Assembly (NCBI GenBank): GCA_031292525.1
Contig: JARLGY010000045.1
Coordinates: 62,001 to 126,000 of the forward strand
Length of the DNA: 64,000 nucleotides
Direction of reading: 5' to 3'
Source of the DNA: Flavipsychrobacter sp.
Lineage (GTDB): Bacteria; Bacteroidota; Bacteroidia; Chitinophagales; Chitinophagaceae
The notes beneath the pieces were generated by a model. That model ran no database searches, had not been told where the DNA came from, and saw only the letters and a list, made by a program, of their open reading frames with translations. The translations under genes and the position numbers were made by a program. Every line of letters starts with the position of its first letter. The stretch's first letter is position 1. Positions 1-64,000 of the stretch are shown here, one piece after another.

Positions 1-3000
1 CCACTGATATTGTGCATTTACATAGGCATCGTAAGCATTGAGCTGGAAGGAACCTGTAATACAGAGATCACCACCTGTGCCTGCCGTGCCGGTAGCCTTT
101 GTTTTTAGGTTTACTGTAACACTATCTGTATTGGTGCAGCCGTTTATATCCTTGCCCGTTACGTAGTAAGTAGTGGGTATAGCAGGAGAGGTATAGGGAT
201 ATGTGCATGCGTTGCAACTCAGGAGATTTGCTGGTGCCCATGTGTACGATACTCCGCCTGATGGTTTCAGCATGGCTGAATCGCTGACGCAAACAGTAGT
301 GTCTGAGCCTGCTGAAATAACCGGAACCGGGAAAACGTGAACGGTCTGTATGCTGGTATCCACACATCCCGAAGAAGACGTAGAGATAAGCGTTACAGAA
401 TAATTACCCACAGTATAATATTGTGCCGGATGGGAAAGTACACTAGTTACGTTTTTAGAAAAATACCACACTTCACTACTTATGGTTGAGTAGTATGCTG
501 TTGAGGTATCCGTAAAATATACACTATCTGCGCCGCATATTGGGTTTGGGGAGGTCTTGAAGCCTGGTACTATTCCATCGGCTTTTATAGTATCTATACC
601 CACACTGTATGCCTGACAACGGGTATTGGAAAGGATCAGCCGTGGCACATGCGGGCCAGGTATTGTATAAGTATGAGTTGCTGTATTGTTGGTAGTTGTA
701 AACGTGTTGCCATCGCTAAAATCATAAGTGAAAGAGGGTACATTCGTAACATTGGCAGTAAAATTTACAGTAAGTGGCACACAACCTGCAATAGGGGAGT
801 AAGTTAGTATACCTGCATAGCCGAGTAATCTTACCGGCACAATAGCGGTATCGGTACAGCCATACGTATTAGTTACTACAAGTCTTACATTGTATACCCC
901 AGGGGCGGTATAAACATTCGTAGTATTGAAAAATGCAGATGTATTGCCGTCGCCAAACGACCAGGCATAAGTAATACCGCCTGTAGATAAGTTAGTAAAA
1001 GTATCTATCAGCGGTGAGCAAATGGATAGGCTATCTGTGAGCTGGAAGGCTGCTACAGGATCTGGTACAACATTAACGTAGCTTACCCTTGTCATAGAAT
1101 CCTGGCAACCCAGGTCATCTGTCACTACAAGTTTTATAGTATAAGTGCCTGTTTGTGCATATGAATACGTAGCATTTTGAGTAGTGCTTGTTCCCCCATC
1201 GCCAAATGACCATGAATAGGTAAGGTTTGACCCGGTAGAGAGGTTATTAAATGTAAATAGCCGGTTTTGGCACAATGTAATGTTGCTTACATTAAAATTA
1301 GCATGCGGTTTGTGCACCGATGCGTATGCTGTCTTTATCAGGGTATCAGAACAGCCCACGTTATCTGTTACATACAGTTTTACAGTAAATGTACCTGCGG
1401 TGTTATAGCTATGGCTAATTGTGGACGAATTGCCGGGTGAGGTACTTCCATCTCCAAAATCCCAAGATTGAGAAATGAAATAGGTTGTGGGCGCATCTGT
1501 ACTCTGATCAGTAAACGATACAGGGAACGGTGAGCAAACTGGCAAAGGTGAACCGGTAAATAGCGGCGTGGGATGGGCAACTAATATAGTACGCGAAATA
1601 GTATCATCGCACCCCCTGTAGTCATGTATCACCAAGAATACAGGCTTTTGGCCAATGGTTGAATAGGTAAATTTAAAAGTGCTGGTAGTATCTATAAATG
1701 ATGTATTATTCAAGTACCAATTGTACGACTTTGCCGCACCAGCCGGGCCACCTGTAAGACTACCTGTAAGCGAAATAGTATCACCCCTGCATATAGCAGT
1801 GTCTGCTACAGATATTACAGCTTGTGGAAATGATATATTGATGATGCTTAGTGTGGAGTCAGAACACCCAGATGTGCTGTTATGTGTAGTAAGCACAACA
1901 TTATATACACCATTAGCCGGAAACGTATGTACCGGGTTAGTTGTTGAAGGGTCTGTGGTGCCATCGCCAAAACTCCATAAAAAAGATGTTGCGCCAATTG
2001 ACAAATTACTAAAGCTCACATTTCTGCCTGTACAATTGTAGGTGGATGCAAACTTCGCATTGGGTGGATTAATGGTAATGTAGGCAGGCTTTATCAGGGT
2101 ATCAGTACAGCCATTGTTATTACTCACCAATGTTACATCGTAAGTAGCAGGGGAGCCATAAGGATTACTTGCATTGTATGATGTGAGGATGTTGCCGTCA
2201 CCAAAGTACCAAGTATAAGTTGTAGTAGCATTTACAGGAGAAGTATTGGTAAAGCTAATGGGGACCTTTACACAGGCAGAAAGCGGTGACGCTGAAAAAG
2301 ATGGTGTTACCGGTGTGCCGGCATGTATAATGGTTGTTTGTGTAATGGTACACCCATTTGAAGTAGTTACGGTAAGGGTGGCTGTATAAGTACCCGCTGT
2401 TTGATAGGTATGAGTAAATGTAGCGCTATTGCCTGTACCACCGTCGCCAAATGTCCATGAATAGCTAGCCGCGGGGTAGGGATAGGGTATTGGATTTCCC
2501 GATAAGGGGTCAGGATAAAAAATGGAAGAAGAAAAAGTAACAGGGAAAGGTACGCAACCGCCCGGAACGCTTGGGGTTATAGATAGGTTAAGCGGATATA
2601 TTTTTTCATACCCAGTAACTTTATTGCTATCAGCGCAACCGTTGGGGCTTGTAGCTATAAGCTCAACGGTATATGTACCATTGCTACTATAGGTATGCAC
2701 TGGGCTTTGCTGTGCCGATGTACCCCCATCACCAAACGTCCATGAATAAGATGCTGCACCGCTTGGGGCACTAAAGTTTATGGTGGCCGGCGCAGGGCAG
2801 GGCAGCAATGGGCTTGAAGTGAATGCAACAGACGGCGCTGCATAAATGGTGATGGTATGGCTTACGGTGCCGCTACAGGCATTATTCGTATTTGTAAGTG
2901 TTACTGTATATGTGCCCGGCACAGTATAAATATGTGTTGCAGTAGCGCCACTGCCATTGGTGCCATCACCAAATGCCCAGCTACTTCCGGTACTGCCCGG

Positions 3001-3900
3001 AGTCGACGTATTAGTGAATGATGCTGTTGCACCTACACATACACCCGTACTGCCGGTAAAAGCTGCTGTAGTACCTGGCACTACGTTGATGTAATTAGTT
3101 TGTACTATAGTGTCTGTACATCCGGTGCTGCTGCTTACGTATAGCTTTACGGTATAAGATGCGGTAGTAGAAGGATAAGTATGCTGTGGATTTACCTGGT
3201 TTGAAAGGGGACTGCCATCACCAAAGTCCCAGGTATAAGAAAGTGTACCTGCTCCTGAACTGTTATTGATAAATGTGGTTACGGGACTATTGGAACATAG
3301 TGTTGATGGGTTTGCCGCGAATGCCCCAACCGGGTTAGCTACAACGGTAATAAAAGCGCTTTTGGTAAAACTTGATGTACAGCCTGCTCCGCTCATCACG
3401 GTAAGGTTTACATTGTATGTACCAGGGGTAGTGTAGGTATATGTGGTTGTACTACCGCTTCCCGATGCACCGTTGCCAAAATTCCATGAATATTGACCTC
3501 CGCCGGGTGCGTTGAGTGTTGATTGATCGGTAAAAGTAACAGGCGAATTAGCACAAACCGTAGTGGGAGATGCAGAAAAATTAACTGTCGGCGGAGCATA
3601 TACGGTAATATCCATGCTGTATGTACTCGATGCAGCGCCGTTATAGGCCGTGAGTATTACATTGTAAGTGCCTGGGGATGAGTAAGTACCTGAAGCATTA
3701 GTTTGCTGGGATGTATTACCATTGCCCAACGTCCAGGTGTACGATGTTGCTCCTGTTGATGTATTGGTATATGATACAGTAAGCGGCGCACAGCCAGAGG
3801 TTACACTTGCTGTAAAGCCAGCAGTAACCGCTTTAGTTGATAGTGATATACCTGCAAACAGCAACGTAAGCAGTATGTTTTTAAGGTGTATAGGGAACAT
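1..3900 (-). CDS. PKD-repeat secreted surface protein (C-terminus beyond left edge)
   Basis: The frame is open from the ATG at 3900-3898 to the window edge, giving 1300 visible codons. It starts with a hydrophobic signal peptide (MFPIHLKNILLTLLFAGISL). About 14 PKD-type domains of roughly 90 residues follow, each with a variant of W-x-FGDG-x-(T/S) and a later TYTVxLxV strand. Near the edge the repeats give way to a segment with SAGSDTTVC and YYVTGKDINGC, typical of Bacteroidota gliding/adhesion proteins. PKD domains are beta-sandwich spacers in secreted adhesins and hydrolases. No catalytic domain is visible, and a T9SS sorting tail is expected outside the window (inference). The start lies 73 bp downstream of rlmD on the same strand. 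Short open frames on the opposite strand are shadows of the repeats. Confidence 0.9.
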   Translation of the reverse strand, partial: MFPIHLKNILLTLLFAGISLSTKAVTAGFTASVTSGCAPLTVSYTNTSTGATSYTWTLGNGNTSQQTNASGTYSSPGTYNVILTAYNGAASSTYSMDITVYAPPTVNFSASPTTVCANSPVTFTDQSTLNAPGGGQYSWNFGNGASGSGSTTTYTYTTPGTYNVNLTVMSGAGCTSSFTKSAFITVVANPVGAFAANPSTLCSNSPVTTFINNSSGAGTLSYTWDFGDGSPLSNQVNPQHTYPSTTASYTVKLYVSSSTGCTDTIVQTNYINVVPGTTAAFTGSTGVCVGATASFTNTSTPGSTGSSWAFGDGTNGSGATATHIYTVPGTYTVTLTNTNNACSGTVSHTITIYAAPSVAFTSSPLLPCPAPATINFSAPSGAASYSWTFGDGGTSAQQSPVHTYSSNGTYTVELIATSPNGCADSNKVTGYEKIYPLNLSITPSVPGGCVPFPVTFSSSIFYPDPLSGNPIPYPYPAASYSWTFGDGGTGNSATFTHTYQTAGTYTATLTVTTSNGCTITQTTIIHAGTPVTPSFSASPLSACVKVPISFTNTSPVNATTTYTWYFGDGNILTSYNASNPYGSPATYDVTLVSNNNGCTDTLIKPAYITINPPNAKFASTYNCTGRNVSFSNLSIGATSFLWSFGDGTTDPSTTNPVHTFPANGVYNVVLTTHNSTSGCSDSTLSIINISFPQAVISVADTAICRGDTISLTGSLTGGPAGAAKSYNWYLNNTSFIDTTSTFKFTYSTIGQKPVFLVIHDYRGCDDTISRTILVAHPTPLFTGSPLPVCSPFPVSFTDQSTDAPTTYFISQSWDFGDGSTSPGNSSTISHSYNTAGTFTVKLYVTDNVGCSDTLIKTAYASVHKPHANFNVSNITLCQNRLFTFNNLSTGSNLTYSWSFGDGGTSTTQNATYSYAQTGTYTIKLVVTDDLGCQDSMTRVSYVNVVPDPVAAFQLTDSLSICSPLIDTFTNLSTGGITYAWSFGDGNTSAFFNTTNVYTAPGVYNVRLVVTNTYGCTDTAIVPVRLLGYAGILTYSPIAGCVPLTVNFTANVTNVPSFTYDFSDGNTFTTTNNTATHTYTIPGPHVPRLILSNTRCQAYSVGIDTIKADGIVPGFKTSPNPICGADSVYFTDTSTAYYSTISSEVWYFSKNVTSVLSHPAQYYTVGNYSVTLISTSSSGCVDTSIQTVHVFPVPVISAGSDTTVCVSDSAMLKPSGGVSYTWAPANLLSCNACTYPYTSPAIPTTYYVTGKDINGCTNTDSVTVNLKTKATGTAGTGGDLCITGSFQLNAYDAYVNAQYQW

Positions 3901-3973
3901 GGTAATGCTTGTAAAAAAAACTAAGTTAAAGTTTTCTTAACGTATTACCATGCTATAATCGAAATATTATTTT

Positions 3974-5398
3974 TTATTCACTACCTCTCAATTCCAACAA
4001 CGCCACATTCTCAATATGATGTGTATGCGGGAACATATCTACAGGTTGCAAGCGCACCACCCTGTACGTTTCGTTCAGCAATTGTAGGTCCCTGGCTTGT
4101 GTGGCCGGGTTGCAACTCACATATACAATGCGTGGAGCGCGCATACGCAATAGTTGCTGCACCAGTTTTTCGTGCATACCCACCCGTGGCGGATCAGTAA
4201 TAATTACATCCGGCTTACCATGCTCTGCAAAAAAAGCATCTGTGCAAATATCTGACACATCGCCTGCAAAGAATAAACAATTATCTAATCCGTTCATGGC
4301 TGCATTTTCATATGCATCCTTTATGGCGTCGGGTACTGCCTCTATGCCTATTACCTTTTTTGCGCCTTTGGAGCAGAATATGCCAATGCTGCCTGTACCG
4401 CAGTATAGGTCATATAAGGTTTCATTTCCTGTAAGCCCGGCAAACTCTCGCGTTATGCGGTACAAGGCTTCAGCCTGGTAAGTGTTGGTCTGGAAAAACG
4501 ATTTTGGTGATATTTTAAAACGGAACTCATCCAGTTGTTCTTCTATATATGGTTTGCCATGGTGGCATATCACATCAAGGTCATATATGGTATCATTCAC
4601 CTTGCCGTTTATAGTGTAGTGCAGCGATGTGATGCCTGGTATATTTGCCAGCATATGGTCTAATATGGCTTTGCGTGCCTGTTCATCCTCATGGGCCATG
4701 ATCAGGTTCACCAATACCTCACCGGTACTGGCAACACGCAGTATCACATTACGCAGCCATCCTTCCTGTGCGCGACTATCATAATATGATAGTTTATTTG
4801 CCTCAGTATATTCGCGTAAAACCGTTAGCAGTGTATTGGTGGGCTCGGGTTGCAGGTAACAGGTCCTAACCTCAACTACTTTATCAAACAGCCCCGGAGC
4901 ATGAAAGCCCAAAGCAGGTTCTACTTCAAATTTTTCATCGCCGGCAGCCACAATTTCATCATGGGTACGGTAGCGTTGTCTTGAGAAGGTAAATTCAAGC
5001 TTATTGCGGTAATAGCGTTCTTTTTCACTGCCAACAATAGGTTCAATAGGTGGTAGTTCCACCTGTCCAATACGCTGCAATTGGTCTGTTACCTGCTGTT
5101 GTTTGTATTTTAGTTGCAGGTTGTAGGGTAGCATCTGCCATTTGCAACCACCGCAAACACCAAAGTGCTGACAAAAAGGTGTTATCCGGTCGGGCGATGG
5201 TTTCAGCATTGCAGTAACCCGCCCTTGTGCCCAGTTTTTCTTTTGTTTGGTAATCTGTACCGTTATTTCATCGCCTGGTACTACCTGCTCTACAAACAGT
5301 ACTTTACCGTCTTCCATATGTGCTACGCTTTTGCCTTCGGCAGCATATGCATCTATCGTAACATCTAATGCAGGGAACTTCTTTCTTTTACGTGACAA
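3974..5398 (-). CDS. rlmD: 23S rRNA (uracil-1939-C5)-methyltransferase RlmD/RumA family
   Basis: This 474-residue protein belongs to the TrmA/RumA family, which transfers a methyl group from SAM to C5 of a uridine in RNA. An N-terminal TRAM-like beta-barrel (residues about 8-65) is followed by iron-sulphur cysteines C76, C82 and C85 (CQHFGVCGGCKW) and C180. The SAM-binding motif is LYDLYCGTGSIGIF, followed by DPPRVGMHEK and the catalytic cysteine C429 in VSCNPATQARD. The fold and the 4Fe-4S cysteines favour RlmD over TrmA, but the exact target uridine is family inference. The start codon is TTG at 5398; no in-frame ATG lies nearby. A TAAATTTG promoter box sits 29 nt upstream. Confidence 0.93.
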   Translation of the reverse strand: MSRKRKKFPALDVTIDAYAAEGKSVAHMEDGKVLFVEQVVPGDEITVQITKQKKNWAQGRVTAMLKPSPDRITPFCQHFGVCGGCKWQMLPYNLQLKYKQQQVTDQLQRIGQVELPPIEPIVGSEKERYYRNKLEFTFSRQRYRTHDEIVAAGDEKFEVEPALGFHAPGLFDKVVEVRTCYLQPEPTNTLLTVLREYTEANKLSYYDSRAQEGWLRNVILRVASTGEVLVNLIMAHEDEQARKAILDHMLANIPGITSLHYTINGKVNDTIYDLDVICHHGKPYIEEQLDEFRFKISPKSFFQTNTYQAEALYRITREFAGLTGNETLYDLYCGTGSIGIFCSKGAKKVIGIEAVPDAIKDAYENAAMNGLDNCLFFAGDVSDICTDAFFAEHGKPDVIITDPPRVGMHEKLVQQLLRMRAPRIVYVSCNPATQARDLQLLNETYRVVRLQPVDMFPHTHHIENVALLELRGSE

Positions 5399-5426
5399 AA
5401 TTTTGTTATAATTTTTAGACAGGTTG

Positions 5427-5434
5427 CAAATTTA
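5427..5434 (-). promoter_or_regulatory. TAnnTTTG promoter box for rlmD
   Basis: On the minus strand the bases read TAAATTTG, an exact match to the Bacteroidota -7 element TAnnTTTG. It lies 29 nt before the TTG start of rlmD and supports that start. Confidence 0.5.
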
Positions 5435-5555
5435 CAAATCCCGCGTTTGGATACACCGATAATTAATTTATTTTTGGACTTGACCAACAAGAACGGTTAT
5501 TTTGCCGTCTCTATTGGCAAACTATAAAACAATCATTTTTTAGAAATTGCAAAGT

Positions 5556-7001
5556 ATGAAGCGAATTACACTATTTGCCCTGCTATTGTCATGCATGGCC
5601 CAGTTATCATTTGCCCGTGATGGTTACCATATCCAGATTAAGTTCACGGACACTCAAGATACCATGTTGTATCTGGCTCACTACTACGGTAAACCATTAC
5701 CTACCATTTACAAAGCCGATTCTGCGCACATCAGCAAAAACGGTACTGTAACACTAGACAGCAAGGAGCCCCTGGTCGGCGGTATTTATCTCATCCTTCT
5801 GTCTGATAAGAAAACCTATTTTGAATTTCTGCTGAATAATGGCGATGATATGTCCATCTCTGCAGATGCATCTAAACTGCCCGACGGTTTAAAATTTAAA
5901 GGGTCAACTGAAAACGAAAATTTCCAGAGCTATGTAACCTTCCTTAAAGGTTATGGCGAAGAACAGGAAAAACTAAAGAAAGAATACCAAAACGCTAAAA
6001 CACCTGCAGATACCGCTAATGTGCGTAAGAAAGGTACTGAAGAGGCTGAAAAACTTACTAAGTACAGGAAAAGCTATATAGCTTCACATCCTAATACGCT
6101 GCTTGCATCTATCTTCAGTGCATTAGATGTTCCGCAAGTACCAGAAGGCAAACATTACCTTGAGGATGGAACTTTAGATTCCAACTTCGCTTATAAGTAC
6201 TACAAGGCGCATTACTGGGATGGTTTTAACCTGCAGGATGACAGGTTGATACATACACCCATATTCGATGGCAAGCTGGATGAGTACATGAATAAACTGG
6301 TGTATCCTTATCCTACTGATAGCGTAGAAAAAGAGTGCGATTATCTGCTGCACAAAACTAAAGGCACAAAAGAGTTATTTAAATACACTCTATGGTGGCT
6401 GACACGCAATGTGGAAAACAGTAAGATAATGGGCATGGACGAGGTATTTGTTTACCTGGTTGAGAACTATTACATGAAGGGTGAAGCTACTTGGCTTACT
6501 AACGATGAATTGCAGAAATACATAGACAGAGCTATGAAAATAGCGCCTAATGTAATAGGTAACGTAGGCCCTGACGTGAAACTACCAAGCGTAATAACCA
6601 AGAAAGAAGAAAGCCTGATGGATGTAAAAGCAAAATACACATTGCTTATATTCTGGTCTCCAGATTGCGGCCATTGCATTATGGAAATGCCACAGATAGA
6701 TTCATTGTATCGTGCATCTCTTAAAGCTAAGGGAGTGAAAATATACTCAGTAGCTACAGAAGGAGACGAAAAGAAAATAAAGGAATTCTATGATAAACAT
6801 GATTTGAAAGACTGGATCATAACATGGGATCCAGACCATACATCAGACTACAGATCTAAGTATGATGTATATAGTACTCCTACCATTTACCTCCTTGATG
6901 AGAAGAAAATAATTAGGGGAAAAAGGCTGGATCACAGCAATATAGGACAGGTGCTTGAGTTTGTGGAACGTAAAGAAAAGATGTCGAAAAAAGCTAAATA
7001 G
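5556..7001 (+). CDS. TlpA-like thioredoxin-fold envelope protein
   Basis: The protein has 481 residues from the ATG at 5556; an in-frame TTG nine bases earlier is less likely because the ATG directly precedes the signal peptide (MKRITLFALLLSCMAQLSFA). Residues about 22-130 form a DUF4369-like beta-rich domain, and a mainly helical middle part follows. The C-terminal thioredoxin/AhpC-TSA fold carries the redox motif CGHC at residues 371-374 (SPDCGHCIMEMPQ) and a later STPTIYLLD cis-proline strand. Such proteins reduce or shuffle disulphides in the periplasm. It lies 34 bp upstream of a parvulin-type isomerase on the same strand, which suggests a shared periplasmic folding role. The substrate is unknown. 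Confidence 0.88.
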   Translation: MKRITLFALLLSCMAQLSFARDGYHIQIKFTDTQDTMLYLAHYYGKPLPTIYKADSAHISKNGTVTLDSKEPLVGGIYLILLSDKKTYFEFLLNNGDDMSISADASKLPDGLKFKGSTENENFQSYVTFLKGYGEEQEKLKKEYQNAKTPADTANVRKKGTEEAEKLTKYRKSYIASHPNTLLASIFSALDVPQVPEGKHYLEDGTLDSNFAYKYYKAHYWDGFNLQDDRLIHTPIFDGKLDEYMNKLVYPYPTDSVEKECDYLLHKTKGTKELFKYTLWWLTRNVENSKIMGMDEVFVYLVENYYMKGEATWLTNDELQKYIDRAMKIAPNVIGNVGPDVKLPSVITKKEESLMDVKAKYTLLIFWSPDCGHCIMEMPQIDSLYRASLKAKGVKIYSVATEGDEKKIKEFYDKHDLKDWIITWDPDHTSDYRSKYDVYSTPTIYLLDEKKIIRGKRLDHSNIGQVLEFVERKEKMSKKAK

Positions 7002-7035
7002 AACTTATTATTACAAAAATAAACACATACACACA

Positions 7036-8994
7036 ATGCGAAAATTGGTTTTAACCTGTGCTTCATTACTCTTGTTGTCCTCGGCATTTGCACAAACCTT
7101 GTTTACATATGGTCAATACCCAGTAAGCAAGCAGGACTTCGTAAGGGTTTATGAAAAGAACAGTATAAACAAAAAAGCAGACTATTCGGAGCCAGCCCTG
7201 CGCGAATACCTGAATCTTTACTCCCTTTTCCGAATGAAAGTGAAAGAAGCAGAAATACAAAGGCTGGATACACTACCTAACATTCAGCACGAACTGGATA
7301 ACTATCGCAAACAGCTTGCAAAAAATTACCTCACAGATGAAGAGGTAACCAATAAATTATTGCGCGAAGCGTACGGTAGGATGAAGGAAGAGGTGCATGT
7401 TGAGCACATTCTTATTTTGTGTCCGTTAGGTACAGATACCACAGCCGCATATCGTAAAATAGATAGTCTGTACAAGGTGGCCACTCATAAAAAGGCTGAC
7501 TTTGCTGCACTGGCCAAAGAGTATTCTGAAGATAAAGGTTCTAAAGATAATGGTGGAGATATTGGTTACATAACAGCTCTATCTACTGTTTATCCTGTTG
7601 AGAATGCAGCTTACAATACCGAAGTTGGTAAAATATCTGCTCCATTCAAAACTCAGTTTGGCTACCATATTGTAAAGGTTATAGACAAACGTCCTGCAAA
7701 TGGCCAGATAAGGATAGAACAGATAATGGTAGCAGTACCAAAATCTAAAGGTGCTGAAGGTATTGAAGCAGGCAGGAAACGTATTGATAGCGTAGCTATG
7801 TTACTGAAACAGGGTACATCTTTTGAGGCATTGGTAAAACAATATTCAGATGACAAATTCTCTGTGAACGAAGGTGGTAAACTGCCTCCATTTGGTGTTG
7901 GCCATTATGTACCTGTATTTGAAAATGCAGCTTTTGCACTTAAAAATCCAGGCGACATCTCTGCCCCAGTACAGACTGAGTATGGATTCCATATCTTCAA
8001 ATTACTGGAGCGTTTCCCTTTAAAACCGTATGATAGTTTAGAGGTTACGTTGAAACACAAGATCGAAAACGATTCTCGTGCACAAACAGCAAGAGATATC
8101 TTCTTTGAAAAAATAAAGGAGAAGAACGGTTATAAAGAGTATCCTGAAAACGTGAAGGAATTAGTGGCAAAAATGGATCAGATGATATCTGATACTGGCA
8201 AATTGGCTCACCTGTTCCGTGCTATGGATTATCGTAGTATGACAAAACCAGTATTCTCTCTTGCTGGTGTTAACTATACACAGGCAGATTTGGCTAAGTT
8301 CATTGAAACTACTACTCATGGCCGCCTGATGGGTGCTAAGCAAGTAGCTACTAAGGACCTGTTGCGTATGTATGTAACCAATGTGGTGAATGATTTTGAA
8401 GAACACAAACTAATTGACGAAAATCCTGATTTCAAGAACCTGATGGAAGAATACAGGGATGGTATCATGCTTTTTGAACTAATGGACCGCAATGTTTGGG
8501 GCAAAGCTTCAAAAGACAGTGTTGGACTCACTGAATTTTACGCAGCTCACAAAAATAAATACATGTGGCAACCTGGTTTTAAAGGTGCTGTTTATCATTT
8601 CAAAACAGAAGCACTTGCTAAAGAAGGTGTGAAATTGATGGGTAAAAAAGGTGCTACTGACGAAGATGTGATCAAGAAGATCAACACTGATGCCAATCCT
8701 GATGGCGTGAGTGTACAACGCGGCCATTTTGAATTCAGTCACTTTAAAGATGTACCACAGAGCGATGTAGAAAAGGCTAAAATATCAAGCCCCGTCAAAA
8801 ACGCAGATGGTACCTACTATGTTGTAAAAACAGAAGAGCTGTACAAAGAACCTACCCAAAAATCGTTGGACGAAGCCCGTGGCTATGTAGTCGCAGAATA
8901 TCAGGATTTCCTGGAAAAGCAATGGCATGATCAACTGCGCGCCAAATATCCTGTAAAGGTGGATGAAACTGTATTTAAAAGTTTGGTAAAATAA
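7036..8994 (+). CDS. Periplasmic peptidyl-prolyl isomerase with two parvulin (PpiC) domains
   Basis: From the ATG at 7036 the protein has 652 residues with a signal peptide (MRKLVLTCASLLLLSSAFAQ). The open frame extends 81 bases further upstream into the preceding gene, but those codons are not signal-like. Two parvulin domains are visible around residues 120-220 (VEHILILCPLG ... GGDIGYI ... FGYHIVKVID) and 225-325 (IRIEQIMVAVPKS ... GKLPPFGVGHYVP ... YGFHIFKLLE). The organisation resembles SurA-type chaperones that assist outer-membrane protein folding. The long C-terminal part of about 300 residues has no recognised catalytic motif. It follows the thioredoxin-like gene and ends before a strong terminator. 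Confidence 0.9.
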   Translation: MRKLVLTCASLLLLSSAFAQTLFTYGQYPVSKQDFVRVYEKNSINKKADYSEPALREYLNLYSLFRMKVKEAEIQRLDTLPNIQHELDNYRKQLAKNYLTDEEVTNKLLREAYGRMKEEVHVEHILILCPLGTDTTAAYRKIDSLYKVATHKKADFAALAKEYSEDKGSKDNGGDIGYITALSTVYPVENAAYNTEVGKISAPFKTQFGYHIVKVIDKRPANGQIRIEQIMVAVPKSKGAEGIEAGRKRIDSVAMLLKQGTSFEALVKQYSDDKFSVNEGGKLPPFGVGHYVPVFENAAFALKNPGDISAPVQTEYGFHIFKLLERFPLKPYDSLEVTLKHKIENDSRAQTARDIFFEKIKEKNGYKEYPENVKELVAKMDQMISDTGKLAHLFRAMDYRSMTKPVFSLAGVNYTQADLAKFIETTTHGRLMGAKQVATKDLLRMYVTNVVNDFEEHKLIDENPDFKNLMEEYRDGIMLFELMDRNVWGKASKDSVGLTEFYAAHKNKYMWQPGFKGAVYHFKTEALAKEGVKLMGKKGATDEDVIKKINTDANPDGVSVQRGHFEFSHFKDVPQSDVEKAKISSPVKNADGTYYVVKTEELYKEPTQKSLDEARGYVVAEYQDFLEKQWHDQLRAKYPVKVDETVFKSLVK

Positions 8995-9010
8995 GTTGAC
9001 AATAATAAAA

Positions 9011-9049
9011 GGTAAAAAGCCCTGTACTACACGTGCAGGGCTTTTTACC
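9011..9049 (+). terminator. Rho-independent terminator after the parvulin gene
   Basis: A perfect 14-bp stem (GGTAAAAAGCCCTG / CAGGGCTTTTTACC) with an 11-nt loop lies 16 bp after the stop codon. The T-run is inside the 3' arm. Confidence 0.85.
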
Positions 9050-9122
9050 TAATACAAATACTCCCAAAGTAATTAGTGTGTCACCTCTTTATTTAGGTTG
9101 TCGTTTCAAGGCAGAAGGTTAG

Positions 9123-9130
9123 TATCTTTG
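9123..9130 (+). promoter_or_regulatory. TAnnTTTG promoter box for dusB
   Basis: TATCTTTG matches the -7 consensus exactly and ends only 9 nt before the dusB ATG, so the transcript would have a leader of a few bases. Confidence 0.55.
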
Positions 9131-9139
9131 CAAATTCAA

Positions 9140-10144
9140 ATGGTTAAAATAGGAAATATTGAACTTGGGGATTTCCCTTTGCTGCTGGCGCCCATGGAAG
9201 ATGTGAGCGATCCGCCTTTTCGTGCTGTATGTAAAGAGAACGGTGCAGACCTTATGTACACTGAATTCATATCGTCTGAAGGCCTGATACGTGATGCCAT
9301 GAAGAGCCGGCAGAAACTGGATATTTTTGATAATGAGCGCCCTGTTGGCATACAGATATTTGGTGGTGATGAAGAGGCTATGGGGCTTGCAGCAAAGATT
9401 GTAGATACTACTAACCCTGAACTGCTGGATATTAACTTCGGTTGCCCTGTTAAAAAGGTAGTTTGTAAAGGTGCAGGTGCTGGCGTGTTGAAAGATATCG
9501 ATCTGATGGTTCGCCTTACTAAAGCTGTGATCCGGAGTACTACACTGCCGGTGACAGTAAAGACCCGCCTGGGCTGGGACCACGATACCCGGAATATAGA
9601 AGAGGTGGCTGAACGACTGCAAGATTGCGGCATACAGGCGCTATCCATACATGGCCGTACTCGCGTGCAGATGTATAAAGGAGATGCCGATTGGAGTCTG
9701 ATAGCCAAAGTAAAAAATAACCCCCGCATACACATACCCATATTTGGTAATGGGGATATAGATACGCCTGAAAAGGCCCTTGAATACAAGAACCGCTACG
9801 GCGTTGATGGCATAATGATTGGCCGTGCCGCTATAGGGTATCCTTGGATATTCAGAGAAATAAAGCACTACATGGCTACTGGCGTTATTCTTGACCCACC
9901 AACTATTGCTGAACGTCTGGATGCTTGTCGCAAACACCTCTACGGTTCTGTGAAGTGGAAAGGCCAGAAACTAGGTATACTGGAAATGCGCCGCCACTAT
10001 GCAAGTTATTTAAAAGGTTTGTCTCATGTAAAGGAATTTCGCAATAGACTAGTTACTACCGAAAACCTGAATGAGATAGAAAATATCCTGAACGACGTGG
10101 CCATACAGTATGATATTGTGGAAACAGCAAGCAGCACTTTTTAA
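9140..10144 (+). CDS. dusB: tRNA-dihydrouridine synthase DusB
   Basis: This is a 334-residue TIM-barrel flavoenzyme that reduces uridine to dihydrouridine in tRNA D-loops. Visible family motifs are LLAPMEDVSDPPF near the N-terminus, the catalytic-cysteine region INFGCPVKKVVCKGAGAG, VKTRLGWD, IHGRTRVQMYKG and IFGNGDIDTPEKA, then GIMIGRAAIGYPW in the phosphate-binding part. The ATG at 9140 is preferred over an upstream TTG at 9098 because the promoter box at 9123 lies between them. The stop overlaps the stop of the opposing lipoprotein gene by 4 bp. Confidence 0.95.
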   Translation: MVKIGNIELGDFPLLLAPMEDVSDPPFRAVCKENGADLMYTEFISSEGLIRDAMKSRQKLDIFDNERPVGIQIFGGDEEAMGLAAKIVDTTNPELLDINFGCPVKKVVCKGAGAGVLKDIDLMVRLTKAVIRSTTLPVTVKTRLGWDHDTRNIEEVAERLQDCGIQALSIHGRTRVQMYKGDADWSLIAKVKNNPRIHIPIFGNGDIDTPEKALEYKNRYGVDGIMIGRAAIGYPWIFREIKHYMATGVILDPPTIAERLDACRKHLYGSVKWKGQKLGILEMRRHYASYLKGLSHVKEFRNRLVTTENLNEIENILNDVAIQYDIVETASSTF

Positions 10145-10605
10145 GGAATCCGATAACCTCTTACGTAAGAATAGTAATGTGCTAAATTGCCATACGGGCT
10201 GTTATGATATATGGTAACTGAATCATGTGATATAGTCAATTGGGTATCTCTGAATCCCATAACCATTGATATATAATATCCAACGCCAGGCATATTATTG
10301 AGTGTATCGGTGGAATAAAGAATGCATCTTCCGTTTATACTGTCGACAATGAGTGAAATCGACCTGGTTACAGTATAAAAAGATTGCCATTGCTGTAAAT
10401 TTGTATCCCCATAATAAAGGTAGCCATAATAGCCAAAGCTGCTATCGAAAATATTGTAATTTATTGTCTGTAAGGATGTGATATTTGTACTATCGGGTCT
10501 ATTTGTGGATTGACCATTGCCGTTATTGGCAACTATTTTGTCAGATTTCCGACAAGCAACCATTGCTATACTCAGGTAAAAAATTATAAGTGTAATGTTT
10601 CTCAT
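10141..10605 (-). CDS. Small hypothetical lipoprotein
   Basis: A 154-residue protein with a lipoprotein signal (MRNITLIIFYLSIAMVAC, cysteine at 18) and a low-complexity linker after it. The rest is tyrosine/serine/threonine rich with alternating beta pattern. No family is recognised. It is convergent with dusB with a 4-bp overlap of the stop codons. Codon use resembles the neighbours. The lipobox and the clean fit between genes support it as real. Confidence 0.7.
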   Translation of the reverse strand: MRNITLIIFYLSIAMVACRKSDKIVANNGNGQSTNRPDSTNITSLQTINYNIFDSSFGYYGYLYYGDTNLQQWQSFYTVTRSISLIVDSINGRCILYSTDTLNNMPGVGYYISMVMGFRDTQLTISHDSVTIYHNSPYGNLAHYYSYVRGYRIP

Positions 10606-10798
10606 GTGATAAAACTTTTGCGTATAGGTTTGCTTATCGGTTTAGGAAGTTTTCAACACTGCGATTCTTTGTCGCTAATATTCTTATATTACTTTATAAA
10701 AATAGACAATAAAGGATAATGAAATAATATTATCTTTTGTTTAATGGTATGATAATCGTGTAAGCATATTTGGAAGGCAGAAAAAACCTTTATATACT

Positions 10799-11119
10799 AT
10801 GCAAATTATCATCCAAACCTTAAATTTTAAACCAAGCGATGGGCTTGAAACTTTTATAAACGAGAAACTGGCCAAGATAGATCACCATTCTCACGGCATC
10901 ACCCGCGCAGATGTTACATTGTCGAAGGGCCCTGAAGCTGAATTAAATAACAACTATTGCGAAATACAACTGGATATGCCTGGTAAAAAGCATTTTGCAA
11001 AGAAAAGCAGTGATAAGTTTGAGCATTCTATTACAGATGCTGTAGAAGCATTGCTGGTAATGATTGCAAAGGACAAAGACAAAGAGATATCAAAACGACA
11101 CTCAGAAATGCCGCAATAG
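10799..11119 (+). CDS. hpf: Ribosome hibernation promoting factor, short HPF/RaiA type
   Basis: The 106-residue protein has the beta-alpha-beta-beta-beta-alpha pattern of the HPF/YfiA family: MQIIIQTLNFKPSDGLETFI at the start, then TRADVTLSKG, NNYCEIQLDMPGKKHFAKKS and a C-terminal helix with AVEALLVMIAKDKDK. These proteins bind the 30S decoding region during stationary phase. The length corresponds to the short form without a dimerisation domain. It stands alone with its own terminator. Confidence 0.92.
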   Translation: MQIIIQTLNFKPSDGLETFINEKLAKIDHHSHGITRADVTLSKGPEAELNNNYCEIQLDMPGKKHFAKKSSDKFEHSITDAVEALLVMIAKDKDKEISKRHSEMPQ

Positions 11120-11142
11120 TAATTGACGTATAATAACTACAG

Positions 11143-11170
11143 GCCCGCCCGCAAGGCGGGCAATTTTTTT
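11143..11170 (+). terminator. Rho-independent terminator of hpf
   Basis: A 7-bp GC stem (GCCCGCC / GGCGGGC) with loop CGCAA, followed by AATTTTTTT, 23 bp after the hpf stop. Confidence 0.85.
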
Positions 11171-11400
11171 AAGTTGCAGCTTTGTTATAACCCCCCATAT
11201 CTCTGTATTTAAAGCACCCGGCAATAATCTTTTAAATGCAGCAAAGATTGTCTGGTTGTTGTGTACCCAGTCTAATAATTGCCCCGTACACAAGTGTAAC
11301 CAACAAGAGATGGTTTCCAGACATTATTGTAGCCCCGGTTTGCCTCATCTATATTAGTGTGCTGCACCTCGTGAAATAATAACATCAAAGAGTATTTTTG
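11171..11400 (-). pseudogene. Possible frameshifted remnant of a zinc-peptidase-like gene
   Basis: Just past the M1 peptidase stop, another minus-strand frame reads SLMLLFHEVQHTNIDEANR and then NNVWKPSLVGYT before a TAG at about 11276. A frame one base away continues with GQLLDWVHNNQTIFAAFKR and LNTEIWGVITK. The two pieces look protein-like and join at about 11282-11294. The first holds an HExxH pattern (HEVQH). No start codon or complete gene remains, so this would be a 5'-truncated, frameshifted relic. It could also be chance; no homologue is identified. Confidence 0.3.
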
Positions 11401-13046
11401 ATTGTTATCAGCAACCCTTTACCAAATACAACATCGTCACCATTATTCCACCGGATTGAATGCCATTCTGCAGATGGTGTAATTATCAGTGAGTCTGTAC
11501 TATTACTGATCTGAACAGGTAGTGAGAAACCTTCAACAATATGGGTAAACCGGAAATATAGTCTCCTTTTTTTTACATAAAACTCAAGTTGTGGTATATC
11601 AATAGTGCGCAGATATTGGTTAAAGAAGGCCTTCATTGGCACGCCCGGCAAATAAGAACTGATGTAATCTTCAGCCTGGGCAGTAGTAATTGTTTTGTGG
11701 TAAAATGAGTCGCTTAAGCCACGCATCATTTGCCTGAATTGCTCATCGTTATCCATTATGGCACGAATCATATACATCATTGCAGCACCTTTACGGTAAA
11801 TGTCGCCGCTGCCCTCATTGTTTACACCATACTGGCCTATAAGTGGTTTATCATTCTGTATCTCACCCCAGTTACCACGAGAATATTTGCCGGCAGCTTC
11901 CTTGCCCATCATACAATCTACAAACAGTGTTTCAGACCATGTGGTAATACCCTCGTGTATCCAGTTGTCTGCAATATCCTGCGCGGTAACATTATTACCA
12001 AACCATTCGTGACCACTTTCATGCACAATAATATAGTCAAAAGTAAGTCCTATACCTGTACCGCTTCTATCCCTGCCCAGGTAGCCCATTTGGTACTTGT
12101 TACCATAAGCCACAGCACTTTGGTGTTCCATACCCAGGTAAGGTGCTTCAACAAGTTTATACCCATCCGCATAAAAGGGGTAGGGGCCCATCCAGTATTC
12201 AAAACAATGCAACATGGGTTTTACAATACTAAACTGTTTGCGGGCTTTTGCTTCATTGTATCGCAATGCATAAAAGTCAAGTGGCAATTCACCTTTTTCG
12301 CCCATCATTGTATCGCTCCAATGTACATAATCACCTATGTAAAAGGTCACGTCGTAGTTGTCTATTGGGTTTTTTACCTGCCAGTCCCAGCGTGCCATTC
12401 CGTTATTTAATGTTCGTTGTTCCATTAGGTGTCCATTGCTCACACACTCCAGGTTCACAGGCAAAGTAAAAGTCATGTCCTGCCCTTTATCAGGTTCATC
12501 CCACTGGGCATCCTTGCACGGCCACCAAACGCTTGCTCCCAAGCCCTGGCAGGCTACAGCTATCCAAGGCTTGTCAAGGCTATCTGTGTTCCATATGAAG
12601 CCACCATCCCATGGTGGGTGTACTGCTGTCCGCGGTTGACCATGATAAAAGCAGACCAAAGACTTCTGGCTGCCTACATGAATATTATGGAAAGGATATT
12701 TCACCCACCATACATTCCCCTCGTGGGCTATTGCTAATCTTTGAGAGTTGTAAATTCCACTATCCAGGCTGCTGTATACCACGCTATCCAATACCATTGG
12801 CGCTTGCAGGTCTATCTGCAAGCTATCATGGGGGGGCGCTGTAATTTTGAAAACAATATTATTGCTGCCGCTTATAGTTTTTGTTGCAGTATCAAAGGTA
12901 ATGTCAAGGCTATAGTGTTGCACATCCCACCAGCTACGTCCTATACCATTGCTGCCCCTAAGGGTATCTTGATGAGTATAAGCCATTAAGCTGCCTGGCA
13001 AAACCAAGCTGCAAAAGCAAGTGGAGATGAATTCTGTAAACCTCAT
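11385..13046 (-). CDS. M1-family zinc aminopeptidase
   Basis: A 553-residue secreted peptidase. After a signal peptide (MRFTEFISTCFCSLVLPGSL) comes the N-terminal beta-saddle domain (about 40-245), then the catalytic domain. Zinc ligands fit HExxH-x18-E exactly: HESGHEWFGN at 342-346 and E365 in WIHEGITTW. The GxMEN exopeptidase motif appears as GMEHQS near 305. The protein lacks the large C-terminal helical domain, so it is shorter than classical aminopeptidase N, as is common for Bacteroidota M1 proteins. Its ATG overlaps the stop of the upstream FKBP gene (TAATG), pointing to translational coupling. Confidence 0.92.
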   Translation of the reverse strand: MRFTEFISTCFCSLVLPGSLMAYTHQDTLRGSNGIGRSWWDVQHYSLDITFDTATKTISGSNNIVFKITAPPHDSLQIDLQAPMVLDSVVYSSLDSGIYNSQRLAIAHEGNVWWVKYPFHNIHVGSQKSLVCFYHGQPRTAVHPPWDGGFIWNTDSLDKPWIAVACQGLGASVWWPCKDAQWDEPDKGQDMTFTLPVNLECVSNGHLMEQRTLNNGMARWDWQVKNPIDNYDVTFYIGDYVHWSDTMMGEKGELPLDFYALRYNEAKARKQFSIVKPMLHCFEYWMGPYPFYADGYKLVEAPYLGMEHQSAVAYGNKYQMGYLGRDRSGTGIGLTFDYIIVHESGHEWFGNNVTAQDIADNWIHEGITTWSETLFVDCMMGKEAAGKYSRGNWGEIQNDKPLIGQYGVNNEGSGDIYRKGAAMMYMIRAIMDNDEQFRQMMRGLSDSFYHKTITTAQAEDYISSYLPGVPMKAFFNQYLRTIDIPQLEFYVKKRRLYFRFTHIVEGFSLPVQISNSTDSLIITPSAEWHSIRWNNGDDVVFGKGLLITIKNTL

Positions 13047-13954
13047 TATTTTATATCAGTCACTTCAACATCAAATATCAATACCGAGTTAGCTGATATA
13101 GCAGCCGACGGGCTTTGTTCGCCATAAGCCATAGGTGATGGGATATAAATAGTTCCCTTACCGCCTTTCTTTATCATTGGTATCCCTTTATCCCATCCGG
13201 TAATAACCTGGTGCTTACCTAATACAAATGTAAACGGTGTTACGTGATGGTAATTTGAATCAACGTTTGAATCAAAAACTTTGCCATCCATTGTTTTGCC
13301 TGTATAATTTACAGTTACTGTTTGTCCATCTTTAGGGTTGCCGCCGCTGCCCATTTTACTAATGGTATAATACAGTCCCGATATGGTTTTAGTTGCTTTG
13401 ATATTGTTCTTTGTAAAATATTCAGTAAGTTTTTTATCATCGGCAATTGTTTGCGCCTTACTTTTTTTCTCTGTCTCGGCCTTTACTACTGCCGCAGGTT
13501 TTACAGAGAGCATCGCCACATTATACTCAATTTTTTGCCCCGATTTCATCCACGGTTGTAATTGCGATTGTGTTTTCTTCAATGAGTCAACAGGTATAAG
13601 GAATACTGCACTATCTCCTGCTTTCATCAGCATAAAGCCCTCTACAGGGTCGCCATGGAAGGTGGGTTTTGAAATAGGGAAAGATACAGGCTCATTATTA
13701 TTCAATTTCTTGGAATTAAATAATTCACTGTCTCCTACATGAACATTAATGTTCATGACCACAATATCAGTTGCCTTAGGGCTATTTCCTTTGCCGGGAC
13801 CATGAATTATTTTGTACTCGAGGCCGCTTTTTAATTGGGTAAATCCGCCACCAGCAGTTACAGCTTTTTTAGTACTGGTAGTATTAGCGCTTATGGTCTG
13901 CGCATAAGAAGAATGGAATGCACAAATGCCGAAAATGAATAGTATGGTTCTCAT
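13046..13954 (-). CDS. FKBP-type peptidyl-prolyl isomerase, paralogue 1 of 3
   Basis: A 302-residue exported isomerase. The start chosen is the ATG at 13954, which directly opens a signal peptide (MRTILFIFGICAFHSSYAQ); upstream in-frame codons to 14026 are not signal-like. A degenerate FKBP-like half (HVGDSELFNSKK ... DPVEGFMLMKAGDSAVF) is followed by a canonical FKBP domain (VTVNYTGKTMDGKVFDSN ... VITGWDKGIPMIKKGGKGT ... YIPSPMAYGEQSP). The catalytic pocket residues of the second domain look intact. It is the third of three tandem copies in reading order and is coupled to the M1 peptidase through TAATG. Confidence 0.92.
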   Translation of the reverse strand: MRTILFIFGICAFHSSYAQTISANTTSTKKAVTAGGGFTQLKSGLEYKIIHGPGKGNSPKATDIVVMNINVHVGDSELFNSKKLNNNEPVSFPISKPTFHGDPVEGFMLMKAGDSAVFLIPVDSLKKTQSQLQPWMKSGQKIEYNVAMLSVKPAAVVKAETEKKSKAQTIADDKKLTEYFTKNNIKATKTISGLYYTISKMGSGGNPKDGQTVTVNYTGKTMDGKVFDSNVDSNYHHVTPFTFVLGKHQVITGWDKGIPMIKKGGKGTIYIPSPMAYGEQSPSAAISANSVLIFDVEVTDIK

Positions 13955-14059
13955 CTGGTTATTAAAGTCGATGTTAATTGTCGTCATTGGGTGAGTATAA
14001 ACTAACATGGTATTTGCGTGCTGCAAATACCATGTAGAATCAAGTGTTATTATGTGTGA

Positions 14060-15046
14060 TTACTTTACGTCTGTAACTTCAACGTCAAATACTAATATAC
14101 CATTAGCTGGTATAGAAGGTGCTGGGCTACGCTCACCATATGCCATAGGTGATGGTATGTACAAAGTACCTTTACCACCTTTCTTTATCATTGGTATTCC
14201 TTCGTCCCAACCTTCAATAACCTGGTGCTTACCTAAAGTAAAGGTGAATGGCGTAACGTGGTGGAAGTTTGAATCGATATTAGAGTCAAACGTTTTTCCA
14301 TCCAATGTTTTGCCAGTATAGTTCACAGTTACAGTCTGGCTGCTATGAGGATTTTCTCCAGTACCCTGGATGGCTATGGTGTAATATAGGCCGGAAGCGG
14401 TTTTAGTAGGGGTGATGTGATTTTGAGTAAAGTATTCAGTAAGAATCTTATCATCAACTACCAGCTGTGTTTTTGCATGTTGCTCGGCTTCAGCACGTGC
14501 TACTGCATTCCTTTTTTCATTTTCCACCTTTGCTTCTGCGGCTAGCTTATCAGCTTTAGCTTTGCCTTTTACCGCATCAGTTACACTCACCAGTTTCACA
14601 TCATATTGCAGTTTGTCGCTCATACTGATCCATGGCGGCATATTTTGGCCGGCGCTTTTCAAAGAGTCAACACGTACATAAAACACAGCACTGTCACCAG
14701 CTTTCATCATCATAAATCCCTGTACAGGATCGCTGGTGAAGGTTGGTTTTTGAATAGGGAAATAAACTGGCTTGCCACCATTTACTTTCCTTGAATCAAA
14801 CAGCATACTATCGCCAACATGAACTTTAATATTCATCTCAACATAGTCTCCCAGTTTTGGGCTTACACCCACAGCTGGTGTTTTCTTGATGATCTTGTAT
14901 TCCAGACCGGTTTTGGTACGCTTTATAGCATCACCACTGTTTACTGCTTTTTTTGCAACGGTCTTTTTTGCCTGTGCAAATGATTGCTGAGCAGGAAGAG
15001 TGAAAAGTGATAAGGCAGCTGTGCAAAAAATGAGTGTTTTTTTCAT
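14060..15046 (-). CDS. FKBP-type peptidyl-prolyl isomerase, paralogue 2 of 3
   Basis: A 328-residue paralogue with a cleavable signal peptide (MKKTLIFCTAALSLFTLPAQ). It has the same two-half arrangement: HVGDSMLFDSRKVNGG with DPVQGFMMMKAGDSAVF, then VTVNYTGKTLDGKTFDSN, VIEGWDEGIPMIKKGGKGT and YIPSPMAYGERSP. Between the halves is a charged lysine/alanine/glutamate-rich helix (about 175-200), longer than in the other two copies. It lies 105 bp upstream of paralogue 1 and 37 bp downstream of paralogue 3. Confidence 0.92.
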   Translation of the reverse strand: MKKTLIFCTAALSLFTLPAQQSFAQAKKTVAKKAVNSGDAIKRTKTGLEYKIIKKTPAVGVSPKLGDYVEMNIKVHVGDSMLFDSRKVNGGKPVYFPIQKPTFTSDPVQGFMMMKAGDSAVFYVRVDSLKSAGQNMPPWISMSDKLQYDVKLVSVTDAVKGKAKADKLAAEAKVENEKRNAVARAEAEQHAKTQLVVDDKILTEYFTQNHITPTKTASGLYYTIAIQGTGENPHSSQTVTVNYTGKTLDGKTFDSNIDSNFHHVTPFTFTLGKHQVIEGWDEGIPMIKKGGKGTLYIPSPMAYGERSPAPSIPANGILVFDVEVTDVK

Positions 15047-15083
15047 TATAGTATTTTGTAGTATAAATATTTATGAAAAATTA

Positions 15084-15956
15084 TTACTTGATACCTGTAA
15101 CTTCTATGTTAAACATCAATATAGAATTGGCAGGTATTGCTGGTGAAGGGCTCTGTGAACCGTATGCCAATGGTGATGGTATGTACAAGGTAGCTTTGCT
15201 GCCTTTTTTCAATACTGCAACGCCATCATCCCAACCCTGTATCACATTGTGCTGACCTAATGTAAATGCAAAAGGCTGCGTATGGTGGAATGTTGAATCC
15301 ATATTAGAATCAAATTTCTTGCCGTCAAGTGTCATACCTGTATAATTTACAGTTACAGACTGGCCAGCCTTAGGGTTGTCACCTTCGCCAGGAGCTTGTA
15401 TTGTATAGTAAACACCAGATTGTGTTTTAAGTGGCTGAATATTGTTTTTTGCAAAATAATCCTGCAATATCTTGTCATCAGTTCCTTTTTGTGCTGAAGC
15501 TTTCTGCTCAGCTTCTTGTTGTACCTGCGCCTTTGTTTTTATTGAAACAAGTACTACATCATATTCCAGCTTCATTCCAGCTTTCATCCATGGTAATAAC
15601 TGAGCACCTGCTTTTTTCAGAGAATCTACCGGCACGCGGAAAACTGCGCTGTCACCAGGTGAAAGGAGCATAAATCCTTCAACAGGATCGCCTTTGAACT
15701 GTGGCGCCTGTACAGGGAATGTGAATGCCATACCATTGTTCATTTTACGAGAGTTGAACAATTGGCTGTCACCAATGTGTACATTGATGAACATTTCAAC
15801 AAAATCTCCCAATTTGGGTTTTGGACCTGCTACGTCTTTTACAATGTTGTATTCAAGACCGCTTTTGGTGGTTTTAAAACTGCCGCTGTTCTTACAAGCG
15901 CTGAAGGTGAGCAGTGAGGCGCCTAATAAGGCGATCGGTAATATTTGCTTTATCAT
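15084..15956 (-). CDS. FKBP-type peptidyl-prolyl isomerase lipoprotein, paralogue 3 of 3
   Basis: A 290-residue paralogue that differs from the other two in being a lipoprotein: MIKQILPIALLGASLLTFSAC ends in a lipobox cysteine near residue 21. The two FKBP-like halves are HIGDSQLFNSRKMNNG / DPVEGFMLLSPGDSAVF and VTVNYTGMTLDGKKFDSN / VIQGWDDGVAVLKKGSKAT / YIPSPLAYGSQSP. Membrane anchoring of one copy and soluble export of two suggests division of labour (inference). It starts 8 bp after the stop of nrnA, so it is probably in the nrnA transcript. Confidence 0.92.
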   Translation of the reverse strand: MIKQILPIALLGASLLTFSACKNSGSFKTTKSGLEYNIVKDVAGPKPKLGDFVEMFINVHIGDSQLFNSRKMNNGMAFTFPVQAPQFKGDPVEGFMLLSPGDSAVFRVPVDSLKKAGAQLLPWMKAGMKLEYDVVLVSIKTKAQVQQEAEQKASAQKGTDDKILQDYFAKNNIQPLKTQSGVYYTIQAPGEGDNPKAGQSVTVNYTGMTLDGKKFDSNMDSTFHHTQPFAFTLGQHNVIQGWDDGVAVLKKGSKATLYIPSPLAYGSQSPSPAIPANSILMFNIEVTGIK

Positions 15957-15964
15957 ATTTTTAT

Positions 15965-16963
15965 TTATCGGGGGTGAATATCGGACAAAATTTTCTTAAA
16001 ATTATCTACTGTTTCAATAAAATTTGTTTTTGAGCGGCCGCCAGATGCATTAAAGTGCCCACCGCCATTGAAGTATTTCCTGCTGAAGTCACTCACATCA
16101 AAATCTCCTTTACTGCGAAACGAGAACTTTACTTCATCACCACGCTCGGTGATCAAAGTTGAAAAACGGATGCCTGCTATACTTAGAGGATAGTTTACAA
16201 GTCCTTCTGTATCACCGGTATGCACGTTGAATAATTTTAACTCTTTGCGGGTCAGGGCAATAAGGCCTGCATTGTATTTAGGCATTATTTCCATCTTTTC
16301 CATCAATACATACCCCAGAAATTTCATGCGGTTGGCAGACCATGAATCGTATATCTGCTCATGAATGAAACTATGTTCAAGTCCCTTATGTTTCAGGTCG
16401 GCAATCATTTCATGCACACTTGCAGTGGTTATAGAAAACCTGAAAGACCCGGTATCTGTCATTACACCTGTATAAAGGCATTCTGCTATATCTGTATCTA
16501 TAAGTTGGTTATCTCCACAAATATTTATGTAGTCATACACCATTTCGCAAGTACTGCTCTTGCCAGGCAAACTAATGCCATAATCCCATACGGGTTTAGG
16601 AAACAGGTGGTGATCTATAAGTATTTTAGGTTGGGTAGCAGCTTCCAGTAAGGCTTCCAGGTGTTTGGTACGGCTATAATCGTTGAAGTCGAGGCAGAAT
16701 ATTATTTCCGACTGTTCTAATGCTTGTGTTGCGGCAGCCCTGTCTTCCTCATAATTAAGCATGTGTGCAACACCGGGGATCCAGGATAAAAAATCAGGAA
16801 TCTCGCCGGGCGACACAGGCGTTACATGATGCCCTTTTTTTACCAGGTAGTGGTAAAGGCCCAGCATACTGCCTATGGCATCACCATCCGGTTTATGATG
16901 GGTAGTGATGAATATTTTCTTTGGTGTCTGCATGAGTGCAGCGGCATCTTGTATGGGGAGCAT
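15965..16963 (-). CDS. nrnA: DHH/DHHA1 phosphoesterase, NrnA-type oligoribonuclease / pAp phosphatase
   Basis: A 332-residue DHH-family enzyme that cleaves short oligoribonucleotides and may dephosphorylate pAp. Metal-binding motifs appear in order: THHKPDGDAIGSMLG, FCLDFNDYSR, LIDHH and MTDTGSFRFS; the DHHA1 part ends in YFNGGGHFNASGGR. The start at 16963 is preferred to an upstream one at 17002 because the promoter box at 17000-17007 would lie inside the longer version. It heads the minus-strand run that continues into the FKBP genes. Confidence 0.9.
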   Translation of the reverse strand: MLPIQDAAALMQTPKKIFITTHHKPDGDAIGSMLGLYHYLVKKGHHVTPVSPGEIPDFLSWIPGVAHMLNYEEDRAAATQALEQSEIIFCLDFNDYSRTKHLEALLEAATQPKILIDHHLFPKPVWDYGISLPGKSSTCEMVYDYINICGDNQLIDTDIAECLYTGVMTDTGSFRFSITTASVHEMIADLKHKGLEHSFIHEQIYDSWSANRMKFLGYVLMEKMEIMPKYNAGLIALTRKELKLFNVHTGDTEGLVNYPLSIAGIRFSTLITERGDEVKFSFRSKGDFDVSDFSRKYFNGGGHFNASGGRSKTNFIETVDNFKKILSDIHPR

Positions 16964-16999
16964 ATGGCAATAAAAACTGTACCCCGTGTTTCGGGTCGG

Positions 17000-17007
17000 C
17001 AAAAATA
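17000..17007 (-). promoter_or_regulatory. TAnnTTTG promoter box for the nrnA-FKBP run
   Basis: Minus-strand TATTTTTG, 36 nt before the nrnA ATG. It is divergent to the ndk box 54 bp away. Confidence 0.55.
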
Positions 17008-17060
17008 CGTTTTATAGCATAAATTATATAGTAGCTGAGCCATAATCTTTAATAAATCTG

Positions 17061-17068
17061 TACTTTTG
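17061..17068 (+). promoter_or_regulatory. TAnnTTTG promoter box for ndk
   Basis: TACTTTTG lies 29 nt before the ndk ATG and fits the consensus exactly. Confidence 0.55.
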
Positions 17069-17097
17069 CGCAAAATTCAAACAGTACAAGATTTTTT

Positions 17098-17514
17098 ATG
17101 TCTAATCGCACCTTTACAATGATCAAGCCAGATGCCGTACGCAACGGGCATATTGGTAATATTCTGCAAATGATAAATGCAGCCGGATTCAAAATTATAG
17201 CATTAAAATACACCCAACTCAGCACTCCCCAGGCTGAAAAGTTTTATGAAGTGCACAGTGAAAGGGGCTTTTTTGGCGAACTTACCCAGTTCATGAGCAG
17301 CGGTCCTATTGTTGCTGCCATACTTGAGAAAGAAAATGCTGTTGCTGATTTCCGTACTCTTATTGGCGCTACCGATCCTGCTAAGGCAGACGAGGGTACC
17401 ATCCGTAAGGCATACGCAACCTCTATTGGCGAGAACGCAGTACATGGTTCAGATAGCGACGAAAATGCTGCGATAGAAGGTAACTTCTTCTTTAGCGGTC
17501 TGGAACGTTTTTAA
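17098..17514 (+). CDS. ndk: Nucleoside diphosphate kinase
   Basis: A 138-residue enzyme that balances nucleoside triphosphate pools by phosphate transfer through a phosphohistidine. It begins with the family motif [17 protein letters not shown]. The active-site histidine lies in [12 protein letters not shown] near residue 118. Length is typical of the family. It is a single-gene unit between its own promoter box and a terminator. Confidence 0.97.
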
Positions 17515-17537
17515 GAAACACTTACCACAATATATTT

Positions 17538-17565
17538 AAATGCCCTGCGTTATAGCGGGGCATTT
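17538..17565 (+). terminator. Hairpin terminator after ndk
   Basis: An 8-bp stem AAATGCCC / GGGCATTT with a 12-nt loop begins 24 bp after the ndk stop. The T-run is short. Confidence 0.65.
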
Positions 17566-17702
17566 GCTTGTAATGTATTGTCGTTTTCATGCATTTTTGC
17601 CACATTACTTTACATCATTGCTAAATTTCTTTATTTTCATTCCAGTTTCCATTTTGTTGTCATTTCCTTTCCATTATTTTTGTTGCGGCTAAAAGGCTCA
17701 CT

Positions 17703-20219
17703 ATGCAATCTTTCGATTTTAAAAAATTCCTCCCATACCTGCTTATTGTAGTTGGGTTTGCTGTCCTTGCATTAATGTATTCCTATCCGTCTTTGCAAGG
17801 CAAAGTGCTCAGCCAGGGCGATAATATAAGCTGGAAGGGTATGTCGCATGAAGCTAGTGCTTATCACGATTCTACCGGTAAAGACGTTTTGTGGTCTAAC
17901 AGTATGTTTGGTGGTATGCCTACCTATACTTACTATGGGGCAGGAGGACACAATTTTATGTGGCAGTTACAATTTGCCTTCTCAATATTAGGCAAGCCAG
18001 CATGCTTTCTTTTTATGGCAATGCTCTGCTTTTATATACTTATGAGTGTGCTGGAGATAGATATGTGGGTGGGTATTGTAGGTGCCATTGCTTTTGCATT
18101 TTCCACTTATAATGTTATCATCATAGGTGCGGGACACGAAACAAAAATGTGGTGCATTGCATATATGCCGGCAGTAATTGCAGGGCTATTGCTAATATAT
18201 CGCTCTAAATACTTACCTGGTATTGCTATAATGGGTATTGCCTTTGCGTTGATGCTTACTCAAAGTCATTATCAAATCATTTATTATGAAGGCATTATCA
18301 TTCTATTTGCTGTAGCTGGTTTGCTGGCTATAGCAATTAAAGAGAATAATATAAAAAGGTTTGTCATTTCATCTTTGGTGGCCTTGGGTACTGCTGCCAT
18401 AGCTTTAGGACCTAATATGGCTGGTTTGCTTACTACTGCTGAATATTCAAAAGCTACCATGCGCGGAGGCCAAAGCGAACTGACTATGAACCACGACAAG
18501 CAAAAAACAGGTGGTGGATTGGATAAAGACTACGCCTTTTCTTGGAGCAATGGCATAGGGGAGACCTTTTGCATATTAGTGCCTGGCCTTTACGGGCGTG
18601 CGGACGGTGTAAGTGCAGGGGCTAATTCAAGCACCTACCAAGCGCTTACCCGTATGGGAGTACCAGATGAACAAGCTTCAGGAGTAGCAGAACGTTTACC
18701 TATGTACTGGGGACCTCAGCCATTTCTTTCAGGGCCCGTGTATTTTGGTGCTATTATTTGTTTCCTCTTTGTCCTTGGCCTTATTGTTATCCGCAGTCCG
18801 CACAAATGGTGGATAGTGGCTGTAAGTGCGTTGGCTATTATAATGTCATGGGGTAAGAACTTTGCTGGGTTGAACTACCTGTTGTTTGATACATTGCCAG
18901 GCCTGAATAAGTTTAGGACCCCATCTATGATATTGGTAATACCTCAATTCCTGTTTCCTTTATTGGGAATATGGGCGTTGAATGATATTGTTACAGGTAA
19001 AATAGCAAAAGCTGAAATCTGGAAAAAAGTAAAAACTGCAGCTATAATTACAGGTGGTCTTTGTCTGTTACTGGCTATAGGTGGCCGCATGTTCTTCGAT
19101 TTCAAGTCTCCCGTTAACGACAGTAAAATCGAGCAAAGCTTCGGACAGCAATTACGTAGTCCTGAAAATGGTGCTGCTATTGTAAAAGCTATTCAAGAAG
19201 ACCGTGCAACTATGGCAACAAATAGCGCATTGTGGAGCGCTGTGCTTATAGCTGCTGCAGCAGGCCTGCTATGGGCATTTTCAAGGAACAAGATAAAACC
19301 TTCAATGCTTGTCCTTTCTATGGGAATTCTTATAGCCACAGACCTGATAAAAGAGGATTGGAACTACCTGAACGATCGTAACTATACCGAAGCAAACGAC
19401 TACGATGCTACTTTCGAACCGCGCACGGTCGATAAGCAGATATTAGCGGATAAGGATCCATATTATAGAGTGCTCGATCTGACAAGAGATACATATAATG
19501 ACGCAGTTCAAGCTTACTTCCACAAATGTATAGGTGGATACCAAGCCGCAAAAATGGAGATATATCAGGACTTGATAGATATGCAGATGAAAAACAAATT
19601 CAATACACAGGTGTTGAATATGTTGAACACCAAGTATATCATCTTTAATGCAGGCCAGGATAAACAAGCTGTGCAGCAAAATCCTGATGCATGTGGTAAT
19701 GCCTGGTTTGTAGATAATATAAAGTGGGTGGCTACTGCTGATGAAGAAATGCAATCTTTAAATGCGAATTACTTAGGCGACACCACAAAAGTGCTTAACG
19801 GATTTGAACCTAAGAAGACAGCTATTATAAGAAATACGTACAAGAATGATATTAATGCGTCTAACTTCCAGAAAGACAGTTCTGCGCAAATAAAACTGGC
19901 ACAGTATGGGTTGGATGATATATCTTTTATATCAACAAATAGTAAAGAAGGTTTAGGTGTATTTTCAGACATCTACTACGAGAAAGGCTGGAAGGCATTT
20001 ATAGACGGTAAGGAAACACCAATTGTGAAAGCTGACTATGTATTGCGTGCTATTAAAATACCAGCAGGTAACCATAAAATAGAGTTTCATTTCCACCCCG
20101 ATAGTTTTTACAATGGCGACAAGCTAGCTATTATTACCTGTATCATCCTGTTTGGGGTAGCCATAGCAGCTGTAGTACAGGTGGTAAGAAAAGGCAACAC
20201 AACTGTGCAGGTAAAATGA
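17703..20219 (+). CDS. YfhO-like multi-pass membrane protein (GT-C type)
   Basis: An 838-residue membrane protein with an N-terminal hydrophobic segment (FLPYLLIVVGFAVLALMYSY), a periplasmic loop holding QGDNISWKGMSHEA and SNSMFGGMPTYTYYG, about ten further membrane segments, and a C-terminal soluble part ending in one more segment near residue 815. The loop and the late IYYEKGWKAFIDGKE region are typical of YfhO-family proteins, which resemble GT-C glycosyltransferases acting on lipid carriers. Family members have been linked to glycosylation of wall or surface polymers, but the donor and acceptor here are unknown. The stop overlaps the next start (ATGA), placing it at the head of a surface-polysaccharide run. 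Confidence 0.85.
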   Translation: MQSFDFKKFLPYLLIVVGFAVLALMYSYPSLQGKVLSQGDNISWKGMSHEASAYHDSTGKDVLWSNSMFGGMPTYTYYGAGGHNFMWQLQFAFSILGKPACFLFMAMLCFYILMSVLEIDMWVGIVGAIAFAFSTYNVIIIGAGHETKMWCIAYMPAVIAGLLLIYRSKYLPGIAIMGIAFALMLTQSHYQIIYYEGIIILFAVAGLLAIAIKENNIKRFVISSLVALGTAAIALGPNMAGLLTTAEYSKATMRGGQSELTMNHDKQKTGGGLDKDYAFSWSNGIGETFCILVPGLYGRADGVSAGANSSTYQALTRMGVPDEQASGVAERLPMYWGPQPFLSGPVYFGAIICFLFVLGLIVIRSPHKWWIVAVSALAIIMSWGKNFAGLNYLLFDTLPGLNKFRTPSMILVIPQFLFPLLGIWALNDIVTGKIAKAEIWKKVKTAAIITGGLCLLLAIGGRMFFDFKSPVNDSKIEQSFGQQLRSPENGAAIVKAIQEDRATMATNSALWSAVLIAAAAGLLWAFSRNKIKPSMLVLSMGILIATDLIKEDWNYLNDRNYTEANDYDATFEPRTVDKQILADKDPYYRVLDLTRDTYNDAVQAYFHKCIGGYQAAKMEIYQDLIDMQMKNKFNTQVLNMLNTKYIIFNAGQDKQAVQQNPDACGNAWFVDNIKWVATADEEMQSLNANYLGDTTKVLNGFEPKKTAIIRNTYKNDINASNFQKDSSAQIKLAQYGLDDISFISTNSKEGLGVFSDIYYEKGWKAFIDGKETPIVKADYVLRAIKIPAGNHKIEFHFHPDSFYNGDKLAIITCIILFGVAIAAVVQVVRKGNTTVQVK

Positions 20220-20752
20220 GCAATGGGCAGTCCCATACGTTAAAAAAGTCTTTCCGTAAGCGGCAGGGGGTGAGCATGGGTTTTTTAATTACGGATTTTT
20301 TATTCAGGAAGATATTCAGGCAAAACAGCGGTGTGAAATGGGCGATCCATCACACCGCAACAATACATTGTCCTGAAAATATAACAAGAGGTAAAAATGT
20401 GTATCCAGGCGATTCCCCCGGTGTATATATTAATGCTTTGAACGGGGTGCGCATTGGCGATTATACCAATATTGGTCCTAACGTGGGTATTGTCTCCGCC
20501 AATCACGATGTTATTAACAATGAAGTTCAGGTGAATACCTCTCCCATAGATATTGGCCGGTTTTGTTGGTTGGGAATGGGAGCAGTGGTATTACCAGGTG
20601 TGGTTTTGGGCGATTTTACCATAGTGGGTGCAGGTGCCATAGTAACAAAAAGTTTCCCGGAAGGGTATTGCGTACTGGCTGGTAACCCGGCAGTAATTAT
20701 AAAACAACTAAACAGATCAGCATGTGAAGTTTTTGCACGGAGCAAAACGTAA
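20216..20752 (+). CDS. Hexapeptide-repeat acyltransferase (WbbJ/LbetaH type)
   Basis: A 178-residue left-handed beta-helix acyltransferase. The imperfect hexapeptide repeats run from about 45 to 165 (IGDYTNIGPNVGIVSANHD, then IDIGRFCWLGMGAVVLPGVV and IVGAGAIVTKSF). The likely catalytic histidine is in SANHD. The ending AGNPAVIIKQ is a classic terminus of sugar O-acetyltransferases. It probably acetylates a polysaccharide building block. Its ATG overlaps the YfhO-like stop by 4 bp, and the next gene starts inside it. Confidence 0.88.
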   Translation: MSNGQSHTLKKSFRKRQGVSMGFLITDFLFRKIFRQNSGVKWAIHHTATIHCPENITRGKNVYPGDSPGVYINALNGVRIGDYTNIGPNVGIVSANHDVINNEVQVNTSPIDIGRFCWLGMGAVVLPGVVLGDFTIVGAGAIVTKSFPEGYCVLAGNPAVIIKQLNRSACEVFARSKT

Positions 20753-22148
20753 TCCTTTTTTAAGCAACGCTTTTTTTATATTCATCAGCAGGTTCTTCCC
20801 GTCAGTGGCAAACCTGGCGGTGATAAGCTATTACTCAAGGAATTTAGATGCTGCATTGTATGGCACTTATTCCAATTTTTGGATCAATCTGAACCTGCTG
20901 TATCCGCTTGCCTGCCTGGGCATTCACGTATTGGTGTTTACTTACCCAGCCAATTTCATTTTAAAGATCGTTAAGCGAATAAGCCTTTCACAATACAGTT
21001 TATATGGAATATGGCTTTCTATAATCGCAATCCTATTTGCCTTATTGCAATCAGCTTCGCTGCACACGTGGGCAGTTCCATTCTGTTTCATCATTGTGTA
21101 TGCGGCTACACTCATTTTTGAGTCCTGCCTCATGGTCTGCAAAAAATTTAGCATATTGGTCTGGATCAACGTGATATTTAGTATTCTATATTTTAGCATA
21201 CACAAGTATATCCTCAATTCCTCCTTTTCATTACAAAACCTGTTTACCGCCTTATTGCTGTTATGCGCAATAAGGTTGCTTATCTATATAGTTGTCGCGA
21301 GCAGGTACTTCTACCGGGAGGTGCAGGCAGATGAACCAACCACTCTTAACATCAAGAAAATACGCTCTTTATGGTTATATCTGGCGTTATACGATGTAGT
21401 GCAGAACTACTCTGGCTGGATAGATAAATTTATTGTCGCCCATACACTCGATAGCAGGTCATCCGGTATTTATTACAATGGATCGTTGAATATTCCATTT
21501 CTTCCTTTGCTCCTAGGTGCGGCACTAAGCGCGGTGCTCATAGAGTTATCTGATACCGGACAGGCCAATGAAACACCGCGAATACTAAAGCTAATGGACA
21601 AGACGGGACGCACAATGTCATGCATCGTTTTCCCATTGTTTTTCTTTTTGTTGTTGTACAGGTATCCGGTAGTTGTGTTACTCCTGTCCGCAAAGTATGT
21701 TCCCGCGATACCTGTTTTCCTGGTTTCACTTCTGGTACTGCCACTGCGTGCATACAGTTTCACGTCTGTATTGCAGCGCGAGCACCAGGGGGCTTTAATA
21801 AATAAAGGAGCGATTGCAGATGTAATTATTGGTTGTACCCTTATTTATCCGTTATATATACTTATTGGCTTACCGGGGGTGGCTTTAGCATTTGTTATTT
21901 CAACCTATTTGCAAGCGGGCTACTATATTTATCATACTGCGCGGGTATTGCAAGTCAGTTGGTACCGGCTTCTACCCCTAGGCAATTGGTTACTGAAGAT
22001 GGTAATATTTGGGCTCTTATTTATTGTTTTGCATTTAATCACCACTCATTATTTTACTAATCTAATTGCTGTAATTTTAGGTGCGGTTTCTACTCTGGCT
22101 ATTATACTATTTACGCTATGGCTGGAAATCAAAAAACAAGCAGTATAA
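20724..22148 (+). CDS. Polysaccharide flippase (MOP/PST superfamily)
   Basis: A 474-residue protein with about 12-14 hydrophobic segments across its length and an N-terminus of Wzx type (NAFFIFISRFFPSVANLAVI). MOP flippases move lipid-linked sugars across the inner membrane. The best start is the GTG at 20724, which lies 29 bp inside the acyltransferase gene in a different frame. The flanking genes (YfhO-like, acyltransferase) fit a glycan export role. The substrate cannot be told from sequence. Confidence 0.85.
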   Translation: MKFLHGAKRNPFLSNAFFIFISRFFPSVANLAVISYYSRNLDAALYGTYSNFWINLNLLYPLACLGIHVLVFTYPANFILKIVKRISLSQYSLYGIWLSIIAILFALLQSASLHTWAVPFCFIIVYAATLIFESCLMVCKKFSILVWINVIFSILYFSIHKYILNSSFSLQNLFTALLLLCAIRLLIYIVVASRYFYREVQADEPTTLNIKKIRSLWLYLALYDVVQNYSGWIDKFIVAHTLDSRSSGIYYNGSLNIPFLPLLLGAALSAVLIELSDTGQANETPRILKLMDKTGRTMSCIVFPLFFFLLLYRYPVVVLLLSAKYVPAIPVFLVSLLVLPLRAYSFTSVLQREHQGALINKGAIADVIIGCTLIYPLYILIGLPGVALAFVISTYLQAGYYIYHTARVLQVSWYRLLPLGNWLLKMVIFGLLFIVLHLITTHYFTNLIAVILGAVSTLAIILFTLWLEIKKQAV

Positions 22149-23156
22149 ATGGCACATCAACACAGGCGGCCTGAATTTAAAAATATAGATAATACAGGGT
22201 TTGCTGCTAACAGTAATGCTGAAGGTTCTCGCCTTACCAATAAAGATGGATCGACCAACCTGCGAAAAACCGGCTTGCGTTATTGGGAGCATATAAGTAC
22301 CTACCATACGCTCTTACGCATGAGTCGCGGTAAATTTATGTTGTTAGTGCTGTTGTTTTATACTTGTATCAATTTGTTTTTTGCGTCTATGTTCTATGTT
22401 ATTGGTGTAGAACATCTTATTGGTACAGACGGGTCCACCAGCCGTTTTTATCAGTTTATGGATGCTTTTTTCTTTAGCTCTCAAACATTGACAACAGTAG
22501 GCTATGGGCACGTGGCACCTACCGGAATGCTTACAAATGCAGTAGCATCGGTTGAATCTTTGTTGGGTATTTTAATATTTGCTGTAGTTACCGGTCTTAT
22601 GTACGGGCGATTTGCCAGGCCAAGGGCGTACCTGCAGTTTAGTCATAATGTTTTAGTGTCTCCCTACAAAGGTGGCAGGGCTTTAATGTTTCGGGTGGCT
22701 ACCTATAAAAACAACAATCTTACAGATGCTGAAACACAAGTTACTGCAGCAATGCATGTAATGGAAGAGGGGAAGATGGTAACACGATTTTACCAGTTGA
22801 AGCTGGAGATCAGTCGGGTAAATTCCCTGGCATTGAGCTGGACAATTGTGCATGCCCTGGATGAAAATAGTCCCATGTATAACTATACTTACCAGGAGCT
22901 TAAAGATAGTAAAATAGAGATCATAGTAGCGATTAAAGCTTTTGATGATCATTTTTCCAATATAGTACAGCAGCGCACATCTTACACCCTTAACGAAGTA
23001 GTATATGGTGCCAAGTTTCTTCCTATGTTCCACCGCGCAACAGATGGCTCAGAAACCATATTGGAACTGGATAAAATAAATGCATACGAAAAAGTAGCTT
23101 TACCCGAAATGGATTTTAATACAGAAGCAGTAGAAAGTACAACTGCAAAAATATAA
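22149..23156 (+). CDS. Inward-rectifier potassium channel, KirBac type
   Basis: A 335-residue channel subunit. TM1 lies at about 60-80 ([20 protein letters not shown]), then the pore helix with the K+ selectivity filter TTVGYG at 115-120, then TM2 ([20 protein letters not shown]). A cytoplasmic immunoglobulin-like Kir domain fills 150-310 ([20 protein letters not shown]). The ATG follows the flippase stop with no base between them (TAA ATG). Why a potassium channel sits in this run is not clear from sequence. Confidence 0.94.
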
Positions 23157-23164
23157 ATTTGTTT

Positions 23165-24397
23165 ATGCCATCCTCAAAAACTGCAGTGTCAAAATCTCAT
23201 TTTTACCTCGAAAAAGAAGAACGTTACGGAGCGCATAATTATCATCCTCTACCTGTGGTACTCACTAAAGGCGAAGGCGTATTTGTATGGGATGTTGAAG
23301 GCCAGCGTTATTTCGATTTCCTTTCAGGTTATTCAGCTATTAACCAGGGGCATTGTCACCCCAAGATAATACAGGCACTTATTGAGCAGGCTTCAAAAAT
23401 AACACTTACATCAAGGGCTTTCCACAGCGACCTGCTAGGTGAATATGCCGAGTTCATTACTCGTTACTTTGGTTACGACAAAGTATTGCCAATGAATACG
23501 GGTGTTGAGGCTGTAGAAACGGCCTTGAAACTTGCCCGCAGGTGGGGATACGAGGTGAAAGGGGTGCATAAGAATAAGGCGAAGATCATAGTTTGTGAAA
23601 ATAATTTTCACGGTCGCACCATCAATGTGATCTCCTTTAGTTCCGACCCTGATTCTAAAAAGAATTTTGGCCCTTTTAATACCGGTTATGAACTAATACC
23701 CTATAATGATATTACTGCTCTGGAAACTGCGTTGCAGGATAAGGATGTGGTCGCTTTTCTTGTTGAACCCATACAGGGCGAGGCTGGGGTAGTAGTGCCA
23801 GATGATGGTTATCTTGCTAAAGCTGCGGCATTGTGCAAGGCTGCAAATGTACTATTGCTGGCCGATGAGATACAGACAGGGTTGGCACGTACTGGCAAAA
23901 TGCTGGCCTGCGATTATGAAAATATAAGACCAGACATCCTGATACTAGGTAAAGCATTGTCCGGCGGTACTATGCCTGTCTCGGCAGTACTGGCCGACGA
24001 TGAGATCATGCTTACCATAAAGCCGGGTGACCATGGTTCAACCTATGGCGGCAATCCGCTGGCATGTAAAATTGCTATAGCGTCTCTGCAAGTACTGAAA
24101 GAAGAAGGCATGGCAGAAAATGCGTACACACAGGGCATATATCTTCGGGAGCAATTGAATGCACTGGAACATGAAAATATATCCCTTGTTAGAGGCAAGG
24201 GCCTACTAAATGCCATAGTAATAAAGCACGAAGACAAAAATGCGGCATGGGACATCTGTATCCGCCTTAAAGAATGTGGTTTGTTGGCTAAACCTACCCA
24301 TGGGGATAAAATACGTTTCGCGCCGCCACTCATTATAACACAGGATCAGGTTACAGAATGTGTCAGTATTATTAAACATAGTTTAGAATCATTTTAA
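23165..24397 (+). CDS. rocD: Ornithine aminotransferase
   Basis: A 410-residue class-III PLP aminotransferase that converts ornithine and 2-oxoglutarate to glutamate-semialdehyde and glutamate. Signature stretches are [13 protein letters not shown] at the N-terminus (specific to ornithine aminotransferases), [46 protein letters not shown] and LGKALSGG with the PLP lysine at residue 263. The ATG at 23165 is preferred over a TTG two codons earlier. It lies 8 bp after the Kir gene and 1 bp before the next gene, so it is almost certainly cotranscribed. Confidence 0.95.
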
Positions 24398-24398
24398 A

Positions 24399-25112
24399 AT
24401 GCCAAAAACAAACCAGCAGCACCACGAGGAAAAGCATTTTACCAGTTCAGAATTGGTAACGGATATTGTGATTGGTATGTCTGACGGCCTTACTGTGCCG
24501 TTTGCATTAGCTGCAGGCCTTAGCGGAGCCGCTGGTATCACTGCAGGTATAGTAGTAACAGCAGGGCTAGCAGAAATAGTAGCGGGCTCTATAGCTATGG
24601 GATTGGGTGGATACCTTGCCGGGAAGACTGAAATAGATCATTATGATGCCGAACTCGCGCGTGAGCAGCTTGAGGTAGAGAAGGTGCCAGAGATGGAAAA
24701 GCAGGAGGTAAGGGATGTGTTTGCCGGTATGGGGCTGAGTAAGGATACACAGAACATGATAGCCGATGAAATGGCAAAGGATAAGGATAATTGGGTGGAT
24801 TTTATGATGAAGTACGAGTTGGGGCTTGATAAACCAGATCCTAAGCGTGCACGCAATAGCGCATTAAATATTGGTGTCTCGTACATAGTAGGCGGACTGA
24901 TTCCGCTTTCACCTTATTTTTTTGTAAAGAAACCTGTTGATGGTTTGCTCTGGTCGTCTATTATTACCGTTATTTGTTTGCTTGTATTTGGTTTCTTTAA
25001 AGCAAAATTTACTGGACAAAATCCAGTAGCCGGGGCTATAAGGGTAGCCTTGATAGGTTCGGTTGCGGCAGGAGCAGCTTTCTTTATAGCGCGGTTGATA
25101 AACGGGGGATAG
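24399..25112 (+). CDS. VIT1/CCC1-family Fe2+/Mn2+ transporter
   Basis: A 237-residue membrane protein. The first segment pair (SDGLTVPFALAAGLSGAAG and IVAGSIAMGLGGYLAGKTE) is the VIT signature. A charged cytoplasmic region rich in Glu (about 85-150) follows, which binds metal in known relatives. Three more segments complete the bundle. The family exports or stores iron or manganese by proton exchange. It is the last gene of the six-gene plus-strand run and is convergent with truA (5-bp gap). Confidence 0.9.
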   Translation: MPKTNQQHHEEKHFTSSELVTDIVIGMSDGLTVPFALAAGLSGAAGITAGIVVTAGLAEIVAGSIAMGLGGYLAGKTEIDHYDAELAREQLEVEKVPEMEKQEVRDVFAGMGLSKDTQNMIADEMAKDKDNWVDFMMKYELGLDKPDPKRARNSALNIGVSYIVGGLIPLSPYFFVKKPVDGLLWSSIITVICLLVFGFFKAKFTGQNPVAGAIRVALIGSVAAGAAFFIARLINGG

Positions 25113-25117
25113 CGTTA

Positions 25118-25867
25118 TTAAACTATTCGTTGTAGTACTCCATCCTCATAGCTAATATTTTCAAGGTACAGACCATGGCCGGCAACGCTAAAGTCAGCCT
25201 TTGTACAGTCACGTCTTTCAATTATAGACCTGAATTGCGCTATTGTTATTTTGCCTCGTGCTACTTGTAATTGTGTGCCCACAAGGCCACGTACCATTCC
25301 CCGCAGGAACCTATTACCCTCAACTATGTAATGCAACTCATTATCATGCTCTTCCCATACTGACCGGGTAAGGTTGCATATGAACGTATTAGATTGAGTG
25401 TTGCGTTTTGAAAATGTTTCAAAGTTGGTGTACTCTGGCAATATGGCTGCAGCTTTGTGCAATAAGTCTCGATTAATGGTAAAGGGGTAGAACAACCCCC
25501 TTTCATACATAAAAGGATCTTTAGCATGATAAATCCGATACCTGTAGCGCCTACTTATAGCGTGGAAGCGTGCATTTAGATCGTCAGCTGCAGTATATAT
25601 TTGCTTCACGCATACCGTATGCGGCAGTATGGCATTCATCTTATATTGAAAGTTATGAAGAGGCTGCAGGGTATCAAAATGATAAAAATTGCATAAGGCG
25701 TGTACTCCGGCATCTGTGCGGCTGGCGCCGAATGAAATGATGGGTTCCCGCAACAATGTACTGAGCGCCTTGTTGATTGCCAACTGCACAGTTATCTGGT
25801 TGCCTTGTACCTGCGAACCATGAAATGCCGTACCATCATATGCCACTTCAAGGAAGTAACGGGCCAT
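25118..25867 (-). CDS. truA: tRNA pseudouridine(38-40) synthase TruA
   Basis: A 249-residue enzyme that isomerises uridines 38-40 in the tRNA anticodon stem-loop. The catalytic aspartate lies in GASRTDAGVHAL (about residue 52). Other family features are YDGTAFHGSQVQGN near the start, RFHAISRRYRYRI and RFLRGMVRGLVGT toward the end. Length is normal. Convergent with the VIT1-like gene. Confidence 0.96.
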   Translation of the reverse strand: MARYFLEVAYDGTAFHGSQVQGNQITVQLAINKALSTLLREPIISFGASRTDAGVHALCNFYHFDTLQPLHNFQYKMNAILPHTVCVKQIYTAADDLNARFHAISRRYRYRIYHAKDPFMYERGLFYPFTINRDLLHKAAAILPEYTNFETFSKRNTQSNTFICNLTRSVWEEHDNELHYIVEGNRFLRGMVRGLVGTQLQVARGKITIAQFRSIIERRDCTKADFSVAGHGLYLENISYEDGVLQRIV

Positions 25868-25911
25868 AAATGCTGAAAGTTAAAAAGGGTAAAAATAATC
25901 TGTAGTGGCCA

Positions 25912-26931
25912 TTACTTGGCTACATGACGTTTCTTTTTTTGCAATTGGTGCCCCAGGATACCAAATGTAACGGCCAGCACCAGGAAGAAGATCCCCTTAT
26001 TCATAGAATCCCAGAAGAATTCAAAATACCGGGTGTATAAATTAATGAGCAGGAAGAGGATACCCATATCGCGCGCCAGGTCGTCTTTATACTTTATGCC
26101 CAACCAGAATGATATGATAGCTGCCGCCGCAAAGACTATAGAATAGCCAATAACATGTACCTGCCGTACCTTGGCCCATTCAGACAAGTAGTTGATATTG
26201 CCAAAAATGGATACTCCCCATAAGGCAAGGGAAAAGAGCACAAGACCTGTAGCGAATGTGATGCGCTGGGCATACAGGACGCTTTTAATATTCAGCTGTA
26301 TAAATGAGAAGCCCAGCAAGACCAGCCCAAACAAGGCGAAACGTACCGGGTAGTTCATACCCCAGAAAAGGTATTGGTCGCTGTGAGTTGTGCTAAAGCT
26401 GCTGTACCACGCCAGCAAAGCCAGTACGGCGCATATCCATAATGATCTTGCGCGGAATGCTATACTGAGTATGAACAACAGTACACTGGCTATTAGGAAG
26501 AGCAGGGTATAGCTGCCTGTGGGGGTTACCATCTTGGCAAAATATACCAGCGATGTAAGCACCCCCAAAGCCCCGAATACATGATACACCTCATATGCCG
26601 TAGTGCTTAAGTGCGACTTCCTGGCCTGTATGTACCAGAACCACGCAGCAGTAAGTAGAGCAGTTGATATGGCTATTGTTATATTACCCAGGGAGAAGTA
26701 TTTCTTTACCTGCTCCAGTAGCTTCTCATCTATGAAAATAGCGCCAAATGCAAGCAGGGTGCACGACAACGCTATGATGAAAAAATACTGGGCTATCTGC
26801 TGCCTTTGCGAGGCCTGTACTGTCACGGTAGCTTTCAGGCGGTGCACTTCATCGGGAGGAAGCACGTTTTCTTTGCCCCATTCGTCAAGGGCATTTTGTA
26901 TTATTTCGTATTCCTGTTTGGTTACTTCCAT
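25912..26931 (-). CDS. Multi-pass membrane protein, DUF2157-like
   Basis: A 339-residue protein with a soluble N-terminus of about 45 residues (EIIQNALDEWGKENVLPPDE) followed by about ten hydrophobic segments in short hairpins. The N-terminal helical motif and layout resemble DUF2157 proteins, whose function is not established. It lies 44 bp upstream of truA on the same strand and may be cotranscribed. A terminator-like hairpin lies about 40 bp before its start. Confidence 0.75.
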   Translation of the reverse strand: MEVTKQEYEIIQNALDEWGKENVLPPDEVHRLKATVTVQASQRQQIAQYFFIIALSCTLLAFGAIFIDEKLLEQVKKYFSLGNITIAISTALLTAAWFWYIQARKSHLSTTAYEVYHVFGALGVLTSLVYFAKMVTPTGSYTLLFLIASVLLFILSIAFRARSLWICAVLALLAWYSSFSTTHSDQYLFWGMNYPVRFALFGLVLLGFSFIQLNIKSVLYAQRITFATGLVLFSLALWGVSIFGNINYLSEWAKVRQVHVIGYSIVFAAAAIISFWLGIKYKDDLARDMGILFLLINLYTRYFEFFWDSMNKGIFFLVLAVTFGILGHQLQKKKRHVAK

Positions 26932-26961
26932 GATGACACACGAAAATTACGCAAAACAAAA

Positions 26962-26986
26962 TAAAAAAAAGGCCCTGGACAGGGCC
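26962..26986 (-). terminator. Orphan terminator-like hairpin reading leftward
   Basis: On the minus strand GGCCCT-GTCC-AGGGCC is followed at once by a run of eight or nine T. It is oriented toward the DUF2157-like gene, yet no minus-strand gene lies upstream. It may end a small RNA or act as a leader attenuator. Confidence 0.6.
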
Positions 26987-27206
26987 CTTACATATAAAGG
27001 ATAAGAGAGAAAAAATTTATCATCCCGCAGGATGTATATAGCGTGTTTTTGTGCGTTATTGTGTTACAAATATGATATGATATTCGCGTTGTTCAAAGCG
27101 TAAAAGGGCTGTTAACGAGTCGCTAACAAGTGGTTAACAAATGTGGAAATGATGACGCAAGGAGTCGGCATCTATTTTCAACTCTTGTATCTGCTGATAG
27201 ATGTAT

Positions 27207-27214
27207 TACATTTG
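27207..27214 (+). promoter_or_regulatory. TAnnTTTG promoter box for the purine nucleoside phosphorylase
   Basis: TACATTTG lies 20 nt before the ATG at 27235 and supports that start over an upstream one at 27130. Confidence 0.55.
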
Positions 27215-27234
27215 ACTCCCTAAAAGGATACTAC

Positions 27235-28053
27235 ATGTCGTTGTTTGAGCGCATTTCTGAGACTGCTTCCTACATTAATGAAAAACTAAACGCCATGCCG
27301 GTCATAGGCATCATATCCGGCAGCGGGTTGGGCGGCCTTACAGATATACTGGAAATAGAGACCGAGATAGACTATGAACTGATACCACACTTTCCTGTAT
27401 CTACAGTAGCAGGCCACAGCGGCAAGCTGGTGTTTGGCAAGCTGGGCAATAAGCAGGTGCTGGTCATGTCGGGCAGGTTCCACTATTACGAGGGGTACGA
27501 TATGGATACCGTTACCTTCCCGGTTCGCGTGATGAAGGCATTGGGGGTCGAAACCCTTATTGTGTCTAATGCAGCGGGAGGTATGAACGAGAACTTTAAG
27601 GTGGGCGATATGATGCTCATCACCGACCATATCAACCTGTTTCCCGAACACCCATTGCGTGGCCACAACGATGAGCGACTTGGTGTACGCTTCCCGGATA
27701 TGAGCGAGACCTACGATCCTAAACTCATAGCCCTGGCAAAAAAAATAGCCGCAGAAAAGCAGATACCGTTGAAATGTGGTGTGTATATTGGTCTTCAAGG
27801 GCCCACTTTTGAAACTCCGGCTGAGTACCGCTGGTTGCATGTAATAGGTGGCGACGCTGTAGGTATGAGTACCGTACCAGAGGTTATAGTAGCCATACAC
27901 AGCGGTATGCGGGTTTTTGCCATCAGCATTATTACAGACATAGGCATTAGCGCCGTGCCCTTAAAAATAACCCACGAAGAAGTGCTGGAGGCTGCAAATG
28001 CCGCCGCCCCAAAGCTTGCTGCACTGGTTACCGAATTGATAAAGGAGATGTAG
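27235..28053 (+). CDS. punA: Purine nucleoside phosphorylase, PNP-I trimeric type
   Basis: A 272-residue enzyme that cleaves purine nucleosides with phosphate to the base and ribose-1-phosphate. Family motifs seen are IGIISGSGLGGL, VAGHSGKLVFG, MSGRFHYYEGY, SNAAGGMNENFKVGD, ITDHINLFPEHPLRG, YIGLQGPTFETPAEYR and GMSTVPEVIVAIHSGM. They mark the PunA rather than the hexameric DeoD type. The porin promoter box lies just behind its stop, so the two genes are probably separate units. Confidence 0.95.
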   Translation: MSLFERISETASYINEKLNAMPVIGIISGSGLGGLTDILEIETEIDYELIPHFPVSTVAGHSGKLVFGKLGNKQVLVMSGRFHYYEGYDMDTVTFPVRVMKALGVETLIVSNAAGGMNENFKVGDMMLITDHINLFPEHPLRGHNDERLGVRFPDMSETYDPKLIALAKKIAAEKQIPLKCGVYIGLQGPTFETPAEYRWLHVIGGDAVGMSTVPEVIVAIHSGMRVFAISIITDIGISAVPLKITHEEVLEAANAAAPKLAALVTELIKEM

Positions 28054-28063
28054 TTTGTTGAGT

Positions 28064-28071
28064 TATCTTTG
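28064..28071 (+). promoter_or_regulatory. TAnnTTTG promoter box for the porin gene
   Basis: TATCTTTG lies 124 nt before the porin ATG. The implied leader of about 115 nt holds a small hairpin (GTACC-ATTATT-GGTAC, 28160-28175) about 20 nt before the start. Confidence 0.5.
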
Positions 28072-28195
28072 CACATCGTGCGCTGAGCGGGAAACGGGGA
28101 TTGCCTCATATCCTTTTTGTGGTTGCCGGTTTCATAGATCAATAAGTTTTGAGCCGTGGGTACCATTATTGGTACTTATTGGCCTGGTTAATAAA

Positions 28196-30244
28196 ATGAG
28201 GAATTTGGAAAAAAAGGCAAGATTTATATACCTGTACCTGCTGCCCCTGTTGTGCTTGCTGTTATGCAGTCACTTTGCCGGTGCACAGTCTTCGCTGAAT
28301 ACAGGGCAGCCTACCACGCTTACCAATACACCGCAAAGAGATACCAACGCCAATAAAAGCAACACCTCTAAATGGAAACGGCAGGATGCGCGTATCTACT
28401 TCAAAAAACTTAATTCGGAGCGTATATATACCCCAGATACTGAAACGCATATATTTCACCGCTTGCCTTTTTCGCAGCCGTGGAACAGGGATCTGGGCAA
28501 CTTTGGCAGTCCTACTCAAAGCCTTATGTTTGTGCCAGAAGACCGGCTAGGCCCTACGCTGGGCTACCATGTTATGGATGTCTATCGGTTTAATTTAGAT
28601 AGCCTCAACTACTACAATACTACGCGGCCCTATTCTGTGTTTTCTTTTCACCTGGGTAGCAAGCTGGAGCAGTTGAGCCAGATAATGGTGACAGAAAACA
28701 TAAAACCCAACTGGAATTTTAGTGTGGAATATCACAAAACGGTATCGCCGGGAAGCTACCTGACGGCACGTAACAACCACGATAACGCCAATTTTACCAC
28801 CAATTACTTAAGTCCCAACCAGCACTACGAGGTACATGCTGCCCTGGTGTATAATAAAGAGCAACACGATGAAAATGGTGGCCTGGCCAACCCAGGCCAA
28901 TTGGATAGCATTGACTACAATGACCGCAAGACCGTAAGTACACAGTACCAGAACGAGCTATACAGTATTACTCGCTCACCGGTGTTTAATGTGCAGCGCG
29001 ATTTTGGTGTATTGCTGCAGCACAGCTATACCTGGGGCAGGGGAGACACCCTGTACAACCAGGACAGCACCAGCTATACCTACAAGCTTACCCCCCGGTT
29101 CCGTATTACCCACAAACTGGAGTTGAGCACCGAAAAGCACGATTTTAAAGATCTGACACCCGATTCCCTGCGCTATACCAGCCTGTTCAACCATGCGTTT
29201 AGCAACCAGGGATACTACACACCTGCCCTTAGTGATACCGTATTTTCTGAACAGAGATGGTTCTGGATAGATAACAGGCTGTTGCTTAATGGGCTGTTTG
29301 GTAAAGTAGGTAACCAGCTCGAGTTCAACGCGGGTATTGGTAACCGGTTTGATGAGTTTGCTACAGCCTATGGCAGCGGCATCAACCGCACCAATATGAT
29401 CAGCAACTACCTTATTGGCGAGATAAAAAAGGAGGCTCTGCAATCGGGCGAGTGGTTTTACCATGCCAATGCGCAGTTCTTTTTTACGGGTACCGATGCG
29501 GGCGATTTTCTGCTGCATGGTACACTGGGCCGCGACCTGAAGAACAATGCCGGTAGTGTGGAAGTTGGGTTTCAGCAGCAGCTGAACGATGCGCCTTATA
29601 ACTATACTATTTACGAGAACGAGTACACCACCATTAATACCTCTTTCAATAAAGAAAGCGTTACCGAAGCCTATGGTAGCCTGCAATCGAACAGGTTCAG
29701 GTTTTCGGCTGGAGTAAAGGTGTATCTTATAGACAACTATATTTATATTAACGAGGCCCAACGCCCCGCCCAATATACCGACCCTTTTAACCTTACCGAA
29801 CTTTGGGTGAGAAAGGTGATAAAGATAGGTAGCCTGGTGCTGGATAACGAGCTGGTGTACCAGGAAAAGACAGGCAGCGCGCCTGTGAACATACCCACCT
29901 TGCTGGGCCGCCACCAGCTGAGCTATGAGCGCGGCTTGTTTGGCAATGCCCTGAGGCTGGTGGCCGGGATACAGGTGCAGTATAATACATCTTATCACCC
30001 GGCGGGCTACGACCCTTTGCTGAACCGCTTTTACTACCAGACCAGCTATGTGCCGCCTCCTAAAAATAACTTTCCCGAGTGCTCTGTATTCTTCAACTTC
30101 AGGGTTACACGCCGCTTTAGGGCGTTTGTAACTGCCGATGAGCTGCAGGAAGCCTTCCTGCAAGAACCAAAGATCAACTACCCGGGCTACCCCGCGCAGG
30201 ATGTTGCTATACGGTTTGGTTTTGCTTGGGTGCTCATCAACTAG
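28196..30244 (+). CDS. Putative outer-membrane porin (Porin_10-like)
   Basis: A 682-residue protein with a signal peptide (FIYLYLLPLLCLLLCSHFAG) from the ATG at 28196; the open frame continues 141 bases further up but has no signal-like start. After a basic linker the protein shows long amphipathic beta strands with aromatic girdles, many Asn/Tyr turns and an ending in FGFAWVLIN, as in outer-membrane beta-barrels. The pattern is that of Bacteroidota putative porins (Porin_10). The solute is unknown. A 446-codon open frame on the opposite strand is a shadow. Confidence 0.85.
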   Translation: MRNLEKKARFIYLYLLPLLCLLLCSHFAGAQSSLNTGQPTTLTNTPQRDTNANKSNTSKWKRQDARIYFKKLNSERIYTPDTETHIFHRLPFSQPWNRDLGNFGSPTQSLMFVPEDRLGPTLGYHVMDVYRFNLDSLNYYNTTRPYSVFSFHLGSKLEQLSQIMVTENIKPNWNFSVEYHKTVSPGSYLTARNNHDNANFTTNYLSPNQHYEVHAALVYNKEQHDENGGLANPGQLDSIDYNDRKTVSTQYQNELYSITRSPVFNVQRDFGVLLQHSYTWGRGDTLYNQDSTSYTYKLTPRFRITHKLELSTEKHDFKDLTPDSLRYTSLFNHAFSNQGYYTPALSDTVFSEQRWFWIDNRLLLNGLFGKVGNQLEFNAGIGNRFDEFATAYGSGINRTNMISNYLIGEIKKEALQSGEWFYHANAQFFFTGTDAGDFLLHGTLGRDLKNNAGSVEVGFQQQLNDAPYNYTIYENEYTTINTSFNKESVTEAYGSLQSNRFRFSAGVKVYLIDNYIYINEAQRPAQYTDPFNLTELWVRKVIKIGSLVLDNELVYQEKTGSAPVNIPTLLGRHQLSYERGLFGNALRLVAGIQVQYNTSYHPAGYDPLLNRFYYQTSYVPPPKNNFPECSVFFNFRVTRRFRAFVTADELQEAFLQEPKINYPGYPAQDVAIRFGFAWVLIN

Positions 30245-30264
30245 GTTTTCTTCTTCTCTTATTT

Positions 30265-30373
30265 GTGTCACTGCGATGTACGAAGCAGCCGTAAGTTTTC
30301 GAGGGTGTGGCGCCACGCCTTGTATGTTGTGAGCTTGTATTTCGTAAGGTTACTTTGTGCCCCGCAATGACGC
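30265..30373. repeat. 109-bp imperfect palindromic element
   Basis: The left end reads GTGTCACTGCGATGTACGAAG and the reverse complement of the right end reads GCGTCATTGCGGGGCACAAAG. Matching continues inward to a perfect 10-bp palindrome GTGGCGCCAC at 30307-30316. The ends resemble the dispersed GTCATTGCGAGG..ACGAAGC repeats known from many bacterial genomes. Confidence 0.6.
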
Positions 30374-30459
30374 GAGTGTGTGCTAGTACTTCGCGAGTAT
30401 AACCACCCCGGCCTATCGGCCACCCATCCTTGAAGGAAGGAGGGGAACTTGTGAGGGGG

Positions 30460-30498
30460 AAATGCCCGACCAGCAATAAAAAATGAAATCGGGCATTT
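30460..30498. terminator. Hairpin AAATGCCCGA/TCGGGCATTT
   Basis: A perfect 10-bp stem with a 19-nt loop. It may end porin transcription, although it lies 215 bp after the stop. Confidence 0.5.
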
Positions 30499-30572
30499 TA
30501 TATAGTGTAAATGGTTGAAAGGAGCTATGGTAGCAGGTGTTACGTTTTCTGATCTTTTAGGAATGCCTGAAG

Positions 30573-30600
30573 AATGCCCGATGCCGGGCATTTTATTTTG
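30573..30600 (+). terminator. Hairpin AATGCCCG/CGGGCATT with T-run
   Basis: An 8-bp stem with tetraloop ATGC followed by TTTATTTTG. It shares the AATGCCCG word with the hairpin 75 bp upstream. Confidence 0.6.
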
Positions 30601-30608
30601 TCTTAAAG

Positions 30609-30656
30609 TGTGATTTTTTTGATTGATGTGATGGCTGTGAATTATGAGGTTTTGAT
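30609..30656 (+). repeat. 48-bp direct repeat, copy 1
   Basis: Matches 32762-32809 at 40 of 48 positions, with the shared core TGATGGCTGTG. The two copies bracket the T9SS gene. Confidence 0.6.
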
Positions 30657-30913
30657 AGTTTATAAATTGGTTGTAGTGGGCGTTAAGCCTACCCCTGACA
30701 CAGCGCAAGGTAAGACGGATAAGTGCTTATCAGGTAAACAAGATATGCACCGTTCCACGCGGTGGAGTGTTCCACGTTCTTCACCGCCCCTAAAGTGGCC
30801 AAAAAACGAATTTATTTTATATACTTGGCCTGCGCAAACCGATATGGAAATATGTATAGTGCGAACCCTGTATGACGAACTGAGATCATATAACGCCAAG
30901 AGTAATTTTGAGT

Positions 30914-32620
30914 TTAATGCTGCACAACTATTTTCTTACTCACTACCTCGCCATTGTTGCTTTCGGCAATGATAAAATACAGCCCGCTTGCTATGATGCC
31001 TGTGTTTAGTATTATTTTTTGCTTACCAGTTACAGATTGGTTAAGGATATTCCGGCCTGTATAGTCCAGCACTTTAAGGTTTGCGAATGCAGCAGTACCA
31101 AAGTCTATGGTTACACTATTTGCTGCAGGATTAGGGTAAATAGAGATATTGCTGCGGGTGTGATTTACCTGTTGTACAGCATCTGCAAAAGGGGTGAGTT
31201 TAGCCACGAACATATTTTGGGTCTTCCCGCTGAGTGCAATGTTGCTAAAGGTGCAGCTGTCACTAAAATAACCTGCTACATATATGGGCCCGGATGGATC
31301 AATTGTTATACAATAGCTTTCATCATCCTGCGGGCCGCCGGCAGTTGTCAGCCATTGCGGGTTACCATTATCATCATAGCTGGCTACAAATATATCTTCG
31401 CCGCCTTTGCTCGCTATTGTGTCATTATTAAAATAGCTCGTGCCATCAAAAAGGCCGGTTACAAACAGATAATCATGGGCATCAATGGCTATCCCGCCAG
31501 GATAATTTTCTGCTACGGTATCAATACCGGCGTTCTTTGCCCACATTAAATTACCTGACGAGGAATATTTGGTTAAGAAGCAATTAAGAGAGCCATTTGG
31601 AGGAAGTATTAAGTGGACATTATCAAAAGTGGTTGTGTCGTTACCCATAGATCCAAATATGATAGCATTACCTGCCTTGTCTATGACGATGCCATCTCCT
31701 GCGGTCTCACCATCTCCATCGGCTTCTTTTACCCACAATACTTTTCCGCTGCTATCATATTTTGCCACGAACATAGCGTACATACCATCGCCAGAGTGGG
31801 TTGCTACTTTTAAACTATCAAAATAGGCAGCCGGGGTAGAAAAATATCCCGTTACAAACAAATTATCAAGGCTATCCACAGCAAGTGCAAACCCACTGGA
31901 CTCTCTGACTTTACCGGCGCTTTTTGCCCATATGGCATGGCCACTCGTATCGTATTTAGCCACGAATATGTCACAAGTATCTGTTGATACCAGGGTGATA
32001 TTGTCAAAATGTACCGTTACAGTTGTATTTGCGGTTAATAAATAATTATTTCCAAAGTTGCCTGTTATGTATATATGGCCCTGTTTATCCAGTACCATAG
32101 GTTTTGTACCAGTGATGCCCAGGGCGTCCTCGCCCGTGCCGGTAATACCTTTTGCCCACACCGCATTGCCATTAGGTGTATATTTTGCTAAAAAAATACC
32201 ATAGCCTGTAGTGTCATACAATCTTAAACTATCAAATTGTATGCTATCTGTAAATCCGCCGCCTACATAAATATAACCCTGATCATCAACACTTATGGCT
32301 GTGCCTTGAGAAGAGAAGTTTGACGGTGCCTGCTTGAGCCATTGCAGATTGCCATTAACATCGTACTTGGCAATAAACATTCCTACTTCATTATTAGCAG
32401 CCCCGGGATGCCTTAAAGTATCTGTGCCTGTATAAAGATCACCTATGTACGATCCGGTTACATATACATTATGCTGGGCATCAACACACACGGCATAACC
32501 AGCTGGTGGAGCATACTGAAACGGATAATCGGAAGTAGCATATTTTGCCCAGTTCCACTGGGGTTGCGCATAAACAGAGGTGAGGCATAAGAATGCCAGA
32601 AGGGTGAATAGGGTCTTCAT
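30914..32620 (-). CDS. Secreted beta-propeller (SBBP-like) protein with T9SS sorting tail
   Basis: A 568-residue protein with a signal peptide (MKTLFTLLAFLCLTSVYAQ). From about 25 to 480 it has eight or so repeats of the form GxIYVxGxFxDS ... FVAKYDxxGxxxWxK, characteristic of SBBP/beta-propeller repeats in secreted proteins. The C-terminal 75 residues form a Por-secretion tail: ISIYPNPAANSVTIDF, KVLDYTGRNIL and the end GLYFIIAESNNGEVVSKKI. The protein should be exported by the type IX system. Ligand unknown. Its gene lies between the two copies of a 48-bp direct repeat. Confidence 0.9.
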   Translation of the reverse strand: MKTLFTLLAFLCLTSVYAQPQWNWAKYATSDYPFQYAPPAGYAVCVDAQHNVYVTGSYIGDLYTGTDTLRHPGAANNEVGMFIAKYDVNGNLQWLKQAPSNFSSQGTAISVDDQGYIYVGGGFTDSIQFDSLRLYDTTGYGIFLAKYTPNGNAVWAKGITGTGEDALGITGTKPMVLDKQGHIYITGNFGNNYLLTANTTVTVHFDNITLVSTDTCDIFVAKYDTSGHAIWAKSAGKVRESSGFALAVDSLDNLFVTGYFSTPAAYFDSLKVATHSGDGMYAMFVAKYDSSGKVLWVKEADGDGETAGDGIVIDKAGNAIIFGSMGNDTTTFDNVHLILPPNGSLNCFLTKYSSSGNLMWAKNAGIDTVAENYPGGIAIDAHDYLFVTGLFDGTSYFNNDTIASKGGEDIFVASYDDNGNPQWLTTAGGPQDDESYCITIDPSGPIYVAGYFSDSCTFSNIALSGKTQNMFVAKLTPFADAVQQVNHTRSNISIYPNPAANSVTIDFGTAAFANLKVLDYTGRNILNQSVTGKQKIILNTGIIASGLYFIIAESNNGEVVSKKIVVQH

Positions 32621-32761
32621 AATTGATAAAGCCTGATTTTATTTTAAACAGTTATATAACAAGACGTAAAAGGATATAGACTACCCTAATAATACCAGTA
32701 TTGTTTTTAAGAAATAATACGGACACTTAATTGCATTCATATTTTGGTTATGGTGTTGAAT

Positions 32762-32809
32762 TGTAATTCTTGTGATTGATATGATGGCTGTGCACTATGG
32801 TGTTTTGAT
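32762..32809 (+). repeat. 48-bp direct repeat, copy 2
   Basis: Matches 30609-30656 at 40 of 48 positions in the same orientation. Confidence 0.6.
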
Positions 32810-32823
32810 GTGTTGCACAGAGT

Positions 32824-32849
32824 TGCACATGCCAGTAGCGGCATGTGCA
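32824..32849 (-). terminator. Perfect 10-bp hairpin behind the 72-codon gene
   Basis: TGCACATGCC-AGTAGC-GGCATGTGCA lies 25 bp after the stop of the minus-strand 72-codon gene. There is no T-run, so terminator function is only likely. Confidence 0.45.
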
Positions 32850-32874
32850 TTGTAAGTGTGCGAGATGGTTGTGG

Positions 32875-33093
32875 TTAGTTATTTACATCCCTGATCTTGT
32901 TTGCGATGAGCCAGTTGTGGAAGGCGAGCGAATCATCTGGATAATAATGGATGACGGGACCATCTTTAAGGGCAATAATGAAGTAGTGCAGATCTGCAAG
33001 GTAGGCCGATAACTGGCCGGCATGGTATGGGAAGCCGGGGTAGGTGCTGTGTGCTGCCTTATTGTTTTTTCTTCTTCTGAAAAAGAACCACAT
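32875..33093 (-). CDS. Small conserved-looking protein of 72 residues
   Basis: The protein starts MWFFFRRRKNNKAAHSTY and has a compact second half (DLHYFIIALKDGPVIHYYPD, then FHNWLIANKIRD). The sequence has normal amino-acid composition and looks like a folded domain, with a basic N-terminal patch. No family is recognised. An overlapping frame at 32883-33149 is rich in Ser/Thr/Pro and less convincing. It is followed by a perfect hairpin. Confidence 0.55.
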   Translation of the reverse strand: MWFFFRRRKNNKAAHSTYPGFPYHAGQLSAYLADLHYFIIALKDGPVIHYYPDDSLAFHNWLIANKIRDVNN

Positions 33094-33461
33094 ACAAACT
33101 GGTTTAAGTGTGAGTGGCCGGGCATAAAAGAGGCGTGAAACTTAGACACCCCAATCTCAGGTACGTGGATACCCTTCCGGAAATGAATAAGCCCACGCCA
33201 TAACGGCGCGTCTTACATCATTTTTCCGGAACTGAAATTTCCACGTTTCGAGATTAGGAAAAAGCTGAAGAAGCTAAAAATATGTATGTGTCACACTTAA
33301 ATTATACCATGCGCAAATTTTGATTTGGTGTAAAAATACAAATTCAGTTTAATAAAGTAAGAGGGGAATTTGCGGGTTAAGTTTGGAGTGTGGGCTTCCC
33401 CTTCGACAAGCCTGGGATTTCTATTGGCGGATAGCAGAACATCAGCATTAGCATTTCAAAC
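33094..33461. other. Intergenic region with a large palindrome
   Basis: Beyond the palindrome at 33151-33258 the 368 bp are AT-rich. The word CCCCTTCGACAAGCC near 33398-33412 recalls widespread CCTTCGACAAGCTCAGG-type repeats. No coding frame is convincing. Confidence 0.6.
33151..33258. repeat. 108-bp imperfect palindromic element
   Basis: Left arm CCAATCTC..ACGTGG..TTCCGGAAA..GA..TAAG..CGCC pairs with the right arm GGCG..CTTA..TC..TTTCCGGAA..CCACGT..GAGATTAGG, with small bulges, around a loop ATAA near 33202. The whole unit could fold into one long hairpin. Confidence 0.65.
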
Positions 33462-34391
33462 TTATTTATGTACTGGATTCTTCCTTTTTATTGATTTGCG
33501 CATTTGTAATATTGCAAGTGTTAAACTGGCACCTATTAGACCGCCAAGAAGTAAAAGATAAACTGTTACATAAAGCGCAAAGTAAAGTGGTAACTTCTTC
33601 TGTATTAAACCTGAAAAGTAATCAACCAACTGCGTTATATAAAAAACAGCAGCAACAACAGTTGCTCCAGCAATCCACATATTTGCTGACTTCAAACTTT
33701 TTTGGATTTCTCCGGTAGATAAATTGCTTTCTAACAGTCTATCGCTTAAGTCTTGCCTCCTTTGGGCTTTATCTAATTCCGACTGTTCCCAATCAATAAA
33801 TTTTTCATAAGACGAAATGCTAATTAGGCTTTTTCCTCTCTCGTTAAACTCAAAACGAACTTCATCTATCTGTTCGATAAATCCAAATGTGTCAAGAAAG
33901 TTAAATACTCTGTGTAAGCTTCTATTGTCAGATATTCTTACCTGCTCATGGACAGGCAAATCTAACAATGTAGATTTTATTATGTATTGTAGGCTTTTGC
34001 TATTGAACTTTAGGTAAGGTGGAAAATTTTGCAGACAATAATTTAAAAGAATATTGTCTTTTACCCTAGTGGGTAAAATTAGATTTTTTATGGTTTCATT
34101 TTTAATATTATTAGCCGCATTAATGCCCGCTGTCGTTAATGCGTAATATATATTAGCTGTTGTGTCGACTGTTGCATACCCCAGGCGCACTTCTTTTAAT
34201 TCAACAAACCCATCACTGAGCAGGTCGTATAAAAGAAGATGTAGGTCGTCTTTAAAAGTCTGATTGTTGAACTCTAAAATAACGCTTGATAAAAAAGAAA
34301 ATAAATCCGCTATGTTATAACCTTCTTTAGGACTAATTGGGTAGAGTAGCAGAAACCTTAAAATGCACTGCTTTTGCTCATCTTTAGTCAT
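33462..34391 (-). CDS. Hypothetical protein: two winged-helix-like domains plus two membrane segments
   Basis: A 309-residue protein of unknown function. Residues 1-95 look like a winged helix (LLYDLLSDGFVELKE, wing at YYALTTAGINAAN). Residues 105-195 look like a second one (LHRVFNFLDTFGFIEQIDE, then RFEFNERGKSLI). A charged helix (200-235) leads to two hydrophobic segments at about 238-258 and 268-296, with a basic tail. The domain reading is by eye. Base composition is more AT-rich than flanking genes. It is divergent from a gene of the same plan at 34516. Confidence 0.75.
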   Translation of the reverse strand: MTKDEQKQCILRFLLLYPISPKEGYNIADLFSFLSSVILEFNNQTFKDDLHLLLYDLLSDGFVELKEVRLGYATVDTTANIYYALTTAGINAANNIKNETIKNLILPTRVKDNILLNYCLQNFPPYLKFNSKSLQYIIKSTLLDLPVHEQVRISDNRSLHRVFNFLDTFGFIEQIDEVRFEFNERGKSLISISSYEKFIDWEQSELDKAQRRQDLSDRLLESNLSTGEIQKSLKSANMWIAGATVVAAVFYITQLVDYFSGLIQKKLPLYFALYVTVYLLLLGGLIGASLTLAILQMRKSIKRKNPVHK

Positions 34392-34515
34392 AAAATACTT
34401 AATTGTGCAAACGAAAATATAGAAAAAAACATCAACGCGCTATAAGGGGCTCCGTATTACATTTAATTTAGAATATAATCGTAGTATGGTATCTTGGTAA
34501 AAAAATTATAACATC

Positions 34516-35370
34516 ATGAATATTGCACAAAATGAAATATCTCTATTGAATAAACTTTTGCCTTATATATCAGCCAAACAGAAATTTACATTTACAGAGG
34601 TTGCTGAAAAAAATGGTATTGAGTTGCGATTTCCAGATGCCTACGGCTATATGAATCAGTCTATATTAGATGAATTTGAGCCTAATTTGTACAATATACA
34701 AAATATAGATAATTTCCTTATAAATTATGGATATGCAATCAGAGTGGGAGGTTTTCTAGCTGACGAGAATAAAATTTCTGCTATTCTAACATTAACCGAT
34801 ATTGGTGAACAGTTACAAAATGCTGGGAGTTATGAAGCATATATACATCCCTTAACTCAAGAAACAAATCATTTAAAAAGGTTGGATTGGATTCTAGAGT
34901 ATATGTCTGAGTGTGGCACTCACGATTTAAACTTAGAATATATATGGGTAGAAGTTAAAAAGCAATTTAGGACTTTACACATTGAAGGTCGAGAATCGTT
35001 CAGGCAACAGATGTTTGATAAACTTGAAGCAGAAAAATATTTAGTTAGAAATGGAGGAGGGTATCGTATTACATTAAATGGGATCATATTTATTGCTGAT
35101 GGGGGATACCAAAATGCAAAAAAAAATTCTTATGTAAAGGATGAACAAGAAAAAAATTACCGCAACCATACAGAGAGTACATCTGTCCGTCTAAACTTAT
35201 TAACAGCTACTCTGGGGATTGGAACTTTGGCTTTAGCAGTTTCCGAAGGCATGAAAATACATAAGGACGACTACACACATTTCTTTCAATACTTAGGAAG
35301 TGTAGTAGTAATAATTGTGTTAATAATATGGATGATGTTATATAAACGAAAATCAAAGAAAGAAGCTTAA
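34516..35370 (+). CDS. Hypothetical protein: two winged-helix-like domains plus two membrane segments
   Basis: A 284-residue protein of unknown function and the same plan as its divergent neighbour without clear sequence identity. Residues 1-110 end in a wing-like stretch (ISAILTLTDIGEQLQNAG). Residues 118-200 form a second module (FRQQMFDKLEAEKYL, then GGGYRITLNGIIFIADGGYQ), a pattern seen in Bacteroidota accessory proteins. A polar linker precedes membrane segments at about 224-243 and 258-276 and a Lys/Arg-rich tail. No enzymatic motif is visible. The two genes share 124 bp of AT-rich upstream DNA. Confidence 0.75.
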   Translation: MNIAQNEISLLNKLLPYISAKQKFTFTEVAEKNGIELRFPDAYGYMNQSILDEFEPNLYNIQNIDNFLINYGYAIRVGGFLADENKISAILTLTDIGEQLQNAGSYEAYIHPLTQETNHLKRLDWILEYMSECGTHDLNLEYIWVEVKKQFRTLHIEGRESFRQQMFDKLEAEKYLVRNGGGYRITLNGIIFIADGGYQNAKKNSYVKDEQEKNYRNHTESTSVRLNLLTATLGIGTLALAVSEGMKIHKDDYTHFFQYLGSVVVIIVLIIWMMLYKRKSKKEA

Positions 35371-35871
35371 TTGTACGTTGCCAATCAACATTAGACCTCC
35401 GATGTTCCAGATGTTCTGAAAGGCATCTGGAATCGCCAATAAGCTTCCGTTTTGTAAACGGCATTCAAGATATTGAGCTGAATAGCTGTGATGTTGTCTG
35501 GAATTTATTTTCAATTTTTCTTGCCTCTGCTCGGCATAGTCTTATTTTTTACTACGCCATAACCCGGCAGGCAAATCTCAGATTTGCGTTTTTCCGGCCA
35601 TTATAATATAATTCAATCTGCTTTATACCGCCGTGAAACATCTCCGCTCGTGGAACTGTGGATATTATCTTTTGTCCACAATATCCGCTCATTGTACCTT
35701 ACATCCGTTAACGTGAGCATGTAGTCCGATAACATTGAGCTGCAAACAATAAAATTATTTTTACGCCAGCATATTGAGGTAGTTCTTTATAACTGTATCA
35801 GACATTTTTTTCTGATCAAAACGGACATTTTCTCCAAAAACCGCCACTGCAAAGCTTTTCCGTCGAAACAC

Positions 35872-35905
35872 AAAATGTCCAGAGACGGACATTTCTGGAC
35901 ATTTT
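35872..35905. repeat. Inverted repeat AAAATGTCCAG/CTGGACATTTT
   Basis: A perfect 11-bp stem with a 12-nt loop that itself contains CGGACA. Confidence 0.65.
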
Positions 35906-35972
35906 AGGTGTTTTAATTTTTTTGTGTACCATAATCACTTCATAAAAAATCAATAATTTATAGCCGGACAGA

Positions 35973-35986
35973 GTCCGGTACCGGAC
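35973..35986. promoter_or_regulatory. Perfect 14-bp palindrome, possible operator
   Basis: GTCCGGTACCGGAC is flanked by CCGGACAGA on the left and CACAAACCGGACACC on the right, so three near-identical half-sites lie within 40 bp. Operator function is inferred only from the symmetry. Confidence 0.4.
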
Positions 35987-36196
35987 ACAAACCGGACACC
36001 ACCAGACAGTTGAAAATTAATGCATATCAGCCACCAGAAAAGTTTTTAGCGTATTCTAAGTACTATACCTGTCCGGTTTCGTTTATTTTGTCCGCTAGAC
36101 AGGACAGGTAGACAGAAAACCATATCACAATATAAACCCAACTTATATTGGCTGGTCAAAACCGCTGCAACCCTTTTAATTAGCAGTTTTTTGCTG

Positions 36197-36204
36197 TAAA
36201 TTTG
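36197..36204 (+). promoter_or_regulatory. TAnnTTTG promoter box for sucA
   Basis: TAAATTTG, exact consensus, 71 nt before the sucA ATG. Confidence 0.55.
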
Positions 36205-36275
36205 TGCGGTATAAGAAGCTATTGCTTATCTTAAGCGCTGAATAATTTACTACCAAGATATTACCGGTTATAACA

Positions 36276-39017
36276 ATGGAAGATTTCTCATTCGTAATGG
36301 GCCCAACGCCCGCCTTTATTGAATCCCTGTACAACGATTTTGTAAAAGATTCAACAGTAGTGGATCCTGAGTGGAGGATGTTTTTTGAGGGTTTTGATTT
36401 TGCCCTTGCCAAGAATAACGGTAACGGCGCCGGCGATGCTAAAGCGGTAGTTACGGGCAGCCAGCTGACCAAGGAGTTCCAGGTATATACCCTGATAAGG
36501 GCGTACCGCAAGCGTGGCCACCTGGTAGCCACCACCAACCCCATTCGCCACCGTAAGGACCGTAAGGCGCAGCTTGCCCTTACTGATGTAGGCCTGGCAG
36601 ATACCGACTTGAACATGCAATTTGCAGCAGGCAGCTTTATAGGCCTGCCCAATGCCAAGCTGAGCGAGATAGTAGCCAAGCTACAAAAAATATATACCGG
36701 CAATGTAGGTGCAGAGTTTACCTACATAAACGATAGCGACAAGTGCAACTGGGTGAAAGATGCATTTGAAGCGATGATGCTAAAAACACTGACCCTGCCG
36801 CAGAAGACCAGGATACTGGAAAAGCTGAACGAGGGTGTGATATTTGAAAAATTCCTGAGTACAAAATATATAGGCCAAAAGCGTTTTGGACTGGAAGGTG
36901 GCGAAAGTACCATACCGGCGCTGGATACGATAATAAATGAAGCCGGCGATGCAGGTGTGCAGGAAGTGGTAATAGGCATGGCACACCGCGGCCGCCTGAA
37001 CATACTGGCCAATACCCTGAAGAAAACCTACGAACAGATTTTCAGCGAGTTTGAGGGCAATATGCCAACTGATACTACCATGGGCAGCGGTGATGTAAAA
37101 TATCACCTGGGCTTTAACAGCAACATCAACACGCCTAACGGCAAGGTGGTGAATGTGCAGCTGACCCCTAACCCGAGTCACCTGGAAGCCGTGAACCCCG
37201 TGGTGGAAGGTTTTGCACGTGCAAAGGCTGATGCTTTGTACAACAGGGAATACCACAAGGTATTGCCTATACTGATACATGGCGATGCCGCTGTGGCAGG
37301 GCAGGGTATTACTTACGAGCTGCTGCAGATGAGCAAGCTGGCAGGCTACTACACAGGTGGTACTATCCACTTTGTGATCAACAACCAGATAGGTTTTACT
37401 ACCGACTTTGACGACGCACGCAGCGCAGACTATTGTACAAGTATAGCATCGATGGTGCAGGCGCCGGTATTGCACGTAAACGGTGATGATGCCGAGGCTG
37501 TGGTAAATGCATGCTCATTGGCTGTAGCTTACAGGCAGAAGTATAATGAAGATATTTTCATAGACATGGTGTGCTACCGTAAGAACGGGCACAACGAGGG
37601 CGATGAACCAAAGTTTACCCAGCCGCAGTTGTATGCGCTGATAGACAAGCATCCTAATCCGCGCGAAGTATATACCCAATACCTGCTGCAACATGGCGAA
37701 GCCGATGCACAGGAACTGGCCAAGAGCATGGAGACCCGTTTCTGGGCCGACCTGCAACAGCGCCTGGACGAGGTGAAACAAAAGCCCCTGCCTTACGAAT
37801 ACCAGGCTCCTGAGCTGGAATGGCAAAAACTGCGCAAGGCAAAACCTGAAGATTTTGACCAGAGCCCGGATACGTTTATCAGCGAAGCTGATTTTAAAGA
37901 ATTATTTAACGCGCTGATGAAGTGGCCCGAAGGGTTTACTCCGCTGCGTAAGGTGGCCAAGTTGCTGCAAGACAAAATAAAGCTGTTTGAAACAGAAGGC
38001 AAGGCCGACTGGGCAACCGGTGAGCTGCTTGCATACGCCAGCCTGCTGATAGAAAACAACAGTGTGCGCCTGAGTGGTGAGGACGTGAAACGCGGTACCT
38101 TCAGCCATCGCCACGCCGTTATATATGATGAGAACACCAACACCCCGTACAATCGTCTGAGCCAACTGCGCGACAAGCAGGGGATAATGAATATATACAA
38201 TAGCCTGTTGAGTGAGTTTGCAGTAATGGGTTTTGAGTATGGATACGCAATGGCTAATCCTAACAACCTGGTACTGTGGGAAGCTCAATATGGCGATTTC
38301 GCTAATGGTGCGCAAACCATTATAGATCAATATATTAGCAGCGCAGAGCAGAAGTGGACCAACATGAATGGCCTGGTGCTGTTGCTGCCTCATGGTTACG
38401 AAGGTGGTGGTCCGGAACACAGCAGTGCGCGTATGGAACGCTTCCTGCAAATGTGTGCTGAGCTGAACATGGTAGTAACCAATATTACCACATCGGCTAA
38501 CTTCTTCCACGGGCTGCGCAGGCAGCTGGCATGGCAGTTCCGCAAGCCTATGATCAACTTCTCGCCTAAGGCTAACCTGCGCCATGTACGCTCTTACAGT
38601 GCCATGAGTGAGTTTACACAGGGTGGCTTTAAGGAAGTGCTGGACGACCCGATGATCACCGATGCCAAGAAGGTGAAACGTGTATTGCTGTGCAGCGGTA
38701 AAATGTACTTCGACCTGAGCGAAAAACAAATAACCGATAAGATAACCGACACCGCAATAGTGCGCCTGGAACAGATATACCCATTACCAATGAAACAACT
38801 GAACGAGCTGAAAGCCAAGTACGGCAAGGCTGAGTGGTTATGGGTGCAGGAAGAACCGCGCAACATGGGTGCCGCGAGCTTCCTCATCATGAACATGCCT
38901 GAAGACTTTAAGATTGCTTACAAGAGCCGCCCGGCCAGCGCATCTACAGCTACCGGCTTCTCTAAGAAACATACCATAGAGCAAAATGAGCTAGTGAACA
39001 GCGCATTTGCGAAATAG
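36276..39017 (+). CDS. sucA: 2-oxoglutarate dehydrogenase E1 component
   Basis: A 913-residue thiamine-diphosphate enzyme that decarboxylates 2-oxoglutarate in the TCA cycle. Family features are the N-terminal FIESLYNDFVKDSTVVDPEW (peripheral E2-binding), MAHRGRLNILANTLKK, HGDAAVAGQGITYE, the TPP-motif region YRKNGHNEGDEPKFTQP, and LPHGYEGGGPEHSSARMERF in the C-terminal half. Full length. The E2 gene (sucB) usually follows sucA, but here a strong terminator and an unrelated convergent gene follow, so E2 must be encoded elsewhere. Confidence 0.97.
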   Translation: MEDFSFVMGPTPAFIESLYNDFVKDSTVVDPEWRMFFEGFDFALAKNNGNGAGDAKAVVTGSQLTKEFQVYTLIRAYRKRGHLVATTNPIRHRKDRKAQLALTDVGLADTDLNMQFAAGSFIGLPNAKLSEIVAKLQKIYTGNVGAEFTYINDSDKCNWVKDAFEAMMLKTLTLPQKTRILEKLNEGVIFEKFLSTKYIGQKRFGLEGGESTIPALDTIINEAGDAGVQEVVIGMAHRGRLNILANTLKKTYEQIFSEFEGNMPTDTTMGSGDVKYHLGFNSNINTPNGKVVNVQLTPNPSHLEAVNPVVEGFARAKADALYNREYHKVLPILIHGDAAVAGQGITYELLQMSKLAGYYTGGTIHFVINNQIGFTTDFDDARSADYCTSIASMVQAPVLHVNGDDAEAVVNACSLAVAYRQKYNEDIFIDMVCYRKNGHNEGDEPKFTQPQLYALIDKHPNPREVYTQYLLQHGEADAQELAKSMETRFWADLQQRLDEVKQKPLPYEYQAPELEWQKLRKAKPEDFDQSPDTFISEADFKELFNALMKWPEGFTPLRKVAKLLQDKIKLFETEGKADWATGELLAYASLLIENNSVRLSGEDVKRGTFSHRHAVIYDENTNTPYNRLSQLRDKQGIMNIYNSLLSEFAVMGFEYGYAMANPNNLVLWEAQYGDFANGAQTIIDQYISSAEQKWTNMNGLVLLLPHGYEGGGPEHSSARMERFLQMCAELNMVVTNITTSANFFHGLRRQLAWQFRKPMINFSPKANLRHVRSYSAMSEFTQGGFKEVLDDPMITDAKKVKRVLLCSGKMYFDLSEKQITDKITDTAIVRLEQIYPLPMKQLNELKAKYGKAEWLWVQEEPRNMGAASFLIMNMPEDFKIAYKSRPASASTATGFSKKHTIEQNELVNSAFAK

Positions 39018-39038
39018 GTCAGTGCTCGTCATAATATT

Positions 39039-39068
39039 AAAAAGCGAAGCTTGTGGGCTTCGCTTTTT
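39039..39068. terminator. Bidirectional terminator between sucA and the MBL-fold gene
   Basis: A perfect 12-bp stem AAAAAGCGAAGC / GCTTCGCTTTTT with a 6-nt loop. T-runs on both strands serve the two convergent genes. Confidence 0.88.
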
Positions 39069-40529
39069 CTATTTTATGCTCATAGATTCTATCATATCTG
39101 TTATTGGGATCACAGTTTTATAGTTGTCATAAGAAATGCCCCATGATTGTATAATGGTTTGTACATCCAGGTTAAGGTCGCTCATAGCTTTGTACAGACC
39201 AGCCTGGGTTTCCCCGGCTTTTTTGGCCGGGCCTGTTTTTTGTATCCATACCAGGTCATCTTCAAACACCAGCTTCTCTTGCGGGAAATAATAGATAAGG
39301 TAGTCCTTGGTGTGGCCCGACTGTTTACCAATAACGTACATCTTCATCTTATAGGTGCCGTCGGTTATGGTGGTGCTGTCTTTTACCTCTTCCATCTTTA
39401 AAGGCATAGGCTGTATATAGAGGCTATCTGGCTTTAGGGTATGTGGGGCACTTGCCAGGTAGGTTACATAGTCCTTATCGTCTTTCACACTTAGTACGGT
39501 TGCTCCTTTATGTATAAAGGCCCTCATACCCCCTAAATAGTCGGGGTGGTGATGACCAAATGCAAAGTATTTAATGGGTTTGCCGGGTGCAATATTATTG
39601 GCTTCTTTTATGATCAACTCGCCGTTCTGACTGTTACGCGGAGCTTCAGCTACCAGTAAAAAATCACTGAACTCAACCAGCATTATTTTAGCCCCCGCAG
39701 GCATTACATCCATGAAATAAATATGATCGTTGTACTTTTCTACCTTGATCTGTTTTTGTGGTTCTATATCTTCTTTTATTGTATACCCGGCTGGTTTTTC
39801 TAAGAGAAAAGGGGCATGTTTTACCTTATTGGCACTTGTTATAGCTACCTCGTCTATAACTTTGCTGTTTACCTTTTCTATTTGTATGGTTTTGGGGTAG
39901 TAAAGGCCGCCCATGTTGGTGTACCCCATATAAATGAATGTACTTAACACATCGCCGCGCAGTTCATCGTTATCAAGTGCTGTTGCTTTTACCAGCAGGT
40001 CGTCGGCTTTACGGATGTATAGCTTGACAACTGTTTCATTGATTACGGTTTTATAAACGGCAAATTGGTCGTCGGTCTCTTTGCCTTCTGCTATTTTTTC
40101 TTTCAGGAAATAATTGATCAATAATACCGGTGTGTAACGTGCTGTCTTTATTATTTCACCTGAAAACATACTATGGGTAACTGGTGAGATATCCTTGTCG
40201 CCATAGTCCTGGAATAAAAGCTCGTCTTCGTTAAATTGTGTTTTTGAGTATTGTGTGTGTTTACGTATCAGGAATGTATCCTGTTGTGCGAAATCATGTG
40301 CATTGCACCAAATGGCGCCGCTGCCTGTATAGTACATTTGCTGCCACGGCTCGGAGCTATGATATAATTCATTTAATTTCTCCTGGTAAGTGAAAGCAAG
40401 GTGTTTTTCTTTTATGGGCTTCACCTGCTTGTCCCAGCATTCCTTTAGGTGGTTGGTTTCTTTGGCGCCTGCTTGTAGTGAAGAAACGATAAGTATGCCC
40501 AAGGTCAGGGTCTTTAATGTTTTTATCAT
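39069..40529 (-). CDS. Secreted metallo-beta-lactamase-fold hydrolase
   Basis: A 486-residue protein with a signal peptide (MIKTLKTLTLGILIVSSLQA). The first 230 residues are a beta-rich region without recognised motif. The MBL fold occupies about 250-470, with the metal motif FGHHHPDYLGGM and a later histidine in KQSGHTKDYLIYYF and the acidic FEDDLVW. The HHHPDYLGG form differs slightly from the classical HxHxDH (tyrosine follows the Asp), so the second metal site may be altered. Substrate unknown. Confidence 0.82.
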   Translation of the reverse strand: MIKTLKTLTLGILIVSSLQAGAKETNHLKECWDKQVKPIKEKHLAFTYQEKLNELYHSSEPWQQMYYTGSGAIWCNAHDFAQQDTFLIRKHTQYSKTQFNEDELLFQDYGDKDISPVTHSMFSGEIIKTARYTPVLLINYFLKEKIAEGKETDDQFAVYKTVINETVVKLYIRKADDLLVKATALDNDELRGDVLSTFIYMGYTNMGGLYYPKTIQIEKVNSKVIDEVAITSANKVKHAPFLLEKPAGYTIKEDIEPQKQIKVEKYNDHIYFMDVMPAGAKIMLVEFSDFLLVAEAPRNSQNGELIIKEANNIAPGKPIKYFAFGHHHPDYLGGMRAFIHKGATVLSVKDDKDYVTYLASAPHTLKPDSLYIQPMPLKMEEVKDSTTITDGTYKMKMYVIGKQSGHTKDYLIYYFPQEKLVFEDDLVWIQKTGPAKKAGETQAGLYKAMSDLNLDVQTIIQSWGISYDNYKTVIPITDMIESMSIK

Positions 40530-40769
40530 TTTTTGAGGGTTTGATATAAGGGTTACAAATTAATTGAAAACAACAAGTGTCTTGATCTGGCGTGCTTAAA
40601 ATTAGGCAAATAAAGGAAAAGAAAATAGGGTGGAGAATTTGATGCGCTTTAAGTCATTTAGAAAGGCTGAAGGCCGGGTTTACTGGTGATACTTAGTTAG
40701 ATTTCATAGCACGATCCAACTTTCTTTGTGCCACTGATAAGTTTTATTGTAAAAAACCATTGAGAACAT

Positions 40770-40777
40770 TATTTTTG
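40770..40777 (+). promoter_or_regulatory. TAnnTTTG promoter box for tRNA-Arg
   Basis: TATTTTTG, exact consensus, ends 16 nt before the mature tRNA 5' end. Confidence 0.6.
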
Positions 40778-40793
40778 CACCCCGTTCAATACT

Positions 40794-40865
40794 GGTCTTG
40801 TAGTTCAACGGATAGAATAGAAGTTTCCTAAACTTTAGATCCAGGTTCGATTCCCGGCAAGACCA
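40794..40865 (+). tRNA. tRNA-Arg (anticodon CCU)
   Basis: The acceptor stem GGTCTTG/CAAGACC pairs fully. The D stem GTTC/GAAT (one G-T), anticodon stem GAAGT/ACTTT and loop TTCCTAA place CCT at the anticodon, reading AGG codons. T arm CCAGG-TTCGATT-CCCGG has one A-C mismatch. Discriminator A; the 3' CCA is not encoded. It is a single transcript between a promoter box and a terminator. Confidence 0.93.
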
Positions 40866-40868
40866 CTT

Positions 40869-40897
40869 AAAAATGCAAGCCCTGTGCTTGCATTTTT
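40869..40897 (+). terminator. Terminator of tRNA-Arg
   Basis: A perfect 12-bp stem AAAAATGCAAGC / GCTTGCATTTTT with loop CCTGT starts 3 nt after the tRNA. Confidence 0.9.
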
Positions 40898-40904
40898 GCA
40901 TTTA

Positions 40905-40935
40905 GGAATGACAGGTTCGATTCCCGTACGTGCTA
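40905..40935 (+). pseudogene. 3' fragment of a second tRNA
   Basis: The bases GACAGGTTCGATTCCCGT form a T arm followed by ACGTGCTA, which looks like an acceptor 3' strand plus discriminator. The 15 nt CAGGTTCGATTCCCG is identical to tRNA-Arg 70 nt upstream and carries the same A-C mismatch. No 5' half exists because the terminator sits there. Confidence 0.5.
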
Positions 40936-40979
40936 CAGATATATCCTTATAGCATAAACTAGCTTTTGTTTGAAATGCA

Positions 40980-40987
40980 TAACTTTG
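40980..40987 (+). promoter_or_regulatory. TAnnTTTG box 4 nt before an ATG
   Basis: TAACTTTG ends only 4 nt before the AraC-type regulator start, so its mRNA may be leaderless. Confidence 0.55.
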
Positions 40988-40991
40988 CCGT

Positions 40992-41891
40992 ATGCAAACC
41001 AGCGAGACAGCGAGCGCCTTTCACAAGCATTTTATTAATGATGGCAGTGAGCCTTCTCAGTTCAATGTATATAAGAAGGAGTTGTGTGGTGCTACCCCAT
41101 TGCCACACAACAGGCGGGATTTTTATAAGATATCGCTGATCACAGGTGGTGAAGGTTTGCTGTCTTATGCCGACAAAACATTTCATGTAAAAGATAGTGT
41201 GGTTGCCTTTTCTAACCCCATGATCCCATATTCGTGGGAGCCGATCTCTGCAGATAGCGAGGGATACTTTTGCCTGTTTACAGATGGGTTTATCAATCAT
41301 CACCTTAAGGCTGATAGCCTTGCAGACTTCCCGTTGTTCAAGGTTGGAGGCAACCCCGTATTGTTTCCCGGTCCTGAATCTATGCGGCTTATAAGCAGCG
41401 TATTTGAGCAGATGCTTACCGAGATCCAATCGACCTATGTGAACAAATATGAGTTGCTACGCAGCTACGTGCAGATCATCATGCACGAAGCGCTAAAGAT
41501 GGAACCTGCCAGTGCGCACGTCAAAATAGGAACTTCGGCCGATCGCATCAGTAACTTTTTCCTGGAACTGCTGGAAAGGCAGTTCCCTATACCCACACCT
41601 CAGCATACCATACAGTTTAAAAACGCAAATGAATTTGCCGGCCAACTGGCTATACATACCAACCACCTGAACCGGGCACTGAAAGAGACAACAGGCAAAA
41701 CCACTACAGAGCTGATATCAGAGCGAATGATAAAAGAAGCCAAGGCGCTGTTGCTGCACAGCAATTGGGATGTTGCCGAGATAGGGTATTGCCTGGGCTT
41801 TGAACATGCATCCAACTTCAATACCTTCTTTAAAAAACAAACCGGGGAGACACCCAACAACTTCCGCAAGCAGACTGTTGCCATATCATAA
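40992..41891 (+). CDS. AraC-family transcriptional regulator
   Basis: A 299-residue regulator. An N-terminal cupin-like sensor region (YKISLITGGEGLLSYADKTF) is followed by a C-terminal AraC double helix-turn-helix at about 195-295, with TNHLNRALKETTGKTTTELI in the first HTH and VAEIGYCLGFEHASNFNTFF in the second. The tail KKQTGETPNNFRKQ is classic. It lies 68 bp upstream of two SDR oxidoreductase genes in the same orientation and may control them. The effector is unknown. Confidence 0.92.
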   Translation: MQTSETASAFHKHFINDGSEPSQFNVYKKELCGATPLPHNRRDFYKISLITGGEGLLSYADKTFHVKDSVVAFSNPMIPYSWEPISADSEGYFCLFTDGFINHHLKADSLADFPLFKVGGNPVLFPGPESMRLISSVFEQMLTEIQSTYVNKYELLRSYVQIIMHEALKMEPASAHVKIGTSADRISNFFLELLERQFPIPTPQHTIQFKNANEFAGQLAIHTNHLNRALKETTGKTTTELISERMIKEAKALLLHSNWDVAEIGYCLGFEHASNFNTFFKKQTGETPNNFRKQTVAIS

Positions 41892-41933
41892 TAATCTGTT
41901 TGATTGGCATAATTTAAGCCATTGATGGTAGTG

Positions 41934-41941
41934 TACCTTTG
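41934..41941 (+). promoter_or_regulatory. TAnnTTTG promoter box for the first SDR gene
   Basis: TACCTTTG, exact consensus, 18 nt before the ATG at 41960. The SDR pair therefore has its own promoter, separate from the regulator gene. Confidence 0.55.
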
Positions 41942-41959
41942 TGTCATAAAAATAATACT

Positions 41960-42697
41960 ATGACACAAGAGAACATAAAAGACAAGGTAATTGTGATCAC
42001 CGGTGCCAGCAGTGGCATTGGCGCTGCAGCTGCACGTAAACTGGCGCAACTGGGTGCTAAAGTGGTTTTGGCAGCCCGCCGCGAAGATCAGTTGAAAGAA
42101 TTGGTACAGGAACTGGGCGATAATGCCATGTACGTAACCACCGATGTGAGCAGGCGTGCCGACCTGGATAACCTCGTTGCCCAAACAATAACCAGGTTTG
42201 GACATATAGATGTGCTCTGGAACAACGCGGGCATCATGCCTATCTCTTTCTTCGAAGAAGGCCATGTGGAAGAATGGGACCGAATGATAGACATCAATGT
42301 TAAAGGCGTATTGTATGGCATCAATGCGGTGTTGCCACATATGCTAGCCAAGGGTGAAGGGCATATCCTTTCTACTTCATCTGTCGGGGGACTAAAAACA
42401 TCGCCGGGGATTGGGGTGTATAGTGCTACAAAATTTGCGGTACGTGCTATTATGGATACGTTGCGTGAAGAAGTAGCGCAAACCATAAAAGTAACTACTA
42501 TTTACCCCGGTGCCACACAGTCTGAACTAGGACACGACATTACCAGCCCTAAAATAAAAGCACTATATGGCAACCTTGCTGCTATGCCAAAAATGGATGA
42601 AGAAGCAATTGCCAATGCTGTGATATATGCAATAAGCCAGCCTGGTAACATAAACGTAAACGAGGTGGTATTGAGGCCGCTTGGACAAACACGATAA
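41960..42697 (+). CDS. Short-chain dehydrogenase/reductase 1
   Basis: A 245-residue classical SDR oxidoreductase. The NAD(P) site is ITGASSGIGAAAARKL, followed by the NNAG motif (LWNNAGIMP), the catalytic serine region ILSTSSVGGLKTS and YSATKFAVRA with the Y-x3-K pair. The ATG at 41960 is preferred to an upstream TTG/ATG in frame because the promoter box lies between. Arg residues after the first strand (AARRED) favour NADP. Substrate unknown. Confidence 0.92.
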   Translation: MTQENIKDKVIVITGASSGIGAAAARKLAQLGAKVVLAARREDQLKELVQELGDNAMYVTTDVSRRADLDNLVAQTITRFGHIDVLWNNAGIMPISFFEEGHVEEWDRMIDINVKGVLYGINAVLPHMLAKGEGHILSTSSVGGLKTSPGIGVYSATKFAVRAIMDTLREEVAQTIKVTTIYPGATQSELGHDITSPKIKALYGNLAAMPKMDEEAIANAVIYAISQPGNINVNEVVLRPLGQTR

Positions 42698-42732
42698 GAA
42701 AATCTCAAAAAAAACCATAAAAAACTTACAAC

Positions 42733-43572
42733 ATGAACAATGAAAAAGTTTGGCTTATAACCGGCGCATCAAAGGGTTTTGGATTGGCATTGGTGCAGCT
42801 GTTATTGGCAAACGGCAATAGGGTAGTGGCAACCTCGAGAAACGCTGCAGATATAGAAAAACAGGTTACAAAACACCGGGATAACTTGCTGGCAATGACT
42901 GTTGATATCACAAGTGATGCTAGTGTAAAACATGCGGTACAACAAACTATTGAAAAATTTGGGCGGCTAGACGTTGTAGTGAACAATGCTGGGTACCTCT
43001 TAGTTGGCAGCCTGGAAGAGATAACCGACCAGGAATTCCGCCAGTCTATGGAAGTAAATGTTTATGGTACAGTGAATGTAATAAGAGCTGTCATGCCTTA
43101 TTTAAGAACCCAAGGCTCGGGCCATATCATTAATTTCTCGTCAACAGCAGGTTATATGGGTTATGGTAATGCCGGAAGTTATCACGCAGTAAAATTTGCA
43201 GTTGTGGGTTTGTCAGAGGCGCTAGCATTGGAGGCTAAGCCGTTTGGCATTAAGGTAACGGTGATAGCGCCGGGATATTTCAGGACAAATTTCCTTGATA
43301 AAGGTTCTGTTATGATGGCTAAGAACAAGATCGCTGCATATAACAGTGAGCAATTAGAAACGGCCATGCAGCAGATGGATGGTAAACAGGCAGGCGATCC
43401 CCAAAAGCTGGTTGCAGCTTTGGTTGCGCTGGTGGAGGAGCCTAATCCTCCGGTGCACCTGCTGATGGGCACTGACGCTTATGAAACCGTAACCGCAAAA
43501 CGGAAAGCTGAAGACGAAGAGTTTGAACAATGGAAACACATGACGCTATCTACCGATTTTGATAAGCAGTAA
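42733..43572 (+). CDS. Short-chain dehydrogenase/reductase 2
   Basis: A 279-residue classical SDR: ITGASKGFGLALVQLL (cofactor site), VVNNAGYLLVG, IINFSSTAGYMGYG (catalytic Ser) and YHAVKFAVVGLSEALALEA (Tyr-Lys pair). ATSRN after the second strand suggests NADP. It lies 35 bp behind SDR 1. The last 72 bp of the gene recur, degenerated, at 44542-44602. Confidence 0.93.
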   Translation: MNNEKVWLITGASKGFGLALVQLLLANGNRVVATSRNAADIEKQVTKHRDNLLAMTVDITSDASVKHAVQQTIEKFGRLDVVVNNAGYLLVGSLEEITDQEFRQSMEVNVYGTVNVIRAVMPYLRTQGSGHIINFSSTAGYMGYGNAGSYHAVKFAVVGLSEALALEAKPFGIKVTVIAPGYFRTNFLDKGSVMMAKNKIAAYNSEQLETAMQQMDGKQAGDPQKLVAALVALVEEPNPPVHLLMGTDAYETVTAKRKAEDEEFEQWKHMTLSTDFDKQ

Positions 43573-43573
43573 G
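43502..43573 (+). repeat. SDR 2 gene tail, source copy of a direct repeat
   Basis: GGAAAGCTGAAGA and CCGATTTTGATAAGCAGTAAG recur exactly at 44542-44602 with an 11-nt shorter, diverged middle. Confidence 0.7.
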
Positions 43574-43657
43574 AATTCAATTTTTCCAATTTTATTCAAC
43601 ATGCACACTAAAGCTATGCGTTGATTTTCTGTAACTTGGCAGGACTAACTAAACAAT

Positions 43658-44539
43658 ATGAGTAATGCTTTCTTTGCTGGATACGCTAAAGTCAATATCA
43701 AATTAGAATCATCAATACCCGAGTTACCAATACATATTTTTTACCCCACAAATACACATGAAAAACCAGAAAAGTTAGGCCCTTTCTTATTAGATGTAGC
43801 CATAGATTCGGCTCCCAGGAAGGGGCAATATCCTTTAATCATATTTTCACATGGCAGTGGATCGATGCCGCTCCTGTTTCGGACATTAGGTCAATACCTT
43901 GCCCGAAATGGTTTTATTGTTGGGATGCCTGAACATCCTTTTAATAACCGAATTGATAACAGTTTAGTTGATACTGTTGAAAACTTAATTAATCGCCCTG
44001 CACATTTACAAATAGCTATTAACTGGTTTTGGGGCTCCTCTGAATTCAAATCCTTTTTAATTCCAGACACTGTTTCTCTCATAGGACATTCAATGGGAGG
44101 CTACTCTGCACTTGCTTTAGCAGGAGGAAGACCAACACCGTTCCCACATGAGACAGTAGATGCTAAAATTTTAAACTTAGGTAAAGACACACGTGTCAAA
44201 AGTATAGTTTTACTGGCTCCAGCCACGGTTTGGTTCAGGGAAAAGGGGGCATTAAGTAACGTTGATGTTCCTATTTTGATGTACACTGCAGAGCTTGACA
44301 GACTTACACCAAAGATGCCTCATGCGTATATTGTGCTTGAGGGTGTTAAAAATATTAGGCAAGTCATGCATAAAGAAATTGAAACAGCGGGACATTTTTC
44401 ATTTATGAGTGTATATCCTGACGAGCTAAAAAGTGCAGCTGTGCCACCATCACAAGACCCATCAGGATTTGATCGTCAAGCATTTCTGGACAGGTTGAAC
44501 CCTGAAATAGCTGAGTTTTTATCGAAACATTTTAAATAG
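43658..44539 (+). CDS. Alpha/beta-hydrolase-fold protein
   Basis: A 293-residue hydrolase, perhaps dienelactone-hydrolase or PAF-acetylhydrolase-like. The oxyanion region YPLIIFSHGSGSMPLLF comes first, the nucleophile elbow is LIGHSMGGYSALALAG, the acid could be in YTAELDRLTP and the histidine in ETAGHFSFM. No signal peptide is visible. The gene has more A/T at third positions than the SDR genes. It sits between two copies of the SDR 2 gene tail, which suggests insertion or a local duplication event. Substrate unknown. Confidence 0.82.
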   Translation: MSNAFFAGYAKVNIKLESSIPELPIHIFYPTNTHEKPEKLGPFLLDVAIDSAPRKGQYPLIIFSHGSGSMPLLFRTLGQYLARNGFIVGMPEHPFNNRIDNSLVDTVENLINRPAHLQIAINWFWGSSEFKSFLIPDTVSLIGHSMGGYSALALAGGRPTPFPHETVDAKILNLGKDTRVKSIVLLAPATVWFREKGALSNVDVPILMYTAELDRLTPKMPHAYIVLEGVKNIRQVMHKEIETAGHFSFMSVYPDELKSAAVPPSQDPSGFDRQAFLDRLNPEIAEFLSKHFK

Positions 44540-44541
44540 AA

Positions 44542-44602
44542 GGAAAGCTGAAGAATTTGAATAAAGGAAGCATATTATATGCCGATTTTGATAAGCAGTA
44601 AG
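44542..44602 (+). repeat. Degenerate second copy of the SDR 2 gene tail
   Basis: 61 bp that align with 43502-43573. The last 21 bp, including the stop codon, are identical. Confidence 0.7.
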
Positions 44603-44673
44603 GCTGCAGTCATTTTTCCTACTTTTGTTTTGGTCTTGTTTCACATTACAATGATGACAAGCTATTTTAAGGA

Positions 44674-45525
44674 TTATTTACGGTTAAGCATTCTAAATTT
44701 TAAAGGCGACATGCCAGATGCTTTACGAAAAGAACGGATGAAATAAGATGTGTCTATATATCCCAATTCATGAGCAATTTGTTTTACATCGGCATCACTA
44801 TGATATAGCAGACGCTTGGCTTCGCTGAATATTTCTTGTTGAATCCAATATGTAGCTGTAGAGCCAGTAACTTTTTTAATGGCTTCATTTAAATAGCCTG
44901 TTGAAACATGGAGCATTGACGCATATGCTGAGGGGCTTTTGATGGTATGACTATGTGCTGCAAGCAAATTTTTAAATTGATGGGCTAGTTCAGCAGATCT
45001 GTTGTGTTTATTATCGGTAGTTTGTACAGCATTATAGGTACTGGCTGCCATTGCTGAAAATGACTGCACAAGCGTATGGATAATTGGCAGGTAAAATTTA
45101 TCGTCTTTCCGTTCAATAAATTCATTAAGCAAAAGTTCAAGCAGGGTTGAATACTGCTTTAGTTCATAATCCGATAACTCACAGGGAACTTGTAAATTTA
45201 GTTGTTCAAACACATCCCTGAATTCTGCAGCAATTAAGGATGTATCCACTGCCAGAAACCAGCCTTGAGCACTATGAGATTTTATGCGGTAATGAATTTG
45301 CGACGGTAATATATAATAAAGCTGGCCAGAAGTAAGGATGATGTCTTGAGAGTCGATCTTTAATGTTCCTGAACCTTTTGTAAGCAGGAAAAAAATATAA
45401 TGATCATCGCGGTGGGCATTAGTGCTTTCCGTTTTATTTTCGTGTTCGTCGCCTGCCAGAAAAGCCTTGATCTGCAGGCCTGCATTCGTCTTATCTTGCA
45501 AGTGGTCTACCGGAATACTTTTCAT
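44674..45525 (-). CDS. AraC-family transcriptional regulator
   Basis: A 283-residue regulator with an N-terminal cupin-type region (FLLTKGSGTLKIDSQDIIL, LYYILPSQIHYRI) and a C-terminal AraC HTH pair (YASMLHVSTGYLNEAIKKV; VKQIAHELGYIDTSYFIRSF; SGMSPLKFRM). It lies 16 bp behind the amidohydrolase gene on the same strand and probably shares its transcript. Confidence 0.92.
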   Translation of the reverse strand: MKSIPVDHLQDKTNAGLQIKAFLAGDEHENKTESTNAHRDDHYIFFLLTKGSGTLKIDSQDIILTSGQLYYILPSQIHYRIKSHSAQGWFLAVDTSLIAAEFRDVFEQLNLQVPCELSDYELKQYSTLLELLLNEFIERKDDKFYLPIIHTLVQSFSAMAASTYNAVQTTDNKHNRSAELAHQFKNLLAAHSHTIKSPSAYASMLHVSTGYLNEAIKKVTGSTATYWIQQEIFSEAKRLLYHSDADVKQIAHELGYIDTSYFIRSFRKASGMSPLKFRMLNRK

Positions 45526-45541
45526 TATGATAATAATACTT

Positions 45542-46528
45542 TTATATCTTTAATTTCAGTAGCTTATCCGCATTGCCATGAGCAATTTTCGCTACTTGTT
45601 CATCAGAAAGCTCAATTGTATTCAAAAATTCTACCCCCATCTCGTTTGTACTAAATGGATAGTCAACAGAAAACATGATATTATCAATACCAAAGGTATC
45701 TAAAGCAATTCTTAATGGAGGCTGGGTAAAAAAACCGCTGGTAGTAATATGAACTTGCTCATGAAATGTATCGGTAAGTGTGCGCTGGTTGGCGCCTCCA
45801 TTTCCCGGTTTAAATGCTTTCTCTGATCTTGCCATCATCATCGGCAGCATTTCGCCCATGTGGCCAATAATCAATTTTAGTTTAGAATATTTATCGAAGG
45901 TTCCTGAAAAAAGCAGGCGTAACACATGAAGAGCGGTTTCTGAGTGCCATCCCCAACCGTAACAAGCTAAAGCCTCTGCCATGCCTGGATGATTAGGAAG
46001 TCCGTTATAGTAAATATCAGCTACGCCTTTGGGTGGCAGGCCGGGATGCAGGTAAATGGGCACGTCCAGCTTTTCAGCGCGTTCAAATATTGGTTCAAAT
46101 TTAGGATGATCTAAAAACTGGTCCTGCGTTAACCCTCTGATCATTGCGCCTCGGAAATGGTATTCTTTTACTGCACGTTCCAATTCATCGGCCGCAGCAA
46201 GGGGAGCAGTCATCGGCAGATGCGCAAAAGCCGTAAACCGATTTTCAAAACCTGCAATCCGTTCGGCTATCATATCATTATATTGTGTAGCAAAAGCCGG
46301 GCCTTCTTGTGCGCTTAACAGGTTGGCACCTGCGCTATCCACAGATAGTACCTGCATCGTAATGCCGTTGATATCCATTGATCTCAAACGCTCCCCGGTA
46401 ATATCAGCCAGCTTGGGAGCGATCCGCTGCATAGCTGCCGATTGACCAAAACCACCCAAAGCTTCTTGGGATATTTGTTCGCTCATTTCCGGAAAGGCAA
46501 TATGTTCTTCAAGTGTAACTATTCGCAT
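45542..46528 (-). CDS. Amidohydrolase 2 (ACMSD-like decarboxylase family)
   Basis: A 328-residue TIM-barrel metalloprotein of the amidohydrolase-2 family, which includes ACMSD and hydroxybenzoate decarboxylases. It begins RIVTLEEHIAFPEM, with further motifs MRSMDI-like (LRSMDINGITMQVLS), YLHPGLPPKGV, IIGHMGEMLPMMMAR and FSVDYPFSTNE. The early metal-binding pair is E-x-H (EEH), as in decarboxylase members, rather than H-x-H. The start at 46528 directly precedes the first strand. Substrate unknown; linked to an AraC regulator. Confidence 0.88.
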   Translation of the reverse strand: MRIVTLEEHIAFPEMSEQISQEALGGFGQSAAMQRIAPKLADITGERLRSMDINGITMQVLSVDSAGANLLSAQEGPAFATQYNDMIAERIAGFENRFTAFAHLPMTAPLAAADELERAVKEYHFRGAMIRGLTQDQFLDHPKFEPIFERAEKLDVPIYLHPGLPPKGVADIYYNGLPNHPGMAEALACYGWGWHSETALHVLRLLFSGTFDKYSKLKLIIGHMGEMLPMMMARSEKAFKPGNGGANQRTLTDTFHEQVHITTSGFFTQPPLRIALDTFGIDNIMFSVDYPFSTNEMGVEFLNTIELSDEQVAKIAHGNADKLLKLKI

Positions 46529-46650
46529 GTAAATGATCGTTAAAATATCAATTGCAAAGGAACGCACTCCATCTACATCCAACAAGACACAATCAATGGC
46601 AGTTATAGGATTATTCAGGGATAATTAAATTTGACCATTGATTTTCCATG

Positions 46651-46694
46651 AAAAAAATAGCTGCTACGCGATTTGAATTGCACAGCAGCTATTT
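46651..46694 (-). terminator. Terminator of gldD
   Basis: On the minus strand AAATAGCTGCT pairs with AGCAGCTATTT over an 18-nt loop and is followed by a run of seven T. Confidence 0.85.
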
Positions 46695-46733
46695 AATTAC
46701 TATATGTATGCTTATTTCATCCCGGGCATTAGA

Positions 46734-47321
46734 TTACTGCCACCTAAGTGTCTTTAATATATGCTCTATATCGCCCCTTAAAAATTCGTTTACAGGGCGC
46801 AGGCTATCAGCATTAGGGGTTACGTCAAAGTATAGGGCACCACGCAGAAAGTGTTTTACAGAGTCAGTAGCTATAAATTGATAGGCCGATGCGGCATCGC
46901 CACCTACATGGTAAAATACACCACTTACCCCATTGGCATTGTGGAAGTATCCATCATCTATATAATCAGCCTTCTTTGTATGTACATAGGAGAGTTTATG
47001 CGAATCATCCAGCAATTTCTCAAGCGATTGATTAGGGCCAATTTCTTTATAGCTGATATATATAGTGCCGCCTAGCGTTGGAAAAACTATGTTTATCCAG
47101 TAAGGATTTTCCGGTTTCTCGCCAAAAAATGCAGTATCTCTTACAATATTTCCATATATAGGATATTCAAAACCATATGGGTATTCAGGTTTGTTAAAAG
47201 CCTGGTAACTATGCTGGGGTGTATCTATACGGAAGTAGCCTGCCGGTTTGGGAACATATGTTGTGGGGCGGCATGCAAGAATGCTCAAACACAGCAGTAC
47301 AGGTATGGTGTAGCGTAACAT
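46734..47321 (-). CDS. gldD: Gliding motility lipoprotein GldD
   Basis: A 195-residue lipoprotein. The signal MLRYTIPVLLCLSILAC ends at a lipobox cysteine. The mature part begins with RPTTYVPKPAGYFRID, a mark of GldD, and contains YPYGFEYPIYGNI, NPYWINIVFPTLGGTIYISY and a late VSGVFYHVGGDAASA. GldD is needed for gliding and T9SS function in Flavobacterium. The ATG at 47321 is chosen over 47357 because of the lipoprotein signal and the promoter box between them. No other gld gene is nearby. Confidence 0.93.
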   Translation of the reverse strand: MLRYTIPVLLCLSILACRPTTYVPKPAGYFRIDTPQHSYQAFNKPEYPYGFEYPIYGNIVRDTAFFGEKPENPYWINIVFPTLGGTIYISYKEIGPNQSLEKLLDDSHKLSYVHTKKADYIDDGYFHNANGVSGVFYHVGGDAASAYQFIATDSVKHFLRGALYFDVTPNADSLRPVNEFLRGDIEHILKTLRWQ

Positions 47322-47326
47322 GGCGT

Positions 47327-47334
47327 CAAAACTA
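47327..47334 (-). promoter_or_regulatory. TAnnTTTG box directly before gldD
   Basis: Minus-strand TAGTTTTG ends 5 nt before the gldD ATG, so a leaderless transcript is possible. Confidence 0.5.
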
Positions 47335-47529
47335 ACTAAAATAGCGCTATACTGCATATGGTGTTACTTCAAATGGATGGAGCTGTTGAATTTAATTCAC
47401 TTTCTAAAGTGTTATTCGCACATTTGATTGGTAATTGTGGCATTTCTGGATATTCCCTTTAGGGCTTAGGGCATTTTTTTATTAATTTCGCATCCTGATA
47501 TAAAAACACCCTTAAAAAAATTAAACTGA

Positions 47530-47850
47530 ATGGACGATCAGCAATTACCAGAACAACAGCAGCAGCTAAACATAGAACTTACAGAAGAAATGGCCGATGG
47601 CATTTATGCTAATCTTGCTGTTATCACCCATTCATTTGCAGAGTTTGTTGTAGACTTCGTAAATGTAATGCCCAACATGCCTAAGGCGAAGGTTAAATCG
47701 CGTGTTATCATGACCCCGCAGCATGCAAAAAGGCTGATGCGTGCACTGGTTGACAATGTGAAGCGTTTTGAAGCACAGCATGGTGTAATAAAAGACCAGG
47801 ATGCATCTGCAATGCCATTTGCATTTAACGGCCCTGCCGGACAAGCCTAA
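47530..47850 (+). CDS. DUF3467 family protein
   Basis: A 106-residue cytoplasmic protein with a Gln-rich start (MDDQQLPEQQQQLNIELTEE). The DUF3467 core reads ADGIYANLAVITHSFAEFVVDF, VKSRVIMTPQHAKRLMRAL and FEAQHGVI, a small beta-alpha domain common in Bacteroidota. Its function is not established. It lies 30 bp before guaA and may share its transcript. Confidence 0.88.
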   Translation: MDDQQLPEQQQQLNIELTEEMADGIYANLAVITHSFAEFVVDFVNVMPNMPKAKVKSRVIMTPQHAKRLMRALVDNVKRFEAQHGVIKDQDASAMPFAFNGPAGQA

Positions 47851-47880
47851 ATTAATTTTTGCCTTTATCCACTTGCCTGA

Positions 47881-49419
47881 ATGAACGATAAGATACTGAT
47901 ACTCGACTTTGGATCCCAATACACACAGCTTATAGCACGTGGTATTAGGGAGCTGAACATTTATTGCGAAATACAACCTTGCACAAAACCAATAGTGTAT
48001 GATGCCTCTATGAAGGGTATTATACTTAGTGGCAGCCCCTATTCTGTAAACGATGCGGCGGCGCCCAAACCAGATATTAAGGAGATGGGCAACCACCTGC
48101 CGGTACTGGGCGTGTGCTATGGTGCGCAATTACTGGCCCAGCAATGGGGTGGAGAAGTGGGCAAATCGGCACACCGGGAATTTGGCCGTGCGCATTTGCA
48201 GGATGTAAGTACTGATGCATTGTTTGCTACTATACCTAATAACAGCCAGGTATGGATGAGCCATGGTGATAGTATAAAGACTCTTCCGGCAGGTTTTGAA
48301 CTGATAGCAAAAACAGAAAGTATACCTGTAGCTGCGTTTAAGGCAAGTAAAGATTTTGCAAAGAATGCAGTTTATGGCATTCAGTTTCACCCGGAGGTAA
48401 CACATAGTACCGATGGGCGCCAACTGCTAAAGAACTTTGTTGTAGATGTTTGCGGTTGCAAACAAGACTGGACACCTGCAGGTTACATACAAGAAACAGT
48501 GGCACGCCTGAAAAAACAATTAGGCGATAGCAAAGTAGTAATGGCGCTGAGTGGTGGTGTGGACTCTACCGTTGCAGCTACGCTGATACACCGTGCTATT
48601 GGCGACAATCTTTACTGCATATTTGTAGATAATGGCTTGCTGCGCAAAGATGAATACAAACAAGTACTGGATGGTTACAGTCATCTTGGACTGAACACAA
48701 AAGGCGTTGATGCCCATGAGCGTTTTTATAAGGAACTGGGCGGAGTTACAGATCCTGAACAAAAAAGAAAGATCATAGGCCGGTTGTTTATAGAAGTCTT
48801 TCATGAAGAAGCAATACAGCTGAAGGATGTGAGTTATCTTGGCCAAGGCACTATTTATCCTGATGTGATAGAATCAGTATCGGTGAACGGACCTTCGGCT
48901 ACCATCAAATCGCACCATAATGTGGGTGGCTTGCCAGAGATCATGCACATGGAGCTCGTGGAACCGCTGCGCTTTCTGTTTAAAGATGAGGTACGCAAAA
49001 TAGGTCGTGAATTGGGTATTGATGATGTATTCATCAGTCGCCATCCTTTCCCTGGGCCGGGCCTGGGTATAAGAGTGCTGGGTGCTATAACCGAAGAGAA
49101 AGTAAAAATGCTGCAGGAAGCAGATGCCATATACATACAGCACCTTCGGGATAGCGAACTATATAATAAAGTATGGCAGGCCGGTACCATATTATTACCG
49201 GTACAGAGTGTTGGTGTAATGGGCGATGAACGCACATATGAATACACTGTTGCTCTGCGCGCTGTAACGTCTGTTGATGGTATGACCGCCGACTGGGCAC
49301 ACCTGCCTTACGACTTCCTGGCAAGGGTTTCTAACGACATCATTAATAGGGTAAGAGGTATCAACAGGGTGGTCTATGACATTAGCTCAAAACCGCCTGC
49401 TACCATTGAGTGGGAATAG
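47881..49419 (+). CDS. guaA: GMP synthase (glutamine-hydrolysing)
   Basis: A 512-residue two-domain enzyme that aminates XMP to GMP. The class-I glutaminase domain has the catalytic cysteine C79 in [12 protein letters not shown] and the His-Glu pair in FHPEVTHS. The ATP-pyrophosphatase domain starts with [15 protein letters not shown], followed by HNVGGLPE and the dimerisation region [10 protein letters not shown]. The C-terminus ends KPPATIEWE, as expected. Complete. Confidence 0.98.
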
Positions 49420-49435
49420 TACTACAAACTGCATC

Positions 49436-50713
49436 ATGAAACTACGTTTGTTACCTGCTTTTATTCTATTGGGAGTTTCCGTGCCTTGCGTTGTGCAAGC
49501 ACAGTTTCTTGGCGGGCTATTCGGATCGAGGCACAAGCAAAAATACAAACATGTGCAGCCCAAGCCACAACCCAAGACTGTTGTAAAAAAGAGACAGGAA
49601 GTAACCTATCCTGAAACAGTTAGAAAAAACCGTTACAGAATAGATGTACTTGCCCCGTTGTACCTGGACGACTTAGTGAACGACGGTAAACTAGCATACA
49701 AGGATAAAATGCCTGACAAGGCTACAACCGGCGTTGCATTTTGCCAGGGTGCCTTGCTGGCTATGGATACGTTAAAAGCAATGGGCTACGATATGGACGT
49801 ATTCATACATGATGTGAATACTCAATCTGGTTTCCCATCGGGGCTTATAGGTAACAAACAGCTAGATACCAGCAGTCTTATTATTGGCGCAGTAGGATCA
49901 AAAGATATACAAGACGTTGCGGCTTTTGCAAAGAAGCAGCATATTAATTTTATTTCTGCGCTATCAGCCTCAGATGCCGATGTGAAGGATGACAAATACT
50001 TTACGCTACTACAGCCCAGCCTGCAACAGCACTGTGCATTCATAAAAAAAGAATTGCAGAAGAAGACCCCTAGCGACAAAATCACGCTGTTTTACCGCAC
50101 AGATGTGACAGCTGATGATAATGCATATCATTATCTGCAAACAAAAGACACGGCATGGGGTGCAAGGAAGGTTTTATGCAATGCTATGCCCGACAAGGCT
50201 GTATTGGATATGCTATTCGACCGCACAATTAGCAACGTGGTAGTAATGAGCATAACTGACATTGCTTATGCGCAGAAATTACTGGAACTGTTAGATCATG
50301 ACTATCCAGACTACCATTTTGAAGTATATGGTATGCCATCGTGGAAGGGCATGTCTTCTATACATAAAACGGAAGCAATGGCCAATATCGGTATCAATAT
50401 ATCGGCACCATTTTATTTTAACCAAAATAGTACTACAGGCAAGTACTTGGAACGCAGTTTTAAAAACAAATTTAACGGGCATACAGGTGAAATGGTGTAC
50501 CGCGGCTACGAAACAGTTTTCTGGTACGCCACACTATTGCATAAATATGGTACCATATTTAATACCCATGTAGCAGACAATGCGAACACTCCCTTCACCA
50601 AATTCTCAATAAAACCGGAATGGGATAAAAATCTTGATTTCCTCTATAACCAGAACGAGCATCTATACTTATACCGATATCAGGGTGGATCTTATATGGT
50701 AGCAGAGCAATAA
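49436..50713 (+). CDS. Periplasmic-binding-protein-fold protein (type I)
   Basis: A 425-residue exported protein. From the ATG at 49436 it opens with a signal peptide (MKLRLLPAFILLGVSVPCVV) and a Gly-rich/basic linker (HKQKYKHVQPKPQPKTV). Residues about 75-400 follow the type-I periplasmic-binding or LivJ/LpoA pattern: IDVLAPLYLDDL, a gap, then SLIIGAVGSKDIQDVAAFAK, and a last third with YRGYETVFWYATLLHK. No permease or ATPase genes are nearby, so it may be an envelope sensor or scaffold rather than an ABC transporter. It lies 16 bp behind guaA. Confidence 0.72.
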   Translation: MKLRLLPAFILLGVSVPCVVQAQFLGGLFGSRHKQKYKHVQPKPQPKTVVKKRQEVTYPETVRKNRYRIDVLAPLYLDDLVNDGKLAYKDKMPDKATTGVAFCQGALLAMDTLKAMGYDMDVFIHDVNTQSGFPSGLIGNKQLDTSSLIIGAVGSKDIQDVAAFAKKQHINFISALSASDADVKDDKYFTLLQPSLQQHCAFIKKELQKKTPSDKITLFYRTDVTADDNAYHYLQTKDTAWGARKVLCNAMPDKAVLDMLFDRTISNVVVMSITDIAYAQKLLELLDHDYPDYHFEVYGMPSWKGMSSIHKTEAMANIGINISAPFYFNQNSTTGKYLERSFKNKFNGHTGEMVYRGYETVFWYATLLHKYGTIFNTHVADNANTPFTKFSIKPEWDKNLDFLYNQNEHLYLYRYQGGSYMVAEQ

Positions 50714-50875
50714 AGGATGTTTTATGCAATGGTCTGGTGACCGATCCCATTTAACTAATACAGTATTTGATATGCATCTGATTTTTATTTATCGTGAAGG
50801 TATTATACATAAAACTCTTTAAGCGCATCTTTCTTATACAAGAAAATAGCAGCCCAAGAAGAAGGTAAATTAGAT

Positions 50876-52030
50876 TTAATGATGCACTTGAGTAGGCAAT
50901 TGCACCTCACTCACAGCCTGGTTAGCTTTATTCATTTCAGCTATTAATTGCTGGTTGCGTTCCAGCTTGTTTTTGCGCAAGAAGTAGAGCACGCCAAACA
51001 AGCCAATAGAGATGCTCAGGATACAAGCAATACCAATATTAGGGTCAGCATCTTGCACCAGCAGAGCAACAGTAATAATAAGTATGTTTGAAGTAACCAG
51101 TATGCTCACGGCTTGTGAGTGGTTATAACCAGCATCCAGCAACAAGTGATGCAGGTGGGTACGGTCGGCAGCAAAGGGGGAGCCCCCTTTACGCATACGG
51201 TTAAGAAATACCCTGAACGAATCGAACACAGGAACAAAAAGGATAGACAATGCAACCAGTAGCGCGCCTTTGTGCGAGTGTACAATTGTCCCCAATGGCG
51301 TATTTACATTATAGGCATGCACAAACTGTATGGACAAAATTGAGAGTATAAATCCTATAACCAGTGAGCCGGTATCGCCCATAAAAATTTTAGCAGGAGA
51401 CAGGTTATAACGTAAAAAACCGATCAGCGCTCCCATAAGACTAAATGCGATTGCAGCTTCGCCTACATTGCCGGTAAGTGCCAATACTAAACCCAGGCAA
51501 AGCGAACACAGAACACCTAACGAGCCAGCAAGGCCATCTATGCCATCTATAAGGTTAATAGCATTGGTAACAAACATGCAACCTACGGTAGTAAAAGCTA
51601 TGCTTATCCACAGCGGCATCTCATATATGCCTAGTATGCCATGCAGCGAACTGATACGAATATCGGCAACCGAAATAGTAATAATAGATGCTATAAACTG
51701 AGCTAAAAATTTCTTGGATGGGGTTATACCTACAAGGTCATCTGTAACACCGGTGATAAATAGCACAAGTGCAGATACAAGTATGATATTCCATTTATCA
51801 AACAGCTGGGGAGTGACAAAAAAAGTGCAAGCAATAGCAAAAGAAAGAAAAATGCCTATGCCACCCAGGTTGGGTATAATGGTAAGGTGGATCTTTCGTT
51901 TATTATCAGGTATATCAAATAACTTCTTGCGATTAGCTATGTATATAATCCTGGGAATAGATGCCATGCACATAAGTAGCGTACAGAAAAATATAAGCGG
52001 ATATAAAATGTATGCTGCTAATACAATCAT
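50876..52030 (-). CDS. wecA: Undecaprenyl-phosphate sugar-1-phosphate transferase (WecA/MraY family)
   Basis: A 384-residue membrane protein of the GT4 polyprenyl-phosphate transferase family, which starts glycan assembly on undecaprenyl phosphate. It has about eleven hydrophobic segments. Catalytic-loop motifs are NAINLIDGIDGLAGSLG (DD-like region), ITGVTDDLVGITPSKK and FMGDTGSLVIGF; a late HLHHLLLDAG matches the HIHH-type motif. The family resemblance is to WecA rather than MraY (no MraY-specific cell-wall cluster). It stands 191 bp downstream of the wecB homologue. Confidence 0.9.
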   Translation of the reverse strand: MIVLAAYILYPLIFFCTLLMCMASIPRIIYIANRKKLFDIPDNKRKIHLTIIPNLGGIGIFLSFAIACTFFVTPQLFDKWNIILVSALVLFITGVTDDLVGITPSKKFLAQFIASIITISVADIRISSLHGILGIYEMPLWISIAFTTVGCMFVTNAINLIDGIDGLAGSLGVLCSLCLGLVLALTGNVGEAAIAFSLMGALIGFLRYNLSPAKIFMGDTGSLVIGFILSILSIQFVHAYNVNTPLGTIVHSHKGALLVALSILFVPVFDSFRVFLNRMRKGGSPFAADRTHLHHLLLDAGYNHSQAVSILVTSNILIITVALLVQDADPNIGIACILSISIGLFGVLYFLRKNKLERNQQLIAEMNKANQAVSEVQLPTQVHH

Positions 52031-52221
52031 AATGTTATCTAATGCTATATCCCTGGTTTATAGTTGACGTACCTATCCGTTTGAAGGTATTTTGTATGCC
52101 TATAAAATATAATAAAAGTTATTACAGTTATCAAATATACAATAATATCCCAGCCTGCAAAGCAAATAACAAATTGATAAGGATTGGCAATACGCTTAAC
52201 TGAAAAGACCTAAGGGAAAGA

Positions 52222-53307
52222 TCATTTTATGTGCTTTATCGCCGCTATGATACGGGATGCGGCCTTACCATCCCAGAGGTAGGGGATGTTTCCTTTTTTC
52301 CAATTACCAGTGTGCAGCAGATCAAACATCAGTCGCAGCTCATTTAGGTTGCCGGCAATAATTTTATTGGTGCCTACTGTAAATGTTTCCAGTCTTTCTT
52401 TATTGTTATTGATAGTGATGCAAGGCACATGCATCATAGTGCTATCTTCCTGCAATTCTACAGAATCTGTAATAACTACTTTGGCGTGTTTTACCAGGTA
52501 AGATAAATGAAGGAAATCCATCGGTTTTGTCAGCACCAGGTTCTCTGCTCTTATATTAGACTGTTCAATCACCTCAATCACCTTATTATTTACCGGGAAT
52601 ATAATAGGCATTCCCTGCGAAATATCTATTATGCAATTCAGTATCTCTTTGAGTATTGCAGCAGATAATACTTCGCGTTGGTAAACAAATACAATGTAGC
52701 CCTGTGGTTTAAGATTTAATTTCTTCCACAAAAGTGGCTGTACAAAATGGGGCGATAACTTCAATAGTGAATCGACCCTGACGTTACCTACAAAGAAGAT
52801 ATTTGATTCTGATACCCCGGCCTTCCGTAAGTTATCGTTAGCAGAGTGTGCGCTGGTGAAGTAATAGTTTGTTACCGCATCGGTCACGATCCTGTTCACC
52901 TCCTCTGGTTTTGAAATGTCGTGACTGCGCAGCCCAGCATCTACATGACCAATATCTACCTGCCTTAGCTTTTTGGCTGCCACACCGCACCCCATGGCTG
53001 CATTGGAATCACCAATCAACAATATCAGTTTAGGCGGACTCACCGAAAGTATTTTTTCGTAGCGCACCATTATAGTGGCTGTTTGCTCTACAGGTGTACC
53101 ACTGCCGGTCTCCAGGTTGATGTGCGGTTTTTCTATACCCAGTTTTGAGTAAATGTTACCATTGAGTACTTTATCGTTATGATGGCCTGTAAAAATATAC
53201 CTGTATTTAATATCGGTGCCTTTGTGGTGTTCTTTCCGAATAGCCTCCAATATGGGGGCTATCTTCATGAAGTCTGAATGTTCTCCGGCAATGATATCAA
53301 TCAGCAT
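52222..53307 (-). CDS. wecB: UDP-N-acetylglucosamine 2-epimerase-like protein (WecB family)
   Basis: A 361-residue GT-B-fold protein. WecB motifs seen are VDAGLRSHDISKPEEVNRIV, where the usual HVEAGLR glutamate is an aspartate, plus YFTSAHSANDNLRKAGV, FFVGNVRVDSLL and VVITDSVELQEDSTMMHVPC (family form TDSGGxQEE). Three conserved catalytic positions are therefore changed. The enzyme family makes UDP-ManNAc for surface glycans. Activity should be treated as uncertain. Confidence 0.82.
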   Translation of the reverse strand: MLIDIIAGEHSDFMKIAPILEAIRKEHHKGTDIKYRYIFTGHHNDKVLNGNIYSKLGIEKPHINLETGSGTPVEQTATIMVRYEKILSVSPPKLILLIGDSNAAMGCGVAAKKLRQVDIGHVDAGLRSHDISKPEEVNRIVTDAVTNYYFTSAHSANDNLRKAGVSESNIFFVGNVRVDSLLKLSPHFVQPLLWKKLNLKPQGYIVFVYQREVLSAAILKEILNCIIDISQGMPIIFPVNNKVIEVIEQSNIRAENLVLTKPMDFLHLSYLVKHAKVVITDSVELQEDSTMMHVPCITINNNKERLETFTVGTNKIIAGNLNELRLMFDLLHTGNWKKGNIPYLWDGKAASRIIAAIKHIK

Positions 53308-53489
53308 AATGTGTAAGGTATTGCCGCCGAGTAAGCTGTGGCAATGTTTGGGTGCGGCTATCCCGCAATTTTGCTGTAAATATAATATAGCCCTAGGCCC
53401 TGTCTGTTTTTATATTTCCACATTTGGGTGTTTTCTATCCACATGTGTCATTTTACAGAATTTGCAATTCCGGATATTTTACCTTATAA

Positions 53490-54419
53490 CTATCCAACAT
53501 TCTTTTGAGATGCATCAAAATCCTGCACAAAACGATACAGGTTAAACTCTGGCTGTTCCAAGGCCTCGGCAAGGGCGGCTTGCAATACCTTTCTATTTAT
53601 GCTTTTCATTCTTTTTTCTTGTAGTAGTTGCCAGCATTTATCGGCAAGTAAATAGGCCATTCTTGCATTGGTTTTCCCAGTTTCCAGGTATGTGGTTATC
53701 TCACCGGCAAGTTCTGCAATGCCCGTATGCGATGTAGCAATAGTCTTTAGCACGGGTATTTCTTTATCTCCGTCGGCTTTTTCGTGTACCAGTATCCTCA
53801 AGTTGTTATAGAGTGCATTTGCCTCGTCGCGGTCTGCTTTATTTACTACAAACATATTGGCAATCTCCATTATTCCTGCTTTCAATGTTTGCACCACATC
53901 GCCACCTTCTGGTACAAGGGTCACTATAGTGCAGTCTGCCAGGCCTGCAATGTCAATTTCACTCTGGCCTACACCCACGGTCTCTACCAATACAAGGTCG
54001 TATCCTGCGTTCTTCACAACATCAGTTATCTCTATGATCTTGGAGTTGAGTCCACCCAACGCCCCACGACTTGCCAGGGAACGTATGAACACATTGGGGT
54101 TTGTATAAAATTCATTCATTCTTATCCTGTCGCCCAATAGTGCACCATAATTAAATGGAGATGAAGGATCGACAGCAATGACGGCTATTTTTTTATTTTC
54201 ATTCAGCCAATAGCGCAGCAGGGCATTTACCAGGGTGCTTTTACCAGCACCGGGTGGTCCGGTAATTCCTATTACGTTAGTCTTTTCTGTTTCAGGTAGT
54301 TGCAACAGTAGCTCATTGTACCCCGGCAGTTCATTTTCAACTAAAGTAATTGCCCTGGCCAGTGCTTTCTGGTCACCATTGCTTATCTGTCGCCAAAGTT
54401 GTTTTATTTTGTCCTGCAC
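53490..54419 (-). CDS. meaB: MeaB/ArgK family GTPase
   Basis: A 309-residue G3E-type GTPase that guards methylmalonyl-CoA mutase. Motifs are the P-loop GPPGAGKSTLVNALL, VIAVDPSSPFNYGALLGDRI, DLVLVETVGVGQSEIDIA (switch) and FVVNKADRDEANALY. The C-terminal helical tail is complete. The start is GTG at 54419, with the TATTTTTG box at 54469-54476. No mutase gene is in the window. Confidence 0.93.
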   Translation of the reverse strand: MQDKIKQLWRQISNGDQKALARAITLVENELPGYNELLLQLPETEKTNVIGITGPPGAGKSTLVNALLRYWLNENKKIAVIAVDPSSPFNYGALLGDRIRMNEFYTNPNVFIRSLASRGALGGLNSKIIEITDVVKNAGYDLVLVETVGVGQSEIDIAGLADCTIVTLVPEGGDVVQTLKAGIMEIANMFVVNKADRDEANALYNNLRILVHEKADGDKEIPVLKTIATSHTGIAELAGEITTYLETGKTNARMAYLLADKCWQLLQEKRMKSINRKVLQAALAEALEQPEFNLYRFVQDFDASQKNVG

Positions 54420-54463
54420 TAAATAAGATTTTCAACCGTTTACAATCTCCATAAACAGTCTTC

Positions 54464-55711
54464 TTGAACAAAAATAAATTTATTGACCATAAACTTTTCA
54501 AAAAATCCAATATTGCATTGATATGCGTAGTGGGTATGGTTGCAGGTTTCCTGGTATCACGTGTATTATTATCTGCAAGTACCTTCATCCTGGGATGTAC
54601 AGCCTTGTACAATGTTGATCCTAGAAAGTGGTTTAAAGATAAATGGTGGTTACTGGGTGTTGTATGGGTATCTTTTTACGCTATTTCTTCTTTATGGAGC
54701 GACAATACAGGATTCTGGAACATACACTTTAATGTAAAACTGCCCATACTACTATTACCGCTTGCGTTCACATTCCTGCCTTCATTCTCAGACAAGCAAC
54801 TGCGTATATATACCGTGTGTACCGGGATATTGCTCTTGTTGGGTGCAGGGTACAGCGCTATGTTCCTGGTAAACCATATGGATTTTTATATGGAGCAATA
54901 CAGGACATCAAAAGTATTACCTACACCTGCCGAGGATGACCATATCAGGTTTAGTATCTCAATAGCATGCTACATAATATGGGGTGTTTACATCTGGCCC
55001 CGGCTGAATACGCGTTCTATTAAGACGATAATAGCCTGCATACTTGTGTTGCTTACTATATATCTGCATGTACTGGCTGCAAAGTCGGGCATAATATCCC
55101 TGTATATTTTTATCGTGGCTTTGGGTGTTTATTTTCTAGTAATAAAAAAAGTAAAAACGGTACTGGTAGGGATTGTAATTGTTGTGGTATTGTTTTTTAC
55201 AGCATTGAAAACAATACCCACTTTCAGCCAGCGTATAGGGTACATCAGCTACACCTATATTGTATTTGAGCGGGGGGACAGAAGTGGAAAGTACGGCGAT
55301 ATAGGACGGTTGATATCTTATAAAATTGCCCTAAAAAAGATAATAGAACATCCCTGGACGGGCGTAGGTACAGGCGATATGATGAATGTGATGAAGGAAG
55401 GATATAAAAAATGGTATCCGCAGATAAAAGAGGAGGACCAATTACTGCCGCATAACCAGCTGATGGACGTAGCACTGGGCTGTGGTATACCTGTAGCTAC
55501 CGTGTTTTCTATATGGCTTTTTTATCCATTGGTATGGATCAGGAAGAACCGCGATGGTTTTTTTATGTTCGTTATATGGTTGGTGTTCTTAGTGAACCTG
55601 ATGATAGAGCCATTCCTTGAAGTACAATTCGGTGTATTTGTATATTTGTTTTTCATGCTGTGGCAAAGAGCTACGTTAAAAAAACCGGAGATATCGGAAA
55701 TAATTGCATAA
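54464..55711 (+). CDS. O-antigen ligase/polymerase-like membrane protein (Wzy_C)
   Basis: A 415-residue protein with about ten membrane segments and a large extracytoplasmic loop (residues 265-330) that carries Wzy-like features: RLISYKIALKKIIEHPWTGV, then GDMMNVMKEGY and LLPHNQLMDVALGCG. The H-P-W-x-G-V-G and late HN motifs are typical of the O-antigen ligase/polymerase superfamily. The only start in reach is TTG at 54464, divergent from meaB; the meaB promoter box lies inside the first codons. It is followed after 12 bp by a LON-domain gene. Confidence 0.82.
   Translation: MNKNKFIDHKLFKKSNIALICVVGMVAGFLVSRVLLSASTFILGCTALYNVDPRKWFKDKWWLLGVVWVSFYAISSLWSDNTGFWNIHFNVKLPILLLPLAFTFLPSFSDKQLRIYTVCTGILLLLGAGYSAMFLVNHMDFYMEQYRTSKVLPTPAEDDHIRFSISIACYIIWGVYIWPRLNTRSIKTIIACILVLLTIYLHVLAAKSGIISLYIFIVALGVYFLVIKKVKTVLVGIVIVVVLFFTALKTIPTFSQRIGYISYTYIVFERGDRSGKYGDIGRLISYKIALKKIIEHPWTGVGTGDMMNVMKEGYKKWYPQIKEEDQLLPHNQLMDVALGCGIPVATVFSIWLFYPLVWIRKNRDGFFMFVIWLVFLVNLMIEPFLEVQFGVFVYLFFMLWQRATLKKPEISEIIA
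54469..54476 (-). promoter_or_regulatory. TAnnTTTG promoter box for meaB
   Basis: Minus-strand TATTTTTG, exact consensus, 49 nt before the GTG of meaB. It overlaps the first codons of the divergent gene. Confidence 0.5.
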
Positions 55712-55723
55712 ATCAAAAAAACT

Positions 55724-56368
55724 ATGACCAATTTCATACCCATATTTCCACTTAGTATAGTCGTTTATCCGGGAGAGGCGCTTAACCTGCACGTCTTTGA
55801 GCCGCGATACAAGCAATTGATCTCTGAATGCATCAGGGACAAGAAAAATTTTGGTATTACCACTGTGCTGGACAAGAAAATGGAAGAACTGGGCACACAG
55901 ATGGAAATACTGGAAGTAGTGAAAGAATATGATAACGGTGAGTTGGATATAAAGACAAGGGGAGTGAATGTGTTCAGGATACTGGAAGTTATTAAAACAT
56001 TGCCAGATAAAATGTATTGGGGAGCTATAGTTAACTATCCCGCTAATGTTACTGTACAAGATAATACCAACATAGCTAAACTTATACTGGATGAAGTAAA
56101 AAGGCTATACACACTGGTGAGCCTGGAAGAAAAATTTCCCATCCATAAAAGCTCCATGATATCTTATGAAATAGGGCACATGGTAGGATTTACTAAAACC
56201 CAGGAATATGAATTGTTAGGACTTTTTACAGAAAGTCAGCGACTGGAATATATACGCAGACATTTAAGCGTGATCACTCCGGTAATTAAAGAGTTGGAAC
56301 AAATGAAAGCAAGAGTGCAGATGAATGGCCACTTCAGGAATTTATCGTTAGGCGATCTTGATCTTTGA
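55724..56368 (+). CDS. LON-substrate-binding (PUA-like) domain protein
   Basis: A 214-residue protein equivalent to the N-terminal substrate-binding domain of Lon protease but without the ATPase or protease parts. It starts TNFIPIFPLSIVVYPGEALN, with the typical FEPRYKQLISECI and LDIKTRGVNVFRILEV. The C-terminal half is helical. Stand-alone LON domains are common in Bacteroidota and their function is not well known. Confidence 0.9.
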   Translation: MTNFIPIFPLSIVVYPGEALNLHVFEPRYKQLISECIRDKKNFGITTVLDKKMEELGTQMEILEVVKEYDNGELDIKTRGVNVFRILEVIKTLPDKMYWGAIVNYPANVTVQDNTNIAKLILDEVKRLYTLVSLEEKFPIHKSSMISYEIGHMVGFTKTQEYELLGLFTESQRLEYIRRHLSVITPVIKELEQMKARVQMNGHFRNLSLGDLDL

Positions 56369-56481
56369 TCTGGGCATTAGGTTCCATATGTCTATTAATT
56401 TTTTTGTTCCATTTATTTCATAGTTTAGCAATCACGCTAAATTTCACTAATTTGGCAGAAATCACCTTAAAGCAACAAACA

Positions 56482-57225
56482 ATGTCCATAAATCTTTGCA
56501 TAGACTGGGGAAATACGAATGTTAAAGCTGCCATTTTTAATGATGAGCAAATCACCGATACATTTACATTTCCTGCGGCAGAGGCGGTGAGCGGCCTTGA
56601 AGCTGTTATCTCCAGCCATAATGCACAGAAAGCAATTTTATGTTCTGTAGTTGACCATCCCTATGGTGTGGAACAGGCTTTAAGTGAAAAAATAAAGTCT
56701 TTTATCAAGCTGAATAGCAATACATCTCTACCTATCATGAACGCCTACCTTTCACCAGAATCGTTAGGAAATGACAGGATAGCGCTTGCCACAGCTGCCT
56801 ATATGCAGAATGAGGGCAAAAATACACTTGCTATTAGCCTGGGCACATGCATTACCTACAACTTTGTTCAGAAAAATAAAACTTTCAGAGGGGGGGCAAT
56901 CAGTCCGGGTTTGCAAATGCGCCTTAAGGCTATGCACGAGTTTACCGACAAGTTACCGGAAGTGCCCGTGCAAGGAGAGCTTTTATTGCTGGGCTATGAT
57001 ACGGCAACGTGTATGCGTAGTGGAACCATATTTGGCATGGCAGCTGAAATAGATGGAATGATCAAAGAATTTGAAAGTCAATACTCCGATTTTAACGCCG
57101 TATTAACGGGTGGGGATGCCCCATACTTTGCAAGCAAAATTAAAAGTAAGATATTTGCCGACCCAGACCTGTTGATGAAAGGGTTAAATTTAATTTTAAA
57201 ACATAATGTACCGATTCCACGCTAA
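56482..57225 (+). CDS. coaX: Type III pantothenate kinase
   Basis: A 247-residue ASKHA-fold kinase for the first step of coenzyme A synthesis. Motifs are CIDWGNTNVKAAIF (phosphate 1), SLGNDRIALATAAY, ISLGTCITYNFV (phosphate 2) and GGAISPGLQMRLKAMHE. The ATG at 56482 is chosen because the in-frame extension to 56365 is hydrophobic and unlike the family. The 3' end overlaps the next gene by 20 bp. Confidence 0.95.
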   Translation: MSINLCIDWGNTNVKAAIFNDEQITDTFTFPAAEAVSGLEAVISSHNAQKAILCSVVDHPYGVEQALSEKIKSFIKLNSNTSLPIMNAYLSPESLGNDRIALATAAYMQNEGKNTLAISLGTCITYNFVQKNKTFRGGAISPGLQMRLKAMHEFTDKLPEVPVQGELLLLGYDTATCMRSGTIFGMAAEIDGMIKEFESQYSDFNAVLTGGDAPYFASKIKSKIFADPDLLMKGLNLILKHNVPIPR

Positions 57226-58519
57226 ATACATTTTCCCTTTCTTTCTTTTATTCTTATTTGCTTTTGGAGTAACGTCTATAGCTCAAACCAGTACGGTTAG
57301 TAATCCTACGTCAACACGGGAAAACAATCCTTATTCTCGTTTTGGTGTGGGCGAAGCGCTGAACGGTAATAATGCAGTGTTACAAGGCATGGGTAATATT
57401 TCTTCTGCTTATGAAAATCCTTATACCATAAACTCTGATAATCCCGCATCATACTCATTTTTGAAACTGACTACATATGAGGCTGGTATGCAAGGAAGTG
57501 TCCGTAACGTAGCCGCCAATGGGTTGAATTATACTACAGGTAATGCAACGCTTAACTATCTTAATATTGGTGTTCCGGTAGGCAAGCACGGCGGTCTTGT
57601 ATTTGGTTTTACGCCGCAGACAAGAGTCTATTACAATCTTGCAGATACCGCGGTGTATCCTGGTGCGGGGCAAATACGACGTTCTTTTGGAGGCGATGGT
57701 GGTCTTAACTACGCATACATTGGCGCTGCTTATGAATATAAAGGTTTTAGCGCAGGCTTCAATTTTGGCTATATGTTCGGTAGCATCAATTCATACTCTT
57801 TTGCAGACAATATAGATACCACTGCTACAATGAGCTCTGAGTTTTCTAATTATGAAAAAATAGGCGGTATATACTGGAAAGGTGGATTAATGTATGAAAC
57901 CAAGTTAAATAAGGATCTTGTGTTGCGTGTAGGTGGTACCCTTGCCCTGGCTCAATCGCTTAACCAGATACAAAACAACTATTGGATAAGTTCTTATCAG
58001 TTCTACGATACCTTGGTGCAAGATACTTCATACCAAAGCAATCAATCGAAAGGTAAGATAAGATTACCAATGACCTATAGCTTTGGCGTACACCTTGCAA
58101 AAGCAGAACATTGGGATGTTGGGGCGGATTACACAGCTACGCAATGGTCTCAATTTACTAACAATGGTATAGGGCAGCCGTCAGATTCTTTGGCCAGTAC
58201 TGCATACAAAATAAGCATAGGTGGTGAGTATGTACCTAATGCATCAAATATCCGGAACTTTTGGTCCCGGGTTACATATAGGTTTGGTATGTATTACGGC
58301 ACAGATCCGGTGTATCTGCGTAATACCCAGCTCAACTATTATGGCCTCACAGCCGGCATGAGCCTACCCTTCAGGCGTAGCACCTCAGAATTTCATGGGG
58401 CAATTGATGTGGGCCGCATGGGCACGCAAAGTAATGGTTTGATTGAACAAACATATGTGAAGCTTACATTAGGACTTACCTTTAATGCCAAGTGGTTCAT
58501 ACCGCGTAAATATGAATAA
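57206..58519 (+). CDS. Outer-membrane beta-barrel protein
   Basis: A 437-residue exported protein with a signal peptide (FPFFLLFLFAFGVTSIAQ). The mature part has NNPYSRFGVGEAL and many alternating beta strands with Gly/Tyr/Asn turns; strands such as LTAGMSLPFRRSTSEF and VKLTLGLTFNAKWFIPRK close the barrel. It resembles Bacteroidota proteins of FadL/OmpP1-like layout, but a specific family is not certain. It overlaps coaX by 20 bp and lptC by 8 bp, so it is translated in the same operon. Confidence 0.82.
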   Translation: MYRFHAKYIFPFFLLFLFAFGVTSIAQTSTVSNPTSTRENNPYSRFGVGEALNGNNAVLQGMGNISSAYENPYTINSDNPASYSFLKLTTYEAGMQGSVRNVAANGLNYTTGNATLNYLNIGVPVGKHGGLVFGFTPQTRVYYNLADTAVYPGAGQIRRSFGGDGGLNYAYIGAAYEYKGFSAGFNFGYMFGSINSYSFADNIDTTATMSSEFSNYEKIGGIYWKGGLMYETKLNKDLVLRVGGTLALAQSLNQIQNNYWISSYQFYDTLVQDTSYQSNQSKGKIRLPMTYSFGVHLAKAEHWDVGADYTATQWSQFTNNGIGQPSDSLASTAYKISIGGEYVPNASNIRNFWSRVTYRFGMYYGTDPVYLRNTQLNYYGLTAGMSLPFRRSTSEFHGAIDVGRMGTQSNGLIEQTYVKLTLGLTFNAKWFIPRKYE

Positions 58520-59093
58520 AAGCAGTGGAAAATATATCTTTTATACAATAGCCCGGATCATTATTCCGGGTGTTTTGTTTTTCACATCCTGCAAAAATGA
58601 TCCCCGTGATATTGTAGCCCTTACATCCAAGAACATGACACAAGTGGATAAGGCTTACGATGTTACAATACTCTATAGTGAGCACGGCAAGGTTAAAGCC
58701 CGGCTTTTTGCTCATGAGTTTATAAGGAACGAAACGGCCAAACCACCTTATACCGACATGAAGAAGGGTATAAGGGTTGAATTTTACAATGATAGTGAAC
58801 AAGTAAATAGCACATTAACTGCGCGCTATGCAAGATATTATGAGCTGCAGCAAAATATACTTGTACGCGATAGCATAGTTATAGTGAATAAGAAAGGTGA
58901 AAAGCTAGAGACCGAAGAACTGGTATGGAACCAGGCCATTAAAAAGTTTTTTACCGAAAAAGCAGTAAAGATAACCACCCCCACACAAGTGCTGTATGGG
59001 GATGGACTGGAAGCAAATGAAGATTTTTCTTTCTATACAATAAAGAATCTTAAAGGCCAGGTGCAGGTAAATAAAGGCGATGTTCCACAATAA
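58512..59093 (+). CDS. lptC: LptC-like LPS export lipoprotein
   Basis: A 193-residue lipoprotein. A membrane-spanning/lipobox N-terminus (FYTIARIIIPGVLFFTSC) leads to the LptC/OstA-type beta-jellyroll: VTILYSEHGKVKARLFAHEF, GIRVEFYNDSEQVNSTLTA, YYELQQNILVRDSIVIVN and ITTPTQVLYGDGLEANEDF. LptC passes LPS from the inner-membrane LptBFG complex to LptA. The ATG at 58512 overlaps the previous gene by 8 bp. Confidence 0.9.
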   Translation: MNKSSGKYIFYTIARIIIPGVLFFTSCKNDPRDIVALTSKNMTQVDKAYDVTILYSEHGKVKARLFAHEFIRNETAKPPYTDMKKGIRVEFYNDSEQVNSTLTARYARYYELQQNILVRDSIVIVNKKGEKLETEELVWNQAIKKFFTEKAVKITTPTQVLYGDGLEANEDFSFYTIKNLKGQVQVNKGDVPQ

Positions 59094-59105
59094 CAACTAC
59101 TGTAA

Positions 59106-62100
59106 TTAATTACCCAATACTACCAGCCGCTCTGTAAAATTCACCCCTTTATCATCAACCAGGTGCAGCGTATATACACCGGCCGGTAAGGCCAAATGCA
59201 CCTTTGCGCTACCGTTATTGAACTGTATGGGTTTTACCCACAGTTTCCTGCCGCTCATATCGTATGCCTCCAGCTGTGCTGTATTGCCTATACCTTCTAT
59301 AGTTACCTGGTCTTGTGCCGGGTTAGGATATATTTTATAGCTGCCTGCTATAGTTACATTATTTACACCAAGACCAATAGCATTTGTAAGCAAGGTATCG
59401 GGGTTGGTACAAGCACAAGTGCTATGTATATACAGACTTATTTTGTCGCCCCTGCTGAGGTTGTAAGATTCGTATGAGCTGGAAGTTGCTCCTATTATAT
59501 CTACGCCGTTCTTTTTCCATTGGTAAGTAAGGCAATTGCTACTACCAGGTGTTATGGCTGTAAAAGTGGTTAATACGCCCGGGGTATATACCTGGGGATA
59601 AACAGTAACGGTTACCGGCGGCGGATGAGACAGGATAACATGCATTTGTACCGAACCACTTGCAGCTGATGTAGACTGGCAAATACCGTTACCCTGTACA
59701 ATACATTTCACAACATCACCTTCAGCAAGTGCAGATGTGGTATAAGTTCTGGTTGTTTTGCCCGTAAAAGTTGAGTTTATCCACCATGCATATGTAGGCG
59801 CACTGCCGGCGTTGGTAGTAACAGCAGTAAATGTAACGTTATCGTTTTTACATACAGTGTCGTTAGGGACCACTACGCTAACTGCAGGTGCTGGATTTGA
59901 AGTAATGATAACAGGCACAACCACTGTATTGGTACAACCATTAAGCGACAACAGCAGAGAATAGGAACCACCTGCCGCTGCGGTTGTGTTACTAACAACA
60001 GGATTTTGTACTGTAGAGGAAAAGTTGTTCGGACCACTCCAGCGAAAAGTAGTACCCGAAGTTGTTGTGGTTATAAAATCAAGGTTGCTGCCCAGGCATA
60101 CAGGACTGTTACTGGTTACTGTTGCTGTTGGTAACGGATTAACGGTTACCGAGGTGGTGGCGGCTGGTGATATACAATTATTAAGCGTTGCCCTTACCGC
60201 GTACACACCGCTATTAGCACTGGTCACATTGCTCACTGTTGTATTTTGTGTTGTGGCAACCACTGTACTTCCCAATGTCCATTTGTAACTAACACCCACA
60301 GTAGTGGGGGAAGCCGTAAGATTCAGTTGATTACCAGCGCATAACGGACTATTGCTGCTTGCTGTAGGTGTTGCCGGCAATGGTTTTACTATCGCGGTTA
60401 CAGTGTCGTGTATAACGCAAATATTGTCTGTTACATTCAGTATATAAGTACCGGCATTAGCTGTGGTAGCATTGGGCAAAATAACCTGGGAAACTATAGC
60501 GCTTGTAGGCGTTGTCCAGTTAATAGTAGCGCCTGTTGTAGTGGTACTACCTGTAAGCTTTAGTGTATCGCCGGCGCAAACAGGGCTATTTGTAGTATAA
60601 GCTATATTGGCTCCATCTACCGATACATGTATCGTATCGGTACTGGTACAGCCCAGGTAGGTGGCATGCAGCACATAGTTTCCTGAGTCAGCAGGTATTA
60701 TGTTATTCACCAGCGCATTGGGCTGAAAGGAATTAAAACCAGCGGGGCCGGTCCAGTTGCTAAAACTGCCAGGCGATATACTGCCAGCCATAAGCATAAG
60801 TTGTGTGCCCTTACAAACAGGACTATTACTACCTGCACCAAAGATAGCCGGACGCGGAGTTACCGCTATATTGAACGTATCGTAAGTGATACAGCCGTTG
60901 TTGATCTGCAAATAATAACTACCGGCATTAGCTAGTGAACTAGCGGGCACAGTAACGTTTTGGTTAGTAACTGTATATCCTGCCGGTCCGGTCCAATTAT
61001 AAGTTACACCTGTGGTAAGCGGTGTACCCGTTATCTTTATCGTATCGCCGGCGCAAACCGGGCTATTGGTGTTTATAGCGGGGCTAGAAGGTGTATTATT
61101 TACTTGTAGTAATATGCTGTCTTTTGCACCACAACCATTAAAGCTGGCAGTTACTATATACATACCCGAATCTGCAGGTACTGCATTAATAATTGATGGA
61201 CTGGAAACAGTAGATAAAAACCCATTGGGCCCTGTCCAAACCGGGCTCATTGTTGTACCTGCCCGCATGTTTACACTCGCACCTGCACATATAGGGTTAT
61301 TGCTTAGTGACAATGCAAGTGTAGGCCCAATCTTCACAACCGCAACTATAGAATCATAAACAGTACAACCATTCTGTGTTACACTCAGCATATATTTGCC
61401 GCTATCTGCTGCAGGAGCATTAGGTATTACAAACGATGGGGTACTAAAATAAGTGCCATTAGGCCCCATCCAGTTATAAACAACGATACCTGTGTCGTTG
61501 GTGGCGTTTACCTTTAGGGTATCTTTGGCACAAACCGGATTGCTGGTAAGTACGGGCACAGCTGGCGATTGACGTACAGAAATACTGACGGTATCATATA
61601 CCTTGCAGCCGTTGCTTTGTATAAACAAAGAGTAGTTGCCGGAATTGGCTGTAGATGAACTGGCAATAAAAACATTACTGCCCAATACACTTCCTGCAAC
61701 GGGAACAATCCAGCTATACACAGCTCCTGCAATAATACTGTTGGGTATAATACTTACAGGAGAACCGGAACAAACTAAGGAATCATACGTGAACGTTGGG
61801 GCGACTGGTTTGGCATTTACCATTACGTGTATAGTGTCTGTTGCATAACACAGGTCAGACGTCAGGGTTGCTTTTACTATATAATATCCGGAATCGTAAA
61901 GATGAGAGGTGCTAATATGTGGATTGGATCCACTGGCACTAAATGCATTACCTCCCGACCAGGAATAGGTGACGCCACCCGAAGCATCAGTTGCAGCAAA
62001 GCTAATGCTATCGCCCACACAAACTGGGCTATTACTGTTTGCAACAGGCACTGCAGGAAGAGCTTTAGTAGCAACCGTTACAGAATCATGCGCTACACAT

Positions 62101-64000
62101 CCGTTTGGAGCGGTGATGGTCACTTTGTATTTTCCGCTGCTAGTGTTTGTTGATGGGAAGCCAGGATTCTTAATGTTTGAGGTAAAGCCATTAGGTCCTG
62201 TCCAGCTATAACTTACTCCTGTAGTATTTGAGTTTTCAACCAGTTTTAAACTATCCCCCAGGCAGGGACTGTTGGCTGTATGAGTATTGCCAGATGGTGG
62301 CAACAGCACAGAAAAATGCATTATGGCTCCAACAGAAGAACACCCGTTTACTATGGCATATCCAATATAATCGCCAGAATCCGCAGCGGTAATATTAGTG
62401 ATCATAGGGTTTTGCACACCCGAAAAATTTATTGGCCCCGTCCAGTTATAAACAACATTTCCTGTGGCGGTGATCGTGTCACGTAGTTTCATGGTGTCAC
62501 CCACACACCTGGGCGAATTGCTGCTTACCGTTGGCGTTTGTGGTAAAGGATGTATAACTACTATTATAGAATCAACATAGCTGGTGCAGCCATTTTTCGA
62601 TGCAGTTATATGGTACACGCCGCTATCGGCCATTACAACAGGAGATATATTAATGCTTTGTGTTGATGCGGTGAAACTTGCCGGTCCGGTCCAGGCATAT
62701 GCAATATTGGGTGTAGTAGTGTTGATACCCAGTGCTAATGTAGCACCAACACAGAGTGTATCTTTGCCCGTTTTGGTGAGGTAACTCAAAGATTGCTGTA
62801 CCACAACCTTTACAGAATCGGTACTGGAGCAGCCGTTCACAGTTGCTACTACCTTGTAATAGCCTGTGTCTGCAAATACCGCACTTGCTACCTGGGGTGT
62901 TTTAAAAGCCGAATAAAAAGAATTTGGGCCTGACCACATATAGGTAGTGAGTGTATTAGTATCGTTGCTGGCAAGATTGATGTTGTTGTTGAGGCACACC
63001 GGACCATTGTAGGTAGGCAGTGGGGTAGGACTGTATTTTACAGCTGCAACCAAATTGGTTTTGAGACCACAAGTGCCCAATAACAGCGAATCAGTATAAA
63101 TGCCTGCATTGGAATATTGGGTATTGGGTATGCTCATGTTCTTAGAGACTGTATTAGAAAATCCAGGACCATACCAACGCGATACCACCGCAGTATTAGT
63201 GTTGGCCGACGTGATCTTTAAAGTATCGCCTTTGCATACCGGGCTATTGCTGGTTAATGCGGTATTGATAATTGTGACATTGTAGCCATCATCTATTGAT
63301 GTATCGGCAGGACTGGAGGCTATAAGTCTGAACCGGTAAAGAGTGGAAGAAGGTGTACCTGCAGGTATGGTACAGGTAATGTTACCCGCAGTAGTAGCGC
63401 TGGCAGTGCCTATGTTTGTTGCATTGGTAAAACTGCCTGTTGAATCAGACAATTGTGCTGTAAATGTATTGCCCGTATGGAAAGGGAAGGTAGTATGGTA
63501 GGGTAGTGTAATTGTAGTACCGGCACTTTCGCACGTTTGTGTAAACGGCACTGAGAAATAGACCACGGTATCAACCGTAGTGAACTTTGCAAGGAAGGCA
63601 TCATATGCACCTCCTCCGTAATTGAGTTGAAAACTGTTATTGGGTAGGTACAGGAATGTGCTGGCAGTAGCCCCACATATGTATATATGGCCCCTTTTAT
63701 CGGTAGTTGCACCATATATGGCATCGTAGTCATTGCCTCCATAATACGTTCCCCACAATTGACTTCCGTTTTTGCTGAACTGTTCAAAAAAGCCATCGGT
63801 AGTGCCACCGCCTGACGTACTTTGATAGGCGTCGCTGGTAGCTACATTGATGTTTGCGGTATGCACACCACCTGCAAAATATACACTGCCGGTGTCGCAG
63901 GCAATGCTGGTACCATTTATAAAGGTGCTGCCAAAATAAGTGCCCCATACCCGGCTGCCTGTGCTGTCAAATTTCACCAGCATGGCATTGTTACTGCCGG
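59106..64000 (-). CDS. Giant Ig-repeat T9SS surface protein (N-terminus beyond right edge)
   Basis: The frame is open from the right edge to the stop at 59106, more than 1630 codons. The visible N-terminal part is an SBBP-like propeller (LVKFDSTGSRVWGTYFGS, GHIYICGATA). It is followed by about 14 Ig-like repeats of 75-85 residues with the signature NSPVCxGDTLxL ... YxWTGPxGF ... ADSGxYxVxAxxNGC, then two diverged domains and the T9SS tail (YKIYPNPAQDQVTIEG, LEAYDMSGRKLW, ending NFTERLVVLGN). The protein should be exported and anchored by the type IX system and probably acts as an adhesin or matrix protein (inference). Confidence 0.93.
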   Translation of the reverse strand, partial: GSNNAMLVKFDSTGSRVWGTYFGSTFINGTSIACDTGSVYFAGGVHTANINVATSDAYQSTSGGGTTDGFFEQFSKNGSQLWGTYYGGNDYDAIYGATTDKRGHIYICGATASTFLYLPNNSFQLNYGGGAYDAFLAKFTTVDTVVYFSVPFTQTCESAGTTITLPYHTTFPFHTGNTFTAQLSDSTGSFTNATNIGTASATTAGNITCTIPAGTPSSTLYRFRLIASSPADTSIDDGYNVTIINTALTSNSPVCKGDTLKITSANTNTAVVSRWYGPGFSNTVSKNMSIPNTQYSNAGIYTDSLLLGTCGLKTNLVAAVKYSPTPLPTYNGPVCLNNNINLASNDTNTLTTYMWSGPNSFYSAFKTPQVASAVFADTGYYKVVATVNGCSSTDSVKVVVQQSLSYLTKTGKDTLCVGATLALGINTTTPNIAYAWTGPASFTASTQSINISPVVMADSGVYHITASKNGCTSYVDSIIVVIHPLPQTPTVSSNSPRCVGDTMKLRDTITATGNVVYNWTGPINFSGVQNPMITNITAADSGDYIGYAIVNGCSSVGAIMHFSVLLPPSGNTHTANSPCLGDSLKLVENSNTTGVSYSWTGPNGFTSNIKNPGFPSTNTSSGKYKVTITAPNGCVAHDSVTVATKALPAVPVANSNSPVCVGDSISFAATDASGGVTYSWSGGNAFSASGSNPHISTSHLYDSGYYIVKATLTSDLCYATDTIHVMVNAKPVAPTFTYDSLVCSGSPVSIIPNSIIAGAVYSWIVPVAGSVLGSNVFIASSSTANSGNYSLFIQSNGCKVYDTVSISVRQSPAVPVLTSNPVCAKDTLKVNATNDTGIVVYNWMGPNGTYFSTPSFVIPNAPAADSGKYMLSVTQNGCTVYDSIVAVVKIGPTLALSLSNNPICAGASVNMRAGTTMSPVWTGPNGFLSTVSSPSIINAVPADSGMYIVTASFNGCGAKDSILLQVNNTPSSPAINTNSPVCAGDTIKITGTPLTTGVTYNWTGPAGYTVTNQNVTVPASSLANAGSYYLQINNGCITYDTFNIAVTPRPAIFGAGSNSPVCKGTQLMLMAGSISPGSFSNWTGPAGFNSFQPNALVNNIIPADSGNYVLHATYLGCTSTDTIHVSVDGANIAYTTNSPVCAGDTLKLTGSTTTTGATINWTTPTSAIVSQVILPNATTANAGTYILNVTDNICVIHDTVTAIVKPLPATPTASSNSPLCAGNQLNLTASPTTVGVSYKWTLGSTVVATTQNTTVSNVTSANSGVYAVRATLNNCISPAATTSVTVNPLPTATVTSNSPVCLGSNLDFITTTTSGTTFRWSGPNNFSSTVQNPVVSNTTAAAGGSYSLLLSLNGCTNTVVVPVIITSNPAPAVSVVVPNDTVCKNDNVTFTAVTTNAGSAPTYAWWINSTFTGKTTRTYTTSALAEGDVVKCIVQGNGICQSTSAASGSVQMHVILSHPPPVTVTVYPQVYTPGVLTTFTAITPGSSNCLTYQWKKNGVDIIGATSSSYESYNLSRGDKISLYIHSTCACTNPDTLLTNAIGLGVNNVTIAGSYKIYPNPAQDQVTIEGIGNTAQLEAYDMSGRKLWVKPIQFNNGSAKVHLALPAGVYTLHLVDDKGVNFTERLVVLGN

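Follow-up and report, generated by a model that had tools for sequence, protein, structure and literature searches.

The window that we analysed is a stretch of 64,000 nt from Flavipsychrobacter sp. (assembly GCA_031292525.1, contig JARLGY010000045.1, positions 62,001 to 126,000 of the forward strand). Two genes, P0001 and P0002, lie back to back in it (Table 1), and the description in the original prediction, divergent ORFs 124 bp apart and AT-rich, is borne out by the ORF coordinates and the GC contents. At 0.340 and 0.322, the GC contents of P0001 and P0002 are the two lowest among the 43 window ORFs that reach 150 aa, for which the median is 0.419. Both are real genes; homologues at about 30% identity retain the length and architecture of each one, which is beyond what chance would give. 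The AT-rich divergent promoter region fits a coordinated, possibly self-controlled, expression of the two, and promoter signals in the 124-bp gap showed no excess over shuffled sequence.

Table 1. Features of the gene pair and its surroundings (positions in the window)
Feature	Position	Strand	Basis or remark
P0001, 309 aa, type A	33462..34391	-	ORF; homologue P0003, 30% over residues 7-298
Layout of P0001 (type A)			predicted winged-helix module(s), charged linker, C-terminal helical hairpin, basic tail
P0001 first winged-helix module (likely), residues 3-94	34110..34385	-	AlphaFold model and Foldseek, low to moderate confidence
P0001 second winged-helix module (likely), recognition helix and wing, about residues 155-188	33828..33929	-	HTH_45/Sso10a matches in the aligned P0003
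P0001 hydrophobic segments, residues 238-256 and 277-295	33507..33680	-	hydropathy
Divergent intergenic region, 124 bp, GC 0.274	34392..34515	.	between P0001 and P0002
P0002, 284 aa, type B	34516..35370	+	ORF; homologue P0005, 34%
Layout of P0002 (type B)			winged-helix-like module(s), linker, C-terminal hairpin, basic tail
P0002 hydrophobic segments, residues 224-242 (weak, 1.59) and 257-275 (strong)	35185..35340	+	hydropathy
Marker gene P0016, 72 aa	32875..33093	-	upstream side toward the cargo; the genome has 13 copies
Left flank repeat (marker gene with the sequence upstream of it)	32810..33460	.	87% identity at C14:328-971, 91% in G063
21-bp edge motif CATCAGCAYTAGCRTTTCAAA	33440..33460	+	cargo border; also at L054 951-971, L110 6677-6697 and twice in L037
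REP-like repeat, two short inverted repeats	35400..35523	.	right cargo border
Dispersed intergenic repeat, after the REP-like repeat	35615..36101	.	also at C14:4790-5273, 76%

The hydropathy profiles confirmed the C-terminal hydrophobic segments expected in each protein, one of those in P0002 being weak, and a basic tail forms the C-terminal end of both. By the positive-inside rule, both termini of each protein would be cytosolic and the loop between the two helices short.

Two winged-helix modules had also been proposed for each protein. Structure prediction and a fold search, among the checks suggested at the time, were informative for P0001 and not for P0002. The AlphaFold model of P0001, made from a two-sequence alignment, was poor overall (pLDDT 51), and in this low-confidence model residues 3-94 follow the helix-helix-helix-strand-strand-helix order of a winged helix. 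The best PDB matches of this module in Foldseek were SSV1 F-93, MarR, PadR and histone H1 proteins, with probabilities near 1 but E values no better than 0.03. Support for the second module came through relatives: Pfam HTH_45 gave weak matches, at 8.6e-4 with the P0001 homologue P0003 and at 0.002 with the relative P0011, and the Sso10a family weakly matched P0003 (3.5e-4). The model of P0002 was too poor to use (pLDDT 42), and a PDB search with the profile of its subtype returned PadR-like chains only, at weak scores (E 0.3-1); the PDB sequence search for type A matched mainly designed helical proteins. Based on the Foldseek, HTH_45, Sso10a and PadR matches, P0001 is likely to contain winged helices, and one is plausible in the second module of P0002. 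In the first module of P0002 a winged helix is putative.

The two proteins were said to share a plan and little sequence identity, and this proved accurate. BLASTP found no direct similarity between P0001 and P0002, and profile searches related them. A profile made from subtype B members only (P0002, P0004, P0005, P0008, P0009, P0013 and P0014) and run against 1475 ORFs found P0001 at 2.3e-10 and P0003 at 8.5e-10, and a profile of subtype A (P0001, P0003, P0007, P0011 and P0012) recovered B members at 3e-7. The alignment of A with B by hhalign scored 97% (E 9e-11; reversed control, 0.12). A large share of this signal came from the linker and the membrane part, and without the membrane part it was modest (E 0.0018, versus at least 0.54 for shuffles). 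On the profile and hhalign scores, the second module, linker and hairpin of the two types are most likely common by descent. Judged from these sequence comparisons, P0001 and P0002 belong to a single family of narrow distribution, as its divergent subtypes A and B.

Among 296 genomes of the bacterial family, P0001 had a single full-length homologue, P0003 in a same-genus MAG (G063), and P0002 a single good one, P0005 in genome G043. Since these homologues sit in different genomes, P0001 and P0002 were not co-inherited as orthologues. The co-occurrence that the original prediction looked for was therefore found in part: the genes do not travel jointly as orthologues, but P0003 again adjoins a membrane-anchored protein of the P0002 subtype, in another place and orientation. 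This partner, P0004, is convergent with P0003 at a distance of 24 bp, at a locus other than that of the window pair. A pairing of A with B was seen in these two genomes, of one genus only, and the majority of relatives are single genes. The weaker matches (P0007-P0009 and P0011-P0014) are short ORFs of the same plan, in which a charged linker joins a winged-helix-like module to one or two hydrophobic segments; two further relatives, P0012 and the gene at L037:13607-14068, lie in the source genome itself. A wider search of Bacteroidota with five-sequence core profiles gave few matches, and its loose first pass may overlook distant relatives. Neither protein had a match above cut-off in Pfam, NCBIfam or PADLOC, or any match in PADLOC-DB 2.0.0 at E 10 or better, and a search of the open-access literature found no description of families of this type. 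A prophage or plasmid origin was considered and rejected, as no relatives were found in IMG/VR, in phage records (P0002) or on plasmids (P0001, P0014).

Several neighbours of the relatives were noted. An Hsp20-like gene lies immediately 5' of the type A relative P0012 (both within L037 9271-10324, forward strand), and G063 has about 0.2 kb in place of the 1.6-kb stretch with these two genes. The type B relative P0014 is separated by 3 bp from P0015, a protein of 248 aa with no family match, apparently in one operon (L033 8914-10158, forward strand). IS1595-type transposases occur near four of the relatives (loci L017, L032, L033 and L034). An origin of the window pair as an IS1595 passenger was rejected, with no transposase in the window and no convincing terminal repeats around the units at three loci.

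The expectation that repeat elements bracket the pair and that it is accessory in character held up. Copies of the flanks were found around other cargo. A second islet on the same contig, C14:328-5273 (L054), has the left flank, the REP-like repeat and the further repeat in identical order and orientation, at identities to the window of 87%, 90-95% and 76%, respectively. The left-flank match stops at window base 33460, beside the stop codon of P0001. In place of the pair, the C14 islet carries two overlapping genes (L054 1223-3209, forward strand), for an 8-TM protein with no Pfam family and for an Ntox23-domain protein (5e-15), and the stop codon of the latter gene is 10 bp ahead of the REP-like repeat. 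Constant borders with different cargo were seen both at this paralogous site and at orthologous sites in G063. The simplest reading of the C14 alignment is that cargo has been swapped as a unit between flanks of one kind.

The 21-bp motif marks the left edge in the window, in C14 and in G063, and occurs twice in tandem in L037, each copy 5' of an accessory gene. In L037 (14303-15581), each of the tandem motifs is followed by the hairpin CCGGTCGGGAGACCGG and they flank a 337-aa orphan ORF; this region precedes the membrane-anchored winged-helix gene at 13607-14068. In the C14 islet, a gene that by eye encodes a REP-associated-type transposase (L054 4043-4573, forward strand) lies between copies of the window REP-like repeat. 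Rfam gave no RNA element match in the flanks. The repeats and the pair occupy the site upstream of sucA at window position 36276. In 10 of 21 more distant relatives, a divergent gene identified by eye as that of ribosomal protein S20 lies close upstream of sucA, and no S20 gene was present within 1.5 kb upstream of the window sucA. A search for the orthologous site in G063 by way of sucA gave no match in that incomplete genome.

The left flank contains a small gene, P0016, here called the marker gene. P0016 has no known family match, is under strong purifying selection (median dN/dS about 0.07) and has family members in 38 of the 296 genomes, with at most 10 copies per genome outside the source genome. 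The genes upstream of its copies vary, and often a divergent XRE gene comes first and the cargo after it; the window islet is unlike most in that it has no XRE gene, and the A and B pair of G063 is not adjacent to a marker gene. In the source genome the cargo includes a dCTP deaminase (2e-156), a PDC-M62A/PtuA-like (Septu-like) AAA protein (4e-40), an HD-CE/HATPase protein (UG24-like, 1e-15), a TIR-like protein (1e-7), an AAA_35-TPR protein and a REase_II-like protein (2e-20). In other genomes it includes PDC-S73, PDC-S36, PD-T4-4-like and type II restriction or methylase genes. Some islets hold ordinary genes as cargo.

Comparison of the source genome with G063 showed that the marker is retained at orthologous chromosomal sites and that the cargo there is unrelated, which shows directly that cargo is exchanged at sites of the marker. 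At the C5 site, homology to G063 ends at the marker start codon and is back 2.7-3 kb on; at the C65 site it ends at the XRE stop codon; and at the C19 site about 250 bp around the marker is common to both genomes, between longer homologous stretches. Genome-wide statistics were taken over individually retrieved loci. As a blind control, the largest ORF within 3.5 kb on each side of the marker, provided that it reached 120 aa, was compared with PADLOC at a cut-off of 1e-10, using a random 20 of the 32 eligible sites of other genomes together with the own-genome sites minus the window site. Matches were obtained for 11 of 31 upstream and 4 of 28 downstream ORFs (one-sided Fisher p 0.057), and one of the four downstream matches was a UvrD-like helicase, probably with a housekeeping role. 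The upstream excess of PADLOC matches at P0016 sites is no more than suggestive, a trend in keeping with the defence reading.

The pair is a candidate for an accessory module of a kind not described before, possibly one for defence, since it is exchangeable cargo beside a marker that elsewhere adjoins known or suspected anti-virus genes. The explanation that we tentatively prefer for the whole, while giving it less than an even chance, is an exchangeable two-protein module of membrane-anchored winged-helix proteins that responds to phage or stress and acts through its hairpins. The sequence comparisons establish where the pair sits, as two genes of cargo in a small accessory islet, that such cargo is exchangeable and how the family is structured. 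In this proposal the C-terminal helical hairpin would fix each protein in the inner membrane with the winged-helix modules in the cytoplasm, where they might sense a nucleic acid or a partner protein close to the membrane; both proteins would then act jointly through their hairpins to perturb the membrane, and growth would stop or the invader would be blocked. The family link of A and B, the second pair in G063, the different cargo between like flanks, the defence-type neighbours of the marker gene, the exchange at orthologous sites and the low GC speak for this explanation. Against it stand the PADLOC comparison, which is no more than suggestive, the ordinary genes in some islets, the lack of an XRE gene in the window islet, the position of the G063 pair away from a marker gene, the prevalence of single genes among the relatives, the modest similarity of A and B outside the membrane part and the lack of a PADLOC match for either protein. 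An anti-phage role is plausible on these grounds, again at somewhat less than even chance. We put forward with more reserve the specific claim that A and B form an undescribed two-protein anti-phage module, the precisely exchangeable cargo of dispersed Bacteroidota islets that are bordered by a conserved 70-aa gene of the P0016 family.

Known systems resemble the pair in single aspects. The first module of P0001 is predicted to fold like the PadR/MarR and SSV1 F-93 winged-helix proteins, and PadR and HTH_45 profiles weakly match relatives of the pair with no family cut-off reached. Those proteins are soluble, however, while the pair would join one or two modules to a charged linker and a membrane hairpin. 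CadC/ToxR-type regulators have a cytosolic OmpR-type winged helix, a single TM segment and then a periplasmic sensor domain. Like them, the pair would have a cytosolic winged helix and a membrane segment on one chain, but it has no periplasmic sensor domain, and two hydrophobic segments with a short loop stand in place of one. Neither P0001 nor P0002 had an OmpR-type winged-helix match in Pfam, and just the short basic tail follows the two C-terminal hydrophobic segments. In bacterial conflict systems, SLATT and other two-TM proteins contain a small membrane module of two helices that is presumed to be the effector (PMC7159879). The pair resembles them in having such a module, but would have winged helices rather than a nucleotide-signal partner, and no SLATT match was found in P0001 or P0002 with Pfam. 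HAAS-PadR dyads, which act in envelope stress, are two genes that link PadR-like winged helices to the membrane (PMC11237479). There PadR is separate from the membrane protein, whereas in the pair each protein would have both parts; a HAAS domain was not found in the pair. Core defence hotspots, for example in Pseudomonas aeruginosa, are reported to have conserved borders and defence-type cargo that varies by strain (PMC10250203), an arrangement that the P0016 islets resemble. The Bacteroidota border differs in being a small conserved gene with many dispersed copies, accompanied by repeats.

The strongest alternative, which we nevertheless consider unlikely, is that P0001 and P0002 are membrane-tethered one-component regulators, whose winged helices bind the 124-bp gap and perhaps distant promoters and whose hairpin senses the state of the membrane, as a switch and not as an effector. 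The likeness of the winged helices to the PadR, MarR and F-93 DNA binders, the divergent genes with their AT-rich gap, and the position of the related P0012 directly downstream of an Hsp20-like gene would all suit such a role. Against it, the islet contains no other gene to regulate and the same hairpin is present on both proteins. In addition, the A and B genes of G063 are convergent, so a common divergent promoter is not conserved. A phage- or stress-responsive accessory system is more likely than a chromosomal regulator.

We consider it improbable that the two genes are selfish or decaying passengers, fast-evolving accessory ORFs on mobile elements that bring the cell no benefit. Their narrow distribution, the REP-like repeats that border them and the IS1595-type transposases, adjacent to P0003 and P0013 and a few kb at most from P0008 and P0014, could be read in this way, but the window contains no IS1595 copy and the rest of the genome a single one, full-length frames and architecture are intact in relatives at 30% identity, and the pairing of A with B recurs. 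Slightly less probable again is a toxin and inhibitor (addiction) pair, in which one of the membrane proteins acts as a toxin by means of its hairpin and the partner restrains it: adjacent proteins with related hairpins occur in two genomes of the genus and the location is exchangeable, as for the Ntox23-domain cargo, but each gene has its own side of a divergent promoter region instead of a place in a single operon, relatives are mostly single genes and no toxin-antitoxin model matched.

If the preferred reading of an accessory membrane-anchored module is right, the combination of winged helix and membrane anchor would be a new architecture among bacterial accessory, probably defence, modules, and a small conserved gene would flag the swap sites of defence-type cargo across a Bacteroidota family. 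The P0016 family could then serve as bait for new defence cargo in a poorly sampled group. Four further islets, L123, L120, L131 and L134, hold SIR2-like, methylase, Vsr/C5-methylase and small multi-TM genes, as identified by eye with the methylase confirmed, and may be carriers of undescribed defence cargo.

What the first reader, a model, noticed from the sequence alone, without database searches (positions are those of the whole stretch)
35800..36115. Dense array of GGACA/TGTCC words with palindromes upstream of sucA
About ten copies of GGACA or its complement lie within 300 bp, including a perfect 14-bp palindrome GTCCGGTACCGGAC, a perfect 11-bp inverted repeat AAAATGTCCAG/CTGGACATTTT and several CCGGACA half-sites. 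They lie in 905 bp without any gene. Such spacing suggests a cluster of binding sites or remnants of a repeat family. The closest downstream promoter is that of sucA; the closest upstream gene is the membrane-tethered winged-helix-like protein at 34516.
Basis: seen in the sequence. Interest (0 to 1): 0.5.

Follow-up and report, generated by a model that had tools for sequence, protein, structure and literature searches.

The report
Dispersed composite repeat unit upstream of sucA
The dense run of GGACA words is one copy of a modular, probably once-mobile DNA repeat that occurs at dozens of places between genes in this genus of bacteria, so it is most likely not a special control region of the neighbouring sucA gene.

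Summary
The array is real: 10 GGACA/TGTCC words in 300 bp, the most clustered of 512 5-mer pairs in the window. It is not specific to sucA. It is the left part of one copy of a polar composite repeat, [X]n-F, on the minus strand: A (35964-36108), B' (35800-35906), F (35633-35712). RAYT-type repeats G and R fill most of the remaining gap.

X modules carry word-bearing hairpins around a core; the word is swapped between subfamilies (A TGTCCGG, B AAAATGTCCGTT, C AATGCCCGAT). The own genome has 53 X hits and 54 F hits. The nearest F is downstream on the same strand for 47 of 53 X hits, upstream or opposite for none, and absent within 1.2 kb for 6. Homology between copies tends to stop at the A start and F end. 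A was found only in this genus (2 of 117 family genomes). Neighbouring genes have mixed orientation.

Best reading: a new family of non-autonomous REP/BIME-like mobile DNA, possibly moved by a Y1 (HUH) transposase; the enzyme is unproven. No support for a role at sucA; this locus was not found in the one congener held.

The parts
35964..36108 (-). Module A of the unit: left stem-loop, core, tandem TGTCCGG copies and palindrome TGTCCGGTACCGGAC(A). Unit 5' end is near 36108.
   Evidence: R1 match at C14:97968-98112 = window 35968-36112, 95.4 bits (this copy was in the model); HMM 35973-36108; the further CCGGACA at 35964 is read by eye
35800..35906 (-). Module B': palindrome AAAATGTCC..GGACATTTT, short core, second AAAATGTCC stem
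   Evidence: Read by eye against other copies; the B model supports only 35872-35906 (20 bits); fold z -2.7
35633..35712 (-). Module F, 3' end of the unit (..ATATCCACAGTTCCACG..GTTTCAC)
   Evidence: HMM 42 bits; R2 match C14:97631-97729 = window 35631-35729, 66.1 bits (this copy was in the model)
35615..36101 (-). Whole A-B'-F block, 76% identical to a paralogous unit at C14:4790-5273 beside RAYT-a
35529..35586 (-). Module G: repeat that also flanks RAYT-b in inverted orientation
   Evidence: HMM 54 bits (this copy was among the seeds)
35405..35523 (+). Module R: copy of the 5' flank of RAYT-a, with the TTCCAGATG..CATCTGGAA palindrome
   Evidence: 95% identical to C14:3909-4032; HMM
30458..30593 (+). 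Module C of a second unit in the window (word AATGCCCGAT)
   Evidence: R1 match C14:92457-92594; HMM 120 bits (this copy was among the C seeds)
30703..30775 (+). Module F of that second unit
   Evidence: HMM 47 bits; R2 54.2 bits (this copy was in the model)
30400..30452 (+). Repeat E beside the second unit
   Evidence: HMM 36 bits
30266..30367 (-). Repeat D (GAGGCACGAAGCAACC type) beside the second unit
   Evidence: HMM 56 bits

Best explanation
The array is the A and B' part of one copy of a genus-restricted, non-autonomous composite repeat, [X]n-F, about 250-550 bp as a rule. Shown: it is dispersed, polar (F last on the same strand), and copies share homology blocks that tend to end at the A start and F end, so the composite was copied as a unit. 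Inferred: the word-bearing palindromes fold into hairpins on single-stranded DNA and are the recognition sites of a transposase acting in trans. The most likely kind is a Y1 (HUH) enzyme of the RAYT/IS200 class, which would explain hairpins, no terminal inverted repeat and no visible target duplication. Subfamilies with a different word but a related core would reflect a change of the recognised word. The unit upstream of sucA is an old insertion and probably has no dedicated role there.
For: Dispersal: 53 X-type hits and 54 F hits in the own genome, 39 X-type hits in the congener; counts may be low, since 150 of 1380 and 150 of 2328 first-look candidates were scored. Polarity: nearest F downstream and same strand for 47 of 53 X hits, 0 upstream, 0 opposite. 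Unit ends: of 12 homology blocks over 150 bp among 27 units, 5 start within 25 bp of the A start in both copies, none starts further upstream, and 9 end within 25 bp of the F end in both. Stems masked, a core model from A alone finds 9 of 11 B and 13 of 14 C cores above the 99th percentile of shuffles; reverse complements 1 and 2. Single-strand folding z of two intact A copies -4.3 and -3.9, window A -1.9, window B' -2.7. Y1 genes over the Pfam cut-off exist in both genomes, 6 loci; three stand within about 250 bp of an A..F unit and a fourth has an F about 0.5 kb away. RAYT-a, RAYT-b and a G060 gene pass the REP-associated transposase cut-off.
Against: No Y1 gene is flanked on both sides by X or F; RAYT-b is flanked by G and RAYT-a by R. 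The impression that the RAYT-a flank resembles the core was not confirmed. No clean empty site was found: in two loci the congener lacks A but keeps F. F itself does not fold better than shuffles (z -0.1). Units shared with the congener, 9 of 24 by the rule, show that much of the spread is old. F was first recognised in loci fetched for A, so its closeness to A is partly by selection; its strand and side are not. The B' core matches the A core in only 3 of 12 (reverse complements 1 of 12).
Confidence: 0.6

Rival explanations
1. The array is an operator cluster through which a DNA-binding protein regulates sucA.
For: Dense palindromic words within 500 bp upstream of the sucA start; the words are conserved in the family, and protein binding is not excluded.
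Against: Similar units stand beside many unrelated genes, with mixed orientation: 5' neighbour 14 opposite and 10 same, 3' neighbour 12 same and 9 opposite, of 24 loci. The A-F axis runs away from sucA. A TAnnTTTG box at 36197-36204, read by eye (motif recalled), would place the sucA promoter between the array and the gene.
Confidence: 0.07
2. The units are miniature transposons (MITEs) of a DDE transposase.
For: Sharp-ended, non-coding, dispersed blocks.
Against: Ends of 24 left and 22 right borders show no terminal inverted repeat (TGTCCTGTCCGG against GTTCCAC) and, by eye, no duplicated flank; only a G-rich left flank. No autonomous partner was seen in the loci read, and the genome was not searched for DDE transposases.
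Confidence: 0.15
3. The units are structured RNA genes or cis-acting RNA elements.
For: Stem-loops in A; recurrent unit.
Against: 0 of 13 consensus pairs show a change on both sides in 20 A copies. In five loci searched, no Rfam family reached its gathering score (two chance-level matches). Mixed gene orientation.
Confidence: 0.08
4. The units are binding sites of a chromosome-organising protein, kept by selection.
For: Dozens of similar palindromes per genome; 9 of 24 units are shared with the congener.
Against: Partial losses of A at two loci between congeners; several different words; no search for chromosome position bias was made.
Confidence: 0.1

Closest known systems
REP / REPIN with RAYT (REP-associated tyrosine transposase)
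   Same: Dispersed intergenic palindromes predicted to form hairpins; Y1 transposase genes present in the genome; RAYT subclass 2.6 of Bacteroidetes is described as flanked by 'atypical secondary structures' without GT[AG]G (PMC6006769, passages)
   Different: Units are longer, polar and composite, not an inverted REP doublet (PMC3116915, passages); no GTAG or CGTC tag; no RAYT found with X or F on both sides
BIME (bacterial interspersed mosaic element)
   Same: Mosaic of several repeat families in one intergenic gap
   Different: BIMEs have REPs in alternating orientation (PMC2817692, search listing only); here X and F keep one strand and F is last
TIRYT repeats (Y1 genes with long terminal inverted repeats)
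   Same: RAYT-b with inverted G copies on both sides resembles a gene flanked by long terminal repeats that recur elsewhere (PMC3733652, passages)
   Different: That applies to module G, not to A, B, C or F
Enterobacterial RU/ERIC-type intergenic repeats
   Same: Non-coding intergenic repeats of 100-170 bp (PMC2759123, search listing only)
   Different: No sequence relation was tested; the composite [X]n-F order is not described in what I saw

Membership tests
REP/REPIN | GTAG or CGTC tag beside a 20-40 bp palindrome | tested here: not met
   Not present in the A consensus or F consensus, read by eye
REP/REPIN | Two REPs in inverted orientation forming one hairpin | tested here: inconclusive
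   A has two separate stem-loops rather than one long hairpin; B' and C not folded as sets
REP/REPIN | Cognate RAYT gene flanked by the same repeat | tested here: not met
   None of the 5 Y1 loci that could be read on both sides has X or F on both sides; the sixth is at a contig end
REP/REPIN | Many intergenic copies per genome | tested here: met
   53 X hits, 54 F hits. Intergenic position judged from ORFs only; 5 of 24 loci have a 109-142 aa ORF overlapping the unit, not assessed
BIME | Mosaic of different repeat families | tested here: met
   A, B/C, D, E, F, G, R modules mapped together
BIME | Alternating orientation of REPs | tested here: not met
   47 of 53 X hits have the nearest F on the same strand, 0 opposite, 6 none
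MITE of a DDE transposon | Terminal inverted repeats | tested here: not met
   Border sequences of 24 left and 22 right ends
MITE of a DDE transposon | Target-site duplication | tested here: inconclusive
   None seen by eye; no clean empty site
Structured RNA | Covarying base pairs | tested here: not met
   0 of 13 pairs with changes on both sides
Structured RNA | Match to a known family | tested here: not met
   5 loci, no match at gathering score
Operator cluster of sucA | Words specific to the sucA region | tested here: not met
Operator cluster of sucA | Protein binding and effect on transcription | not testable with these tools
   needs gel shift and deletion

The most novel reading that the evidence does not exclude
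[X]n-F is a new class of non-autonomous single-strand-type mobile DNA with a constant right end (F) and an exchangeable left end whose recognition word is swapped in concert in both hairpins. Each word would answer to a different transposase or specificity, so the genus would hold a record of serial changes of specificity by one element lineage.
Probability: 0.2. Interest if true: 0.65.

Novelty: new variant of a known kind. Interest (0 to 1): 0.4.

Why it matters
Long intergenic gaps in this genus are largely built of such modules; a reader or pipeline would take them for regulatory clusters. The strict polarity and the word swaps around a related core offer a natural data set for asking how transposase and hairpin specificity change together. 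For sucA itself the result is a warning against inferring an operator from word density.

Tried and rejected
Regulatory cluster of sucA: rejected as the main reading because similar units recur elsewhere. Tandem CCGGACA-N4-CCGGACA as the repeated signal: not enriched against the reversed control. Homology between the A/B/C core and the RAYT-a 5' flank, noted by eye: no match in an HMM scan at that place, dropped. Empty-site mapping: 16 flanks of own-genome units were searched in the congener, 7 matches; it gave two loci without A but with F and no clean border. Order A before B or C is frequent, not absolute: partial B matches lie 5' of A in L075, L084 and L088. 'Lone' F: 17 of 54 F hits had no R1 hit within 1.2 kb; I read upstream DNA of 13 and of two more as L009 and L010, all with TGTCC/GGACA or GCCCGA words by eye; two weak hits (C3:123830, C4:215530) were not read. 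Of the 6 X hits without F, three lie near contig ends (two on C19, one on C39). Rfam, PADLOC, Pfam and NCBIfam gave nothing over threshold for the unit or for the genes at 33462 and 34516. Paper searches and a search for three exact motif strings (0 papers) gave no description of these units; papers may not print such strings.

Full report
Observation. The finding holds in the sequence. Ten GGACA/TGTCC words lie at 35823-36106 and the cluster exceeds every control tried: 500 dinucleotide shuffles of 34401-36300 (maximum 4) and 2000 relocations of the 68 window hits (maximum 6) against 10 observed; GGACA is the most clustered of 512 5-mer pairs. The 14-bp palindrome is exact and the inverted repeat is 12 bp.

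What it is. The palindrome with its flanking bases, CCTGTCCGGTACCGGACAGG, occurs at 21 places in the 4.44-Mb own genome with up to 3 mismatches, and the reversed control at none. Twenty copies align over about 120 bp as module A: TGTCCTGTCCGG, a loop, CCGGACAGG, a core GCTGAAATG..TGTGGTGGCTGATAT, then CTGTCTGG and TGTCCGGTACCGGACAGG. A covariance model built from those copies gives 53 hits at E <= 0.001 in the own genome, 24 of them above 80 bits, and 39 in the only congener held, G060. Only 150 of 1380 first-look candidates were scored in the own genome, so the count may be low. In a family sample of 117 genomes only these two have hits at E <= 1e-5. A pattern scan of the genome collection found two stretches, both in one metagenome assembly of a Bacteroidetes bacterium (the tool may leave out records near the own genome).

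Subfamilies. The weaker hits are relatives with another word: B (AAAATGTCCGTT..GGACATTTT) and C (AATGCCCGAT..CGGGCATTTT). With the stems removed, a core model made from A alone recognises 9 of 11 B and 13 of 14 C cores above the 99th percentile of shuffles, against 1 and 2 for reverse complements. These sets hold copies of both genomes and at least one sequence in both orientations, so they are not independent. A permuted form B', the one in the window, matches weakly: 3 of 12 against 1 of 12 for reverse complements.

Unit and polarity. Another module, F (GGTTTACAGGTT..TGCAAGGTA..GATATGCACCGTTCCACGG..TGTTCCAC), gives 54 hits at E <= 0.01 in the own genome (150 of 2328 candidates scored). For 47 of the 53 X hits the nearest F is downstream on the same strand; it is upstream for 0, opposite for 0, and missing within 1.2 kb for 6. 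All 24 strong A copies have one. F was recognised in loci fetched for A, so closeness is partly by selection, but side and strand are not. B or C mostly lie between A and F; partial B matches lie 5' of A in L075, L084 and L088. Among 27 units, 12 homology blocks exceed 150 bp: 5 start within 25 bp of the A start in both copies, none starts further upstream, 9 end within 25 bp of the F end in both, two run 65 and 130 bp beyond F, and one ends inside the unit. The window unit and the unit at C14:4790-5273 form one of these blocks (496 bp, 76%). The composite is therefore what was copied.

The window gap. From the sucA side the gap reads, on the minus strand, A (36108-35964), B' (35906-35800), F (35712-35633), G (35586-35529), then R on the plus strand (35405-35523). 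G is the repeat that flanks RAYT-b in inverted orientation, and R is a 95% copy of the 5' flank of RAYT-a. A second unit, C then F, lies at 30458-30775. The remaining 167 bp before sucA holds a TAnnTTTG box at 36197-36204, read by eye with a recalled motif.

Context. Around 24 strong units the 5' neighbour is opposite in 14 and same in 10; the 3' neighbour is same in 12 and opposite in 9 (ORFs of at least 100 codons, not curated). This does not fit a promoter or terminator function tied to one gene.

Age and turnover. Nine of 24 units are spanned by an orthologous match with flank in the congener; two more loci have matching flanks but lack A; one has a single flank; twelve had no match among the loci held. 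One of these twelve, L064, does share its gene neighbour and A in two separate blocks (as L015). At L060 the congener lacks 302 bp with A but keeps most of F; at L059 it lacks about 220 bp with A but keeps C and F. No clean empty site was found. The start of sucA was not found in the congener, so this locus could not be compared.

Mechanism. No covariation supports an RNA (0 of 13 pairs) and no Rfam family reached threshold in five loci. Two intact A copies fold as single-stranded DNA better than shuffles (z -4.3, -3.9); the window's A and B' do so less (-1.9, -2.7) and F does not (-0.1). The ends show no inverted repeat. Six Y1 transposase loci over the Pfam cut-off are known in the two genomes. 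Three have an A..F unit within about 250 bp (RAYT-a, RAYT-b, the IS200-like gene at G060:C1), a fourth has an F about 0.5 kb away (G060:C58), one has none in its flank, one sits at a contig end. RAYT-a, RAYT-b and the C58 gene pass NF047646 and the C1 gene passes NF033573. None is flanked by X or F on both sides. I therefore infer, at about 0.4, that a Y1 enzyme acted in trans; that the block is a dispersed copied unit I hold at about 0.9.

Comparison. The nearest known kinds are REP/REPIN and BIME. PMC6006769 (passages) describes RAYT subclass 2.6, mostly of Bacteroidetes, flanked by atypical structures lacking GT[AG]G with copies elsewhere in the genome. By eye RAYT-a carries the motifs given there (NHIH, WQ, YIHNNP); RAYT-b fits only in part. 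The units here differ in being polar, composite and longer. Searches of the paper library gave no description of them; that library lacks most subscription journals.

Verdict.

Noticed in passing
window 30266-30775: A second composite unit (D, E, C, F) of the same kind in the window.
   Followed up: partly
L075 (C23:187216-187285) and L081 (C26:45562-45617): In both, F is cut after GTTCC by the same sequence beginning TTTAGATTTGCAAAGAGTC, running to a contig end: possibly an insertion sequence that uses F as its target.
   Followed up: no
L057:579-1929 (C14): RAYT-a is present twice in tandem; the upstream copy is broken, the downstream copy is a 176-codon open frame.
   Followed up: no
L058:1353-2049 (C5): RAYT-b lies between inverted copies of module G; a further G and 3' end of the gene follow at 3068-3123.
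   Followed up: partly
window 33462-34391 (-) and 34516-35370 (+): Two divergent low-GC genes for proteins with likely C-terminal membrane segments, no family over threshold in Pfam, NCBIfam or PADLOC.
   Followed up: partly
L078:1640-2150 (C19): A gene on the opposite strand lies between A and B-F, the only strong unit whose A and F were seen to be separated in this way; it looks SnoaL-like by eye.
   Followed up: no
repeat D, e.g. L082:1381-1491: GAGGCACGAAGCAACC inverted repeats recur next to the units in both genomes.
   Followed up: no
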